Assembly (NCBI GenBank): GCA_016196035.1
Contig: JACPYM010000050.1
Coordinates: forward strand, 1 to 51,492
Source: Acidobacteriota bacterium
Lineage (GTDB): Bacteria; Acidobacteriota; Blastocatellia; RBC074
DNA: 51,492 nt
Direction of reading: 5' to 3'
Shown piece after piece: positions 1 to 51,492 of this stretch (positions are counted from its first letter, which is position 1; every line of letters begins with the position of its first letter). The notes below the pieces were generated by a model. The model had not been told where the DNA came from. It searched no databases and saw only the letters and a program-made list of their open reading frames with translations. Made by a program: the position numbers and the translations under genes.

Positions 1-1
1 A

Positions 2-106
2 GCGATTATCGCGACGGCGCGCAAGTTCCTGGGGGTGATCTACCGGACGCTGAAGAACAAATGGGTGTTCGCAGACTTCCCCCATTTCGTCCTCGCCGAG
101 GGCTAA
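2..106 (+). CDS. IS110-family transposase, C-terminal fragment (cut by window start)
   Basis: The first 34 complete codons read in frame to a TAA and include ARKFLGVIYRTLKNKW and end FPHFVLAEG. This matches the conserved C-terminal tail of IS110-type (DEDD/Tnp-20) transposases, which catalyse site-specific movement of circular insertion sequences. The catalytic serine region, if present, would lie upstream of the window, so activity cannot be judged. The stop lies 41 bases before the start of the TonB-dependent receptor. No inverted repeat end is obvious, as expected for IS110 elements, which usually lack them. The family is identified from a short tail only. Confidence 0.6.
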   Translation, partial: AIIATARKFLGVIYRTLKNKWVFADFPHFVLAEG

Positions 107-147
107 CAACCACCTCGGAGTAGACAACTCATCATAGGAGAAGAGCT

Positions 148-3100
148 ATGAAATTCAAAACTTCCATCTGGCAATTATTCTTCGCGCTGATCGTGACCTT
201 GTCACTGTTGAGTGCGGCCACTGCCCAGACCAGTCGCGGCACGGTTTCGGGCACGGTTTCCGATAGTGCGGGCGCGGTCATTCCGAGCGCCAAGGTTGAG
301 TTAGTCAACAATGGCACGGGCATCGTGCGTTCGACCACTACGAATGAAGCCGGTATCTTTCGCTTCGACGCGGTTGATCTGGGCGGCTACACGCTCAAAT
401 TCACCGCACAGGGCTTCAAGCAACTCAATCGCACTAATATCAACGTGCAGGCTAATCAAACGGCGACGATTGATGCCGCGCTGGCCGTTGGCGTCACCGA
501 GAACGTCGTCGAAGTAAATGCCACGGCGGATGAGTTGTTAATCAAGGACGCGCCGATTCGCGGCGGCAGCATCAGCGCACAGGCAGTCTCGCAACTGCCG
601 GTCAGCGGCTTGGAACCGATTTCAATCGCGCGCACGCTGCCCGGTGTGGTGCAGGCGGTTGGCACTTCGACCTTCGGCAATGGCGGTCAGAACACGCAAT
701 TTTCGGTCAACGGTCAACGCCCGCGCGGCAACAACTACCTTCTTGACGGCACTGAGAACAACGACATCTCGGTCGGCGGCAACGCGCAATCGTTCAATAT
801 GACCGATGCCGTGCAGGAAGTTTCGGTGCAAACCAGCAACTTCGGATCTGAATTCGGGCGCGCTGGCGGCGGTGTCTTCAACGTTATTACTAAGGGCGGC
901 ACCAACCAATATCACGGCACGGCCTACGACATTTATCGCTCACAGCGATTCAGTTCAGTCTCCAACACCGCCAAGATCAATGGCACGCCGAAATCGGTCT
1001 TCAACGAAAACTTCTACGGCTTCACCGCTGGTGGGCCGATCGTCAAGAACAAGACCTTCATCTTCGGCGGATGGCAAAAAGACCCATTCCGCTCGACCAA
1101 TAACTTCTCGTTCGTCGTACCGACGGCGGATACTGTCACTCGGTTGAATACGCTGTTTCCGAACAACCCGCGACTCAAGCTCTATCTTGATGCGCTCGGC
1201 GACTTGCGTGGGACGGCCAACCCGATCAATCTCGCGCTCGGTCTGGACCCGGCTACGAACGTTGATCGCGGCTCAGTCAGTTTTGCCTCTGCGAATACTG
1301 GCTTGGCGACGCCGAGCGACGACATTCAATGGGTGACACGCGTTGACCATAACCTTTCTGAGGCACACCGGCTTTCATTCCGGTACATTTACGATTCGAG
1401 CCGGACTTCGCCGAACGGCGTCAACTTCCCCGGCTACATCTTTGATTTCAAGGGACGTTCGCAGAACTTCCTGTTCAATGATACCTACACGTTAAGCTCG
1501 ACCTGGACGAATGAATTCCGCTTTGGCTACAGCCGCATCGGTTTCGACTTCCCGATCTCCGGCAGGTCAACGGCACTGGCCAGCACACTGCCGACGATCA
1601 CGATCCCGAACATTGCGGCGCCGGGCATTCAAACCAACATCCCGCAGTTCCGTTACGCCAACAACTGGCTGATCCAAGAAACGCAATCGAAGATTGTCGG
1701 ACGGCACACTTTCCGTTACGGCCTGGAGTTTTTGCGTCAATTGGCCAAGCAGCATCCACCCTTCGTTGAACGCGGCGCGCTCAGCTACGCCAACGCGACC
1801 GGCTATTCTGGCTTCGCTAATTTCCTGGACGATTTCAGCGGCCCGTCCGGCACGTCGAACAAGAATTTCGGCCCATCGGTCTATTACCCGAACCTGTTCC
1901 GTCAGTCCTATTTCTTCCAGGATACGTGGAAGGTAGACCCGACACTGACACTGACGCTTGGCTTGCGCTACGAAAACTTTGGCCAGCCGGCGAATGGTGC
2001 TTTCAAATATCCGGCTTTCAATGGCTTTGACCCCGCGCAATTCACGGTGCCGAACAAAGTGAACACCGATAACAACAATTTCGGCCCGTCCATCGGTTTG
2101 GCCTGGACGCCAAATTACAAGGTGGGCGTGTTGCGCAAACTATTCGGAGAGGGCAAAACGGTTTGGCGTAGCGGTTTCCAAGTCAGCTATGACACCTTCT
2201 TCAATAACTTGCTCTCGAACATCGCGGCGGACTCGCCGAACACGGTCAACACCATCTTTACCGGCGCAGGCACTGGGCGTGGTTCGACTGGCTTCTTCAA
2301 CTCATTGCCAACAGTTGCACGCGCACCAATCGCTACTGATTCACAGACTTCGGTTTTCGACAAGAACGTGCGCAATCCCTACACCGAACGTTGGTCGCTG
2401 GGCTTCCAACGCGAACTGCCGAGCAAGTTGCTGCTCGACGTTTCGTATGTCGGCGCGGGAGCACACAAGCTCTTCGTCACAGAAGACCTCAACATCCGCA
2501 AGCTTGACGGGACGCGCCTTTTCCCCTTGCTCGGCATCCGCCGCCAGCGTGCCAGCGAAGGCAATTCGATCTATCACGGGTTGCAGATACTGGTTGACCG
2601 GCGCTTCGCCAATAGCTTCAACGTGACGGGGGCCTACACCTACTCACGCGCCATTGATAACACTAGCGAAGTCTTCGCCACGGCTAATTCAGTTTCCGCA
2701 TTGTCTTCGTTGCCGGTCAGTCAAGGCGGACTCAAGCTGGATCGCGGGCTGAGCGATTACCATCGCGGGCAACGCTTCGTGCTTAGCTACCAGTGGAGCA
2801 TTCCGGGGCCGAAGAACAAATACCTGGCCGTTCCGCTCGCGGGATGGAGAATCACTGGCATCTCGACGTTCCAATCGGGCACGCCGTTTACAATCGTCAA
2901 CGGCGCTGACCGCAACAACGACGGCAACGCGAACGACCGCCCCGACATTGGCAATCCGAACGCGCCGATCAATACCCGTGCGGTGATCGCGCCAACTACC
3001 GGCGCGAACTCCTGCGCCAGCGGCTACCGCAATCCTGACGCGCTGACGCTGACCTGCGTGACGCCCAACGATGTACATTGGATTCAAGGCACAGGCCTGC

Positions 3101-3384
3101 CCAATGCCTCGACGGTTGGACGCAACACGCTCATCACCAAGGGTCAGGTCAACACGGATATGAATATCCTCAAGTCCTTCCGGTTGACTGAGAGTTTCAA
3201 GCTGGAATATCGGCTGGAGACCTTTAACATCTTCAACCACCCGCAATTCGTCCAGGTGCCGGGCGCGAGTGTCGTGGGTACGGCTGGCCCGTCAACCAAC
3301 GGCTTGCCGTCCCGCTTCCTGAACCTCGATTACACCAACAGCGGCACGCGCACGATGCGCATGCAGTTGAAGTTCATCTTCTGA
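148..3384 (+). CDS. TonB-dependent receptor, Oar-like, with carboxypeptidase-regulatory N-terminal domain
   Basis: This is an outer-membrane beta-barrel protein of 1078 residues. Residues 1-27 form a signal peptide (a hydrophobic run ending ATAQ). Residues about 28-110 form a carboxypeptidase-regulatory-like beta-sandwich (GTVSGTVSDSAGAVIPSAKV). A plug domain follows (about 120-250, with NYLLDGTENND and FNVITKGGTNQYHG), and the rest is a large barrel ending in MRMQLKFIF, with the terminal Phe typical of BAM-inserted barrels. AGGAG sits 7 bases before the ATG, supporting this start. The architecture matches the very large Oar-like receptor families of Acidobacteriota. The substrate (glycan, peptide or siderophore) cannot be told from sequence, and no partner transport gene is adjacent. 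A strong terminator follows. Confidence 0.9.
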   Translation: MKFKTSIWQLFFALIVTLSLLSAATAQTSRGTVSGTVSDSAGAVIPSAKVELVNNGTGIVRSTTTNEAGIFRFDAVDLGGYTLKFTAQGFKQLNRTNINVQANQTATIDAALAVGVTENVVEVNATADELLIKDAPIRGGSISAQAVSQLPVSGLEPISIARTLPGVVQAVGTSTFGNGGQNTQFSVNGQRPRGNNYLLDGTENNDISVGGNAQSFNMTDAVQEVSVQTSNFGSEFGRAGGGVFNVITKGGTNQYHGTAYDIYRSQRFSSVSNTAKINGTPKSVFNENFYGFTAGGPIVKNKTFIFGGWQKDPFRSTNNFSFVVPTADTVTRLNTLFPNNPRLKLYLDALGDLRGTANPINLALGLDPATNVDRGSVSFASANTGLATPSDDIQWVTRVDHNLSEAHRLSFRYIYDSSRTSPNGVNFPGYIFDFKGRSQNFLFNDTYTLSSTWTNEFRFGYSRIGFDFPISGRSTALASTLPTITIPNIAAPGIQTNIPQFRYANNWLIQETQSKIVGRHTFRYGLEFLRQLAKQHPPFVERGALSYANATGYSGFANFLDDFSGPSGTSNKNFGPSVYYPNLFRQSYFFQDTWKVDPTLTLTLGLRYENFGQPANGAFKYPAFNGFDPAQFTVPNKVNTDNNNFGPSIGLAWTPNYKVGVLRKLFGEGKTVWRSGFQVSYDTFFNNLLSNIAADSPNTVNTIFTGAGTGRGSTGFFNSLPTVARAPIATDSQTSVFDKNVRNPYTERWSLGFQRELPSKLLLDVSYVGAGAHKLFVTEDLNIRKLDGTRLFPLLGIRRQRASEGNSIYHGLQILVDRRFANSFNVTGAYTYSRAIDNTSEVFATANSVSALSSLPVSQGGLKLDRGLSDYHRGQRFVLSYQWSIPGPKNKYLAVPLAGWRITGISTFQSGTPFTIVNGADRNNDGNANDRPDIGNPNAPINTRAVIAPTTGANSCASGYRNPDALTLTCVTPNDVHWIQGTGLPNASTVGRNTLITKGQVNTDMNILKSFRLTESFKLEYRLETFNIFNHPQFVQVPGASVVGTAGPSTNGLPSRFLNLDYTNSGTRTMRMQLKFIF

Positions 3385-3406
3385 ATTGTTGTTGCTGAGA
3401 CTGGCT

Positions 3407-3455
3407 AAAAAATTGAGCCGGGCAGATTGCAATCTCTGCCCGGCTCAATTTTTTT
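3407..3455. terminator. Bidirectional rho-independent terminator
   Basis: A perfect 14-bp stem (3413-3426 with 3435-3448, arm TTGAGCCGGGCAGA) has an 8-base loop. Seven T follow it and six A precede it, so it can stop transcription from both the TonB receptor (+) and the convergent cysteine-cluster gene (-). Confidence 0.9.
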
Positions 3456-3473
3456 GCCCAAAGATATTTCAAC

Positions 3474-4043
3474 TCAAAAATCGAATGCCTCTTTCAGCTT
3501 ATCCACCTTCTTCTCCCACTCCACCTTCAACTCCGCCTTCACCGCGCCCCACGTCGTCGGGTGTTCCGGCTGGCCTTCAAAATGAAAGGGGCAGGGTGCC
3601 GGGGCGACCTGTTTCTGCACTTCGCGCAGATCAATCGGGTCGAAGGGGAAGGTCACACAGGGCGTGGGCGCGTGTTTGGGCGAAGTGTAAATCGTGCACG
3701 CCGTCGTGGTTTCGTCTTCGTGATAAAACGGGCAGGTGAAGACGATTTTGCAACAGAGGCCGCAGCGGTTGCAGGCACCGCGTTTGTAGGGCTGCCAGCG
3801 ATAGAGAATCTTGTCCGGCAAGACGCGCGACAACACCCAGCGGCGTGCCGCGCCGTAAGAATGATCGGTGTAAAGGAAGCCGGTGATTTTGCGATAGGCA
3901 ATATAGGTTTTGCGCTTATAAATTTCCCAGTCCGAAAGCCGCGGCAGTGGCAGTCGTTCGGCCTTGTCCTCAACAGTCGCAGACGTTGGCCGCCGCGGCT
4001 CAATTTGCACCAGCCGCACGGGCGGTTGATTCGGTTGTGACAT
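3474..4043 (-). CDS. YkgJ-family cysteine cluster protein
   Basis: The product has 189 residues when started at the ATG at 4043, which has a strong GGAGGGGAGA Shine-Dalgarno; an upstream in-frame codon at 4124 lacks one. The central region carries CNRCGLCCKIVFTC, followed by spaced cysteines (TACTIY, TPCVTF, PAPCPF). This is the CxxCxxCC pattern of YkgJ-type proteins (UPF0153/Fe-S or zinc cluster family). The family is thought to bind a metal or Fe-S cluster, and its biochemical role is poorly known. The gene follows ttcA on the same strand with a 141-base gap, so both may share a transcript. No signal peptide or membrane segment is seen, so it is probably cytosolic. Confidence 0.75.
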   Translation of the reverse strand: MSQPNQPPVRLVQIEPRRPTSATVEDKAERLPLPRLSDWEIYKRKTYIAYRKITGFLYTDHSYGAARRWVLSRVLPDKILYRWQPYKRGACNRCGLCCKIVFTCPFYHEDETTTACTIYTSPKHAPTPCVTFPFDPIDLREVQKQVAPAPCPFHFEGQPEHPTTWGAVKAELKVEWEKKVDKLKEAFDF

Positions 4044-4184
4044 CCGATCTCCCCTCCAGGTGAAAGATATGTAGTGTTGATTTGCACGCCCCAATCGGCG
4101 GGAAAAGTGGCGTGATCTTATCATCGGCCCGCAGCCGTCGCCAAACGTTGCCGGCTTTCCGGCCCGGTAAAACGCGGCAATTTT

Positions 4185-5054
4185 TTAGCGCGCCAGCGCA
4201 ACCAGTTGCGCTGGCATCGAGCGCGTATGCGTTTCGTCATGCACGCCCAGCGCGGCGTCCAGTTCATCGGCCAAATTGCCGGTGGCGGCGCCGATGGATT
4301 TGAAATCGAACAACTCCCGGTCAAACAAGTGGGTCGGCACGGTGTTGCCCAGCGCCGTCAGCATGGATTTGCGCAGCATCGGAATCTCTTGCTGCAACTC
4401 GTCAATCAGCCGCTTGAGGCGTTTGCGCTTCAGGTTTTCCTGCGCACCGCACAGATCACACGGGATGATCGGAAAATTCTGGGTCGCCGCAAACGCCGCC
4501 ACATCCTTTTCCCAAATGTAGGCCATAGGGCGGATCACCGTGTTGCGCCCGTCATCCGAACGCAAAATCGGCGGCATCGCCTTCATGGTGCCGATGAAAA
4601 ACAAATTGAGCAGGAAGGTTTGCAATACATCGTCGGCGTGATGGCCCAGCGCGATCTTGGTGCAGCCTTCTTCGACCGCCACGCTATACAAAATTCCGCG
4701 CCGCAAGCGTGAACAGACCGAACAATAGGTCTTGCCTTCAGGCACCAGCCGCTTGACGATGGAATAGGTGTCGCGCTCGACGATGCGATAGGGGACGCCA
4801 ATGCTCGCCAGATATTCGGGCAGCACGTGCGCGGGAAAGTTCGGCTGTTTCTGATCCAGATTGACGGCCAGCAATTCAAAGCGCACGGGCGCGCGGCGCT
4901 GCAGCGTGCGCAGCAAGTGCAGCAGCGTATAACTGTCCTTACCGCCGCTCAGACAAACCATGATTTTGTCGCCTGCGGTGATCATCCCGAAGTCTTTGAT
5001 CGCTTCGCCCATACGGCGCAGCAGAATGCGTTCCAAACGTGCCGCTTCTTCCAT
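4185..5054 (-). CDS. ttcA: tRNA 2-thiocytidine(32) synthetase TtcA-like
   Basis: This 289-residue PP-loop ATPase would adenylate C32 of tRNA and replace its 2-oxygen with sulfur. The PP-loop SGGKDS is at residues 36-41. CSVC (111-114) and CDLC (199-202) form the two CxxC pairs that hold the Fe-S cluster in TtcA enzymes, and GHHADD (137-142) is the conserved second nucleotide-site segment. Length and motif order fit the TtcA/TtuA superfamily. The shorter CxxC spacing and the typical [15 protein letters not shown] segment favour TtcA over TtuA or TilS. The gene is divergent from the permease at 5444 and may be cotranscribed with the YkgJ-type gene downstream. Confidence 0.87.
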
Positions 5055-5443
5055 TACAGATCGTGCCTTATTCCAAATCTCAAATTTGATATTGAAGCGC
5101 GCCAGCTTAGGTCATCGCTGCGCAGCCGGTCAAACTTTGATTCGTGGCTTTGACCATTGGCTGATCTTCACCGCCCTTTCAGGGCGAAGAGTAGGCGGCA
5201 CCAACCGCAACAGCTTGGGTAAGGACAAGATCCCGGCCCATTACGACAATTCCTTCCCACCCTCGCCAGCGTGATGCTAGGATGGCTTCTCTACATGAAG
5301 CAACTATGCCGTGAGCATTGAGACAAACACACAACACATCCGCCCACGCCCGCGCGCTGTGCGGCTTTTTTTATTGCCGAAATCGCCAGCCTTGAGCCTG
5401 CACGCTGACTGTCCGACTGGAGATCGAAGCCCAAGGAAACGCT
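5055..5443. other. Intergenic region between divergent ttcA and permease 1
   Basis: These 389 bases hold no supported gene. They contain a solo 15-base palindrome, CGCCCTTTCAGGGCG, at 5172-5186, which matches a palindrome of the 66-bp array near 37.5 kb. They also contain TGCTAGGATG at 5275-5284, shared with the leader of the second permease. A weak GC hairpin before a T run near 5357-5377 is not convincing as a terminator. Confidence 0.5.
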
Positions 5444-7396
5444 ATGGCTGAATCAACAACTGCGGTGAACCGTGCAGCGAATCCGTTGGCCCGCTGGCTG
5501 CTGGCTGGCGAGGTCAAGGAAATCGAAGGCCCGCACGAAGGCGAAGGCCGCCATCACACCCACTCGTGGTGGCAAGTGATGTGTCTGACGGGGGTGGATT
5601 ATTTCTCTACGCTTGGCTATCAGCCGGGCATCGCTTTTTTGGCGGCGGGCGTTTTATCGCCGCTGGCGACGCTGATTCTGGTGTTGCTGACGCTATTCGG
5701 CGCCTTGCCGATTTACCGCCGCGTCGCGCGCGAAAGTCCGCACGGCGAAGGCTCGATCTCGATGCTCGAAGCTTTGCTACCGCGTTGGCGCGGCAAGCTT
5801 TTCGTGCTGGTGTTGCTGGGTTTCGTGGCGACCGATTTCATCATCACCATCACGCTCTCGGCGGCGGATGCGACCGAACACATTGTGCACAACCCCTTCA
5901 CCCCGCATTGGCTTGATCATCCGGTGCTGGTGACGCTTGTCTTGGTTGGCGCCCTGGGCGCGATTTTTCTAAAGGGTTTCAAAGAGGCCATCGGGCTGGC
6001 GGTCGTGCTGGTGGTGAGTTATCTGCTGCTCAACGTCATCGTGATCGCCCGCGGTTTGTATGAAGTATTCGTACATCCGCAAATGATACCGGATTGGACG
6101 CACAGCCTTTTGCAGCACCCTGAAGTGCACGGCAATCCCTGGTTGATGGTGGGTGTGGCGTTGATCCTGTTTCCGAAACTGGCCTTGGGCTTGTCGGGTT
6201 TCGAGACCGGTGTGGCGGTGATGCCGCTGGTCACGGGTGCGGCGGGCGATGAGCAGAAACGTCCGGCGGGCCGGATTCACAATACGCAAAAGTTATTGCT
6301 GGTCGCGGCCCTGATTATGAGCGTGCTGTTGATCGCCAGCAGTTTGGCGACGACGTTGCTGATTCCGGCCAAAGAATTCCAGCACGGCGGCGAGGCGTTT
6401 GGGCGCGCGCTGTCCTATCTGGCGCATCATTACCTGGGCGATTATTTCGGTACGATCTACGATCTGAGCACGATTTCGATTCTATGGTTTGCCGGCGCGT
6501 CGGCGATGGCGGGGTTGTTGAACATCGTGCCGCGTTATTTGCCGCGCTACGGCATGGCGCCTGATTGGGCCAAGGCGGCGCGTCCGCTGGCGCTGGTTTA
6601 TACGGCGATTGCCTTTGTGGTGACGATCATTTTCAAGGCGAACGTCGAGGCGCAGGGCGGCGCGTATGCCACAGGCGTGTTGGTGTTGATGAGTTCGGCG
6701 GCGCTGGCTGTAACCTTGATCGCGCGCGGCGAAGGTGCGATGCGGGCGGCGTTCGCAACGATCACGCTGGTCTTTCTTTACACGACAGTCGTCAACATCT
6801 ACGAGCGGCCCGAGGGCCTGAAGATCGCTTCGTTTTTTATCGGCGCGATTGTGATTGCCTCGTTCATCTCTCGCGCCATGCGTTCGACCGAGTTGCGCGT
6901 GGACAAGGTGATTTTGGATGAGACGGCACGGCGCTATATCGAAGAACTGGTCAGCGCGGGCCGCGAGATTCGCATTGTCGCCAACCGGCGCGAAATCGGT
7001 GATGTCAGTGAGTATCGCTTCAAAGAGCAAGAGAAGCGCGGCGACAATCACATCCCCAAAGAAGACCCGATCATCTTTCTGGAAATCAAAATTGGCGACG
7101 CGTCGGAATTCAGCGGGGTGATGCGTGTGCGCGGCGTGCAAGTCGGCGATTACCACGTGTTGCGCACCAAGAGTCCGGCAGTGCCCAACGCCATCGCGGC
7201 GTTGCTGCTGCACATCCGCAACGGATACAAAACCATGCCGCACGCCTATTTCGGCTGGACGGAAGGCAGCCCGCTCACTTACGCGTTGAAATTCATTTTG
7301 TTTGGCGAAGGCGACACCGCGCCCGTGACACGCGAGATTTTGCGGCAGGCCGAACATGATCCTGAGCAACGGCCGGCGATTCACGTGGGCGGGTGA
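5444..7396 (+). CDS. APC-superfamily permease with C-terminal soluble domain (tandem copy 1)
   Basis: This 650-residue inner-membrane transporter has an N-terminal cytosolic stretch of about 45 residues. About 12 hydrophobic helices follow (residues about 45-475), starting [20 protein letters not shown], an unwound-helix-1 glycine/serine region typical of amino acid-polyamine-organocation carriers. A hydrophilic C-terminal domain of about 170 residues ends AIHVGG. AAGGAAA precedes the ATG. The next gene is a close paralogue of identical length, followed by cysteine dioxygenase, which hints at an amino acid or sulfur compound as substrate. KimA-type potassium carriers share the same fold and a C-terminal regulatory domain, so potassium is also possible. 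The substrate is not determinable from sequence. Confidence 0.8.
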
Positions 7397-7522
7397 GTTG
7401 CGGCGGTGGCGCGCGCGTCAGCCAGCAGGGTTGTCAACGTTGAGACATTGATTTAGCCCATAACCCACTGCTTCCTGACGCGCGTACTACCGTTTTATTG
7501 GCTTCAGCCGCAGTCGCAACAG

Positions 7523-7551
7523 TGCTAGGATGTGTCAGTCATAACACTGAC
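7523..7551 (+). promoter_or_regulatory. Possible leader element of permease 2
   Basis: TGCTAGGATG (7523-7532) repeats exactly the 10-mer at 5275-5284 upstream of permease 1 and resembles an extended -10 (TGnTAnnnT), though no good -35 is visible. It is followed by a small hairpin (GTCAGT 7534-7539 with ACTGAC 7546-7551). The role is inferred only from its presence before both paralogues. Confidence 0.25.
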
Positions 7552-7622
7552 GATGATCAAAGACCGCCCTTCGCAACGGTCTGACAAATTGCAATCCCCG
7601 CTTTATTCCAACAATGAACAAC

Positions 7623-9575
<1,953 letters not shown>

Positions 9576-9608
9576 AGTGGAAATGTGGATGTTCGTGTGG
9601 AGGTAGTA

Positions 9609-10262
9609 ATGAGCAGACAGTTGCTGAGCATCGAGAGTTTTATCGAAAAGCTGCGTGGCTTTGAGCAAGGCATGATCACGCGCGACGGCGTGTTGGATTT
9701 CTGTGCCGGCGTGCAAGTCAGTGACGCCTCGCTCGCGCCTTACGTGCATTTCGACGACAAGTTTTATACGCGCAATCTGATTTACCGCGACGATCTGTTT
9801 GAGGTGATGACAATCTGCTGGCAGCCGGGACAGAAAACCGCCGTGCACACTCATAATGGGCAACTGTGCTGGATGATCGCGCAACGCGGCAATCTGGCCG
9901 TGGTGGATTACAAATGGCTCGGCTGCGACCATCCTGAAAACCAAAACGTTGTCGGCATTGATTGCCTCGCCGGTTCCGAACACACCAAGCTGGAATTCGT
10001 GCGCGAGATTGACGCCTGCACGGGCGGACAGGTGCTGACGGCGGACAAGCTGCAAACGATTCACCGGCTATACAACCGCGACGAACCGTCGGTGAGCATT
10101 CACGTTTACTCGCGTCCGATTGATTCGTGTGTGGCGTTCGATATGGAAAAACAGGCGTGTTACCGGCGGCAGTTGGCGTATTTCAGCAAGTATGGCGAGG
10201 TGATGGCGAAGGAAGCGCAGGCCGTGGCCGCCAGCCCGCAGCTTGTACAAATTGGTCGCTGA
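9609..10262 (+). CDS. Cysteine dioxygenase family protein
   Basis: This 217-residue cupin would be a cytosolic non-heme iron enzyme oxidising cysteine to cysteine sulfinate, the entry to taurine and sulfate formation. Iron ligands are H80, H82 (HTHNGQLC) and H152 (TIHRL). C87, five residues after H82, and Y167 match the Cys-Tyr crosslink pair of mammalian CDO, and S163-H165-Y167 (SIHVY) matches its catalytic triad. YSRPIDSC corresponds to the conserved YSPPFDTC. The start at 9609 has GGAGGTAG directly upstream; a longer reading from 9585 has none. It is probably in one transcript with the permease pair, which may import its substrate. 3-mercaptopropionate dioxygenase is an alternative, but the Cys-Tyr pair favours cysteine. 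Confidence 0.87.
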   Translation: MSRQLLSIESFIEKLRGFEQGMITRDGVLDFCAGVQVSDASLAPYVHFDDKFYTRNLIYRDDLFEVMTICWQPGQKTAVHTHNGQLCWMIAQRGNLAVVDYKWLGCDHPENQNVVGIDCLAGSEHTKLEFVREIDACTGGQVLTADKLQTIHRLYNRDEPSVSIHVYSRPIDSCVAFDMEKQACYRRQLAYFSKYGEVMAKEAQAVAASPQLVQIGR

Positions 10263-10286
10263 AAGAACTTTCTGCTCACAAAGAAA

Positions 10287-10329
10287 CAGCCCGGTCATTC
10301 GTGATGAATGACCGGGCTGAGTGTTTTTG
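10287..10329. terminator. Rho-independent terminator between convergent genes
   Basis: A perfect 14-bp stem (CAGCCCGGTCATTC 10287-10300 with 10306-10319) has a 5-base loop and a T5 run. It sits between cysteine dioxygenase (+) and the convergent TonB receptor (-), 24 bases after the first stop and 13 bases before the second. Confidence 0.9.
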
Positions 10330-10342
10330 GTTTCAGTGATGG

Positions 10343-13300
10343 TTAGAACTGCAAGCGTCCGCCTATCTGCAAGGCGCGCGGGCCGCCCGAACCGAAGACC
10401 TGACCGGCGCGGCTGGTCGGTTGACCAAAGGCTCCAGGTTGTTGAGAAAGGGGCTTGTTGGGGTCGTAATTGTACAAGTTGCCACTGTAACCGCCCAGGT
10501 TGGCGACGTTGAAGATATTGAACATCTCGCCAAAGATCGAAATCTTGAACCGATCTTCTTTGAACTTGAACAGCTTGGTCACACGCACATCTTGCGAGCG
10601 GCCCCAGGTGTCGCCGAATTCATAACTCGGCGGCAAGAACACCGTCGGGATCGCGCGATTGCGAGCATCGCGTTTGCCGGCGTAGGTCGCGTTGAAAGCG
10701 GCCACAGCCTTCTCCAGATCGCTCTTGCCACAACCGCGATTGAGGCAGTTATATTTCAGACCGGGCAGCGGTTCGTCATTGCCGTCACCGTCCAGGTCAA
10801 CGTTGGGAAGCGAGGGCTGGAAGGGCCCGCGGCTGCCCATCGTCGAAATAAGACTGACGCCGAAGCCCTTCGGCAAATCCAGCAAACCCGAAAAGCTAAA
10901 GCTGTGACGCCCGCCTTGCGGCCCGAACGACTGGTTCCAGTTGTCGAGGTTGACGATGCCGTTGTGACCTTTTTGATCGGTTAGCGCGTAAGAGCCCGTG
11001 AATTGGAAACGCTTCGACATGCGCTTGTCCACCTTCAACAACATGGCGTTGTAGACCTGTCGCGCGCCGGGAATCCAGAAGGTGATCGCACCCACCGAAC
11101 AATTGGCATTAGGGTCGTTCTGCTGTGCCGTAGTCGTGCATTGCGGGATGACCGGCGTTCGCACCCCGTTGATGTAGCGGTTGAAGCGGTTCAAATCCAC
11201 CCCGTCAAAGCGCGCGTTGATGAACACGCGCCGCACCAGGTCAACCTGCAACACTGTGTCGTGACCGAGATCGCGTTGCACGCCGACGTTCATGTGATAG
11301 CTGTGTTGCACCGGATAATCATGCGGGTAAAGGTTGCTGGCGGCTTTTGACAGTTGAATACCGCGCACCGACAGGTCATTCAAGTTCGTGGGAGCCAACC
11401 GCGCCCGGACGCTGGCAATTTGCGCGTTGTAAATCTGCTGGAACTGTCCGATGGTGAGCGTGGAGAGAATGCCGTCACCCGGCAACGGCGCGCCAGTCGG
11501 CAACGGCACAAAGGAGGCGCCGTTGAACACCAAAATCGGGAAAGTGCCGGGATTGGTAAAGGCGGTTTGCGGGACTAAAGAACGACCATTGCCGAGAGGG
11601 CCGATGTACCCGCGTTCTTCCAAACGCCGCCACAACTCTTCGGTGTCCCAATAAAGGCCAGCTCCGGCGCGTATGACAGTCTTATTATTCTTGCCGACGT
11701 TCCAGGCACCGCCCAGCGAGGGCGAGAAATTGTTTTTGTTGACCGTCGTGGGGCTCAAGTTGCTGCCAATGAGCGGCGCAAGATATTTCGGGCGGTCAAG
11801 GTCTTTGTTGACCAGCGTGCTTTCATAGTTCCAGGCCAGACCGTAATTGAGCGTGAACTTGTTGTTGATCTTCCAGGTGTCTTGTCCGTGGAAGCGCAAC
11901 CGGCGATTGATCTTCGCCTTGTCAATATTGTACGGCGGCGGCTGCCCTGGATCGCCCACGCCGATACGCCCGCCCACAAAAGGCAGGTTCAGGAAATCGT
12001 TGGTGGTCCTGATGGTCGTCGGCAAGGTGGGGTAAAGCTGCCCCAGCAATGGGCCAAATGGCAATGTCTTCATGAATTCCGGTGACAGCCCGGTGAGACA
12101 GCCGGGATCGCAATAACCCCAGAAACCCGTGCCCGGCGCGTGTTCGATCTCGGTGCCGAAACGGAAGCGATGGCTGCCCTTGATCCACGTTAAATTGTCG
12201 GTGAAGTTGAAGCGGCGCAGGTTACGTCCTTGTGTGGCATTCGACGTGTTGCCGATCGTGACATTCGTGCCGCTGATGCTGATTTGCGGACCCAGCAAGC
12301 CGACGCAATCGGGGCAAACGCTTGAATCCGGGAACAGGTTGCGGTTGCGCCAATAGGTGTAATTGAAGCGGAAGTCATTCACCAACGTCGCCTTGATGGA
12401 CGATGTCACGCCGAGCAAGCCTTGAATGGCCTTGTTGGTATTTTGCAACCAGTTGGAAGGCAGCGCCGCACCGCCATTCGGCCCAAAGCTGCGATTCCAG
12501 TCGGTCGAGAGGCGCGCGTAGGTGCTGTGCTTGTCGTTGATCTTCCAATCCACGCGCGTGCTGAACAGCTTGACGCGATAGGGCGTGCTGAAACTACCCG
12601 TAAACCCTGCCGCCGAAGGCAGGTTCGCCTGGTATGTCACCAAGCCTGCCTGGTTGGTGTATTCGTAATTCGAGAAGAAGAACAATTTGTTCTTAACGAT
12701 GGGACCGCTCATCGTCACGCCTGGATTGCGGCGCGCAAAGAACGGATCGGGCGCGAGCGGATTGCGCCCCAGCGTCGGCGTGGCCGCCATATTGTGATCG
12801 CGGAAAAAGAAATACGCGCCGCCGTGGAATTGATTGCCGCCTGTGCGCGACACCACGTTGACCGAACCCGTCGAGGTGATGCCCGTCGAGAGGTCAAAAT
12901 TCAAAGACGAAAGCTGGAACTCCTGCACAATCTCCTGCGAGAAATTCATGCCCGTGCCGCCTTCGATGGAGTTGCGCACGTTGCCGCCATCAATCGTGAT
13001 GGCCGTGCGCGCCGCCGAACCGCCCAGGATCGAAACCGAAAACTGCGCGTTGTATTGCGCTGTGGTGGCGGCGCTGACCGACACGCCCGGTTCCAGGAAG
13101 GCAAGGTTCAAAAAGTTGCGCCCATTGAGCGGCAACTCTTGAATCTTTTGCCGGGTGATGACCCCTTCTACCGCATGCGATTCGTAATTGATTTGCGCCG
13201 TTTGGTCAGCCGCCACGGTGACAATTTCACTCGCCTGGCCGACTTCCATTTGCATTTCAGCCTTGACGATAGCGCCCGTCACGACGGTGTATTCACGCAG

Positions 13301-13615
13301 ACTGGTGCGAAACCCTTTGGCCTGTGCGGTGACTTCATACTCACCGGCGGGCAACAAGGGCGCAGAGAAGTTGCCGTCCGTATCGGAGGTGAGCTTGCGC
13401 TCGGCCCCAGTGGCCTTGTTTTTAATGGTGACAGCCGCGTTCGGAATGACGGCACCGGATTGATCTACGACCGTGCCGGAAATGGTTCCGGTCGGCACCT
13501 GTGCTTCGCTTATGGTCGGAAGCCAGGCGGTGAGACAAAAGCAAAACAGACCACTGATCAGCAAGAGTCTGACTAGCTCTTGCCGGGCCTGCGAGTAACT
13601 GGCGGAATCTCGCAT
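10343..13615 (-). CDS. TonB-dependent receptor, Oar-like, with carboxypeptidase-regulatory N-terminal domain
   Basis: This second large outer-membrane receptor has 1090 residues. A hydrophobic signal stretch (LLLISGLFCFCLTAWLP, residues about 17-33) ends near SEAQ. It is followed by a carboxypeptidase-regulatory domain (GTISGTVVDQSGAVIPNAAV, about 42-125), a plug with NGRNFLNLAFLEPGVS and NVVSRTGGNQFHG, and a long barrel ending IGGRLQF with terminal Phe. The N-terminus has about 16 charged residues before the hydrophobic core, so the start could be internal. AGGAGG lies upstream of the ATG at 13615 (reverse of cctcct, about 8 bases away), which supports the given start. It is a distant paralogue of the receptor at 148-3384. 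The substrate is unknown. The 510-base region upstream separates it from the ATP synthase genes. Confidence 0.9.
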   Translation of the reverse strand: MRDSASYSQARQELVRLLLISGLFCFCLTAWLPTISEAQVPTGTISGTVVDQSGAVIPNAAVTIKNKATGAERKLTSDTDGNFSAPLLPAGEYEVTAQAKGFRTSLREYTVVTGAIVKAEMQMEVGQASEIVTVAADQTAQINYESHAVEGVITRQKIQELPLNGRNFLNLAFLEPGVSVSAATTAQYNAQFSVSILGGSAARTAITIDGGNVRNSIEGGTGMNFSQEIVQEFQLSSLNFDLSTGITSTGSVNVVSRTGGNQFHGGAYFFFRDHNMAATPTLGRNPLAPDPFFARRNPGVTMSGPIVKNKLFFFSNYEYTNQAGLVTYQANLPSAAGFTGSFSTPYRVKLFSTRVDWKINDKHSTYARLSTDWNRSFGPNGGAALPSNWLQNTNKAIQGLLGVTSSIKATLVNDFRFNYTYWRNRNLFPDSSVCPDCVGLLGPQISISGTNVTIGNTSNATQGRNLRRFNFTDNLTWIKGSHRFRFGTEIEHAPGTGFWGYCDPGCLTGLSPEFMKTLPFGPLLGQLYPTLPTTIRTTNDFLNLPFVGGRIGVGDPGQPPPYNIDKAKINRRLRFHGQDTWKINNKFTLNYGLAWNYESTLVNKDLDRPKYLAPLIGSNLSPTTVNKNNFSPSLGGAWNVGKNNKTVIRAGAGLYWDTEELWRRLEERGYIGPLGNGRSLVPQTAFTNPGTFPILVFNGASFVPLPTGAPLPGDGILSTLTIGQFQQIYNAQIASVRARLAPTNLNDLSVRGIQLSKAASNLYPHDYPVQHSYHMNVGVQRDLGHDTVLQVDLVRRVFINARFDGVDLNRFNRYINGVRTPVIPQCTTTAQQNDPNANCSVGAITFWIPGARQVYNAMLLKVDKRMSKRFQFTGSYALTDQKGHNGIVNLDNWNQSFGPQGGRHSFSFSGLLDLPKGFGVSLISTMGSRGPFQPSLPNVDLDGDGNDEPLPGLKYNCLNRGCGKSDLEKAVAAFNATYAGKRDARNRAIPTVFLPPSYEFGDTWGRSQDVRVTKLFKFKEDRFKISIFGEMFNIFNVANLGGYSGNLYNYDPNKPLSQQPGAFGQPTSRAGQVFGSGGPRALQIGGRLQF

Positions 13616-14126
13616 GGAATGCCTCCTTAGGAGTGTTGAGTTGATGATGTGACAGTCAAAGTTGCCAGCCGGATAAGCTGTAACGATAACTACTCTGTTT
13701 GTGATGATACCGGTGTGTGAACCAGCCCAGCCGCTGTTTCACACGCTGCACCGCACAGAAAAGCGGCGACGCGGTGCGGATACGTTTGCCTTGAACGTGT
13801 CGTCATAAATCTGCGCATGTCGCCAACGCGATTGCCTACAGATCAATTGATTCCCAACGAAGCCCGTGTGCAATTAAGAGTTGCTGATTAAGTAGTATGC
13901 CCCGGTGCAGTAACATTACGCCGGGGCATTTGGAAAGTGGCGCGATTATAGCCGCCCCGCCCAAGGGTGCAAGGGGGAATCTATAAAAATAATGGGGTCC
14001 ATCAAACATGTTCAACTACCTGAAAATGGCTGGACAGAAACGGTTGCGGGCCGCTAAGATTCGCGTTTCCCAGAGGTACTCGAACTGCTCCCGAGGGCAC
14101 TAAATGATGCGTCTAGAGGGGCGCAA
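13616..14126. other. Intergenic region between divergent TonB receptor and atpI-like gene
   Basis: No gene is supported in these 511 bases. One hairpin is clear (listed separately at 13897-13929). The region should contain promoters for both flanking genes, but no convincing -35/-10 pair can be picked by eye. Confidence 0.5.
13897..13929. repeat. Palindromic hairpin
   Basis: ATGCCCCGG (13897-13905) pairs with CCGGGGCAT (13921-13929). The loop contains a second small stem (GTAA-CA-TTAC). Only TTTGG follows, so it is a poor terminator. Its function is unknown. Confidence 0.6.
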
Positions 14127-14546
14127 ATGAGCGAATCCGCTGACAGCACACTTGAACACCGGTTGCAGCGCAACACTTACCTGGTCATTCTAGTGCTGTT
14201 GCCCATTGCCGGAGTTTGGTCGGGCTGGCGTATGACTCTGGGTGTGGCGCTGGGTGGGGCGCTTTGCCTGCTCAACAAAAACTGGTTGCAAAGCAGCCTG
14301 CGCGCCATTTTGAAAATTGCGGCGGAAAAGCAGGATGGCCGCGTGCCACCTTTCACGGCGGGTAAATTCATTTTCCGCTATTACCTGATCGCCTGTGTCA
14401 TCGGCGCGGCGGTGTGGACGGGCTGGTTTCATCCGCTCGGCATTGGTATCGGCTTCGCCGCCCTGGTCGGCAGCGTGATGCTCGAAGCGGGTTATCAACT
14501 TTATCTCGTGCATTCATCCCATCAACCTCCTACTTCTGAAGAATAA
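14127..14546 (+). CDS. ATP synthase subunit I-like membrane protein
   Basis: This 139-residue protein has four hydrophobic segments (about 18-38, 39-56, 84-104 and 106-126). They are separated by a cationic loop NKNWLQSSLRAILKIAAEKQ. Size, topology and position directly before subunit a fit the AtpI/ATP synthase I family, which helps c-ring assembly and may carry Mg2+ or Ca2+. The gene starts at an ATG preceded by AGAGGGG, and the next gene begins 9 bases after its stop. Sequence conservation in this family is low, so the call rests largely on context and topology. Confidence 0.7.
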   Translation: MSESADSTLEHRLQRNTYLVILVLLPIAGVWSGWRMTLGVALGGALCLLNKNWLQSSLRAILKIAAEKQDGRVPPFTAGKFIFRYYLIACVIGAAVWTGWFHPLGIGIGFAALVGSVMLEAGYQLYLVHSSHQPPTSEE

Positions 14547-14555
14547 CTGGCATTT

Positions 14556-15542
14556 ATGGCTTTACTGAATTTCTTGCAAGAACACGGGGCCGCCCAACCG
14601 GCGGCGGAACACGGGGCTGCTGCTGCCCAACATGGCGAAGCCGCTGTTGAGGCTGCGGGCCACGCCGTGGGAGCCGCTTCACACGAACATGTGCCGATCA
14701 TTGTCGAAAAGTTGAATGACGTGTTCGGCCCAGCCATCTTCAATTTGCAAGCGCAAATCATGCCGCCCATTTACAAGGCGTTTCATTTCGGGCCGCTAAA
14801 AGTTTTCGGCGATCACTGGCCGGGCGAGGGCAAGAGCTACGAACAATATCGCGCGGCGGGTGAGTTGCCGTTGCCGACGCACGTGGTGATGTTTCTCTTT
14901 GTGGTCGTGATCGCGGTCGTCGTGTTGACGATCCTGCGCGGCAAGCTCTCGACCGAGAACCCGACCACCAAACAGCAAACCTTTGAAGTCGGCGTCGAAG
15001 CAATTCGCGGCTTTCTAAACGATCTGGTCGGGCCGGGCAGCATGAAACATTTCCCGGTCGTGGCGACGTTTGCGGTTTTGATTCTGATCTCGAATCTGAC
15101 CGGCATGCTGCCAGATATGGTTGCGCCGACGGCGAATTTCAATATGACGCTGGCGCTCGCGCTGACTTCGTTCCTCTATTACAACTACGTCGGCATCCGC
15201 GAGAACGGCTTGGGTGGACATTTGAAACATCTCGCCGGGCCGGTGCCCTGGCTGGCCTTTCTGATGTTCCCCATCGAACTCGTCAGTAATTTGGCGCGCA
15301 TCTTGACCCTGAGCATGCGCTTGTTCGGCAACATCTATGGCGAAGAGCAGGTGAGCGGCTCGATTTCGGCGATGATGCAATGGGGTGTGCCGGCGTTGCT
15401 GATGCCGCTGGGCTTGCTGACCTCGGTTTTGCAGGCGTTTATCTTCATCCTGCTCTCGATGTTTTATCTCGGCGAAGTCTCGCATCACAGCGATGAACAG
15501 CACGGCGAGGCGCACGGCGAAGCACACGCCGCCGCGCACTAA
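14556..15542 (+). CDS. atpB: F-type ATP synthase subunit a
   Basis: This 328-residue subunit of the Fo proton (or sodium) channel lies in the inner membrane. The conserved segment [20 protein letters not shown] holds the essential stator arginine (SMRLFGN), and [14 protein letters not shown] precedes it as in other a subunits. The first 60 residues are alanine- and histidine-rich ([19 protein letters not shown]) and the tail is also His-rich ([19 protein letters not shown]), an extension absent from E. coli subunit a. The gene lies 9 bases after the atpI-like gene. Subunit c follows only after a 621-base palindrome-rich gap, and no b, delta, alpha, gamma, beta or epsilon genes occur in the window. 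Confidence 0.92.
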
Positions 15543-16163
15543 ATAGTTTTTATCCGCAGCGGCGTAATAAAGCTGCTGCTCGTTCTTTCAAACGTAACCA
15601 CGGCAGGCCACGCGGCTTGCCGTTCCTTTGGATGAGCCGGTCAACATTGAGCAGAAGCGGTTTCAACCTAAACACGAAGCGCAAACGTTGCGTGGCGCTT
15701 GCACTCCCCCAGGAGTTGCAATGCAGACCCGGCGTCGCATTCATCTCGAAGCCGCAGACGAGCAAGTTGAGCGCGCATATCCGTAAAGCCAAGCGGCAGG
15801 CAGACACTGGCGAACGTTTTATTTTTTATTTTTTCGCTGATGGACAGGCCCTGCCACTGCTAATCTTTCAATTCTTGGTAGTGATAACAATGTAAGGCAG
15901 CGATGTTGCAGCCGCGTAGCGGCGAGCGCGAATTTAGCCCGGCGTTTCAACGCCGGGAAGCGTGGCACGAATGACCCCCGTCGCGTAGCGACGGTTGAGA
16001 CGGAGGCGTTTGCCGAACAGATTTCAAGCGTCGCTATGCGACGCGGAACTACGTGGTACCGCTACCGTGGGTTGAAACCCACGGCTAAATTCAGCTGTCG
16101 CTACGCGACAAAACAAAGAAGCCTTACATTTTTATCACCACCCAACTCTACGAAGGAGAAACC
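15543..16163. other. Long non-coding gap between atpB and atpE
   Basis: These 621 bases separate two genes that normally abut. Bases 15543-15900 show no recognisable coding family; short open frames on both strands have no start signal or motif. Bases 15911-16110 hold six palindromes (next entry). The last 50 bases contain the atpE ribosome site AAGGAGAAACC. Confidence 0.6.
15911..16110. repeat. Composite palindromic repeat element
   Basis: Six palindromes lie within 200 bases: 15911-15923 (GCCGCGTAGCGGC), 15938-15957 (CCCGGCGTT-TC-AACGCCGGG), 15978-15994 (CCGTCGCGTAGCGACGG), 16029-16043 (CGTCGCTATGCGACG), 16065-16084 (CCGTGGGTT-GA-AACCCACGG) and 16096-16110 (TGTCGCTACGCGACA). The linker GAATTTAG (15930-15937) joins the first two, and its complement CTAAATTC (16085-16092) joins the last two, so the outer halves are built in mirror order. 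This resembles REP/BIME-like intergenic elements. Confidence 0.8.
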
Positions 16164-16487
16164 ATGAAACGTAACTTGATTCGGCTGAGCATCGGCGCGC
16201 TGACGGTGTTGGGTTCGGCGCTGACGGCGCTGGCGCAAACGCCGGGTGCGGCGGAAAGCAATAACAAGGGACTGGGCTACATCGGCGCGGTCGTCGGCTT
16301 CGGCATCGCGGCGGGCCTCTGCGGTCTTGGCCAGGGCCGTGTCGCGGCGGCGGCTTGCGAAGGCCTGGCGCGCAATCCGGGCGCGTACAAAGGCGTGCCG
16401 CTGCCGTTGATTCTGGGCTTGGTGTTTATCGAAACCCTCGTGATCTTCACGCTGGTGGTCGTACTGTTGATCGTACCGGGTAAGTAG
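16164..16487 (+). CDS. atpE: F-type ATP synthase subunit c
   Basis: This 107-residue proteolipid builds the rotor ring. Two helices are present: GYIGAVVGFGIAAGLCGLGQ and PLPLILGLVFIETLVIFTLVVV, joined by the polar loop EGLARNPGAYKG with the conserved R-N/Q-P. The ion-binding carboxylate is the Glu of FIETL. A Gln in helix 1 (GLGQG) and a Thr after the Glu resemble part of the sodium-binding motif, but the usual Tyr five residues after the Glu is Phe here. The first 25 residues (KRNLIRLSIGALTVLGSALTALAQ) look like a cleavable signal peptide, making the protein longer than the usual 70-90 residues. AAGGAG precedes the ATG and a terminator follows. Confidence 0.92.
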   Translation: MKRNLIRLSIGALTVLGSALTALAQTPGAAESNNKGLGYIGAVVGFGIAAGLCGLGQGRVAAAACEGLARNPGAYKGVPLPLILGLVFIETLVIFTLVVVLLIVPGK

Positions 16488-16514
16488 ACTGGGCGGGCGA
16501 CAGCGAATTCGTAT

Positions 16515-16552
16515 GAGGCGCAGCGGATTTCCGTTGCGCCTCACGCTTTTTG
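16515..16552 (+). terminator. Rho-independent terminator after atpE
   Basis: A stem of 13 bp with one G-T pair (GAGGCGCAGCGGA 16515-16527 with 16530-16542) is followed by ACGC and T5, 28 bases after the atpE stop. It indicates that atpE ends a transcript and that the remaining ATP synthase genes are elsewhere. Confidence 0.75.
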
Positions 16553-16566
16553 TAAAGAGAGTCTTT

Positions 16567-16731
16567 CCCACGAAGCCACACGAAGGGAGCACGAAGAAGT
16601 AGACAGGATTCACAGGATTTTTTGCAGGATGACCACCATGGCTTTTGACCAACGAGCCGTCCTGTAAATCCTACCCTTGATCTTGTGAATCCTGTCGAGT
16701 GTCTTCGTGATTCTTCGTGTGGCTTCGTGGG
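16567..16731. repeat. Fold-back repeat upstream of comEC
   Basis: A perfect 19-bp inverted repeat forms the ends (CCCACGAAGCCACACGAAG at 16567-16585, complement at 16713-16731). Nested inside is an imperfect 17-bp pair (GACAGGATTCACAGGAT at 16602-16618 with 16680-16696, one mismatch). It fills most of the gap between atpE and comEC and contains no gene. Confidence 0.8.
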
Positions 16732-16752
16732 AGAGCCTAACCAAATGTCGTT

Positions 16753-19518
16753 ATGCCTCGGCGACTCAGCTTTCCGCGGTTGCGCTTGCAACAACAACCG
16801 CTGCTTTTCATTGCCACATCATTTATCGGCGGCCTGTTGGTGGCGGCGCGCTGGCAGCTTGCTCCGCGCACCTGGTTGATCGCGTTGGCTTGCGTCTGGA
16901 TAGTCAGCGCAATTGGCTGGCTCAGCCGTTGGCAAAATCAAACGCTACAGTGGCTGCTGACGCTCTGGTTGCTGAGCGGCTGTTTTGTCGCGGGCGCAAC
17001 GCTCTATGCCTTGCAGCAAGCCGGCACCGGCCCGCAGCGTGTGCGCAGCATTTTCGAGCGCGGCGAATTGCGCCACGACGAAGCGTGCGAAGTCTGGGGC
17101 ACGCTCGACGCCATGCCCGAACTCGCGCCGGATCGCATCTACCTGACCATCGCGGTCGAGCGCGTCGCCGCGCTCGGCAAAGAGCAAGCGGCCAGCGGCA
17201 CGGTGCAAATGGTCGTGCCGTTTCAGGATTTTCAAGCGCGGCTCGATTACGACGCCTTGCAATTGGATTACGGCAGCCGTGTGCGCGTGCTCGGTTTCCT
17301 CAGCAATCGCGGCGGCTATCGCAATCCGGGCGCACCAGAGTTTGACGAGTTGCTCGAATTTCGCGGCTTCGATGCCAGCGGTTGGGTGAAGCATGCGCTG
17401 CTGATCGAAGGTCTCGGCACAGGTCAGCGCAACCGCGTCTTGTGGCGTTTGTACCGGCTGCGGGCGCGCGCTTTAGCCGCCATCCTCGGTATCAGCAAAC
17501 AACCCGCAACCGGCATTCTCGCGGCGGCCTTGTTGGGCAATCGTTACTTTCTGGATCGCACGACCGCGCAAACCTTCCGCGAAGGCGGCACCTTTCACCT
17601 GCTGGTGATCTCAGGCTTGCACGTCGCCCTGATCGCCGCCGTCTTGCTGTGGCTGACGCGCTGGTTGCGGCGCGAACGCTGGTTGCAATTCGGCGTGGTG
17701 ACGCTGTGTTTGTGGGGCTACGGGCTGATGGTGGGCGCGCAGCCTTCGATTATGCGCGCGGTAGTGATGATTACGGTGGCGCTGGTTGGGCAGTTGTTGT
17801 ACCGCTCGGCGCTCGGCGCAAACACGCTGGCGGGCGCGGCGCTCGTGTTGCTGGCGTGGCAGCCGCGTGATTTGTTCAACCCCGCGTTTCAACTTTCGTT
17901 TTTGACGGTGGCCGCGATTGTCTTGCTGGCCGCGCCTGTTTATGAACGCTTGCGGCAAGTGGGCGTCTGGCAACCGAATGCGACGACGCCCTATCCGCCA
18001 CGCACCTTGCGTTGGGTGAAATGGCTGGCCGAACTGTTGTTTTGGAATGAGCGAGAGTTTCGGCAAGAGATGACCGAGGCGCGCATACGCTACAGCTTGG
18101 AGAAAGCACAAGCCGCGCGCTGGTTGAATCGCAGTCGCTTGCAATGGCCGCTGCAATGGATTGCCGCGACTGTCTTCACGACGACTTGTGTGCAAGTGGC
18201 GCTGTTGCCGCTGATGGTCGTGCACTTCCACCGCTTCTCAATCGTCTCGCCGGTGACGAACGTAGTCGAAGGTGTGCTGGTCTTTGCCTTGATGCTGGCG
18301 GGCGCGGGGCAATTGTTCGTTTATGCGTTGAGCGTGCGCGCGGCGGTGTGGCTGGCGCCGCTGGTGAACTGGCTGGGCGCGCTGACTGTGAAAGCGGGGC
18401 AATGGCCGTTGCTGTGGTCGCGGGCGAGCGTGCGCATGCCGGATTGGGGGCCGGGCGCGGCGTGGGTTTATGGGATATTCTTTGCGTTGATCCTGTTGCT
18501 GATTTTGCTGGTGCACGCCTGGCATCCGTTGCGCAAGGGCGATGAGGCGGGGGCCGAATGGCGGCGCTCATTTGGACGCATGGCTGGCGTCTTGGCCGTG
18601 AGCGCGATTGTCGTGCTGAGTTGGTTGTTGATTGCGCATCCGTTCCCGCACCGCTTCGCACGCGGGCGCTTGAGCGTGACCTTTCTCGATGTCGGGCAGG
18701 GCGATGCGATCTTCATCAGCTTTCCGCACGGGCAAACCATGTTGCTCGATAGCGGCGGACGTCTGGGTTATGCGCTTCGGCAAGAGCAGGGCGAGGGTGA
18801 ACCGAGCGAGGATATTTTCATCGAAGACCGCATCAGCGTGGGCGAAGCGGCGGTCTTGCCCTTCCTCTGGCAGCTTGGCTTGAAGCGGCTGGATTACATT
18901 GCGGCCACGCATGGTGACAGCGATCACACCGAAGCATTCGCCGAGGTCATCCACGCGCTGTCTATCGGCCAAGCTCTCGCGGGCAGCGTGCCGCGCGCCA
19001 ATGAAAGGCCCGACTTATTCACGCGAGCCGTGCGCGCACGCGGCCTGCCGTTGCGTTTGCTGAAACGTGGCGAAATGTTGAATCTGGATGGTGCGCGGCT
19101 GGAAGTGCTCTCGCCCTTTGCTGACGCGGGCGAAGTCAAACCGTCAGACAACAACGCCTCGCTCGTGCTGCGCCTGACGCTGGGCCAACGCGCCTTCCTG
19201 CTGACCGGCGATATTGAAAAAGAAACCGAAGCGCGGCTGGTGGCGAGCGGTGAATTGCAAAAGGCCGATGTGCTGAAGGTCGCGCATCACGGTTCGCGGA
19301 CTTCGACGACGGCGGCGTTTTTGGCGCGCGTGCAACCGCAACACGCAATCATCTCGGCGGGCAACCCCAGCCCCTTCGGCCATCCGCATCCCGAAGTGGT
19401 CGCGCGCTTACGAGCGGCAAATGTGCAACTCTGGCAAACCAGTCGTTGCGGTGCGATCACGATTTCAACGGACGGCGCGGATTTGCAAGTCGGCACGTTC
19501 GTCAAGTGCGCGCCTTGA
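16753..19518 (+). CDS. comEC: ComEC/Rec2-family DNA internalisation protein
   Basis: The 921-residue protein would form the inner-membrane channel for single-stranded DNA uptake during transformation. N-terminal hydrophobic segments (about 17-85) precede the DUF4131/OB-like region (about 90-215). The competence core follows, with FREGGTFHLLVISGLHVALI (about 277-296) and GAQPSIMRAVVM (about 333-344), then a metallo-beta-lactamase domain (about 640-915) with LDVGQGDAIF, THGDSDHTE, LLTGDIEKE and VAHHGSRTST. The HGDSDH and HHGS motifs look intact, so a nuclease function is plausible. The start ATG lacks a strong Shine-Dalgarno. No other competence gene is adjacent. Confidence 0.92.
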   Translation: MPRRLSFPRLRLQQQPLLFIATSFIGGLLVAARWQLAPRTWLIALACVWIVSAIGWLSRWQNQTLQWLLTLWLLSGCFVAGATLYALQQAGTGPQRVRSIFERGELRHDEACEVWGTLDAMPELAPDRIYLTIAVERVAALGKEQAASGTVQMVVPFQDFQARLDYDALQLDYGSRVRVLGFLSNRGGYRNPGAPEFDELLEFRGFDASGWVKHALLIEGLGTGQRNRVLWRLYRLRARALAAILGISKQPATGILAAALLGNRYFLDRTTAQTFREGGTFHLLVISGLHVALIAAVLLWLTRWLRRERWLQFGVVTLCLWGYGLMVGAQPSIMRAVVMITVALVGQLLYRSALGANTLAGAALVLLAWQPRDLFNPAFQLSFLTVAAIVLLAAPVYERLRQVGVWQPNATTPYPPRTLRWVKWLAELLFWNEREFRQEMTEARIRYSLEKAQAARWLNRSRLQWPLQWIAATVFTTTCVQVALLPLMVVHFHRFSIVSPVTNVVEGVLVFALMLAGAGQLFVYALSVRAAVWLAPLVNWLGALTVKAGQWPLLWSRASVRMPDWGPGAAWVYGIFFALILLLILLVHAWHPLRKGDEAGAEWRRSFGRMAGVLAVSAIVVLSWLLIAHPFPHRFARGRLSVTFLDVGQGDAIFISFPHGQTMLLDSGGRLGYALRQEQGEGEPSEDIFIEDRISVGEAAVLPFLWQLGLKRLDYIAATHGDSDHTEAFAEVIHALSIGQALAGSVPRANERPDLFTRAVRARGLPLRLLKRGEMLNLDGARLEVLSPFADAGEVKPSDNNASLVLRLTLGQRAFLLTGDIEKETEARLVASGELQKADVLKVAHHGSRTSTTAAFLARVQPQHAIISAGNPSPFGHPHPEVVARLRAANVQLWQTSRCGAITISTDGADLQVGTFVKCAP

Positions 19519-19561
19519 CCAAAAGCTTTGCCGCAGATGAACGCAGACAAACGCGGATCAA

Positions 19562-19888
19562 CTATGCCGCCACTTGTGCCAGCACCTCTTCAACCTCTCT
19601 GGGAAAAGCGACAGGCAGAAAAAAATCCTGGGGGTAGAGCGCCGTTTCGCCGGCCTCATCAGTCACCCGCACCAAGCCTGCTTGCGAATAGGTGGCGGTG
19701 TAAACCTTACGCGGTATCAACAAGGCAGGGTCGTCTGTCTGTACGCAAAGTGCGTAACGGGTTTGCGCTTGCGCAGTGGTGGGTGGGACTTCCACCACAA
19801 ATTCACGAGCGGCTCGCTTTTCACCCCGCAAAATTTGCTTGGCCTCGCGCACGCTTTGCAACAACGCTGAAAAATTTGTCTCGTTCAT
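19562..19888 (-). CDS. Candidate antitoxin: RelE-antitoxin-like N-terminus with a non-HTH C-terminal domain
   Basis: This 108-residue protein overlaps the toxin gene by 4 bases (ATGA). Residues 1-34 (MNETNFSALLQSVREAKQIL, then RGEKRAAREFVVEVP) match the N-terminal arm of XRE-type antitoxins of RelE/HigB toxins, which typically read LLESVREGxxILRGExxPSRxF before a helix-turn-helix. No helix-turn-helix follows. Residues 39-108 instead form a small beta-rich domain (RYALCVQTDDPALLIPRKVY, VRVTDEAGETALYPQDFFLP), similar to stand-alone SH3-like small proteins with the GEDYLYPxxYFVP pattern. Inference: it neutralises the toxin, but DNA binding and autoregulation of the usual type may be lost. Confidence 0.55.
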   Translation of the reverse strand: MNETNFSALLQSVREAKQILRGEKRAAREFVVEVPPTTAQAQTRYALCVQTDDPALLIPRKVYTATYSQAGLVRVTDEAGETALYPQDFFLPVAFPREVEEVLAQVAA

Positions 19889-20214
19889 TGGTTGGAAAGT
19901 CCCTTCACTTCTTTGTGCAATGCCCTGATTTGCTCTTCAGACAAATCTGCTTGTTCGTTCTTGGCGTATATGTCGAGCATGATAATCACATCTTCCGCCA
20001 CCACCCAAAAATAGATTACTCGCGCGCCGCCACTTTTGCCACGCCCAGGCAACGCCACGCGCACTTTGCGAATGCCGCCGCCGCCTTTGATGAGATCGCC
20101 TACTGCGGGAAATTCCGCCAGTTGGAGTTGAAGCTTGGCATACGCCTCATCGCTGAGCAGTTCAACGACGCGTTCGGAAAACCGCTTTGTTTCTCGAAAG
20201 GCCAGTAACTTCAT
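19885..20214 (-). CDS. RelE/HigB-family toxin
   Basis: A 109-residue protein with KGGGGIRKVRVALPGRGKSG followed by GARVIYFW and LDIYAKNEQADLSEEQI is the hallmark of the RelE-like toxin family PF06296 (COG4737). These are usually ribosome-dependent mRNA interferases encoded before their antitoxin. The ATG at 20214 overlaps the ubiD stop by 4 bases (ATGA); an in-frame ATG at 20232 would overlap ubiD more. The toxin stop overlaps the next start by 4 bases as well, so ubiD, toxin and partner gene are likely translationally coupled. No promoter of its own is evident. Confidence 0.8.
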   Translation of the reverse strand: MKLLAFRETKRFSERVVELLSDEAYAKLQLQLAEFPAVGDLIKGGGGIRKVRVALPGRGKSGGARVIYFWVVAEDVIIMLDIYAKNEQADLSEEQIRALHKEVKGLSNQ

Positions 20215-21665
20215 AACCCCAACTTCTTCCACTTTGCATCAACCATCTGCTTCACCTCAGCGCTCGTCTGATTCTCCTTCGGCCAGCGCCGCGTGAAGCC
20301 TTCCGCTTTCCATTTGCGCGTGCCGTCAATGCCCATCTTCGAGCCGAAGCCCATCTGGCGCGCGGCGTGATCGAGCACGTCAATCGGCCCCAGCATGAAT
20401 TGAATGTCGCGTTCGGGGTCAATGTTGTTGAGCACCTTCCAGGCGACTTCGCTGTAATTCTGCACGTCCACGTCTTCGTCAACAACGACGATGCATTTGG
20501 TGAACATAGCCTGGCCCATGCCCCAGATGGCGTTCATGATTTTGCGCGCGTGGCCGGGGTACTGCTTGCGAATCGAGACGAGCATCAGATTGTGGAAGAC
20601 GCCTTCAAACGGCAGGCACATATCCACGATCTCCGGGAACTGGCGTTTCAACACCGGGAAGGTGATGCGCGTGATGGCCCAGCCCATCCAGCAATCTTCC
20701 ATCGGTGGTTTGCCGACGATGGTCGCCTGATAGATCGGATTGCGCCGGTGCGTGACGGTCGTGACGTGAAAGACGGGATAGGGTTCTTCCAAAGTATAAA
20801 AGCCGGTGTGATCGCCGAAAGGCCCTTCAATACGGCGTTCGGCGGGATCAACGTAACCTTCCAACACAATCTCGGCGGTTGCGGGCACTTCCAAATCCAC
20901 CGAGACGCACTTGACCAACTCGATGGGCTTTTCGCGTATGAAGCTGGCAAAGATCATCTCATCCAGATCGTCGGGCAACGGCAGCGTCGCGGCAAACGTC
21001 GTCATTGGGTCGCCGCCAATCGCGACGGCGACTTCCATGCGTTCGACGCCTTTCTTCTCCAGTTCGCGGTGATGCGCTGCGCCGTGTTTGTGCATCTGCC
21101 AATGCATGCCGGTCGTGCATTCGTCGTAAACCTGCATGCGGTACATCCCGACGTTGCGTGCGCCCGTGCGCGGGTTGCGCGTGAAGACCATCGGGAAGGT
21201 GATGAAGCGCCCGCCATCGGCTTCCCAGCATTTCAGGATCGGAAAGTCGAACAGGTTGAATTCGCCCGCGCGTTTGATGACTTCCTGACACGGGCCGGCT
21301 TTTACCTCTTTCGGAAAGTACTTTCCCAACTCGGCCAGCTTCGGCAGCATCTTGACCTTCGCCAGCAAGCCGGTCGGCGATTTGAAATCGAGCCATTCGG
21401 TCAGCCGCGCGGCCACGTCGTCTACGCTCTCGGTGGCGAGCGCGATAGCCATGCGGCGCTGGCTGCCAAAGGCGTTGATGAGCACGGGAATATTGCCGCC
21501 GTCTACGTTTTCAAACAGCAAGGCCTTGTTGCCGTCTTTGGCTTTCGAGACGCGGTCGGTGATCTCAGTGATTTCCTGATCGCTGCTGACGGGGGTTTTG
21601 ATGCGTTTAAGTTCGTTGTGTTTTTCGAGCGCGCGGATGAATTCGCGCAAGTCTGCATAAGCCAT
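20211..21665 (-). CDS. ubiD: UbiD-family decarboxylase
   Basis: This 484-residue prenylated-FMN-dependent (de)carboxylase is probably cytosolic. The family decarboxylates 4-hydroxy-3-polyprenylbenzoate in ubiquinone synthesis, or the corresponding intermediate in menaquinone (MqnL-like) or aromatic metabolism. Characteristic segments are KALLFENVDGGNIPVLINAF, EGPFGDHTGFYTLEEPYPVF, NPIYQATIVGKPPMED and the C-terminal FGSKMGIDGTRKWKAEG. The length fits the family (about 490). No ubiX or quinone gene is adjacent, so the exact substrate is uncertain. The leader holds the AGGGGCTAGGGGCTAGT repeat (21686-21702). The stop overlaps the toxin start. Confidence 0.9.
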   Translation of the reverse strand: MAYADLREFIRALEKHNELKRIKTPVSSDQEITEITDRVSKAKDGNKALLFENVDGGNIPVLINAFGSQRRMAIALATESVDDVAARLTEWLDFKSPTGLLAKVKMLPKLAELGKYFPKEVKAGPCQEVIKRAGEFNLFDFPILKCWEADGGRFITFPMVFTRNPRTGARNVGMYRMQVYDECTTGMHWQMHKHGAAHHRELEKKGVERMEVAVAIGGDPMTTFAATLPLPDDLDEMIFASFIREKPIELVKCVSVDLEVPATAEIVLEGYVDPAERRIEGPFGDHTGFYTLEEPYPVFHVTTVTHRRNPIYQATIVGKPPMEDCWMGWAITRITFPVLKRQFPEIVDMCLPFEGVFHNLMLVSIRKQYPGHARKIMNAIWGMGQAMFTKCIVVVDEDVDVQNYSEVAWKVLNNIDPERDIQFMLGPIDVLDHAARQMGFGSKMGIDGTRKWKAEGFTRRWPKENQTSAEVKQMVDAKWKKLGL

Positions 21666-21685
21666 AATAGTCGGGTCTTGGGATT

Positions 21686-21702
21686 AGGGGCTAGGGGCTA
21701 GT
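21686..21702. repeat. 17-bp repeat, left copy flanking the four-helix-bundle gene
   Basis: AGGGGCTAGGGGCTAGT is the exact inverted complement of 22093-22109. The adjacent TTGGGATTAGGGGCT (21678-21692) recurs with one mismatch inside mfd at 44921-44935. Confidence 0.8.
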
Positions 21703-21723
21703 GTCCCTGGCCGGAGTCCGAAT

Positions 21724-22092
21724 TTATTGCAATTTCGCGCGCAGGGGTTTTTGCAGGCCGCGCAGCATTTTGCCGAGTTCATCGGCTTTTGCAGTGATCA
21801 GTGTTTGGGATTCAGCGGTGAGATACCCGAATTGTTGAGCAAGAAGTATTTGAGTTTCTACTTCAGCCAAAGAACCGAGCGCAAAGGAAAGATGGTGTAG
21901 AAACTCTTTGGTCGAATCGCGCGCATGACCTTCAGCGATGTTTGAAGGAATCGAAACAGCAGCACGTTGAAGCTGGCTACAAAGACCGAAAGTTTCAGCC
22001 TTCGGAAAGTCACGCGTGACTTGATAGACATCGGCAGCCAACGCCATCCCCATTTGCCAAACCTTCAAGTCTTTGTAGCTCGCCACACTCAT
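21724..22092 (-). CDS. Four-helix-bundle protein of the 23S rRNA intervening-sequence family
   Basis: This 122-residue helical protein has the family signature (TIGR02436/PF05635): SYKDLKVWQMGMALAADVYQ, RDFPKAETFGLCSQLQRAAV, SIPSNIAEGHARDSTKEFLH and SLAEVETQILLAQQFGYL. Relatives are encoded in intervening sequences of 23S rRNA and as stand-alone genes, and Avd of diversity-generating retroelements shares the fold and binds nucleic acid. The function of the stand-alone forms is not established. The ATG directly abuts a 17-bp repeat (22093-22109) whose inverted copy lies 22 bases beyond the stop, so the gene is framed like a cassette. No ribosomal RNA or reverse transcriptase is nearby. Confidence 0.88.
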   Translation of the reverse strand: MSVASYKDLKVWQMGMALAADVYQVTRDFPKAETFGLCSQLQRAAVSIPSNIAEGHARDSTKEFLHHLSFALGSLAEVETQILLAQQFGYLTAESQTLITAKADELGKMLRGLQKPLRAKLQ

Positions 22093-22109
22093 ACTAGCCC
22101 CTAGCCCCT
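22093..22109. repeat. 17-bp repeat, right copy flanking the four-helix-bundle gene
   Basis: ACTAGCCCCTAGCCCCT is a perfect inverted copy of 21686-21702. It abuts the start codon of the four-helix-bundle gene, so read on the minus strand its AGGGG units occupy the ribosome-binding position. Confidence 0.8.
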
Positions 22110-22125
22110 CTCCCCCAGCCCCTTC

Positions 22126-22752
22126 TCACGGATTCCATTTGCGGAAGGCGTAATGCGGAGCGACCGCCAGGCTCAGCCGTTCGTAATCGGCGGGTCGGTC
22201 AATGTCTTCCAGAATGCTGGGCGCATCCACCGGCACTTCCAGCACTTCATCGGGATAACGGTCGAGCAGCGCCTTCAGTCCATACGGCACATCGTCGGGC
22301 AGCAGCATCAACTCTTCCTCAAAGTCAGTGCTGAGGATGATGGGATGCCCGCGCTTGCCGTCGTGTGTCGGGATGACGATGCGCTTTTTGCCGTTGCGAT
22401 AAGCGTCAATCAACTGGTTGATGACGGCGCTGGTGATCATCGGTTGGTCAACCAGGGCGATCAAGACGGCTTCGGTTGCCGGGGCGATTTGCCCCCAACC
22501 GGTCTTGACCGAACTGAACATGCCTTTTTGATAATTGGGATTGATGACGTATTGCACGCCCGCGCCGGCCAGCCGTTGTCGCACGTCGAGTTCGCGGTGG
22601 CCCAGCACGACGAAGATTTCATCGAGTTTGGAATCGTGCAGTTGCTGCACGCATTCGCCGATGACGGTGCGCGTGCCCCATTTCAACAGGGGTTTGAACG
22701 CGCCCTCCATGCGCTTCGATTCGCCGGCGGCCAGCAAAATTCCTGCGATCAT
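22126..22752 (-). CDS. MobA/MocA-like nucleotidyltransferase
   Basis: This 208-residue cytosolic enzyme of the NTP-transferase fold probably transfers CMP or GMP to a molybdopterin-type cofactor (MocA/MobA family). The signature LLAAGESKRMEGAFKPLLKW (G-rich loop plus catalytic Lys) lies at residues 5-24; VLIALVDQPMI holds the metal-binding Asp, and GKRGHPIIL matches the GHPV motif of MocA proteins. Start 22752 has AGGAGG about 10 bases upstream; the frame opens further upstream but without a ribosome site. It is last in the minus-strand cluster after three small membrane genes, but the 87-base gap leaves operon membership open. Confidence 0.82.
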   Translation of the reverse strand: MIAGILLAAGESKRMEGAFKPLLKWGTRTVIGECVQQLHDSKLDEIFVVLGHRELDVRQRLAGAGVQYVINPNYQKGMFSSVKTGWGQIAPATEAVLIALVDQPMITSAVINQLIDAYRNGKKRIVIPTHDGKRGHPIILSTDFEEELMLLPDDVPYGLKALLDRYPDEVLEVPVDAPSILEDIDRPADYERLSLAVAPHYAFRKWNP

Positions 22753-22839
22753 TTTTGTATTTGCCTCCTGATTTGTGCGGGTAAGTATTACGGCGTTAGC
22801 TTGGCACGAAGCGGCGCTGACAGGCAAGGGTTGAATTGC

Positions 22840-23145
22840 TCAGTGAAAGTTCGGCGGATTCAAAAAGAAGAGGGCCGTGCAGGTGCCGTTGAGCAGCAGT
22901 GTGATGGCCGCGCCGATAATCAGCCCTTTGACCATGCCGGGCCGGTTTTTCTTTTTGTAGCTGATGATCGCCGGGATGACATAAACCAATTGCGTCAGGC
23001 CGATGGCGACGAGCGAGACGCCGACGCTGATCACCGCGAGCGGGATTTGAATCAGGTGCAGCAAGAGCAACAGTCCAAGGCCGAGCACCCAATCGGGGAT
23101 CGGCGGCGGCGGTGTTTGATTGTGAAGCTCCGGTTCGTTTTGCAT
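22840..23145 (-). CDS. Small membrane protein, tandem paralogue 3
   Basis: This 101-residue protein has a proline-rich N-terminus (NQTPPPPIPDW) and three predicted membrane helices (about 18-38, 40-60 and 74-92). It shares LGLxLLLHLIQxPLA, VSxVxIGxxQ, PAI, RPGMxxGLxIGAAxTxLLN and a Cys near the end with the gene just upstream, and more weakly with the one before that. The ATG is one base after the upstream stop, indicating translational coupling. I do not recognise the family and assign no function. The neighbours are a radical SAM enzyme and an Lgt-like enzyme. Confidence 0.75.
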   Translation of the reverse strand: MQNEPELHNQTPPPPIPDWVLGLGLLLLLHLIQIPLAVISVGVSLVAIGLTQLVYVIPAIISYKKKNRPGMVKGLIIGAAITLLLNGTCTALFFLNPPNFH

Positions 23146-23146
23146 T

Positions 23147-23440
23147 TCAGTGTTTTGGAGTAAACGCATAGAGCAAGCCCATGCAAGTCGCCGCATTCAG
23201 CAAGAAGGTGAGCGCCGCGCCGATCATCAAGCCAATCATCATGCCCGGACGCTGTTTGACACCGGCGACGACAATCGCCGGAACGATGTAAAGCCCCTGC
23301 GAAAAGCCAATCAAGACGAACGACACGCCACCGGATAAAAACGCCAGCGGCAGTTGGATCAGATGCAGCAAGAGCGTCAGGCCGAGGCCGAGCAGGATGT
23401 CGCGGCTAAATTTTGGTGGCGGTGGTGTGTTCAACATCAA
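23147..23440 (-). CDS. Small membrane protein, tandem paralogue 2
   Basis: This 97-residue protein has a short proline-rich N-terminus (NTPPPPKFSRD) followed by three membrane helices, with LGLTLLLHLIQLPLAFLSGG, VSFVLIGFSQGLYIVPAI and RPGMMIGLMIGAALTFLLNA. It is closely related to the next gene (22840-23145). Seven bases separate it from the stop of the upstream paralogue. The family is unrecognised. The order and tight spacing suggest that the three are made together and may form a hetero-oligomer (inference). Confidence 0.75.
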   Translation of the reverse strand: MMLNTPPPPKFSRDILLGLGLTLLLHLIQLPLAFLSGGVSFVLIGFSQGLYIVPAIVVAGVKQRPGMMIGLMIGAALTFLLNAATCMGLLYAFTPKH

Positions 23441-23447
23441 TTTATTG

Positions 23448-23723
23448 CTACGGCCAATGGCTCATAACATAAGCTGTGCAAGTCGCGTTAAGCAGGAACG
23501 TGATGGATGCTCCAATAATCAAGCCTTTGACGTAGTCGTCACGGTTATTGCTTTTGCAAAGTACGATCGCAGGCAGAATGTACAGCAACTGGCTGATGCC
23601 AATGAAGAAGAATGAATAGCCGCCCGTGACTGGCCCCAACACAAATTGGAGGCCATGCAGCGCAAACGTTATCATCAACCCAAATTGCCATTCATCTGGC
23701 GGCGGCTCGTCTTCTCCGAACAT
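23448..23723 (-). CDS. Small membrane protein, tandem paralogue 1
   Basis: This 91-residue protein has an acidic N-terminus (FGEDEPPPDEW) and three membrane helices. It shares IGISQLLYILPAI, VKGLIIGASITFLLNATCTA with the two following genes, and is the most divergent of the three. The ATG at 23723 comes one base after the radical SAM stop (23725) and has AAGGAG inside the end of that gene; a longer in-frame reading to 23780 would overlap it. Function unknown. Confidence 0.75.
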   Translation of the reverse strand: MFGEDEPPPDEWQFGLMITFALHGLQFVLGPVTGGYSFFFIGISQLLYILPAIVLCKSNNRDDYVKGLIIGASITFLLNATCTAYVMSHWP

Positions 23724-23724
23724 C

Positions 23725-25140
23725 TCAAACTCCTTCAGCAAGCTTGCGCAACCCCGCCAGTCGCGTTTCTTCCAATCCATCCCGGTAAAACAGATTGTAC
23801 GTGTCGAAGGGAATCAGCCGTCCGTCGGGATGCACGATGTGCACGCAACTTTTCTTGACCGAGCGCACGTCGAAATCATAGGCGTCAATGAACTGCATAA
23901 TGATCACGCGGAACAGATTCTGATAGCCCAAGCCATCCGGTGCCACCGCCATTGGCAAACAACAGAGCAAGTCGCGCAAGCTCGCCGCGCTCGATTGCGG
24001 CGAATGATTCGTAGCAAACAATTTGAAGATCGCCGCGCGCACGTCGTCGTCCTGTTCGTAAATGATCGTGTTGCGCCGCCCTTCGATCAGCACTTGCGGA
24101 TCAATCAAGCCGGTGAGCGGCACGACTTGATCGCCCAGCTTGATTGCATACGCCATCGCCAATGCATCGGGGTGACACGGCACGGGGATGATGTCTTCCG
24201 GTCTAAAAACTGTTGTCTGTTCCAGGATGCGCCGCCGCACTTCGGTCAGCGTCAGGCGGTCGCGGGCTGGGTCGTAATTCTCAGTGCGCCCGGCGGCTTG
24301 AATCGGTTGCAGCGTCACGCCGCGCACGCAAGGCTGTTGCAGTGCGAAATCAATGATCTGGCCGACCTCGTCATCGTTCAGGCCTTTTTTCAACGTCACG
24401 ACCAGCGTCGTCGAGATGCCCAGCTGGTTCAGCCGTTCAAGCGCCTGTGCGCGGATGCGCCGCAGGTCGGCCCCACGCAATTCCTGCAAGGCTGCGGCCT
24501 TGAACGAGTCGAATTGCAGGTAGATTTCAAAGTCGGGCATGAACTCGGCTAACTGAGCGGCAAAGGCTTCGTCCTGGGCGATGCGGATGCCGTTGGTGTT
24601 GACCATCAGGTGGCGAATCGGGCGCGCCTTGGCGAGTTCGAGCACTTTGAAAAAGTCCGGGTGCAGCGTCGGTTCGCCGCCCGAAATTTGCACCACATCC
24701 GGTTCGCCCTCGTTGCGCACGACGGCGTCGAGCATGGCTTCGATTTGGGCGAGCGAGCGGAACTGTTGCCGCGCCGGGCCGCTCTCGGCGTAACAGATCG
24801 GGCACGTCAGATTGCAGTAATCGCAAATCTCGATCAGCGTCAGGCACGAATGCTGTTCGTGATCGCTGCACAGCCCGCAATCATACGGACAGCCCCATTT
24901 GACCGGCGTGTTGTAACGCAGCGGCATTTCGGGCGGCTTGATGAAAACCTCACGGCAGCGGCGGTAATACTCGATGTCATCGGCGACGAGCACCCGCTCC
25001 GCGCCGTGTGTCGGGCAGCGTTTGAGCAGCAGGACGTTGCCATCCTCAAACACGATCTTGCCTTCGACCTTGCGATAACAGGTCGAGCAGATCGAGATGG
25101 CTACGTCGTAGTAGAGATAAGGGCGGATGCGGTCAGTCAT
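23725..25140 (-). CDS. Radical SAM enzyme, COG1964/Tes-like
   Basis: This 471-residue protein carries the radical SAM triad C109-x3-C113-x2-C116 (CNLTCPIC), preceded by C106, and the SAM-binding ISGGEPTLHP. Upstream are further cysteine clusters: CSTC (18-21), RCPTHG, and GCPYDCGLC with following His/Cys (84-99), which may hold zinc or extra Fe-S clusters. This layout matches COG1964, the family of MJ0619 and of archaeal tetraether lipid synthase (Tes), whose bacterial relatives are suspected of joining lipid tails. It is followed by three coupled small membrane genes, with an Lgt-like gene upstream. The membrane context makes a lipid substrate plausible, but this is inference; other COG1964 members act on soluble cofactors. 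Confidence 0.82.
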   Translation of the reverse strand: MTDRIRPYLYYDVAISICSTCYRKVEGKIVFEDGNVLLLKRCPTHGAERVLVADDIEYYRRCREVFIKPPEMPLRYNTPVKWGCPYDCGLCSDHEQHSCLTLIEICDYCNLTCPICYAESGPARQQFRSLAQIEAMLDAVVRNEGEPDVVQISGGEPTLHPDFFKVLELAKARPIRHLMVNTNGIRIAQDEAFAAQLAEFMPDFEIYLQFDSFKAAALQELRGADLRRIRAQALERLNQLGISTTLVVTLKKGLNDDEVGQIIDFALQQPCVRGVTLQPIQAAGRTENYDPARDRLTLTEVRRRILEQTTVFRPEDIIPVPCHPDALAMAYAIKLGDQVVPLTGLIDPQVLIEGRRNTIIYEQDDDVRAAIFKLFATNHSPQSSAASLRDLLCCLPMAVAPDGLGYQNLFRVIIMQFIDAYDFDVRSVKKSCVHIVHPDGRLIPFDTYNLFYRDGLEETRLAGLRKLAEGV

Positions 25141-25228
25141 AGTCTTACTGCGTTTGTTTAGCGCCTTGAGATTGTGATCTATCTGGGATGCAAAGCAAAG
25201 TTTTCAATTAACCCTCATCGTGAACAGC

Positions 25229-25561
25229 CTATTGATGGAGCAACCGAGCCACAGCCAGCACGATCATAAATACCCCAAAAAAGATCAGGATCAATCGCAT
25301 TCGGAGTGGTACTGGACCACGACTCGTGGATCCAGGCATTGCCCCTCTGACATGGGTCATAAATATTCCAAAAACTATGAGCAGCACGCCGATACAGAGC
25401 ATTTGCCAGTGCTCATTAGTGACGATCTCTTTAACTGAGAGTGGCAGATAGTCGAAAAGCACAGGGAGCAAAAAAATCCAAAACAAGGCCAAAAAGAAAC
25501 CCAGCAAATTTTTAGTCTTAGCCGCTTTGCGTTCTACTGGTGAAATTTCTCTGTCGCTCAT
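25229..25561 (-). CDS. Small membrane protein of unknown function
   Basis: This 110-residue protein has three hydrophobic segments (about 20-38, 52-68 and 85-106) and a basic N-terminus. The ATG at 25561 has AGGAGG 6 bases upstream and overlaps the end of the Lgt-like gene by 44 bases, so the two are probably cotranscribed. I recognise no family. It resembles the neighbouring small membrane genes in size, but not clearly in sequence. Confidence 0.65.
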   Translation of the reverse strand: MSDREISPVERKAAKTKNLLGFFLALFWIFLLPVLFDYLPLSVKEIVTNEHWQMLCIGVLLIVFGIFMTHVRGAMPGSTSRGPVPLRMRLILIFFGVFMIVLAVARLLHQ

Positions 25562-26306
25562 CAATGGCCTCCTGTTGTTTGGTGCTGAGGAACTGAACGC
25601 GCGCATAATAAACTAACATCCCCAAGCACGCCCATTGAATCCCTGTCAGTCCGCCAATCGTTCCGCCCGGCTTAATGAAATCCACGGCCAGCCGGAAGAC
25701 GAAATAGCCCACCATAAACGTCTTGAACAAATCCCCGTTGCGATACGCCCGCCGTGACATTCGATAAATCCAGAACGCCAGCAGCGCCAGCCAGACGATT
25801 TCATAAAGCTGTGTGGGATGCCGCCGCAGGCCGTCGCCGAAATCCACGCCACACGGCAACGCGGTCGCCAGGCCATAGGTGTCGTCTTCCAAGCCGGAAA
25901 GAAAACAGCCGATGCGCCCGATGGCGATCCCCGCGCACAAGGGCAACGCAAACAGATCGCCTGTGCGCGCCGTGATGCCCAACCGTTGCTTGGCCCATTC
26001 GACAGCGAACAGTCCGCCGATCAGGCCGCCCACGACGGTTTTGCCGCTCATCAAAAAATAAGGGTTGTGCCAGTTGCGCAAAAACAGATGCGGGTCGGCG
26101 AACCAGTTGAGCACTTTGCTGCCGAGCGCCGCGCCCACGCTGGCGGCGGCGACGACCCACATGCGGTGCTCGAAATTAACGACATCGCCGTGGCGTTTGC
26201 GTTGCCACCGGTAAAGGAAATAGCCAATGGAATAGGCTAGGCTTTCAAGCAGCCAATGCGCGTGAAGGACGAGCGGGCCGAGATGGAAGCGGACGGGGAA
26301 GCTCAT
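25518..26306 (-). CDS. lgt: Prolipoprotein diacylglyceryl transferase (Lgt)-like
   Basis: This 262-residue inner-membrane enzyme would transfer diacylglycerol from phosphatidylglycerol to the lipobox cysteine of prolipoproteins. Motifs are MSGKTVVGGLIGG, IGRIGCFLSG (the GRxGNFxNxE region, here diverged), and RRHPTQLYE, the conserved HPTQLYE motif. About seven membrane helices can be drawn. Start at 26306 (SFPVRFHLGPLVLHAHWLLE) fits the family start; the frame runs upstream to a TTG at 26342. The GCFLSGLEDDTYG segment differs from the canonical GNFINGE, so it may be a divergent or paralogous Lgt. The window's own PpiC lipoprotein (32356-33339) is a potential client. Confidence 0.78.
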   Translation of the reverse strand: MSFPVRFHLGPLVLHAHWLLESLAYSIGYFLYRWQRKRHGDVVNFEHRMWVVAAASVGAALGSKVLNWFADPHLFLRNWHNPYFLMSGKTVVGGLIGGLFAVEWAKQRLGITARTGDLFALPLCAGIAIGRIGCFLSGLEDDTYGLATALPCGVDFGDGLRRHPTQLYEIVWLALLAFWIYRMSRRAYRNGDLFKTFMVGYFVFRLAVDFIKPGGTIGGLTGIQWACLGMLVYYARVQFLSTKQQEAIDERQRNFTSRTQSG

Positions 26307-26401
26307 GGCTTGTGTATACACGTGGCACGAGGAAATGAACAATGCGGATGGAAGTGATTAGCGCGACTTGCAATTGGATGTATGGCGTGGCGTGTCGCGC
26401 C

Positions 26402-26496
26402 GAGGCGGTACCGCGCGCGTGAGCAAGCGGCGCATTGAGTAGACGGACTGGTGCAGCGGCGTAGTCTCCGCTTGCTCACGCGCGCGGTACCGCCTC
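26402..26496. repeat. Fold-back repeat with 29-bp perfect arms
   Basis: Arms 26402-26430 and 26468-26496 are exact inverted copies (GAGGCGGTACCGCGCGCGTG, then AGCAAGCGG), with a 37-base spacer. The element lies between the Lgt-like gene and the histidine kinase stop. A third copy of the arm, with one mismatch, is at 51468-51491. It could act as a terminator for the kinase transcript. Confidence 0.85.
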
Positions 26497-26534
26497 GCGC
26501 CGCGATTTTTCCGTACACCAAAGTGAAAACTCAA

Positions 26535-27968
26535 CTAGGCGGCCTTCAAGCTGATGGCGACCTCAAATCCAACGGGTTGCAGGTTGTGCGCGGCGACGCT
26601 GCCTTGACAGGTTTCGACGCAGCTTTTGACGATGGCGAGGCCCAGACCCGCGCCGCCGGTGACGCGGGCGCGGTCGGCTTCGAGGCGGTAAAACGGATCG
26701 AAGATTTTATGCAACGCCTCAGCGGGCACGCCGGGGCCGCAATCTCTGACACTGAGGTTGACGCGGTTGTCGTGTTGTGTGGCAGCCACTGTGATGGGGC
26801 CGGAGGTTCCGGCATAACGTAGGGCGTTGCGCAACAGGTTGCTCACGGCGCGCGCCAGCAATTCAGGTTGCGCGGTAACGTTGAGGGCGGCGTCTACCTC
26901 GACGTTGATGGGCAGTTCTTGGTTGGCTTCGCGTTCGATCACGCCAGCGATCAGCGGGCGCAGGCGGACGGGTTCCAGTTTGATCGCTGGGCCGCGCATC
27001 CCCGCTTTGGAAAAGGCCAGCAATTCGCTAACGAGGCGCGACATCAGTTCGACTTCTTCCTGCACGTCAGCGATGTAAGCGCACTGGTCTGGGGTGGCGC
27101 GTTGTTCGAGGATGCTCAGCGCGAATTGCATGCGGGCCAGCGGCGAATTGAGTTCGTGCGAGACGTCGCCGAGAAAGCGTTTCTGCCCCTGCACAAAGCC
27201 GCTCAACCGCACGGCCAGATGATTGATGGCCTTGCCCAGCCGTCCCAATTCATCCGTGCGCCGCTCGTTGACGCGCACGTCGAAGTGTTCATCGGCAATC
27301 TGTTCGGTGGCCGTCGTCAGTTGGGCGACGGCGCGCGTGAGGCGGCGCACGAACGGCAGCCAGAGCAGAATCGAAAGCGCCGCCACACAGGCCGCCATCA
27401 GCAGCCAGGGTTTGGCGCTGAAAAACAACCCGTGGGCCGAGCGCGAATCGGACACGACCACCAGGGTGGCGCGGGTCATTTCGGTTTTGTCCAACTCGGC
27501 CAGCCCCAAGGCCAAGCCGAACCAATACCGCGTTGGATTGGCGGTCTTGTGCATAAACCGCAGCCGGACAGGTGGGCCTTGCTTTTCATCATGGATATTG
27601 GGTTTAGGCCCTGGCGGTTGGCGCGGTGGCCCTAATTTCAAGTCAGCCAGCAAGTCGGCGGGCAGCGCCATTGCCGGGCCGCCCAATTGTTCGCCGGTAT
27701 TGGCCACCAGCAGGAACTCGGCCTGATAGGCGTCGCTGAAGCGCTTCAGTACTGCATCGCGTTCCGCGTGCGGCTTGTCGTTCACTTCGGGACCCAGCAG
27801 GCGCAACATTCCTTCCAGGCGCTCATTTCCTTCGCCCTGAAAGATCGCCAGAGGGCTGAGCCGGTATTGCAGGTTGATAAAGATCAACAGCCCCGTGCCC
27901 AGCACCAGCAGGTTCAGGAAAGACCAGAGCAGAATTTTGGTGAACAGGTTGAACTGCAAACGACGCAT
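26535..27968 (-). CDS. Sensor histidine kinase, CpxA-like
   Basis: This 477-residue inner-membrane sensor has a first membrane helix at about 11-32, a periplasmic domain at about 33-185 containing a proline-rich stretch, and a second helix at about 187-205. A HAMP domain (about 206-258) and the H-box DVSHELNSPL with phosphorylatable H271 follow. The ATP-binding motifs are NLLRNALRYAG (N), DCGPGVP (G1) and GGAGLGLAIVK (G2). It lies 9 bases after its response regulator gene, giving a regulator-then-kinase operon. Divergent genes encode a Spy/CpxP-like protein, which supports an envelope-stress role as for CpxA (inference). Confidence 0.9.
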   Translation of the reverse strand: MRRLQFNLFTKILLWSFLNLLVLGTGLLIFINLQYRLSPLAIFQGEGNERLEGMLRLLGPEVNDKPHAERDAVLKRFSDAYQAEFLLVANTGEQLGGPAMALPADLLADLKLGPPRQPPGPKPNIHDEKQGPPVRLRFMHKTANPTRYWFGLALGLAELDKTEMTRATLVVVSDSRSAHGLFFSAKPWLLMAACVAALSILLWLPFVRRLTRAVAQLTTATEQIADEHFDVRVNERRTDELGRLGKAINHLAVRLSGFVQGQKRFLGDVSHELNSPLARMQFALSILEQRATPDQCAYIADVQEEVELMSRLVSELLAFSKAGMRGPAIKLEPVRLRPLIAGVIEREANQELPINVEVDAALNVTAQPELLARAVSNLLRNALRYAGTSGPITVAATQHDNRVNLSVRDCGPGVPAEALHKIFDPFYRLEADRARVTGGAGLGLAIVKSCVETCQGSVAAHNLQPVGFEVAISLKAA

Positions 27969-27977
27969 GGGGCGCTC

Positions 27978-28700
27978 TCACTCTTCCGCCGTGCGCAACA
28001 GCATGTAACCCGCCGAACGCACGGTTTTGATATAGCTGGGATTTTTGGGATCGTCGCCGAGCTTGCGCCGCAACGAAGAGATGTGCACGTCAATCGAGCG
28101 GTCAAAGACTTCGTAATCGCGTCCGCTGATTTCATCCAGCAAATGATCGCGGCTCAGCACACGATCCGCCGCACGCGCCAGACAGGCCAGCAAATCGAAT
28201 TCGACCGGAGTTAGCACCAGCGTCTGGCCGCGTATGGCCGCGCGGCGTGCCGCCAGATTGACAGACAATTCCTGGATGCTAAGTTCTTCAGCTTCGAGCG
28301 CGGCTTGTTGGCTGGTGATTTGGGCGCGGCGCGTCACGGCGCGCAAGCGCGCCAGCAATTCGCGGGTCGAGAACGTTTTGGGCAGGTAATCATCCGCGCC
28401 GATTTCCAGCCCGACGATGCGATCAGCTTCGTCGCCCAGCGCGGTCAGCATCAAGACCGGCACAGTGGAATCACGCCGCAACTGGCGCAAGACCTCAAAG
28501 CCGTCCATGCCCGGCAGCATGCAATCGAGGATGACGGCTTGATAGTCGCCCGTGCGCGCTTTTTCCAACCCCTCAGGCCCGGTGTGAGCGCTCTCGACTT
28601 CATAACCGAGCGGGGCAAGATAATCCCTGACCAGGCGGCAGAGCTTCTGGTCATCGTCCACGATCAATAATTTGGTTTTGGGGTAATTGTCAGCTTCCAT
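27978..28700 (-). CDS. OmpR-family response regulator, CpxR-like
   Basis: This 240-residue DNA-binding regulator has a receiver domain (about 9-125) with acidic DDD at 15-17, phosphoacceptor D59 (VILDCMLPGMDGFEV) and PKTFSTRELLARLRAV. A winged-helix effector domain (about 140-240) has LTPVEFDLLACLA and RSIDVHISSLRRKLGDDP. Start 28700 (MEADNYPK) was chosen because the receiver starts 9 residues later; the frame is open upstream to 28838. It is cotranscribed with the kinase gene downstream. Likely targets include the divergent small genes at 28993 and 29111. Confidence 0.9.
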   Translation of the reverse strand: MEADNYPKTKLLIVDDDQKLCRLVRDYLAPLGYEVESAHTGPEGLEKARTGDYQAVILDCMLPGMDGFEVLRQLRRDSTVPVLMLTALGDEADRIVGLEIGADDYLPKTFSTRELLARLRAVTRRAQITSQQAALEAEELSIQELSVNLAARRAAIRGQTLVLTPVEFDLLACLARAADRVLSRDHLLDEISGRDYEVFDRSIDVHISSLRRKLGDDPKNPSYIKTVRSAGYMLLRTAEE

Positions 28701-28830
28701 CACACGCACCCATCCATCCCTCTCTTCGCTGGCCACTCGACGGCTATTCAACTGCCAATGTCGAAGTCGTTGGGTGTGTGACTCGACTTCGCGCCTAGTG
28801 TAATCGCTTTGCTGGCCGAAGGCAGCGATC

Positions 28831-28890
28831 TTTACCATCCCTTAACAAATTTCCGTTGCGCCCAAATAAAAGGTTTACACCCGTCCCTTA
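28831..28890. promoter_or_regulatory. Candidate operator: repeated TTTAC...CCCTTA in the divergent region
   Basis: TTTAC-N3-CCCTTA (28831-28844) and TTTAC-N6-CCCTTA (28874-28890) lie 43 bases apart, about four helical turns, between the regulator gene and the divergent small genes. TTTAC is the complement of the GTAAA half-site known for CpxR. The half-site spacing does not match the classical box, so this is a weak call. Confidence 0.3.
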
Positions 28891-28992
28891 TCTTTCACTC
28901 GTTGGCCGCCTGCCCAATGACACCGCCAGACAGCGCGTCGCGGCGGTTGATGGGAAGCGGTCGGGATAACCAAAACAAAGGGAGGTCGGTGT

Positions 28993-29079
28993 ATGGATCG
29001 GGATCTGAAAATGTTGTGCTGGTTGGGCGTCTTTGCCTTGCTCTATGTGATGAACACGTTGACCGGCTTGGTCAACTAG
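28993..29079 (+). CDS. 28-residue single-span membrane peptide
   Basis: A short open frame encodes MDRDLKMLCWLGVFALLYVM followed by NTLTGLVN and a TAG. A clear GGGAGGTC ribosome site lies 7 bases before the ATG. Residues 8-25 are a single hydrophobic helix. It is the first gene divergent from the Cpx-like regulator and sits 31 bases before the Spy/CpxP-like gene, in a different frame, so it is not simply a detached signal peptide. Tiny membrane peptides next to two-component systems can modulate the kinase, but the role here is inferred. Confidence 0.55.
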   Translation: MDRDLKMLCWLGVFALLYVMNTLTGLVN

Positions 29080-29110
29080 GTCTGAAACGCAGCCTGGACG
29101 GAGGTGCACG

Positions 29111-29497
29111 ATGAACGGTGGAAATCATGCGAGTAAACCGCTGGCGAGTGAACCGCTGGCAAATTATGCCAAGCGGCTGCGGCAGGAATTACAACTCGAC
29201 ATCAATCAATGGTGCCGCATCAAAGCGCTGCATCGCAGAGGCGGCAAGGCCGCGCAACCCCTGTTGGAACAATTGCATCAGCTTGGCCAGCAAATCTATG
29301 CTTTAAGCGAAGACGCCAGCTTGGGTGATCGCGTGATGTATGATTTGGCCACCCGGCGCGGGCGGCTCGAAGTGGAACTCGCCCGCCTGCTGTCGCACAC
29401 CGCCGCAGCCATCTATCAGGTTTTTACTCCGGAACAACAACATCGGCTGGTCACCTTGCGGCGGCATCTCAGTCTGCGGCAGGTGGCGGTCTTATAG
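29111..29497 (+). CDS. Spy/CpxP-like helical protein without signal peptide
   Basis: This 128-residue, strongly helical, basic protein has repeated Leu/Arg-rich helices and a C-terminal IYQVFTPEQQHRLVTLRRHL, similar to the LTxxQ-containing tail of Spy/CpxP/ZraP proteins. Those are normally periplasmic chaperones or sensor inhibitors, but here no signal peptide exists: the N-terminus is NGGNHASKPLASEPLANY. GGAGGTGC precedes the ATG. Divergent placement next to a CpxRA-like pair supports the call. It may act in the cytosol, or be exported in an unusual way. Confidence in the family is moderate. Confidence 0.55.
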   Translation: MNGGNHASKPLASEPLANYAKRLRQELQLDINQWCRIKALHRRGGKAAQPLLEQLHQLGQQIYALSEDASLGDRVMYDLATRRGRLEVELARLLSHTAAAIYQVFTPEQQHRLVTLRRHLSLRQVAVL

Positions 29498-29639
29498 GGT
29501 TGTGGTGCGCGGACTTCGGGGCAGGCTAGGTTTCAATACCCGTGAATTGAGGACGTCAGGCATCCCCCTTGGCGTCATTGCGCCCCTTGCCACGCGGCTT
29601 GCTGAAGGCAGCGCACCACTTCATTCTGTGCAACTGGCC

Positions 29640-29806
29640 GGCGGAGCCTTTGGAGTGCGGCGGCTCGACGCCGCTTTGGTATATCCTTCAGCGCGAAAAG
29701 CAATCAAGGCGACGGACAGCCACAGTGTCTTTGGCTAGCGGTTTTGTCTAATGCCGAGAGGCCATACCAAAGCGGCGTCGAGCCGCCGCACTCCAAAGGC
29801 TCCGCC
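29640..29806. repeat. Fold-back repeat with 43-bp perfect arms
   Basis: Arms 29640-29682 and 29764-29806 are exact inverted copies (starting GGCGGAGCCTTTGGAGTGCG and ending GCTTTGGTAT), with an 81-base interior that encodes nothing recognisable. Each arm also contains the nested palindrome CGGCG-TCGAG-CCGCCG-like core. The element occupies the gap between the Spy/CpxP-like gene (+) and the convergent YhaM-like gene (-). The rest of 29498-29905 shows no gene. Confidence 0.85.
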
Positions 29807-29905
29807 AGTCAAATAAGCACAGGCTTCCATTAGTTGTACTTGCGCAGGTCGAAACCATTTCTCCGGTTTTGTGCCTCTGTGGCAAAGTTTCTGGCCTTAC
29901 AGTTC

Positions 29906-31021
29906 TTATTCCTTGAACATTTCCGCCAGATGCTCAAACGGCGTGTTGAAGCTATCGGCACGCACCGGCGATTTGCGCGGCGGTTGGCCGCCCGCGTTAG
30001 TGGCTGTGGCGGCTTGGGCTTGCTCCAGTTGAGGTTCCGGTTGCGGCGTGGGCGGTTCGGGTGGCGGCGTTTCGAGAGTGCGCACGCGGTAAATCGGACG
30101 CTCGAACATGGCCGTCATCCGCGTCCAGTCACCGTGTGCGTGCGGTTCGCTGATGAGCCGTTGCATGGCTTCGACTTTGGAATCGAGGTCGTCCAGGTAC
30201 GACAGCATCAACGCTTCGGGCGTGAGCGGCAACTTGGGCGAGCCGTATTCCAGCTTGCCGTGATGCGAGAGCAACAGGTGCAACAGATGGCGGCGCAATT
30301 CGTCGGGGAAGTCGGGGATGTTGCGAATGTGGTCGTGCACCATGATCGTTTCCATCGTCAGATGGCCGATCATCTGGCCTTCGTTGGTGTAACCGAAGCC
30401 GCGCTCATAACTCAGTTCGTCAATCTTGCCGAAATCGTGCAGCACCGCGCCGGTTTGCAGCAAATCCAGATCAATGCCCGCGTAATGCCCGCCCACCTTG
30501 TGTGCCAGTTTCAGCAACGACAACGTGTGTTCCAGCAAGCCGCCCAGATAGGGATGGTGCATCGTCTTGGCCGCCGGGGCGCGTTTGAATTTCCGCACCG
30601 TCGCCTCATCGGCAAAGATGTTTTCGAGCAGTTGTTTCAGGTGCGGATTCCGGAATGCGCGGACGATGCCCATCAACTCCGTGAACATTTCGTCCACATC
30701 GTATTTGGTGGTGGGGAAGTAGTGCGCCGGATCAATCTCGTGATCGCCGCACTTGCGCACGCGATGCAACGAGAGCTGCAACTGATTGCGGTAGGTATTG
30801 ACCAGCCCGCGCGCAAACACAAAATCGTCACGGTCAAAGGTGTCAATCGCGTCTTCGAAATTGTCCCACCACTGTCCGACGATGTCGCCCGTGCGGTCGG
30901 TCAGCGTGATCAGGGCAAATTGGCCGCCGGTCTTTTTGCTGCGCAGTTCTTTGGTTTTGACCAGAAAGGTGGTGCTAATGGTCTGGTTGGGGGTGAATTC
31001 GCTGATGAAGATTTTTTGCAT
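29906..31021 (-). CDS. YhaM-like 3'-5' exoribonuclease (OB-fold plus HD domain)
   Basis: This 371-residue cytosolic protein has an N-terminal OB-fold (about 12-95: STTFLVKTKELRSKKTGGQF, LTLTDRTGDIVGQWWD). An HD phosphohydrolase domain (about 150-290) follows, with GGLLEHTLSLLKLA and GAVLHDFGKIDEL (the HD pair), then HHGKLEYGSPKLPLTPEAL, a segment typical of YhaM/CBF1 proteins. A proline/glutamine-rich tail (about 310-350: PPPEPPTPQPEPQ) is an addition not seen in Bacillus YhaM. The family degrades short RNA or single-stranded DNA from the 3' end with Mn2+. It is downstream of two PpiC genes on the same strand, separated by a 72-bp palindrome. Confidence 0.85.
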   Translation of the reverse strand: MQKIFISEFTPNQTISTTFLVKTKELRSKKTGGQFALITLTDRTGDIVGQWWDNFEDAIDTFDRDDFVFARGLVNTYRNQLQLSLHRVRKCGDHEIDPAHYFPTTKYDVDEMFTELMGIVRAFRNPHLKQLLENIFADEATVRKFKRAPAAKTMHHPYLGGLLEHTLSLLKLAHKVGGHYAGIDLDLLQTGAVLHDFGKIDELSYERGFGYTNEGQMIGHLTMETIMVHDHIRNIPDFPDELRRHLLHLLLSHHGKLEYGSPKLPLTPEALMLSYLDDLDSKVEAMQRLISEPHAHGDWTRMTAMFERPIYRVRTLETPPPEPPTPQPEPQLEQAQAATATNAGGQPPRKSPVRADSFNTPFEHLAEMFKE

Positions 31022-31029
31022 TCATTACG

Positions 31030-31101
31030 AGTAGTCAGTAGTCAGTAGCCAGTAGTCAGTAGAAATTTCTACTGACTACTGGCTACTGACTACTGACTAC
31101 T
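31030..31101. repeat. 72-bp perfect palindrome
   Basis: Bases 31030-31065 and 31066-31101 are exact complements with no loop bases. Each arm is itself made of repeated AGTAGTC/AGTAGCC units (AGTAGTCAGTAGTCAGTAG). It fills the 88-base gap between the SurA-like stop and the YhaM-like start and would form a very stable hairpin in the transcript. Confidence 0.9.
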
Positions 31102-31109
31102 GCTCCTGA

Positions 31110-32240
31110 CTACTTTTCAGTGTTGTTAGCTTTCGCGGTGGCGGCAGCGTCCTTCTTATCCTTGTCCTTCTTGTCTTTCTTCTGCTTCTTCTTTTCGCTG
31201 TCGTCGGCATAGGGCGTGTGTTTGATCGAGGCTGATTTGACTTTGCTGTCAGTGAATTGATAACGCGGATCAATCTCGATGAAGGCATCGTTGCGCAGTT
31301 TGGCCAGATAAGTGTCAATCTGTTTTTCACTACGTTCGCCGGTCAGATTTTGCCCAACGGCTTCCTGCACTTCGCGGTCTTCAAAGGGACGTGCGACGGC
31401 TTCCTTGCGCGCGTTCACGCGAAAGATGCTGTAGCCGTTCCCAATCTTGACTGGGGCGCTGACTTCGCCCTCTTTCAGCTTTTCGACGGCTTCGCGAACT
31501 TCCGGTGCTAGTTCGCTGAGTTTGAGCGTGCCAATCGCGCCTTTCTTGGCCGCCGTGGGGGCGTCTTCGGAGAGGCGCTGGGCCAGCGCTCCGAAATCCG
31601 CCGCCGTGCTGGCTTGCGTTTGGGCCTCTTGGGCGCGCTTGAGCGCCGCGTCGGCGTCCTTGCCGACGGCAATGAAGATGTGACTCAGCGTGACTTCGCC
31701 GGGCGTGGCAAACGCCTGCTTGTTCTTTTCGTAAAAGTCGCGTTTGTCTTTCTCGGTCAGGCCGAAAAAGATTTTGCCGTAAACCTCGCGGTTCAGCACC
31801 GCCTGACGCGCGAAATTGGAACGCAGATTGGCTTTGACTTCGTTGATGTCCACGCCGACCTCGCGCATTTTCTGTTCGAGGTCTTCGAGCGATTGGATGT
31901 TGTTTTCTTTCATGATCCGCAACAACTGTTCGTTGACTTGGGGATCAACATTGATCGAAAGATCGCTGGCGCGTTGCACCAGCAATTGCGTGTCAATCAA
32001 TTGATCGAGGATGCGCGGTTTCCACTCGGCCAGTTTCTTTTCCAACTCTTCCGGTTTCAGGCCCTGACTTTTCATTTGGTCGAGCACTTCGCGCTGCGCG
32101 CTTTCAAAGGCCGAACGCATGATCGGCGAGGAATTAACGCGCGCGATCACTTCGTCAATCAACTTGGCTTCGCCTTCCTGCGCAAACACGGGTGCGGCCA
32201 GGGCGAGCATAAAAACGGTGAGGGCAATTTTGAGTTTCAT
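31110..32240 (-). CDS. SurA/PpiC-type peptidylprolyl isomerase (periplasmic)
   Basis: This 376-residue periplasmic chaperone has a signal peptide MKLKIALTVFMLALAAPVFA. A SurA-like N-terminal helical domain (about 25-175) contains LIDEVIARVNSSPIM and ILDQLIDTQLLVQRASDL. A parvulin domain (about 178-285) contains GEVTLSHIFIAVG, FGALAQRLSEDAPTAAKKGA and GNGYSIFRVNAR. The tail is lysine-rich (EKKKQKKDKKDKDKKD) and unusual. Start at 32240 is set by the signal peptide and GGAGGAAG; an upstream in-frame extension runs through a repeat. It probably assists outer-membrane proteins such as the two TonB receptors. It follows a second parvulin gene on the same strand. Confidence 0.87.
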   Translation of the reverse strand: MKLKIALTVFMLALAAPVFAQEGEAKLIDEVIARVNSSPIMRSAFESAQREVLDQMKSQGLKPEELEKKLAEWKPRILDQLIDTQLLVQRASDLSINVDPQVNEQLLRIMKENNIQSLEDLEQKMREVGVDINEVKANLRSNFARQAVLNREVYGKIFFGLTEKDKRDFYEKNKQAFATPGEVTLSHIFIAVGKDADAALKRAQEAQTQASTAADFGALAQRLSEDAPTAAKKGAIGTLKLSELAPEVREAVEKLKEGEVSAPVKIGNGYSIFRVNARKEAVARPFEDREVQEAVGQNLTGERSEKQIDTYLAKLRNDAFIEIDPRYQFTDSKVKSASIKHTPYADDSEKKKQKKDKKDKDKKDAAATAKANNTEK

Positions 32241-32256
32241 AACTTCCTCCACTGCA

Positions 32257-32350
32257 CGTAGGGGCAGACCTGCCTGTTTGCCCCGGTGGCATTGTGCGGA
32301 ATCGAAGACGTCCAATTCCGCTAGGGCAGACACGCAGGTCTACCCCCACG
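32257..32350. repeat. Imperfect inverted repeat between the two PpiC genes
   Basis: CGTAGGGGCAGACCTGCCTG (start of 32257-32283) pairs with 32324-32350; the 27-base arms differ at four positions. It fills the 115-base gap between the lipoprotein stop and the SurA-like start and extends up to 16 bases from the ATG. Confidence 0.75.
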
Positions 32351-32355
32351 TTAAT

Positions 32356-33339
32356 CTAAGCGCCCGCCTTGAGGCTGCCTGAATAGGTAAAGCCTAGGCG
32401 GTCATGATAAATCTTGAGCCGCGCCGCCGTCAGCGCGCGTTCGTTGAACTGGTCAATCAGCGTCTGATTCTTGCTGCGCGTCAGTTCTTTTTTGATGTCC
32501 TCTTTCACCTGTTCCAGGGTCAGCGGTTCGGCGCGCTTTTCCAGTTTGAAAATGTGATAGCCGTGATTCGATTTGACCACGTGGCTGATCTCGCCCGCTT
32601 TGAGCGGCGTAATCGCCTGTTCCAGCACGGGCGGCAATTGTTGGGTTTCGTAATACATCAGCCCGCCGTTAATCGCCGTCGGCGATTTGGAATTCTCTTT
32701 GGCGAGCACATTGAAATCGTTCGGTTTGGCGACGGCCTGCTGGTGCAAGCGCCGCGCGTCGGCTTCTTCGGGCACGCGAATCTCGCGCACATAAAAGCCG
32801 TTCTGCTGTTGGTACTTGGCGCGGTTCTGGTTGTAATACGCCTCGATTTCCTGCGCCGTGACGTCCACGTCTTTTAGCACTTCGCTGGTATAAAACTTCA
32901 GCGTCAGCAGATCATTCAGCATTTCGGCGCGGCGTTCGGTGCCTTCCAGGGTGTTTTGATTTTGATCAGAGCCTTCGCCACTGGTTTGTTTGTGCTGATC
33001 TTCGACCGCTTTGCGAATCTCGTCCTCGGTCGGGACGATGTTCTTTTTCAACGCCTCGCGCACGACCAATTGCCGCCGCACGAATTCATCGAACAACCGG
33101 CTGCGCAACTGATCCTGTTCGGCCTGTGTCTGTCCGGCCTGCGTGGCGAAATCGGACAGCCGCGCTTTAACAAAGCGTTCAAAGGCAGAGCGATGCTCTT
33201 CAAAGCCATTGATTTCAATGATCACCGGCGAGCCGTCGTTAGCATTCTCCGCCGCGCTGAACGCCGAGCTTTGCGAACGGCACGCGCCGAGCGCACAGCC
33301 GAACAGCAAGATGACCGGTACCAAAAACTTCAGATACAT
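32356..33339 (-). CDS. PpiC/PrsA-type peptidylprolyl isomerase lipoprotein
   Basis: This 327-residue protein has a lipoprotein signal (KFLVPVILLFGCALGAC) with lipobox LGAC, so it is predicted to be membrane-anchored in the periplasm. An N-terminal helical SurA-like domain (about 45-175) precedes a parvulin domain (about 185-280) with FYVREIRVPEEADARRLHQQ, SKSPTAINGGLMYYE and KSNHGYHIFKLEKR. The downstream SurA-like gene is a distant paralogue, and both probably belong to one transcript. No strong ribosome site precedes the ATG. Lgt, encoded at 25518-26306, would modify its cysteine. Confidence 0.85.
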   Translation of the reverse strand: MYLKFLVPVILLFGCALGACRSQSSAFSAAENANDGSPVIIEINGFEEHRSAFERFVKARLSDFATQAGQTQAEQDQLRSRLFDEFVRRQLVVREALKKNIVPTEDEIRKAVEDQHKQTSGEGSDQNQNTLEGTERRAEMLNDLLTLKFYTSEVLKDVDVTAQEIEAYYNQNRAKYQQQNGFYVREIRVPEEADARRLHQQAVAKPNDFNVLAKENSKSPTAINGGLMYYETQQLPPVLEQAITPLKAGEISHVVKSNHGYHIFKLEKRAEPLTLEQVKEDIKKELTRSKNQTLIDQFNERALTAARLKIYHDRLGFTYSGSLKAGA

Positions 33340-33697
33340 AAAACGTTTAGTGCTTTAGCGCGTTTGAAATGTCCCGCAGGAACGGCGGATTGTACGCTGC
33401 CCGCCGTGGCACGGCAAGTTGGCCTTTCCCCAAACAATCTAGCGTTTGCGCAACCCGCGCCTGCCTTGCAAGTCACTCTCTGAACCCGCCGCAGTGAAAA
33501 ACTTGCACCAGCGTAGGGGGCAGAGGTGTCCCGACAAAGGGGGCTAAGCGCTTAGCCCGCCCCTTTTTGTTACTCTTGCTCGAACCTCAGCTTTCATTTT
33601 GTAGGCTGGTTGCCGGTTTGGCCGATGGGTTATCCCGTCTGTCACCGTTCCCCCGGTGCCGTGCCCGGTTGCCGGACGAGTGGTGCGATGAACGGAG
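33340..33697. other. Intergenic region between hsdR and the PpiC lipoprotein
   Basis: These 358 bases hold no supported gene. Apart from the palindrome listed at 33537-33576, nothing recognisable is seen. The hsdR transcript enters from the right, and the promoter of the lipoprotein operon should be near 33340-33450. Confidence 0.5.
33537..33576. terminator. Probable terminator (palindrome plus T run)
   Basis: The 18-bp palindrome GGGCTAAGC-GCTTAGCCC (33541-33558), flanked by G/C-rich arms, is followed by T5 on the plus strand and CTTTG on the minus strand. It could end the hsdR transcript, although the better T run is on the plus strand. Confidence 0.5.
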
Positions 33698-36600
33698 TTA
33701 GTCTTGGTAAGTCATCCCAAAGACGGTATCCGTCAGCCAGCGCCGGAAAGAATCGTTATCCTGAAACTGTTTGAAGAGTTGTGCATCGTCTTTGAAGAGT
33801 GCGGTGATGACGCGCTGGAGCGCTTTGTCGTGTTCGATGCGGGCGTTCTGCTTGTCGGAGTTTTGCTTCGCGTTCTGATAAGCCTTGTCTGCCGAGACCT
33901 TCGTCGGGATTTCCTCGGTGATGCGTTGCTCCATCCGCTTTGAGTCAGCAAACAAGCCGCCGAACTGGTCGTTGAAGGATTTGATGATGTTGGAGAGGTT
34001 GTCCAGTTCAGGTTCTGCTTTGCGCCCGCCGCCGGAAGTTGGTACGGGTTCAATTTCACCGTCCGAATCAGGCATGAGAATCGCCATCGTTGCTTTTTTT
34101 TCGGCGCGGTAACTGTCCATGTCAATCGCTTCCAGAATGCCTTTGGCCAGGTCTTCTTCTTTCGGCGCAGGCAGCTTGGAAATCAGGAAATTCAGGAAAA
34201 TCGAAAGCCTCTCCCAGCCCTGCACACCATACGGCAAGATCGTCGCGAGAAAGTCATAAGTGCGCGCGAAGGCCTTCGCCTTGCCTTTGAAATCAACCTG
34301 CCCATCTTCATCCAACTCGTTCACATAAACCGCTACGCAGGCATCAAGTATCGGGTCGAGCTTATCGCGGTCTGCACCGTTCAAATACAAATCAACCAGG
34401 GATTCGATTTGCGCTGGCGCATAGACCTGATAACCATCCAGTTCGGCCTTGAGCGTATGCAGCTTGTTCGGATCGGTTTCCGCGCTGAGCACCGTCGTGC
34501 GGTAATAATCAGCAAACGCCTGCTCGATGGTCTCGGTGTTGTTCTGAAAGTCGAGCACGAAAACATCGTGCTTTTTCGGATGCGCACGATTCAGCCGCGA
34601 GAGCGTTTGCACGGCTTTGATGCCTGACAACGCTTTGTCCACGTACATCGTATGCAACAACGGTTCGTCATAACCGGTCTGGAATTTCTCGGCGCAAATC
34701 AGAAAACGATAGGGGTCTTCCTGGATGCGGTCTTCAATCTCGCGGCTGGGGAAGCCGTTGAGCGAAGCCTCGCTCACCTTTTCGCCTTCGTATTCCGGCT
34801 CGCCGGAAAAAGCCACGATGGCTTTGTAAGGACTCTTGATTTCTTCGAGGTAGCTGCGGAACGCAAAATAATACTGAATCGCGCGTTGAATGCTGCCGGT
34901 CACGACCATCGCGCGCGCCTGACCGCCGATCTTGTTCTGGCCGATGACCTGTTCCAGAAAATGGTCAACCATGATTTCGGCTTTTTCGCGGATGGCCTTG
35001 TTGTGCGATTCAACGTAGCGGCGCAATTTCTTGCGCGCCTTTTTCACGTCAAAGAGCGGGTCGCCTTCGATGGTTTTGGCGAGGCGGTAATAGCTATCAA
35101 CCGGCGTGTAGTTTTTCAGCACATCCAGAATAAAGCCTTCCTGAATCGCCTGTTTCATCGTGTAACTATGGAAAGGCCGATGTTTCATCTCATCGCCGAC
35201 GCGGTACGGAATGCCGAAAATTTCCAATGTCTTGTTCTTGGGCGTCGCGGTGAACGCGAAATAGCTGGCGTTCGGCACCAGCTTGCGCGATTCGATGATG
35301 CGGTTGATTTTGTCTTCAGTAGTTTCTTCTTCGGCTTCCGCGCCGCTTTCTGACAACGCCATACTCATTGCGGCGGCGGTGCGTCCGCCCTGACTGGAAT
35401 GTGCTTCGTCAATAATGATGGCGAAATTCTTGCCGCGATGGTCTTCACCGATGCGGTCAAGCACGTAAGGAAAAGTTTGCACCGTCGAAATAATGATCTT
35501 CTTGCCCTGTCTCAGAAAGTTCGTGAGTTGCTGCGTTTTCGATTGGCCGTCGCCTTCTTTGACTGCGCCGATGATGGACGACACTTGCGCAAAGCCCTTT
35601 ATCGTTTCGCGGATTTGTTTGTCCAGCACGCGGCGGTCGGTGATGACGATGATCGAATCGAAGGCCTCTTTGCCGTCTTTGCGCAAGCCGATCAATTGAT
35701 GCGCCAGCCACGCGATGGAATTCGATTTGCCGCTGCCTGCCGAATGCTGAATCAGGTAACGCTTGCCCGCGCCGTACCACGCCGCATCGGCCAGCAGCTT
35801 GCGCACCACGTCAAGCTGGTGATAGCGCGGAAAAATCTGCACGCGCTTTTTCTTGCCGGTCTTTTCGTTTTTGACCTCCACAACTTGCGCGTAATTTTCC
35901 AGAATGTCTGTCAGTCCGCCGGGCGTGAGGATGCGCCGCCACAGGTAATCGGTCTTGATGCCGTAAGGGTTCGGCGGATTGCCCGCGCCGTGGTTCCAGC
36001 CTTGGTTGAAGGGCAGAAACCACGAATCTTTCGCCATGCCTTTCGTGCCTTTCAATTCAGGACACATCTGCACTTCGTGGTCATCCAGCGCGAAATGCAC
36101 CACGCAGCGCCCGAACAAAAACAGCGTCTCGCGCGGGTCGCGGTCGCGTTTGTATTGCTCGACGGCGTCATCGGCGGTTTGTTTGGTCAGGCTGTTCTTT
36201 AGCTCAAACGTAGCTATCGGCAGGCCGTTGATAAACAGCGCCAGATCGAGCGCGCGTTGTGATTGTTCGCGGCTGTAATGCAATTGGCGCGTAACGCTGA
36301 AACGATTGGCGGCGTGACGCGCGACGGCTTTCAGGTTCTCTGGCGAAGGCGTGCCGTAAAACAGATCAATCGAGAACTTGCCGTATTTGATGCCCTTGCG
36401 CATCACGTCAATCGTGCCGCGCCGCGTGATCTCGCCTTGCAGATGCGCGAGAAACTTGCGCCGCTCCGGGCCGTCTGTTTCAAGCTGAAGCGCCGCCGCG
36501 GTTTGTTCTTGTGTCGCCGCCAGAAACGCCGCCAGTTGCGGCAAGTCAACAGCATATTCGCGGTCGTAATCGGTGTTCCTGCCCGCAATCCAGCCAAAGC

Positions 36601-37294
36601 TGGTCAGCGCGTCAAAGATCAGCGTTTCCAGCCCTGCTTCTTTGGTGTTGGTGACGGGTGGTTTTTCAGTCGAACTTGGGCGCGCAGTCTCGATAAGCTT
36701 GATGCCGCCTGCCGTGCCAAAGTGAACCGGCGCAGTTTCGCCAACGCGCACTAAAGCCTCTGATTGGGCGAACTCATCAAGGAAGGAAGCCAGGCGCGGG
36801 TCTTCGGCTTGATAGCCGAGCACGAGGCGTTCGGCGGCATTGCGTGGCAGTTCGATTCTGATGAGTGAGCTATTGGTTTGCGTCACTGACACCACAGTAA
36901 CGGCTGTTACGTTGACATCCACATACGCGGCAATCATGCGCACTAACCGCGCACGCTCGCGTTCGGTCATGGCTTCGGGTTGTTTGGCGGCGATCAGGTC
37001 AATCAGCGCTTTTTGTTCGCCTGACACGGGCGGCAAGAGGTCGCGTTCCAGCGCGCAGGGTTGTTGTTTGAAGCGGCGAAAATGCGCTTCCGGCCATTTC
37101 TCATGGTCGGCGCGTGTGTGGCAGTTGGCGCACAGCACCACCAGATTCTCGAAGCTGTGATCCTGTGTCTCGCGCCACGGGATGATGTGCGCTCTTTCCA
37201 GCGAAACCGGTTCGCAATCGCAGGCGCACCGATAGCGGCACTCGAACATCAGGTCATCTTGAATCTGTTTGGGAATGGCAGGACGGTTGCTCAT
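33698..37294 (-). CDS. hsdR: Type I restriction enzyme HsdR with N-terminal HNH nuclease fusion
   Basis: The 1198-residue protein is about 200 residues longer than usual. Residues 1-80 form an HNH nuclease: cysteines at 19, 23, 25 and 27, AHIIPW (H36), N50 in NLVVLCANCH, C55, C58, H59. Residues about 84-185 are a second alpha/beta domain (RLVRMIAAYVDVNVTAV, IELPRNAAERLVLGYQAEDP), resembling effector-associated adaptor domains (low confidence). From about 215 it is normal HsdR: a PD-(D/E)XK nuclease with D350 and E364-x-K366 (FELKNSL), then Walker A HSAGSGKS (517-524), IIDEAHSS and FTATP of the SF2 translocase, and a helical C-terminus. GGAG precedes the ATG. It cuts unmodified DNA with HsdM and HsdS encoded upstream. 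One continuous frame rules out a sequencing join within it. Confidence 0.9.
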   Translation of the reverse strand: MSNRPAIPKQIQDDLMFECRYRCACDCEPVSLERAHIIPWRETQDHSFENLVVLCANCHTRADHEKWPEAHFRRFKQQPCALERDLLPPVSGEQKALIDLIAAKQPEAMTERERARLVRMIAAYVDVNVTAVTVVSVTQTNSSLIRIELPRNAAERLVLGYQAEDPRLASFLDEFAQSEALVRVGETAPVHFGTAGGIKLIETARPSSTEKPPVTNTKEAGLETLIFDALTSFGWIAGRNTDYDREYAVDLPQLAAFLAATQEQTAAALQLETDGPERRKFLAHLQGEITRRGTIDVMRKGIKYGKFSIDLFYGTPSPENLKAVARHAANRFSVTRQLHYSREQSQRALDLALFINGLPIATFELKNSLTKQTADDAVEQYKRDRDPRETLFLFGRCVVHFALDDHEVQMCPELKGTKGMAKDSWFLPFNQGWNHGAGNPPNPYGIKTDYLWRRILTPGGLTDILENYAQVVEVKNEKTGKKKRVQIFPRYHQLDVVRKLLADAAWYGAGKRYLIQHSAGSGKSNSIAWLAHQLIGLRKDGKEAFDSIIVITDRRVLDKQIRETIKGFAQVSSIIGAVKEGDGQSKTQQLTNFLRQGKKIIISTVQTFPYVLDRIGEDHRGKNFAIIIDEAHSSQGGRTAAAMSMALSESGAEAEEETTEDKINRIIESRKLVPNASYFAFTATPKNKTLEIFGIPYRVGDEMKHRPFHSYTMKQAIQEGFILDVLKNYTPVDSYYRLAKTIEGDPLFDVKKARKKLRRYVESHNKAIREKAEIMVDHFLEQVIGQNKIGGQARAMVVTGSIQRAIQYYFAFRSYLEEIKSPYKAIVAFSGEPEYEGEKVSEASLNGFPSREIEDRIQEDPYRFLICAEKFQTGYDEPLLHTMYVDKALSGIKAVQTLSRLNRAHPKKHDVFVLDFQNNTETIEQAFADYYRTTVLSAETDPNKLHTLKAELDGYQVYAPAQIESLVDLYLNGADRDKLDPILDACVAVYVNELDEDGQVDFKGKAKAFARTYDFLATILPYGVQGWERLSIFLNFLISKLPAPKEEDLAKGILEAIDMDSYRAEKKATMAILMPDSDGEIEPVPTSGGGRKAEPELDNLSNIIKSFNDQFGGLFADSKRMEQRITEEIPTKVSADKAYQNAKQNSDKQNARIEHDKALQRVITALFKDDAQLFKQFQDNDSFRRWLTDTVFGMTYQD

Positions 37295-37386
37295 GAAGGT
37301 GACTCCGGTTCAGTGCTTTGCATCGCGTAGCGAAGGTTGAATTTCGGCATGGATTTCAATCCATACGGTATCCACACATGTTTTCA

Positions 37387-37764
37387 GCCCCAGCGGGGCG
37401 ACGGCATCTAGCCCAGGGTGAAGCCCTGGGTAGCAGCAAAATGTTTCGACCAGCCCTGAAAGGGCGTAAGCATCTAGCCCAGGGTGAAGCCCTGGGTAGC
37501 AGCGCAATGTTTCGACCAGCCCTGAAAGGGCGTAAGCATCTAGCCCAGGGTGAAGCCCTGGGTAGCAGCAAAATGTTTCAACCAGCCCTGAAAGGGCGTA
37601 AGCATCTAGCCCAGGGTGAAGCCCTGGGTAGCAGCGCAATGTTTCGACAAGCCCTGAAAGGGCGTCAGCCAGCCGTTGCGCTGTCGCCCTTTCAGGGCTT
37701 AGGGATGATTGTTCGCTTTTCCCAGGGCTTCACCCTGGGCTATTTGCCGCTGCCCCGTTGGGGC
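37387..37764. repeat. 66-bp tandem repeat array with inverted ends, between hsdS and hsdR
   Basis: Four units start at 37404, 37470, 37536 and 37602, exactly 66 bases apart. Each holds palindromes CCCAGGGTGAAGCCCTGGG and GCCCTGAAAGGGC. Units alternate AGCAAAATG (1, 3) and AGCGCAATG (2, 4), suggesting duplication of a 132-bp pair. Inverted single copies follow: CGCCCTTTCAGGGCT (37685-37699) and CCCAGGGCTTCACCCTGGG (37721-37739). GCCCCAGCGGGGC (37387-37399) and GCCCCGTTGGGGC (37752-37764) bound the array. Because 66 is a multiple of three, long open frames appear on both strands, but these are probably not genes. The hsdS stop codon lies inside the right end. Confidence 0.9.
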
Positions 37765-39149
37765 AAAGAATCTTCCGCCGTGTTCTCGGCTTCGGCTTCC
37801 TCCAACAAATCGTCATCCAGATCGGCGGGGATTGGTTCGTCTTCCGTTTGTGGCAGCTTCGCCGCTGCCACGCGCACGTCCAGCTTGCCCGTCACGATGT
37901 CGGCGGTCAGGCGCGTGCGGTATTCCTGCATCAGGGCGATTTCGCGTTCGGTGCGGGCGATGGCGGTTTTGATTGAGGAAGTTTCTCCTTCAATGAATTC
38001 CACAATCTGGCTTTGCTCTTCAAAAGGCAGATTGAGATTCGGCATTTGTTTGAAGCTTTCCCAATACAGACGATTTCGATCCGAGACAATTCCGGTTGAA
38101 TACCGATTGACCTGCTGTTTGTAGAGTCTTGTCCTAAACACGAACTCGTAAAACTGCGGCTGGGTATCATCTCTCGGCTTGATAACAACATAAGCTGGAC
38201 TCACAAGACCATCTGTTGGGGCTACGCCAACTGCGCCTTGCCACATTCGCATTGTGTTATATGAAAGGTCGCCTTTGCGAACTAGCTTGTATTTCGTGTG
38301 GTCAGCAATGAATCTTTTAGGCCGTCCAAACTGGTCTAGTCCTTCCTCCGTTATTCCTGAATTGAGCGAGACTTGAAGGATCGGCAGGCCGGAAATGCCT
38401 TGCTCTACGCGGTGTGAAAACAATCCTAAATTCCTGACTATTTCCCAATGCGCCGGAATGTCGCCGAGCCACGGGATGCCGGAGGGCTTGAGCGTCACCT
38501 CAGGATTGAGGCCGCGCGTGACGGCGCGGTGGATGATGGCTTGTTTCTGTTCGTTCAAGAGCGCGATCAGCTTCCGCTTGGCGCGGATGAAGCTGTCAAC
38601 CTTCCGGTTCGCGTGGTCGAGAAACCGCACGATGGCGGCTTGTTCGTCTTCATCAGGAACGAGGATAGGAATTTGCCGCATACCCGGAATTGACAAGTCC
38701 CACTGCCCAACACGCACACCATCGGATGCTTGCCCGAAGTGAGCGACATACGGTTTGCTGCGAAGAAGTTTTTGCCCGAACGCGTGATTGGTAATGCGAA
38801 AATCAAAAACGAAATAAGCCGGACTGACGATACCGTCACAAGGCGCAATGCCCATTGAGCCTTGCCACGCTTTCATCTTGTTGATGACCAGATTGCCAGC
38901 CCGTGCAACTTTGTAATTGGTTAAGTCTTCAGGGATGACATTGTGGTTGTCATCTTCGCCCGTGAGCGAACGCACGAAAACGCCTTTCTCTCTTGCTACC
39001 GAAAGCAGCGGCAGGTCTGGACGATTGCGTTCATTACGATGAGCAATCAGCGTGCGCAGATTACGAACTGTCCAATGCGCTGGAACATCGCCAAGCCAGC
39101 GAGAACCCGACTCTTTGTATTCCGCATACGGTTTGAGTCCTTCGATCAT
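37740..39149 (-). CDS. hsdS: Type I restriction-modification specificity subunit HsdS
   Basis: This 469-residue DNA-recognition subunit has two target-recognition domains, each opened by a repeated motif: SGSRWLGDVPAHWTVRNL (about 14-31) and SGIPWLGDIPAHWEIVRNL (about 223-241). Each is followed by a coiled-coil conserved region (DEDEQAAIVRFLDHANRKVD; FEEQSQIVEFIEGETSSIK). The two half-targets cannot be predicted by eye. AAGGAGGTGC precedes the ATG at 39149, which overlaps the DUF1016 gene stop by 4 bases. The last residues (SLPQRGSGK) and the stop are encoded by the edge of the 66-bp repeat array, after an acidic tail (DLDDDLLEEAEAEN). Confidence 0.92.
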   Translation of the reverse strand: MIEGLKPYAEYKESGSRWLGDVPAHWTVRNLRTLIAHRNERNRPDLPLLSVAREKGVFVRSLTGEDDNHNVIPEDLTNYKVARAGNLVINKMKAWQGSMGIAPCDGIVSPAYFVFDFRITNHAFGQKLLRSKPYVAHFGQASDGVRVGQWDLSIPGMRQIPILVPDEDEQAAIVRFLDHANRKVDSFIRAKRKLIALLNEQKQAIIHRAVTRGLNPEVTLKPSGIPWLGDIPAHWEIVRNLGLFSHRVEQGISGLPILQVSLNSGITEEGLDQFGRPKRFIADHTKYKLVRKGDLSYNTMRMWQGAVGVAPTDGLVSPAYVVIKPRDDTQPQFYEFVFRTRLYKQQVNRYSTGIVSDRNRLYWESFKQMPNLNLPFEEQSQIVEFIEGETSSIKTAIARTEREIALMQEYRTRLTADIVTGKLDVRVAAAKLPQTEDEPIPADLDDDLLEEAEAENTAEDSLPQRGSGK

Positions 39150-40282
39150 TGCGCACCTCCTTTCGGCTTCCGTTTTCTGCGCAGATCAGCAGGTGGCGGG
39201 ATGGCTTCAGCATTGGCCTGAGCCAGCCGAAGCCGAGCGCGGAGGACGGCATCGTGCAGTCGTTGCGCCAGCAATTCACGCGATGGCAATTCGGTCAGAT
39301 ATTCGGCGACGTGAATGCCGCTGGTACCGAGGTCAAGGTATTCCACCGTTTCGCGCTTTTTGCCTGCGCACAGAATCAGGGCGAGGGGTTTGTCTTCGCC
39401 CGGCTGTCGTTCGTGCCGATCCAGCCAGCGCAGGTAAAGTTCGACCTGGCCTTTATCGGCGGGCTTGAACGCGCCGAGCTTTAATTCAATCACGACCAGC
39501 CGCCGCAAGCGCCGATGATAAAAGAGCAAGTCCAGATAGTAATCATCGCCATCCAGGGTGATGCGATATTGCCGGGCGACAAAGGTGAACCCGCTACCGA
39601 GTTCAAGCAGAAAACTTTCGATCTCGCGCAGGATGGCGGCTTCTAAATCCTGCTCGCTGTACGTGTCTTGCAAGCCCAGAAAATCAAGGAAGTAAGGATC
39701 GCGGAAGACCAGATCAGGCGTCAGCGCATCCTCTTCGCGCAAAGCCTTGAGTTCCTGTTCGATCAGTTTTTCCGGCTTCTTTGAAATGGCGGTGCGCTCA
39801 AACAGCATAGATTGAATGCGTTCCTGCAACGTGCGCGTACTCCAGCGTTCGAGGCGGCACATCTCGGCGTAAAAATCACGTTTGAGCGGGTCATCAAGAT
39901 AGATCAGGGCTTTGAAATGCGTCCACGACAATTGTCTCAGCAGTGCTGAGACAATTGCGAAGTCGGGGAACGCTTCGGCAAAGCGGAGCATGTGGCGCAA
40001 AGATTTTTCTGAAAAGCCGCGTCCGAATTCAGTCCCCAATTGTCTCCCCAGTGCGGAGACAATCTCGGCTCCATATTCGGCCCGTTTCTCCTGTAAAATT
40101 TCGCGCCGGATGCGGTCGCCGATTTGCCAATACAGCACGGTCAATCCGGCATTTACAGCCTGTGCGACTTGCGCGCGCGTGCTGAGAATCAACTCTCTCA
40201 ACTCAGTCAACAGATTTTCAGGGCTGACGGGCGCAACAGCCCTGATGCCACCAATGCTGGCAATGGCTTTTTTTCTGCTCAT
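39146..40282 (-). CDS. DUF1016/YhcG-family PD-(D/E)XK nuclease
   Basis: This 378-residue protein has an N-terminal DUF1016 helical domain (about 20-165: VLYWQIGDRIRREILQEKRA, GFSEKSLRHMLRFAEAFPD). A C-terminal nuclease domain (about 190-345) has DGDDYYLDLLFYHRRLRRLV (catalytic Asp) and VIELKLGAFKPADKGQ (E-x-K followed by Gln). The family is common in defence islands, often inside type I loci, and related proteins act in recombination-promoting or restriction roles. It is translationally coupled on both sides by 4-base ATGA overlaps with hsdM and hsdS, so it is made with the methylase complex. Its exact function in this operon is not known. Confidence 0.85.
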   Translation of the reverse strand: MSRKKAIASIGGIRAVAPVSPENLLTELRELILSTRAQVAQAVNAGLTVLYWQIGDRIRREILQEKRAEYGAEIVSALGRQLGTEFGRGFSEKSLRHMLRFAEAFPDFAIVSALLRQLSWTHFKALIYLDDPLKRDFYAEMCRLERWSTRTLQERIQSMLFERTAISKKPEKLIEQELKALREEDALTPDLVFRDPYFLDFLGLQDTYSEQDLEAAILREIESFLLELGSGFTFVARQYRITLDGDDYYLDLLFYHRRLRRLVVIELKLGAFKPADKGQVELYLRWLDRHERQPGEDKPLALILCAGKKRETVEYLDLGTSGIHVAEYLTELPSRELLAQRLHDAVLRARLRLAQANAEAIPPPADLRRKRKPKGGAQ

Positions 40283-42600
40283 TGGGCAGCCCCTTTCGTG
40301 ATTTCGCTCAGCAACCCTTCGGTTTCTTTCTCTAACGCCAGAATATCAGCGCCGATTTCGGCGAGCGTGCGCAAGGCGGGCGGTTTGTAAAAGTGTCGCG
40401 TGAAGGAAATTTCGTAGCCGATTTTGGTCGCCGCTTCGTCAATCCACGCATCGGGCGTGTAAGGCAACACTTCGCGTTGAATGAAGGCTGTAATGCCACC
40501 CTCTTCCAGCAGCGGAACCTGTTCGTGGTCGCGCAATTCGCTGTCGGGTTCGTATTCGACTACGCAAGTTTTGCCCGCGACTGCGGTTTCATAAAGCCCG
40601 TGCAACGCATCGGCTTCGGCTTTGCCGGGCTTGTGCAATTTCCTGATGACGGGCGACGCACTTTCATCACGCCAGCTCACCGCGTTGTAAATGATCTTCA
40701 AATCGGCGGCGCTCGGTTTGAGGTTGCGCTTTTTGAGCGCGGCTTCGACCTGTTCACGAAAGACGTTGTGGTCTTCGAATAAACCGTCGCCGAGTTCGTG
40801 CCGCAACTGGTTCGCCGTCTCAACCAGCGCGGCATCGCGCCGCCATGTGGCTTCATTCAAGAGCTTTTTCTTTTTGGCATCGGGCAGTGCTTTCCTGCCG
40901 CCGCCTTCGTCGCCTTCCTCTTCCGCTTCGCCCTTGCCCCAATCGTTGACGAGCGTTTCCAGTTCTTTGCGCACGGCAGCCGGGTTGGCAAACAGCGGCT
41001 CGCCCAGTTGTTCATAAAGCTCAGCGCGAATGTCTTCGTCGCCGGAAGCAAAGCGCAAAGCCTCGATGGCTTTGCGGCTCAACTGGCTGTGCAACCGCAG
41101 CGGGCGTTCGACTCTGACTTTCCAATAACCGAACGCAGCGTTGGGAAAGATTTTGGATTGCTCGGTTTCGGCAAAGGTGAGAAAGGTGTCGCAAATGCGC
41201 TGAATGTCTGCGGCGGCCAGTTCGCAATTTTTCTTGCCCATGTTTTTGCGCAGCGGCTTGAACCATTGCGTCGCGTCAATCAATTGCACCTGGCCCTGAC
41301 GATGGGCGGGCTTGCGATTGGTCAGCACCCAGACATACGTCGCAATGCCTGTGTTGTAAAACATATTCAGCGGCAGCGCGACAATGGTTTCGAGCCAGTC
41401 GTTTTCGATGATCCAGCGGCGGATGTTGCTTTCGCCCTGCCCGGCATCGCCTGTGAAAAGTGACGAACCGTTGTGGACTTCGGCAATGCGGCTCCCTAGC
41501 GGCGTGTCGTGTTTCATCTTGCTGAGCATGTTCACCAGAAAGAGCAACTGCCCGTCGCTCGAACGTGTGACCAGCGAGTATTCGCTGTCGCCGCCGTGGT
41601 TGATCAAAAAGCGCGGGTCTCTGAGTCCTGCCTTGCCGCCCATGCGTTCAAGATCGCTCGACCAGCTTTTGCCATAAGGCGGATTCGCCAGCATGAAATC
41701 GAATTCACGCGAGCGAAAGGCATCGTTCGAGAGCGTCGAAAAGGCCGCGCCCCCGACGATGTTGTCGGCGGCATCGCCATCGCCTTTGAGCAACAAATCG
41801 GCTTTGCAAATCGCATAAGTCTCCGCGTTGATTTCCTGCCCGTAAAGATGAGTTTCAACTTCCTTGCGGTGGTCAGCCGCGATTTTCTTGAGCGTTTCTT
41901 CGGCGACGGTGAGCATGCCGCCCGTGCCGCATGCACAGTCGTAAAGCAAATACGTGCCCGATTCGATTTTGTCGGCTACCGGCAAAAACATCAGGTTCGC
42001 CATCAGCCGCACAGCATCGCGCGGCGTCCAGTGTTCGCCCGCCTCTTCGTTGTTTTCGGCATTGAAGCGGCGCACCAATTCTTCAAACATCGTCCCCATC
42101 GAATGATTGTCGAGTCCGGGTAATTTGTCGGTCGCGTAAGGGCTGAGATTGATGTCTTTGTCGAGCAGCTTTTCGATCAGCACACCGATAGCATCTGCTT
42201 CGGCGAGCGTTTCGATCTGGTTGCGGAACTTGAAGTTTTTCAGGATGTCTTCGACGTTGGGCGAGAATCCATCAAGGTAGGCGATGAAATCATCCTTGAG
42301 CTTTTGTTGCGTCGCCCGTGCTTTCAAGTCGCGCAGCAAAAATGGCGAAGTGTTATAGAACGCCTGCCCCGCAGCCGAACGCAACGCCGCGTCCCGATTG
42401 TCAATCTGGGCGCGGTCGAGCGCGGCTTTCATTTCAAGCACGGCTGCTTTGGTGGGTTCCAGCACGGCGTCCAGACGGCGCAACACCGTCATCGGCAAAA
42501 TCACATCGCGGTACTTGCTGCGCACATAAACGTCGCGCAAAACATCGTCGGCAATATTCCAGATGAAGTCAGTAATCCAATTGAGTTGAGCTTGATCCAT
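40279..42600 (-). CDS. hsdM: Type I restriction-modification methyltransferase HsdM
   Basis: This 773-residue adenine-N6 methyltransferase has an N-terminal helical HsdM_N domain (about 1-140: NWITDFIWNIADDVLRDVYV, RSKYRDVILPMTVLRRLD). The catalytic domain has YDCACGTGGM (SAM motif I) and ANPPYGKSW (NPPY motif IV). The C-terminal 250 residues are longer than in EcoKI HsdM and carry a lysine/glutamate-rich linker (EAEEEGDEGGGRKALPDAKK). Start 42600 (MDQAQLNWITDF) matches family starts; the frame opens to 42663 without a ribosome site. It is first in the operon hsdM - DUF1016 - hsdS - array - hsdR, and its stop overlaps the next start by 4 bases. Confidence 0.92.
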   Translation of the reverse strand: MDQAQLNWITDFIWNIADDVLRDVYVRSKYRDVILPMTVLRRLDAVLEPTKAAVLEMKAALDRAQIDNRDAALRSAAGQAFYNTSPFLLRDLKARATQQKLKDDFIAYLDGFSPNVEDILKNFKFRNQIETLAEADAIGVLIEKLLDKDINLSPYATDKLPGLDNHSMGTMFEELVRRFNAENNEEAGEHWTPRDAVRLMANLMFLPVADKIESGTYLLYDCACGTGGMLTVAEETLKKIAADHRKEVETHLYGQEINAETYAICKADLLLKGDGDAADNIVGGAAFSTLSNDAFRSREFDFMLANPPYGKSWSSDLERMGGKAGLRDPRFLINHGGDSEYSLVTRSSDGQLLFLVNMLSKMKHDTPLGSRIAEVHNGSSLFTGDAGQGESNIRRWIIENDWLETIVALPLNMFYNTGIATYVWVLTNRKPAHRQGQVQLIDATQWFKPLRKNMGKKNCELAAADIQRICDTFLTFAETEQSKIFPNAAFGYWKVRVERPLRLHSQLSRKAIEALRFASGDEDIRAELYEQLGEPLFANPAAVRKELETLVNDWGKGEAEEEGDEGGGRKALPDAKKKKLLNEATWRRDAALVETANQLRHELGDGLFEDHNVFREQVEAALKKRNLKPSAADLKIIYNAVSWRDESASPVIRKLHKPGKAEADALHGLYETAVAGKTCVVEYEPDSELRDHEQVPLLEEGGITAFIQREVLPYTPDAWIDEAATKIGYEISFTRHFYKPPALRTLAEIGADILALEKETEGLLSEITKGAAQ

Positions 42601-42666
42601 AGAAATTCCCCGCGCCCCCAAGCGGAGTTGAGCAGCAATAAGCGGGTGACGGTTTGGCGCCACCGC

Positions 42667-45600
42667 TCAAACGCTGTATTGCAAGGCTTGCAGTACGGCG
42701 CTCAACACCGCAAACACCTGTTGATCTGCATTCGCGGCGTCTTTCGCTTCCAACTTCACCTTCAGCACGCCGCTCGGCGTAAAGCTCACCGCCGGATTTT
42801 CCGCCAGCAGCTTCATCAAGCATTCCGGTTCGACGCGCGCTTTGTCGCTCAGCTTCAGCGCCAGATTCGCGCCCGTGCGGTCAATCGAAACGATGCCGAG
42901 TTGGTTGGCCTCGCGCCGCACACGGGCGTACAGGAACAGGTTCTCAACAGATTCAGGCAGGCGGCCATAGCGGTCGGCGACTTCTTCGTGGATGCGTTGC
43001 AAATCTTCATCTGTCTTGGCTGAAGCGATACGTTTGTAGGTGCGCAGCCGCTGGCTCATATCAAATACGTATTCTTCCGGGATGCGTGTGTCCACGCCCA
43101 GGTTGAGTTGCGTGTTGAGGTCTTCTTCAATCGGTTCGCCACGCAATTCCTGGACGGTGCGTTCGAGCATCTGCGTGTAAAGGTCAAAGCCCACCGCGTC
43201 AATCTGACCGGATTGTTGCCCGCCCAGCAGGTTGCCCGCGCCGCGTAATTCCAAATCTAACGCCGCGATGCGAAAACCCGCGCCGAGATCAGAGAATTCG
43301 CGGATCGCGGCCAAGCGTTTGCGCGCGATGGGTGTCAATTCCTGTTCCGGTGGAATCAGCAAATAGGCGTAAGCGCGGCGGCTGGCGCGACCCACGCGAC
43401 CGCGCAACTGATAAAGCTGGGACAAGCCGTAATTGTCAGCGCGGTTGATGATGATGGTGTTGGCGCGCGGAATGTCTATGCCGTTTTCGATGATGGTGGT
43501 GGCGACCAGCACGTCGAATTTGTAAGCCACGAAATCCAGCACGGCCTGCTCCATCTCTTTTTCGCCCATCTGGCCGTGCGCCACGATGTAGCGCGCTTCG
43601 GGCACGATGCGTTTGAGCAGCGCGGCGACTTCTTCGATGGATTCGACGCGGTTGTGGACGAAGAAGACCTGGCCCTGGCGCTGCAATTCCAATTCGATGG
43701 CGCTGCGGATAACGGCGTCGTTGAAGGGCACGACGTTGGTTTGAATCGCCAGGCGGTCGCGCGGCGGCGTTTCGATCACGGACATATCGCGCATGCCCAG
43801 CAGCGACATGTTCAGCGTGCGCGGGATCGGCGTGGCGCTCATGGTCAGCACGTCCACGCGCTTTTTGATTTGTTTGAGCCGTTCTTTATGGGCGACGCCG
43901 AAGCGTTGCTCTTCGTCCACGATGACGAGGCCGAGTTCCTTGAAATTCAAGTCGCGCGACAGAATGCGATGCGTGCCGATGACGATGTCCACCGCGCCGG
44001 TTTCGATGCTGGCGACGACTTCCTTTTGTTCTTTGGGCGAACGAAAGCGCGAGAGCAATTCGATCTTGGCGGGGAAGGCGGCAAAGCGCGCTTTGAAATT
44101 CTGATGATGCTGATAGGCCAGCACGGTTGTCGGCGCAAGCACGGCGACTTGTTTGCCATCCATCACCGACTTGAACGCGGCGCGCATTGCCACTTCGGTT
44201 TTGCCGTAACCGACATCGCCGCACAGCAGGCGATCCATCGGCTGGGGCTGCTCCATATCGTTTTTGACATCGGTGATGGCGGTCGCTTGGTCAACCGTTA
44301 ATTCGTACGGGAAAGCATCCTCGAATTCCTGCTGCCAGGGCGTGTCACCGCTGAAAGCGAAGCCGGTGACCAATTTGCGCTCGGCGTAAAGCTTCAACAG
44401 CTCTTCGGCCATGTCGCGCATGGCGCGTTTGACGCGGGCCTTGGTCTTGGCCCAGGCAATACCGCCCAGCCGATCCAACGAAGGCGAACCAGTCTCGCTG
44501 CTGGCAAATTTCTGAACGAGATCGAGGCGTTCGACGGGTACGTAAAGCTTCGCGCCGTCGGCGTAAGTGAGCAGCATGAATTCGCGCTTGCTCTCGGCTT
44601 TCTCGCCACCCGCGCCGATCATCCGCGCGTAAATGTCGGCGGAAGTTTCCGGCCCCGCCATGTCAATTTGCAGCAAGCCCTGGAACTGCCCGATGCCGTG
44701 GTCAATGTGGACGATGTAATCGCCGATCTTCAGGTCGCGGAAGTCCGATAGGAACGCGCCGAGCTTGAAGCCTTTGCTCTTGGCCTGCGTGCGGGACGCG
44801 CGGTCGGTGTGGACGGCTTCGTCAAAGATGTCAGCTTCGGTGTAAACGGTCAGCTTGGAATTAGGCAGGGCGAAACCGACGGAAAGGTCACCCACAGTGA
44901 GCGTGATAGGGGCTAGGGGCTTGGGACTAGGGGCTTCGTCTGTGCCTGCGATGCCGGTGACTTGGTATTCGGTCAGCGTTTTGCGCAGGCGGTCGGCGAC
45001 CCCAGTGCTGGGCAGCACGAAGATCGTTTGCTGACCGAAGGCGGAGAGCTCTTTCAATTCGGCGGCCAAGTCGGGAATGCGCCCGTGCCAGCGGCGCACG
45101 GCGCGCGCGGATAGGTTGACCTCGAATGGTTTCGCTTCGGGCGGAAAGAGGAAGAGCGGCGCGCTGGTCGGGCGATTGACGAAGGCGGCAATGCGTTCGT
45201 GGGCGGCTCCGCTGGTGGCAATCATGGCGGCGGTGGTTGAAACGACTTCTTCCGTAGCGAGTTCCTCTTGCCGCGCGAGCGCCGCCGCGCCCAGCAAGTG
45301 CATTTCGACGCGCGGGACGTTTTCCAAGCGCGTGCGCAATTCATCCGGTGTCAGGAAAAGCTGTTCCGGCGGCAGACCCAATTCGTCGGTGCGTTCGGTG
45401 CGTTCGTAACCGTGCTGCAATTCGTCCAGCAGGCTGCGCAATTGCTTCTCGACTTCGGCGGGTTCGTCCACGACCAGCACGCAATCGCGCAAGTAATCAA
45501 ACACGGTCGCCGAGAGCGGACGCAGCAGCGGCAACAGATATTCCCAACCCGGAAACTCTTCGCCCTCGTCGGCAAAGACTGTGCGATCACGCAGGGCGCG

Positions 45601-46416
45601 TTCATAGCGTTCATCCCGCCAGCGTTCGCGCGCCCGTTTGGCCCAGTCGCGAAAGTCGCTGGCCGTCGCGCGTTCATCCCGCATCGGCGCAATAATCGTC
45701 TCTTTCAACTCGCGCACCGAGCGTTGCGTTTCGGGATCGAATTCGCGGATCGAATCAATCTCGTCGCCAAAAAACTCGACGCGCACCGGCAGCAAGGCAG
45801 TTGCGTTCTCGGTAGCTTTGGAAAGCTGCGCGCTGGGTGAATAGAAATCCAGGATGCCGCCGCGCGAAGAGAATTCGCCCACGCCGCCCACCGGGTCAGA
45901 GCGTTTGTAGCCGACCGCGACCAGATGTTCGAGCAGGTAATCCAGCGGCAACTCTTCGCCGACGCGCAGCACTACGCCCGCCTGTTTGATCTCGTCCAGC
46001 GCAACGTAACGGCGCAACAGCGCGTGCGCGGTCAGCAGCACGATGTCGCCCGCGCCTGCGGTGAGCCGCCACAACGCCAGCGCGCGCCGTTCCAGAATGT
46101 CGGCGTGCGGCGAGGTGCCGCTGTACGGATCGCTTTCGGATACGGGCAGCACGAAGACTTCGTTGTCGCATTCGGCGCGGTCGTTGAGCGTGCAATAGAA
46201 AAAACGCAGATCGTCTTCGAGCGCCTCCAGGTCTTTGCTGCGCAGGCTGACGACGGCGAGGCGTTTGCCCGTCGCGCGTTGCAATGCGGCGAGGGCCAGG
46301 GCTTTGGCGCCGTTGGCGAGTCCGGCGACGTTGACGACACGACGGCCCGCGCGCACTTCGTTGGCAAGGCGCTGAAATTGTTCGTCTTCTTCAAAGCGTT
46401 GAAACAGGGCAGACAC
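42667..46416 (-). CDS. mfd: Transcription-repair coupling factor Mfd
   Basis: The 1249-residue protein strips stalled RNA polymerase from lesions and recruits UvrA. It has a UvrB-homologous N-terminus (about 1-340), an RNA-polymerase-interaction domain with [17 protein letters not shown] (about 560), an SF2 translocase with [16 protein letters not shown] (Walker A), [17 protein letters not shown] and [11 protein letters not shown], and a TRCF C-terminal domain. Start is taken as GTG at 46416, which has GAAAGG about 8 bases upstream; a TTG at 46425 is less likely. Between domains, residues about 494-503 (APSPKPLAP) are encoded by a copy of a dispersed repeat (44908-44935). The gene overlaps nothing; hsdM begins 66 bases further on. 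Confidence 0.93.
44908..44935. repeat. Dispersed TAGGGGCT repeat inside mfd
   Basis: AGGGGCTAGGGGCT (44908-44921) followed by TTGGGACTAGGGGCT (44921-44935) matches the repeat that flanks the four-helix-bundle gene at 21678-21702 and 22093-22109. On the coding strand it encodes proline-rich residues in a linker of Mfd and keeps the frame. Confidence 0.75.
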
Positions 46417-46446
46417 CGCGAACAACCTTTCTATCCTGTCAGGAAC

Positions 46447-46932
46447 TCAATTCAATACTTGCTGACTCTGCATAATCCGCGCGATCATTTCCGAGGTCGA
46501 AACCCCAGCCACAAACGGCAGGTTCAGCACTCGCCCGCCTGCTGCCTCGACTTCTTCGCGCCCGACGATGGTCTCAATGCTCCAATCGCCGCCTTTGACG
46601 AGGATGTCGGGCAGTAGCGCGGTGATGATTTTGCGCGGCGTTGGTTCGTCGAAAATCGTCACGAAATCTACGCAAGCGAGCGCGGCCATGACTTCGGCGC
46701 GTTCCTCTTCTTTCAAGATGGGGCGCGCCGGGCCTTTCAACTCGCGCACGCTGCGGTCACTGTTCAGGGCGACGATTAACGCTTCGCCCAAAGCGCGCGC
46801 TTGTTGCAGGTAGCGCACATGGCCCGGATGCAGCAGGTCGAAGCAGCCGTTGGTGAAGACGACGCGGCATCCCGCCTGGCGCAATTGCGCGCGTGCGGAC
46901 AGTAATTCAGTGAGAGTCAGCACTTGTGCCAT
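46447..46932 (-). CDS. HldE C-terminal-type heptose 1-phosphate adenylyltransferase (RfaE2-like)
   Basis: This 161-residue nucleotidyltransferase of the cytidylyltransferase-like fold has [20 protein letters not shown] (the HxGH motif) near residues 26-45. It also has [30 protein letters not shown] and the C-terminal [10 protein letters not shown]. This matches the stand-alone adenylyltransferase half of HldE (RfaE domain II), which makes ADP-heptose for lipopolysaccharide. The kinase half is not in the window. The gene is on the same strand as mfd and ends 30 bases before it. No strong ribosome site precedes the ATG. Confidence 0.87.
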
Positions 46933-46959
46933 AAGTCAGGCATCTTAGCAGTCTGTACT

Positions 46960-47054
46960 GCAACCTTTCCAGGTTGCGGTGGCTGGGAAGTTCGCCAACG
47001 TGGGGTCGGCGCAGGCTTGCACTTTGTCATAACAGCAAGCTGGAAAGCTTGCTG
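46960..47054. repeat. Pair of small palindromes between rnhA and the HldE-type gene
   Basis: GCAACCT-TTCC-AGGTTGC (46960-46977) and CAGCAAGCT-GGAA-AGCTTGCTG (47033-47054) have complementary four-base loops (TTCC and GGAA), which could pair in a kissing interaction. They lie in the 126-base gap between two minus-strand genes. The type resembles other short intergenic palindromes in this window. Confidence 0.7.
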
Positions 47055-47058
47055 CACT

Positions 47059-47499
47059 TCAGGCGTCCAAAATTTCATCGAGTTTGGCTTGCTCAATGCG
47101 GCCTGTGGCGGCGATGAGGCGGGCGGCTTCATCGCATTTTTCCTGGACGGGATGGCCGGCGTGGCCGCGCGTCCAGTTCCAGACCACGTGGTGGCCGTTG
47201 GCGGCGGCGTCCAAGCGTTGCCAGAATTCGAGATTGGTTTTGCGTTTGAAAAGCTTGTTCATCGTCTTGACGACGTATTGCGAATCAGAGATGACTTCGA
47301 CCTGGCAAGGCTCTTTGAGCGCTTCCAGGCCGAGGCAGGCGGCGATGATTTCAGCCTGTTGGTTGGTGGCCGTGCCGAGGTATTCGCCGACGATTTTGCG
47401 TTTGGCTTGGAATTCAAGAATAGCCACGGCCCCGGCGCGCGCGCCTTTGCCGCCGTTGCCCAGACTGCTGCCGTCACAGACGATGCGAATTTGTTTCAT
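47059..47499 (-). CDS. rnhA: Ribonuclease HI
   Basis: This 146-residue cytosolic enzyme cuts RNA in RNA-DNA hybrids. Acidic catalytic residues are D9 (IVCDGSS), E50 (QQAEIIAACLGLEAL), D72 (VISDSQYVV) and an Asp in QEKCDEAARL. HAGHPVQEKCDEAA matches the late His-containing loop, and LFKRKTNLEFWQRLDA covers the basic-protrusion region. The NGGKGARAGAVAILEF variant of the first strand pair resembles bacterial non-E. coli RNase HI. No strong ribosome site is seen before the ATG. A fold-back repeat lies just upstream. Confidence 0.9.
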   Translation of the reverse strand: MKQIRIVCDGSSLGNGGKGARAGAVAILEFQAKRKIVGEYLGTATNQQAEIIAACLGLEALKEPCQVEVISDSQYVVKTMNKLFKRKTNLEFWQRLDAAANGHHVVWNWTRGHAGHPVQEKCDEAARLIAATGRIEQAKLDEILDA

Positions 47500-47554
47500 G
47501 GTGTGATGAGTAGCGTGCCTGATCGTTGAGCGAGTTTTTCACCCAGGCTTTTCC

Positions 47555-47651
47555 GAGATTACGGAACAGACGGAAATAACGGAACAAACAGAAGCCTTTT
47601 TTGACTTGCCTCTTCTGTCTGTTCCGTTATTTCCGTCTGTTCCGTAATCTC
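47555..47651. repeat. Fold-back repeat with 40-bp arms
   Basis: Arms 47555-47594 and 47612-47651 match at 39 of 40 bases as inverted copies, with a 17-base loop containing T6. Each arm is built from related GGAACAGACGG / GGAACAAACAG units around AAATAAC. It sits between rnhA and the DUF2721 gene and could end the transcript of the latter. Confidence 0.88.
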
Positions 47652-47692
47652 TCTTTTGTCTTCAAATAGTGAAAAAAGAAAATGACAGTCAG

Positions 47693-48283
47693 TTAGCCGA
47701 TGCCCAGTTTCTGCGTGATCTTGCGCAGTGAGCGCGTGGGCGCTTCGGTCTCGGCCACCGTTTCAACCGGCGTGCCTGCCGCCGCACGCCGCCGTTCCTG
47801 ATAAAGCGCGCGCAACATCAGCGTGAATTCCATTTCGGAATTGACGGAGCGCAGTGCCAGCCGTGTTTCGGCGATCAAGAGCATGCTGCTGTAAAACAAA
47901 AAGAGCGTGCCTGCGATGCCCAGCACCATTGGCAGCCAACCCAGATGCTGTAACAACGCCACCAGTCCGATGCAAACCGTTGTTGTGACGAACAGCCCGA
48001 GCGCCACGTAAAGATAGGTAAGCGAGCGTTGGATCAGCACCCCGCGTTGCGTGTGCGTCTTTAACTGGCGCTCGAATTCGTGCAGCCGCTCTTCAGGAAA
48101 CTCAACGCCTTCGTCAAAAGAGAGCACTTCGATCTCGTGGCTCAGACCGCGCACGCGATCCACGATGCGCGCCAGGCGCATGGAGGTCGAAACGATCAGT
48201 GTGCCGCAGGCCGAGATCAACACGGCCGGCGTAATCATCGCGCTCAGCACGCTCAGCGGGTTATTCAATTCGGGTAAAAACAT
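47693..48283 (-). CDS. DUF2721-family membrane protein
   Basis: This 196-residue protein has an N-terminal membrane helix (about 12-32: SAMITPAVLISACGTLIVST), a cytosolic helical stretch with MRLARIVDRVRGL, two further helices (about 88-108 and 115-140), and a C-terminal MEFTLMLRALYQERR. The pattern I-SACGTL-STSMRLARIVDR matches DUF2721, a family of unknown function in many bacteria. Start 48283 is the first ATG; the frame extends two codons to a TTG. It begins 2 bases after the stop of the carbinolamine dehydratase gene, so they are probably coupled. Confidence 0.78.
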   Translation of the reverse strand: MFLPELNNPLSVLSAMITPAVLISACGTLIVSTSMRLARIVDRVRGLSHEIEVLSFDEGVEFPEERLHEFERQLKTHTQRGVLIQRSLTYLYVALGLFVTTTVCIGLVALLQHLGWLPMVLGIAGTLFLFYSSMLLIAETRLALRSVNSEMEFTLMLRALYQERRRAAAGTPVETVAETEAPTRSLRKITQKLGIG

Positions 48284-48285
48284 GC

Positions 48286-48564
48286 TCAAGCGAAGAGGTT
48301 GATCTGCTTGGCGAGATCGAAATCCTTGTCAGTCAAACCGCCCGCGTCGTGCGTGCTGACACTGAGGCGCACGCGGTTATAATTGTGGATCAGAATATCA
48401 GGGTGATGATTGACCCATTCGGCCAAATCGGCGACGCGATTGACGAACGCCAAGGCCATTTTGAAGCTCTCGAAATGAAAGTCGCGGACGATTTGCGCAC
48501 CGTTGAGATGCCAATCGGGCAGGCTCTCCAGCTTTTGATCAATTTGCATGTCGTTGAGTTTCAT
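48286..48564 (-). CDS. Pterin-4-alpha-carbinolamine dehydratase
   Basis: This 92-residue cytosolic enzyme of the PCD/DCoH family dehydrates 4a-hydroxytetrahydropterin. It has the signature HHPDILIHNYNRVRLSVSTH (the H-H-P-D motif plus the third His), and DAGGLTDKDFDLAKQIN matches the C-terminal G-L-T-x-x-D segment. The length is typical. GAGGAATGCA precedes the ATG. No phenylalanine hydroxylase is nearby. In such settings the family may serve other pterins, including molybdopterin-related cofactors (inference). Confidence 0.9.
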   Translation of the reverse strand: MKLNDMQIDQKLESLPDWHLNGAQIVRDFHFESFKMALAFVNRVADLAEWVNHHPDILIHNYNRVRLSVSTHDAGGLTDKDFDLAKQINLFA

Positions 48565-48865
48565 TGCATTCCTCGCTGCGTAGGCGCGCGCTCAAACCAA
48601 CACTTTCCAGGATTCCGTCAACTCGAAAGTAAAGACTGCCGCAACAGTTGCGCGCGCGGGCGGGAACGCCGTCTGACGCGCGCTCCCAAACGTTCACCGC
48701 ACTGATTCAAGCATCGGTAACACCAATTGACTGTTCATCCAGACGGCATCTTCGCACAAGGCCCGCAGCTTGCACAACGCGTTGTTGGTTGGCTAGACTG
48801 CCCCACTAATGACGGGACATTCACTCGCTGCCTACGAAGCGAGAACGCCGGGAGAGACACATTTT

Positions 48866-50995
48866 ATGGAAGCGAAACTTCAGCTCCAGCGTCAGTCGAA
48901 AGAAGGGCTGGCGCTTAATCCTGCCACCCTCGTCAATGCCTATCGCGCGATGTATACCTCGCGCCGCATTGATGACAAAGAAATCCAACTGAAACGCCAA
49001 AACCTGGTGTACTTCCAGATCAGCAGCGCTGGTCATGAAGCTGTCACCGTGGCCGCCGGCTTGGCGCTGAAGCCCGGCTATGACTGGTTTTATCCTTACT
49101 ATCGCGACCGCGCCCTGGCCGTGCAGTTGGGGGTGGGGCCTTACGAACAATTGCTGGGTTCGGTGGCCGCGCGCGATGACAAAAATTCCGGCTCGCGCCA
49201 GATGCCGTCGCATTGGAGCGATCCTGACTTGCATCTCGTGGCGCGTTCGTCCTGCACCGGGATGCAGTTCTTACAGGCAGTCGGCGCGGCAGAGGCTGGC
49301 TATCGCTATGCATTGATCAAAGAGATTGCTGACCGCGCGCAACATTTCAAACACGATGAAGTCGTGTATGTTTCCGCTGGCGATGGCGCGACCAGCGAGG
49401 GCGAGTTTTGGGAATCGCTCAACACGGCCTGCAACCTGAAACTGCCGGTGTTGTATTTGATCGAAGACAACGGCTACGCCATCTCGACGCCGGTCGAAGT
49501 GCAAACGGCCGGCGGCAGCATCTCGCAACTCGTGCGCAGCTTCCCGCATTTGTATATCGAAGAGTGCGACGGCACCGACCTGTTGGAAAGCTATGACGCG
49601 CTGCAACGCGCCGTGCGCTATTGCCGCGAACGGCGCGGCCCGGCGCTGGTGCACGCGCAGGTGATTCGGCCCTATTCGCATTCGCTTTCCGACGTCGAAG
49701 CCGATTACCGGCCAGAGGAAGAGCGGGCGTTTGATGCCGCGCGCGATCCCCTCAAAAAGATGGAGCAGTTTTTGCTCGAAGCCGGGATTGGCGTCGCCGC
49801 CGATTTGCAAACCTGGCGCGCTGAGGTTGACCGCGAAATCAACGAAGCCGCCGACCGCGCCTTGCAAATTCCGCAACCGGCCAAAGAGACGGTGACGCAT
49901 TTCATTTATTCGCCTGACGTTGACCCGACCAGCAGAGCCTTTGACACCGAAGCCGAAGCTGTCATCCCGCCCGGCGAAGGCACGATGGTGGATTTAATCA
50001 ATCGCTGCCTGCACGAAGAGATGGCGCGCGACCCGCGCATCGTCGTGCTGGGCCAGGATGTGGCCGACGCCAGCCGCACGGAGTATTTGGACCAGGTCAA
50101 AGGTAAGGGCGGCGTTTTCAAAGTGACCGCCAACCTGCAACGCAAATTCTCGAGCGACCGCGTCTTTAATACGCCGCTCGCCGAAGCCAACATCATCGGA
50201 CGCGCCACGGGCCTGGCGACGCGCGGGTTGAAGCCGGTGGCCGAAATTCAGTTTTTCGATTACATCTGGCCGGCCTTTATGCAAATGCGCGATGAAACGG
50301 CCTTGCTGCGCTGGCGCTCGAACAACGCCTGGAAATGCCCAATGGTCGTGCGCGTGCCGGTGGGCGGCTATCTGAAAGGCGGCGCGATTTATCACAGCCA
50401 ATCGGGCATCTCGACCTTTACGCAAATTCCCGGCTGGCGCGTGGTGATGCCCGCGACGGCATTGGATGCCAATGGCCTTTTACGCACGGCGATTCGCTGT
50501 GACGACCCGGTGTTGTTTCTTGAACACAAACATTTGTACCGGCAGACCTACAACAAGAGCGGCTATCCTGACGCCGATTTCATGATTCCCTTCGGCAAGG
50601 CCAAGACCGTGCGCGCGGGCGAAGACCTGACGATCATCACCTATGGCGCGTTGGTGCAACGTTCGGTCGTCGCGGCCAGACAGGCGGCCGAGCAGGGCAT
50701 CGAGGTCGAAATCATTGACTTGCGCAGCCTGAATCCTTATGACTGGCGCGCGATTGCGGCGAGCGTCAAAAAGACCAATCGCGTGATCGTTGTTTACGAA
50801 GACTGGCAATCGTGGGGTTATGGCGCCGAGATCGCCGCGCGCATTGCCGATGAGTTGTTCGATTATCTGGATGCGCCGGTCAAACGGGTCGCGGCGCTGG
50901 ATTCGTTTGTGCCTTACGCGCCCGATCTGGAAGACGCCGTCTTGCCGCAGATCGAAGACGTGTTGCGGGCGATTGAGGCTCTGGCCGCGTATTGA
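48866..50995 (+). CDS. 2-oxoacid dehydrogenase E1, alpha and beta subunits fused (2-oxoisovalerate type)
   Basis: This 709-residue thiamine-diphosphate enzyme would oxidatively decarboxylate a 2-oxoacid and pass the acyl group to lipoyl-E2. The alpha half (about 1-340) has [30 protein letters not shown] and the ThDP motif [20 protein letters not shown] with EDNGYAIS. The beta half (about 375-709) has [51 protein letters not shown] and [11 protein letters not shown]. The fused order matches branched-chain E1 enzymes of Acidobacteriota and Bacteroidota. Start 48866 has GGGAGAG upstream; an in-frame ATG at 48809 lacks one. No E2 or E3 gene is in view. Branched-chain precursors would suit an iso-fatty-acid membrane. 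Confidence 0.88.
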
Positions 50996-51009
50996 AAGCA
51001 GGAAACGCG

Positions 51010-51492
51010 ATGAATTCAAAGGCCAAGCTGGCAGGGATTTATAGCGGCGCACGCCGTGCCAGCAAAACTGCTCTGGCAACAGCTGACCTCATCGCGGGTC
51101 ACGGTTTAGCAGGCGATGGGCACGCGGGTAGCCATCCGCAACGCCACGTCAGTCTGTTTGCCTGGGAAGTCTTGCAGGCTCTGCAAACCGAAGACTTCAA
51201 CGTTACCCCCGGCGAACTCAGCGCCAATCTTTTCACCGAAGACCTAGCGCTTGATGAGTTGCTCCCCGGCACCCAACTGCGCATTGGGCCGGTCATTCTC
51301 GAAATCGTTCAGGTACGCAAACCTTGCCAATCCATCACCCGCATCAATAACCGGCTCCCCAAACGGCTCTACGGCCAATGCGGCCAATTGGCGAGCGTAC
51401 TGGTGGGCGGGACCATTCAAATCGGCGCGACCATCGAAATCTTTTACGATAAGGCGCATAGCGGGACGGTACCGCGCGCGTCAGCAAGCGGA
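51010..51492 (+). CDS. MOSC-domain protein (runs off window end)
   Basis: The frame is open for 161 codons to the end of the window. It has DLIAGHGLAGDGHAGSHPQR, HVSLFAWEVLQAL, PGELSANLFTEDLALDELLP and EIVQVRKPC, the pattern of the MOSC domain of molybdenum cofactor sulfurases, with the conserved Cys in RKPC. Such small stand-alone MOSC proteins resemble YiiM. AGGAAA precedes the ATG, 14 bases after the E1 stop. The reading passes straight into a copy of the GGTACCGCGCGCG repeat at 51468-51491, so the last visible residues (TVPRASASG) are repeat-encoded and the true stop is out of view. Confidence 0.82.
   Translation, partial: MNSKAKLAGIYSGARRASKTALATADLIAGHGLAGDGHAGSHPQRHVSLFAWEVLQALQTEDFNVTPGELSANLFTEDLALDELLPGTQLRIGPVILEIVQVRKPCQSITRINNRLPKRLYGQCGQLASVLVGGTIQIGATIEIFYDKAHSGTVPRASASG
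51468..51491. repeat. Copy of the GGTACCGCGCGCG repeat
   Basis: GGTACCGCGCGCGTCAGCAA followed by GCGG matches the fold-back arm at 26407-26430 with one mismatch. It lies inside the open frame of the MOSC gene at the window end; whether an inverted partner follows cannot be seen. Confidence 0.8.

Follow-up and report, generated by a model that had tools for sequence, protein, structure and literature searches.

In REP and REPIN systems with RAYTs, one small Y1 (HUH) transposase gene is accompanied by inverted short repeats and by many paired, gene-free intergenic copies. Cyanobacteria carry dispersed heptamer repeats known as STRR. A dispersed heptamer, GGGAATC, is described for Xanthomonas in the available part of one report (PMC4692102), and the available part of another states of dispersed heptamer repeats that "no mechanism is evident" (PMC4679880). 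Neither part names an encoding gene or a mechanism for the heptamers, and neither main text contains the terms S23 or four helix. The nearest precedent for the locus described here, within the portion of the source available, is the 23S rRNA intervening sequence of Coxiella, in which tandem heptamers precede an S23 open reading frame (ORF) within a stem and for which mobility was suspected (PMC4990558). Among the open-access papers searched, judged by their titles, the openings of their abstracts and the available parts of PMC4679880, PMC4692102, PMC4990558, PMC10053308, PMC3542288 and PMC8700078, none was found that links S23 genes to heptamer arrays in general.

We analyzed a stretch of 51,492 nucleotides (the window) from a Blastocatellia member of the Acidobacteriota, in which an S23 gene lies between two inverted tandem arrays. 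The cassette is real, and the sequence comparisons made here place it in a class of minimal mobile elements that is very widespread. As a whole, the observations are best explained if the S23 gene and its two arrays constitute one minimal mobile element, a reading to which we assign a probability of roughly 0.8.

The S23 locus in the window

The relevant features of the window are as follows.

21724..22092, minus strand: S23 (four-helix-bundle) gene of 122 aa, the sole gene of the element (ORF and PF05635 match)
22093..22122, minus strand: array 5' of the S23 gene, with TAGGGGC units on the minus strand and a perfect arm at 22093-22109
21673..21702, plus strand: array 3' of the S23 gene, inverted, with a perfect arm at 21686-21702
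22126..22752, minus strand: upstream host gene, a MobA-like nucleotidyltransferase, whose stop is 3 nt from the array
20211..21665, minus strand: downstream host gene, a UbiD-family decarboxylase (profile match)
31030..31102, no strand assigned: convergent pair without S23, consisting of (AGTAGTC)n, 6 nt and an inverted copy, which fills a tight junction of two minus-strand ORFs
44907..44935, no strand assigned: solo TAGGGGC-type array that keeps the reading frame of mfd; it lies in a linker that varies and that three of five relatives lack

An initial annotation had described a perfect 17-bp inverted repeat around the four-helix-bundle gene. The repeat is confirmed: AGGGGCTAGGGGCTAGT occupies 21686-21702 and recurs as an exact reverse complement at 22093-22109. 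As described, one arm is directly adjacent to the start codon, but the other lies 21, not 22, bases past the stop. The annotation did not note that the repeat is a tandem array with the 7-nt unit TAGGGGC, or that a second array family, AGTAGTC, is present at 31030-31102. The inverted repeat extends imperfectly over 30 nt (21673-21702 and 22093-22122, 83%). The octamer TAGGGGCT occurs six times in the window against 0.34 expected, a count that 0 of 100 shuffles reach. These shuffles, together with the controls for S23 loci given below, exclude a chance or compositional origin of the repeat. The repeat variant that the annotation had noticed in mfd is also real; its array lies in a linker that is variable anyway, and an insertion there is likely.

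The encoded protein scores 133.8 bits against PF05635 (cut-off 33.8) and 123.9 bits against TIGR02436 (cut-off 24). No match to it was found among phage records at an E-value of 1e-5.

Arrays and repeat units at other S23 genes

The genome that contains the window has 11 PF05635 matches, nine of them above the cut-off. Several of the other copies are bracketed by inverted tandem heptamers whose sequence is different in each. The octamer TAGGGGCT is therefore rejected as a general signal, because other S23 copies carry other units. As to the flanks of other copies, to which the initial annotation had pointed, TAGGGGC is absent from them, but most have inverted arrays of their own.

We surveyed the flanks of 96 of 139 S23 matches, in 24 genomes and chiefly the best-scoring (the 43 left out include L010, L011 and L054). 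By self-match scoring, arrays of one period (7, 8 or 9) are present in both flanks of 66 of the 96 loci, and the other 30 fail this two-sided test. Beside unrelated genes, where the annotation's proposal required the repeat to be less common, two-sided arrays were detected at 0 of 30 ParE loci taken from the surveyed genomes and, after a shift of 800 nt, at one of 188 positions. (The 30 ParE loci were sampled at a fixed place regardless of strand, seven shorter ones by approximation.) An inverted-match score of at least 12 was obtained for 79 of the 96 S23 loci, versus 0 of 30 ParE loci and three of 188 shifted positions.

These controls bear on the idea that 7-nt arrays arise everywhere by polymerase slippage and that S23 genes merely tolerate them. 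Such an origin would fit the wide variation in array length between S23 loci and, according to the available part of PMC4990558, the different numbers of heptamers in Coxiella strains. It would also fit one genome without an S23 match (G004), in which 0.18 Mb contains four heptamer arrays (L412-L421), all with the unit ACTCAGC; this case speaks for gene loss or against the rule. Against slippage stand the near absence of two-sided arrays from the control positions and the sampled parts of three other genomes without an S23 match (G018, G022 and G024), where 0.53 Mb holds 0 heptamer arrays. We consider this explanation extremely improbable.

The unit is 7 nt long in 71 of the 96 loci, 8 in 11 and 9 in three; none was called in 11, and none was obtained for L007, a copy from the window's own genome. 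On a protein tree built from 105 columns by a quick method, in which 44 of 93 inner branches are open, the three unit lengths track the protein and amount to four changes (85 scored rows). The 8-nt group requires three changes versus 10.6 in shuffles, with 0 of 500 shuffles as low, and the 9-nt group requires two versus 3.0, with 10 of 500 as low.

Unit sequence, too, is specific to the copy. The upstream unit and the inverted downstream unit are within a distance of 0-1 in 64 of 78 copies but in only 66 of 2,000 random pairs, and the two arrays match in the same orientation as well at four of 78 loci. Across copies, the unit distance decreases from 3.5 at protein identities below 20% to 2.1 at identities of at least 60% (Mantel r -0.23; 0 of 2,000 permutations; n = 65). 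This link between unit sequence and protein is modest and visible mainly above 60% identity. Covariation of unit and protein is the pattern expected from a protein that recognizes its own ends, and we strongly infer such recognition here. Since the length of the repeat unit is predictable from the adjacent protein, which is a rare case for a DNA repeat, a recognition code is directly testable.

To describe taxonomic breadth, we use the best 80 of 593 confirmed candidates, picked by one conserved motif. Among their 18 phylum labels are those of Methanophagales archaea and of several candidate phyla. As raw counts for these best 80 of 593, the best flank period is 7 in 60 loci, 8 in 14, 9 in three and another value in three; both flanks score at least 8 in 50 of the 80, and 30 fail. 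The two archaeal loci have weak or one-sided arrays. Xanthomonas possesses an S23 protein of known structure as well as the dispersed GGGAATC heptamer (PMC4692102), a coincidence noted before these loci were scored. GGGAATC-type units do flank the S23 gene of Xanthomonas vasicola, although with scores of 9 and 7 this locus is outside the 50. Units of the same type flank the S23 genes of L230 (Luteimonas), L231 and L232 (Rhodanobacter), and another Luteimonas locus (L234) has another unit.

Occupied sites, empty sites and arrays without S23

In plasmids, for which 12 of 30 records were used and the flanks of 11 read, five sites were identified where the S23 gene and both arrays are missing from a homologous plasmid, with neighbors that align at 82-98%.

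Trichormus versus Nostoc linckia: plasmid empty-site pair with a clean junction
Nostoc plasmids: empty-site pairs at two sites
Picosynechococcus PCC 7003 versus 7002: plasmid site between cas10 and a Cmr3-family gene
Calothrix versus Nostoc carneum: plasmid empty-site pair

The empty alleles at all five sites contain no array. Junctions are clean at two of the five (Trichormus and the site of L165), where imperfect duplications of 7-8 nt are legible by eye. At the L154 site, about 36 extra nt follow the right array, and at two sites 32 or 11 nt of the allele without the element fail to align.

Three S23 elements on cyanobacterial plasmids (L152, L153 and L159) are located within CRISPR operons, twice between cas6 and cas4, with different units, and once between cas10 and the Cmr3-family gene.

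The junction occupied in the window was examined in nine genomes of the family that have the UbiD gene in the locus, six of which have the transferase gene too. The empty site between ubiD and the nucleotidyltransferase gene that the initial annotation suggested seeking in relatives exists in G010, where the UbiD ATG is 3 nt after the transferase stop. The corresponding junctions of G003 and G006 are occupied by hairpins that lack S23, with units GGGGAGT and AAAAGGC, which are also the units of S23 copies in those genomes (L071 and L113). A weaker array is present close to the UbiD gene in G007, and the spacers of G002 and G005 are of other kinds. These relatives, with a protein identity of about 60%, are too distant for a target duplication to be read.

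In Xanthomonas, S23 is present at one locus, which we take from translations and sequence motifs to be accB-accC, in 27 of 31 genomes; movement there is therefore rare. The other four have a match split around S23, and the three of these that were read all have an S23-less GGGACCC hairpin in its place. For two elements with 8-nt units, a one-piece match across S23 is found in only two of 31 genus genomes each. Among 18 loci read from these 62 genome rows, 16 are without S23, and two of the 16 (L372 and L361) have hairpins of other units where a sister genome has an S23 element with an 8-nt unit. The flanks of the S23-less relatives are 67-83% alike, which is too divergent for an exact target duplication of the 8-nt-unit elements to be read. 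The proposal of a mobile cassette is thus supported by sites without it in relatives at the plasmid loci, the window junction, Xanthomonas and the 8-nt-unit loci.

Arrays without an S23 gene were counted in 1.11 Mb of the window's own genome (the window itself and the starts of 60 contigs, about a ninth of the total), with a minimum score of 13. This sample has 52 heptamer arrays, and other periods from 5 to 13 give 1 to 16 each; period 14, the double of 7, gives 37. The only S23 match in the sample is that of the window, whose arrays score below 13 and were not counted. By a manual count, 26 of the 52 arrays form 13 convergent S23-less pairs with a unit distance of 0-1 and at most 80 nt between them. 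The AGTAGTC unit of the pair at 31030-31102 is that of an S23 copy on another contig of the same genome (L004, contig C123). More generally, 15 of the 52 arrays are exactly equal, allowing for rotation and strand, to a unit of eight own-genome S23 copies, as read by eye from their flanks. When eight units are instead drawn at random from other genomes, exact matches average 2.4, with a maximum of 13, and 0 of 1,000 draws reach 15. With one mismatch allowed, 32 arrays match versus a mean of 16.2, and nine of 1,000 draws are as high. A pattern count in this genome gave 19 sites versus 10 for the backward control; because the backward pattern also fits G-rich heptamers, this count is not clean, and the array counts above are relied on instead.

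Arrays also occur as inserts on their own. One S23 gene on a Nostoc plasmid is interrupted by a 182-nt insert that has S23-type arrays and no S23 gene, and the family of this insert has 100 places in 43 plasmid records (for example, L166:884-1075 on plasmid pNPM1, with an internal hairpin). This insert and its family imply that arrays travel without the gene.

The initial annotation suggested that recombination at TAGGGGCT repeats moves or deletes the cassette and leaves solo copies. The inverted repeats and solo copies that led to this proposal do exist. However, half of the arrays counted in the window's genome form convergent S23-less hairpins, which resemble non-autonomous insertions more than deletion scars. 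The three S23-less Xanthomonas alleles that were read have a unit (GGGACCC) other than that of the gene's flanks (GGGAATC). Moreover, recombination between inverted repeats inverts rather than deletes. Because other S23 copies carry their own units and no array is present where plasmids lack the element, recombination at TAGGGGCT is not supported as a general mechanism, and we regard it as very unlikely.

Alternatively, the arrays could be operator sites of an S23 autoregulator or regulatory module, whose spread would be passive, through horizontal transfer and recombination. The array that abuts the start codon would be well placed for this role, and a unit that follows the protein would be expected as well. 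Passive spread of a regulatory module does not readily account for an S23 gene interrupted by an S23-less, array-ended insert, for the different hairpins that relatives have at the window junction, or for 52 arrays in a ninth of a genome that has 11 S23 matches in total. This explanation is unlikely, and a mobile element that consists of the gene and its arrays is preferred.

Proposed mechanism and comparison with known systems

An AF2 model of the window's S23 protein has a pLDDT of 97.2. Its closest solved fold is 2GSC, and 2RLD, whose entry is titled as a protein with unknown function, also matches. The available part of PMC4990558 describes 2GSC as a pentamer. Avd of diversity-generating retroelements (DGRs) is a weaker fold match than either (TM 0.77-0.80 and 9-12% identity to 4DWL chains). 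Near-invariant residues of S23 proteins include Q40, R43, S47, N51 and E54 in helix 2 and R58 just after it, as well as W12 and Y23 in helix 1 and S74 and E77 in helix 3; this face may be catalytic or may stabilize the oligomer.

Both host genes at the window locus run in the same direction as S23 (minus strand). Among loci callable by an ORF-length rule, S23 is in the sense orientation with both neighbors in 63 of 88 and 54 of 70, and is opposite to both in five of 88 and five of 70; 18 further loci are unclear. Operon genes share such a same-direction bias, so these counts say only that S23 placement is non-random relative to transcription.

The fold, the orientation and the predicted structure of the transcript could together suggest a retro-element. 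In this reading, S23 would bind a transcript that is folded through its arrays, in the way that Avd binds DGR RNA, and a reverse transcriptase acting in trans would then copy and insert that transcript. The S23 fold matches that of DGR Avd and of chains of the DGR ribonucleoprotein. Also, the two arms pair in the predicted fold of the window transcript (z -4.5), and 0 of 100 shuffles fold as well. The distribution of reverse transcriptases argues in the other direction. Of 25 genomes in which S23 is matched, nine give no match to RVT_1; one of these is G012, whose listed completeness is 100 and which has nine S23 matches. The window contig likewise has no RVT_1 match. The nine genomes weaken the idea that S23 depends on a reverse transcriptase encoded alongside it, and such a partner seems not to be required for S23 elements. 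We regard the retro-element as a doubtful sub-case of the mobile-element reading.

The comparisons show that the proposed mobile element occurs as a block in certain genomes and is missing from the matching gene junction in relatives, and that its ends are inverted tandem arrays of a 7-, 8- or 9-nt unit. The S23 protein would recognize the repeated unit, as DNA or as an RNA stem, and would mobilize its own element and, in trans, S23-less hairpins; cutting and joining may be the work of S23 or of a host enzyme. Insertion may leave an imperfect duplication of 7-8 nt, as read by eye at two sites. S23 expression probably depends on host-operon read-through, which would explain the sense orientation of the gene.

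A broader hypothesis is that S23 is a new kind of mobility enzyme whose step, 7, 8 or 9 nt long, determines the repeat unit as well as the target duplication. The elements would then be a class of minimal mobile DNA that spans bacteria and certain archaea, and its known fragments would be rRNA intervening sequences and dispersed heptamers. We offer this hypothesis tentatively, and it is more probably wrong than right in this full form. The mobile-element reading itself would provide a function for a widespread protein family that has no assigned role, would account for the origin of dispersed heptamer repeats and would give rRNA intervening sequences a place.

Insertion sequences with fixed terminal inverted repeats have ends that are alike among members. 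S23 elements differ in this respect, as the units of random pairs of copies are different at three or four of seven positions in 1,508 of 2,000 draws.

Compared with DGR Avd, the window's S23 protein shares the fold, but it scores 37.1 of the required 80 bits against NF033474 and is encoded on a contig that lacks a reverse transcriptase (RVT_1) match.

The S23p-encoding 23S rRNA intervening sequences of Coxiella and Leptospira resemble the window element in having an S23 ORF inside terminal inverted repeats that pair. The window element is located outside rRNA, between genes for a MobA-like transferase and a UbiD-family protein. The available part of the published account of intervening sequences (PMC4990558) describes neither dispersed hairpins nor a general occurrence of inverted arrays that are specific to each copy.

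Dispersed heptamers (STRR, GGGAATC of Xanthomonas and TAACTGA of Beggiatoaceae) are arrays of the same kind as those flanking S23 genes, and S23 elements may explain the dispersed heptamer repeats of many genomes.

REP/RAYT systems have in common with S23 the paired, gene-free copies dispersed in the same genome, here the 13 convergent pairs. They differ in that no HUH/Y1 transposase is matched by the S23 protein of the window (Pfam at an E-value of 0.001 yields PF05635, bAvd below its cut-off and nothing else), and in that the ends of S23 elements are tandem arrays of 7-9 nt that differ from copy to copy. Judging from sequence patterns, we conclude that S23 and its cognate arrays would work like REP/RAYT, with non-autonomous dependents and with no known transposase.
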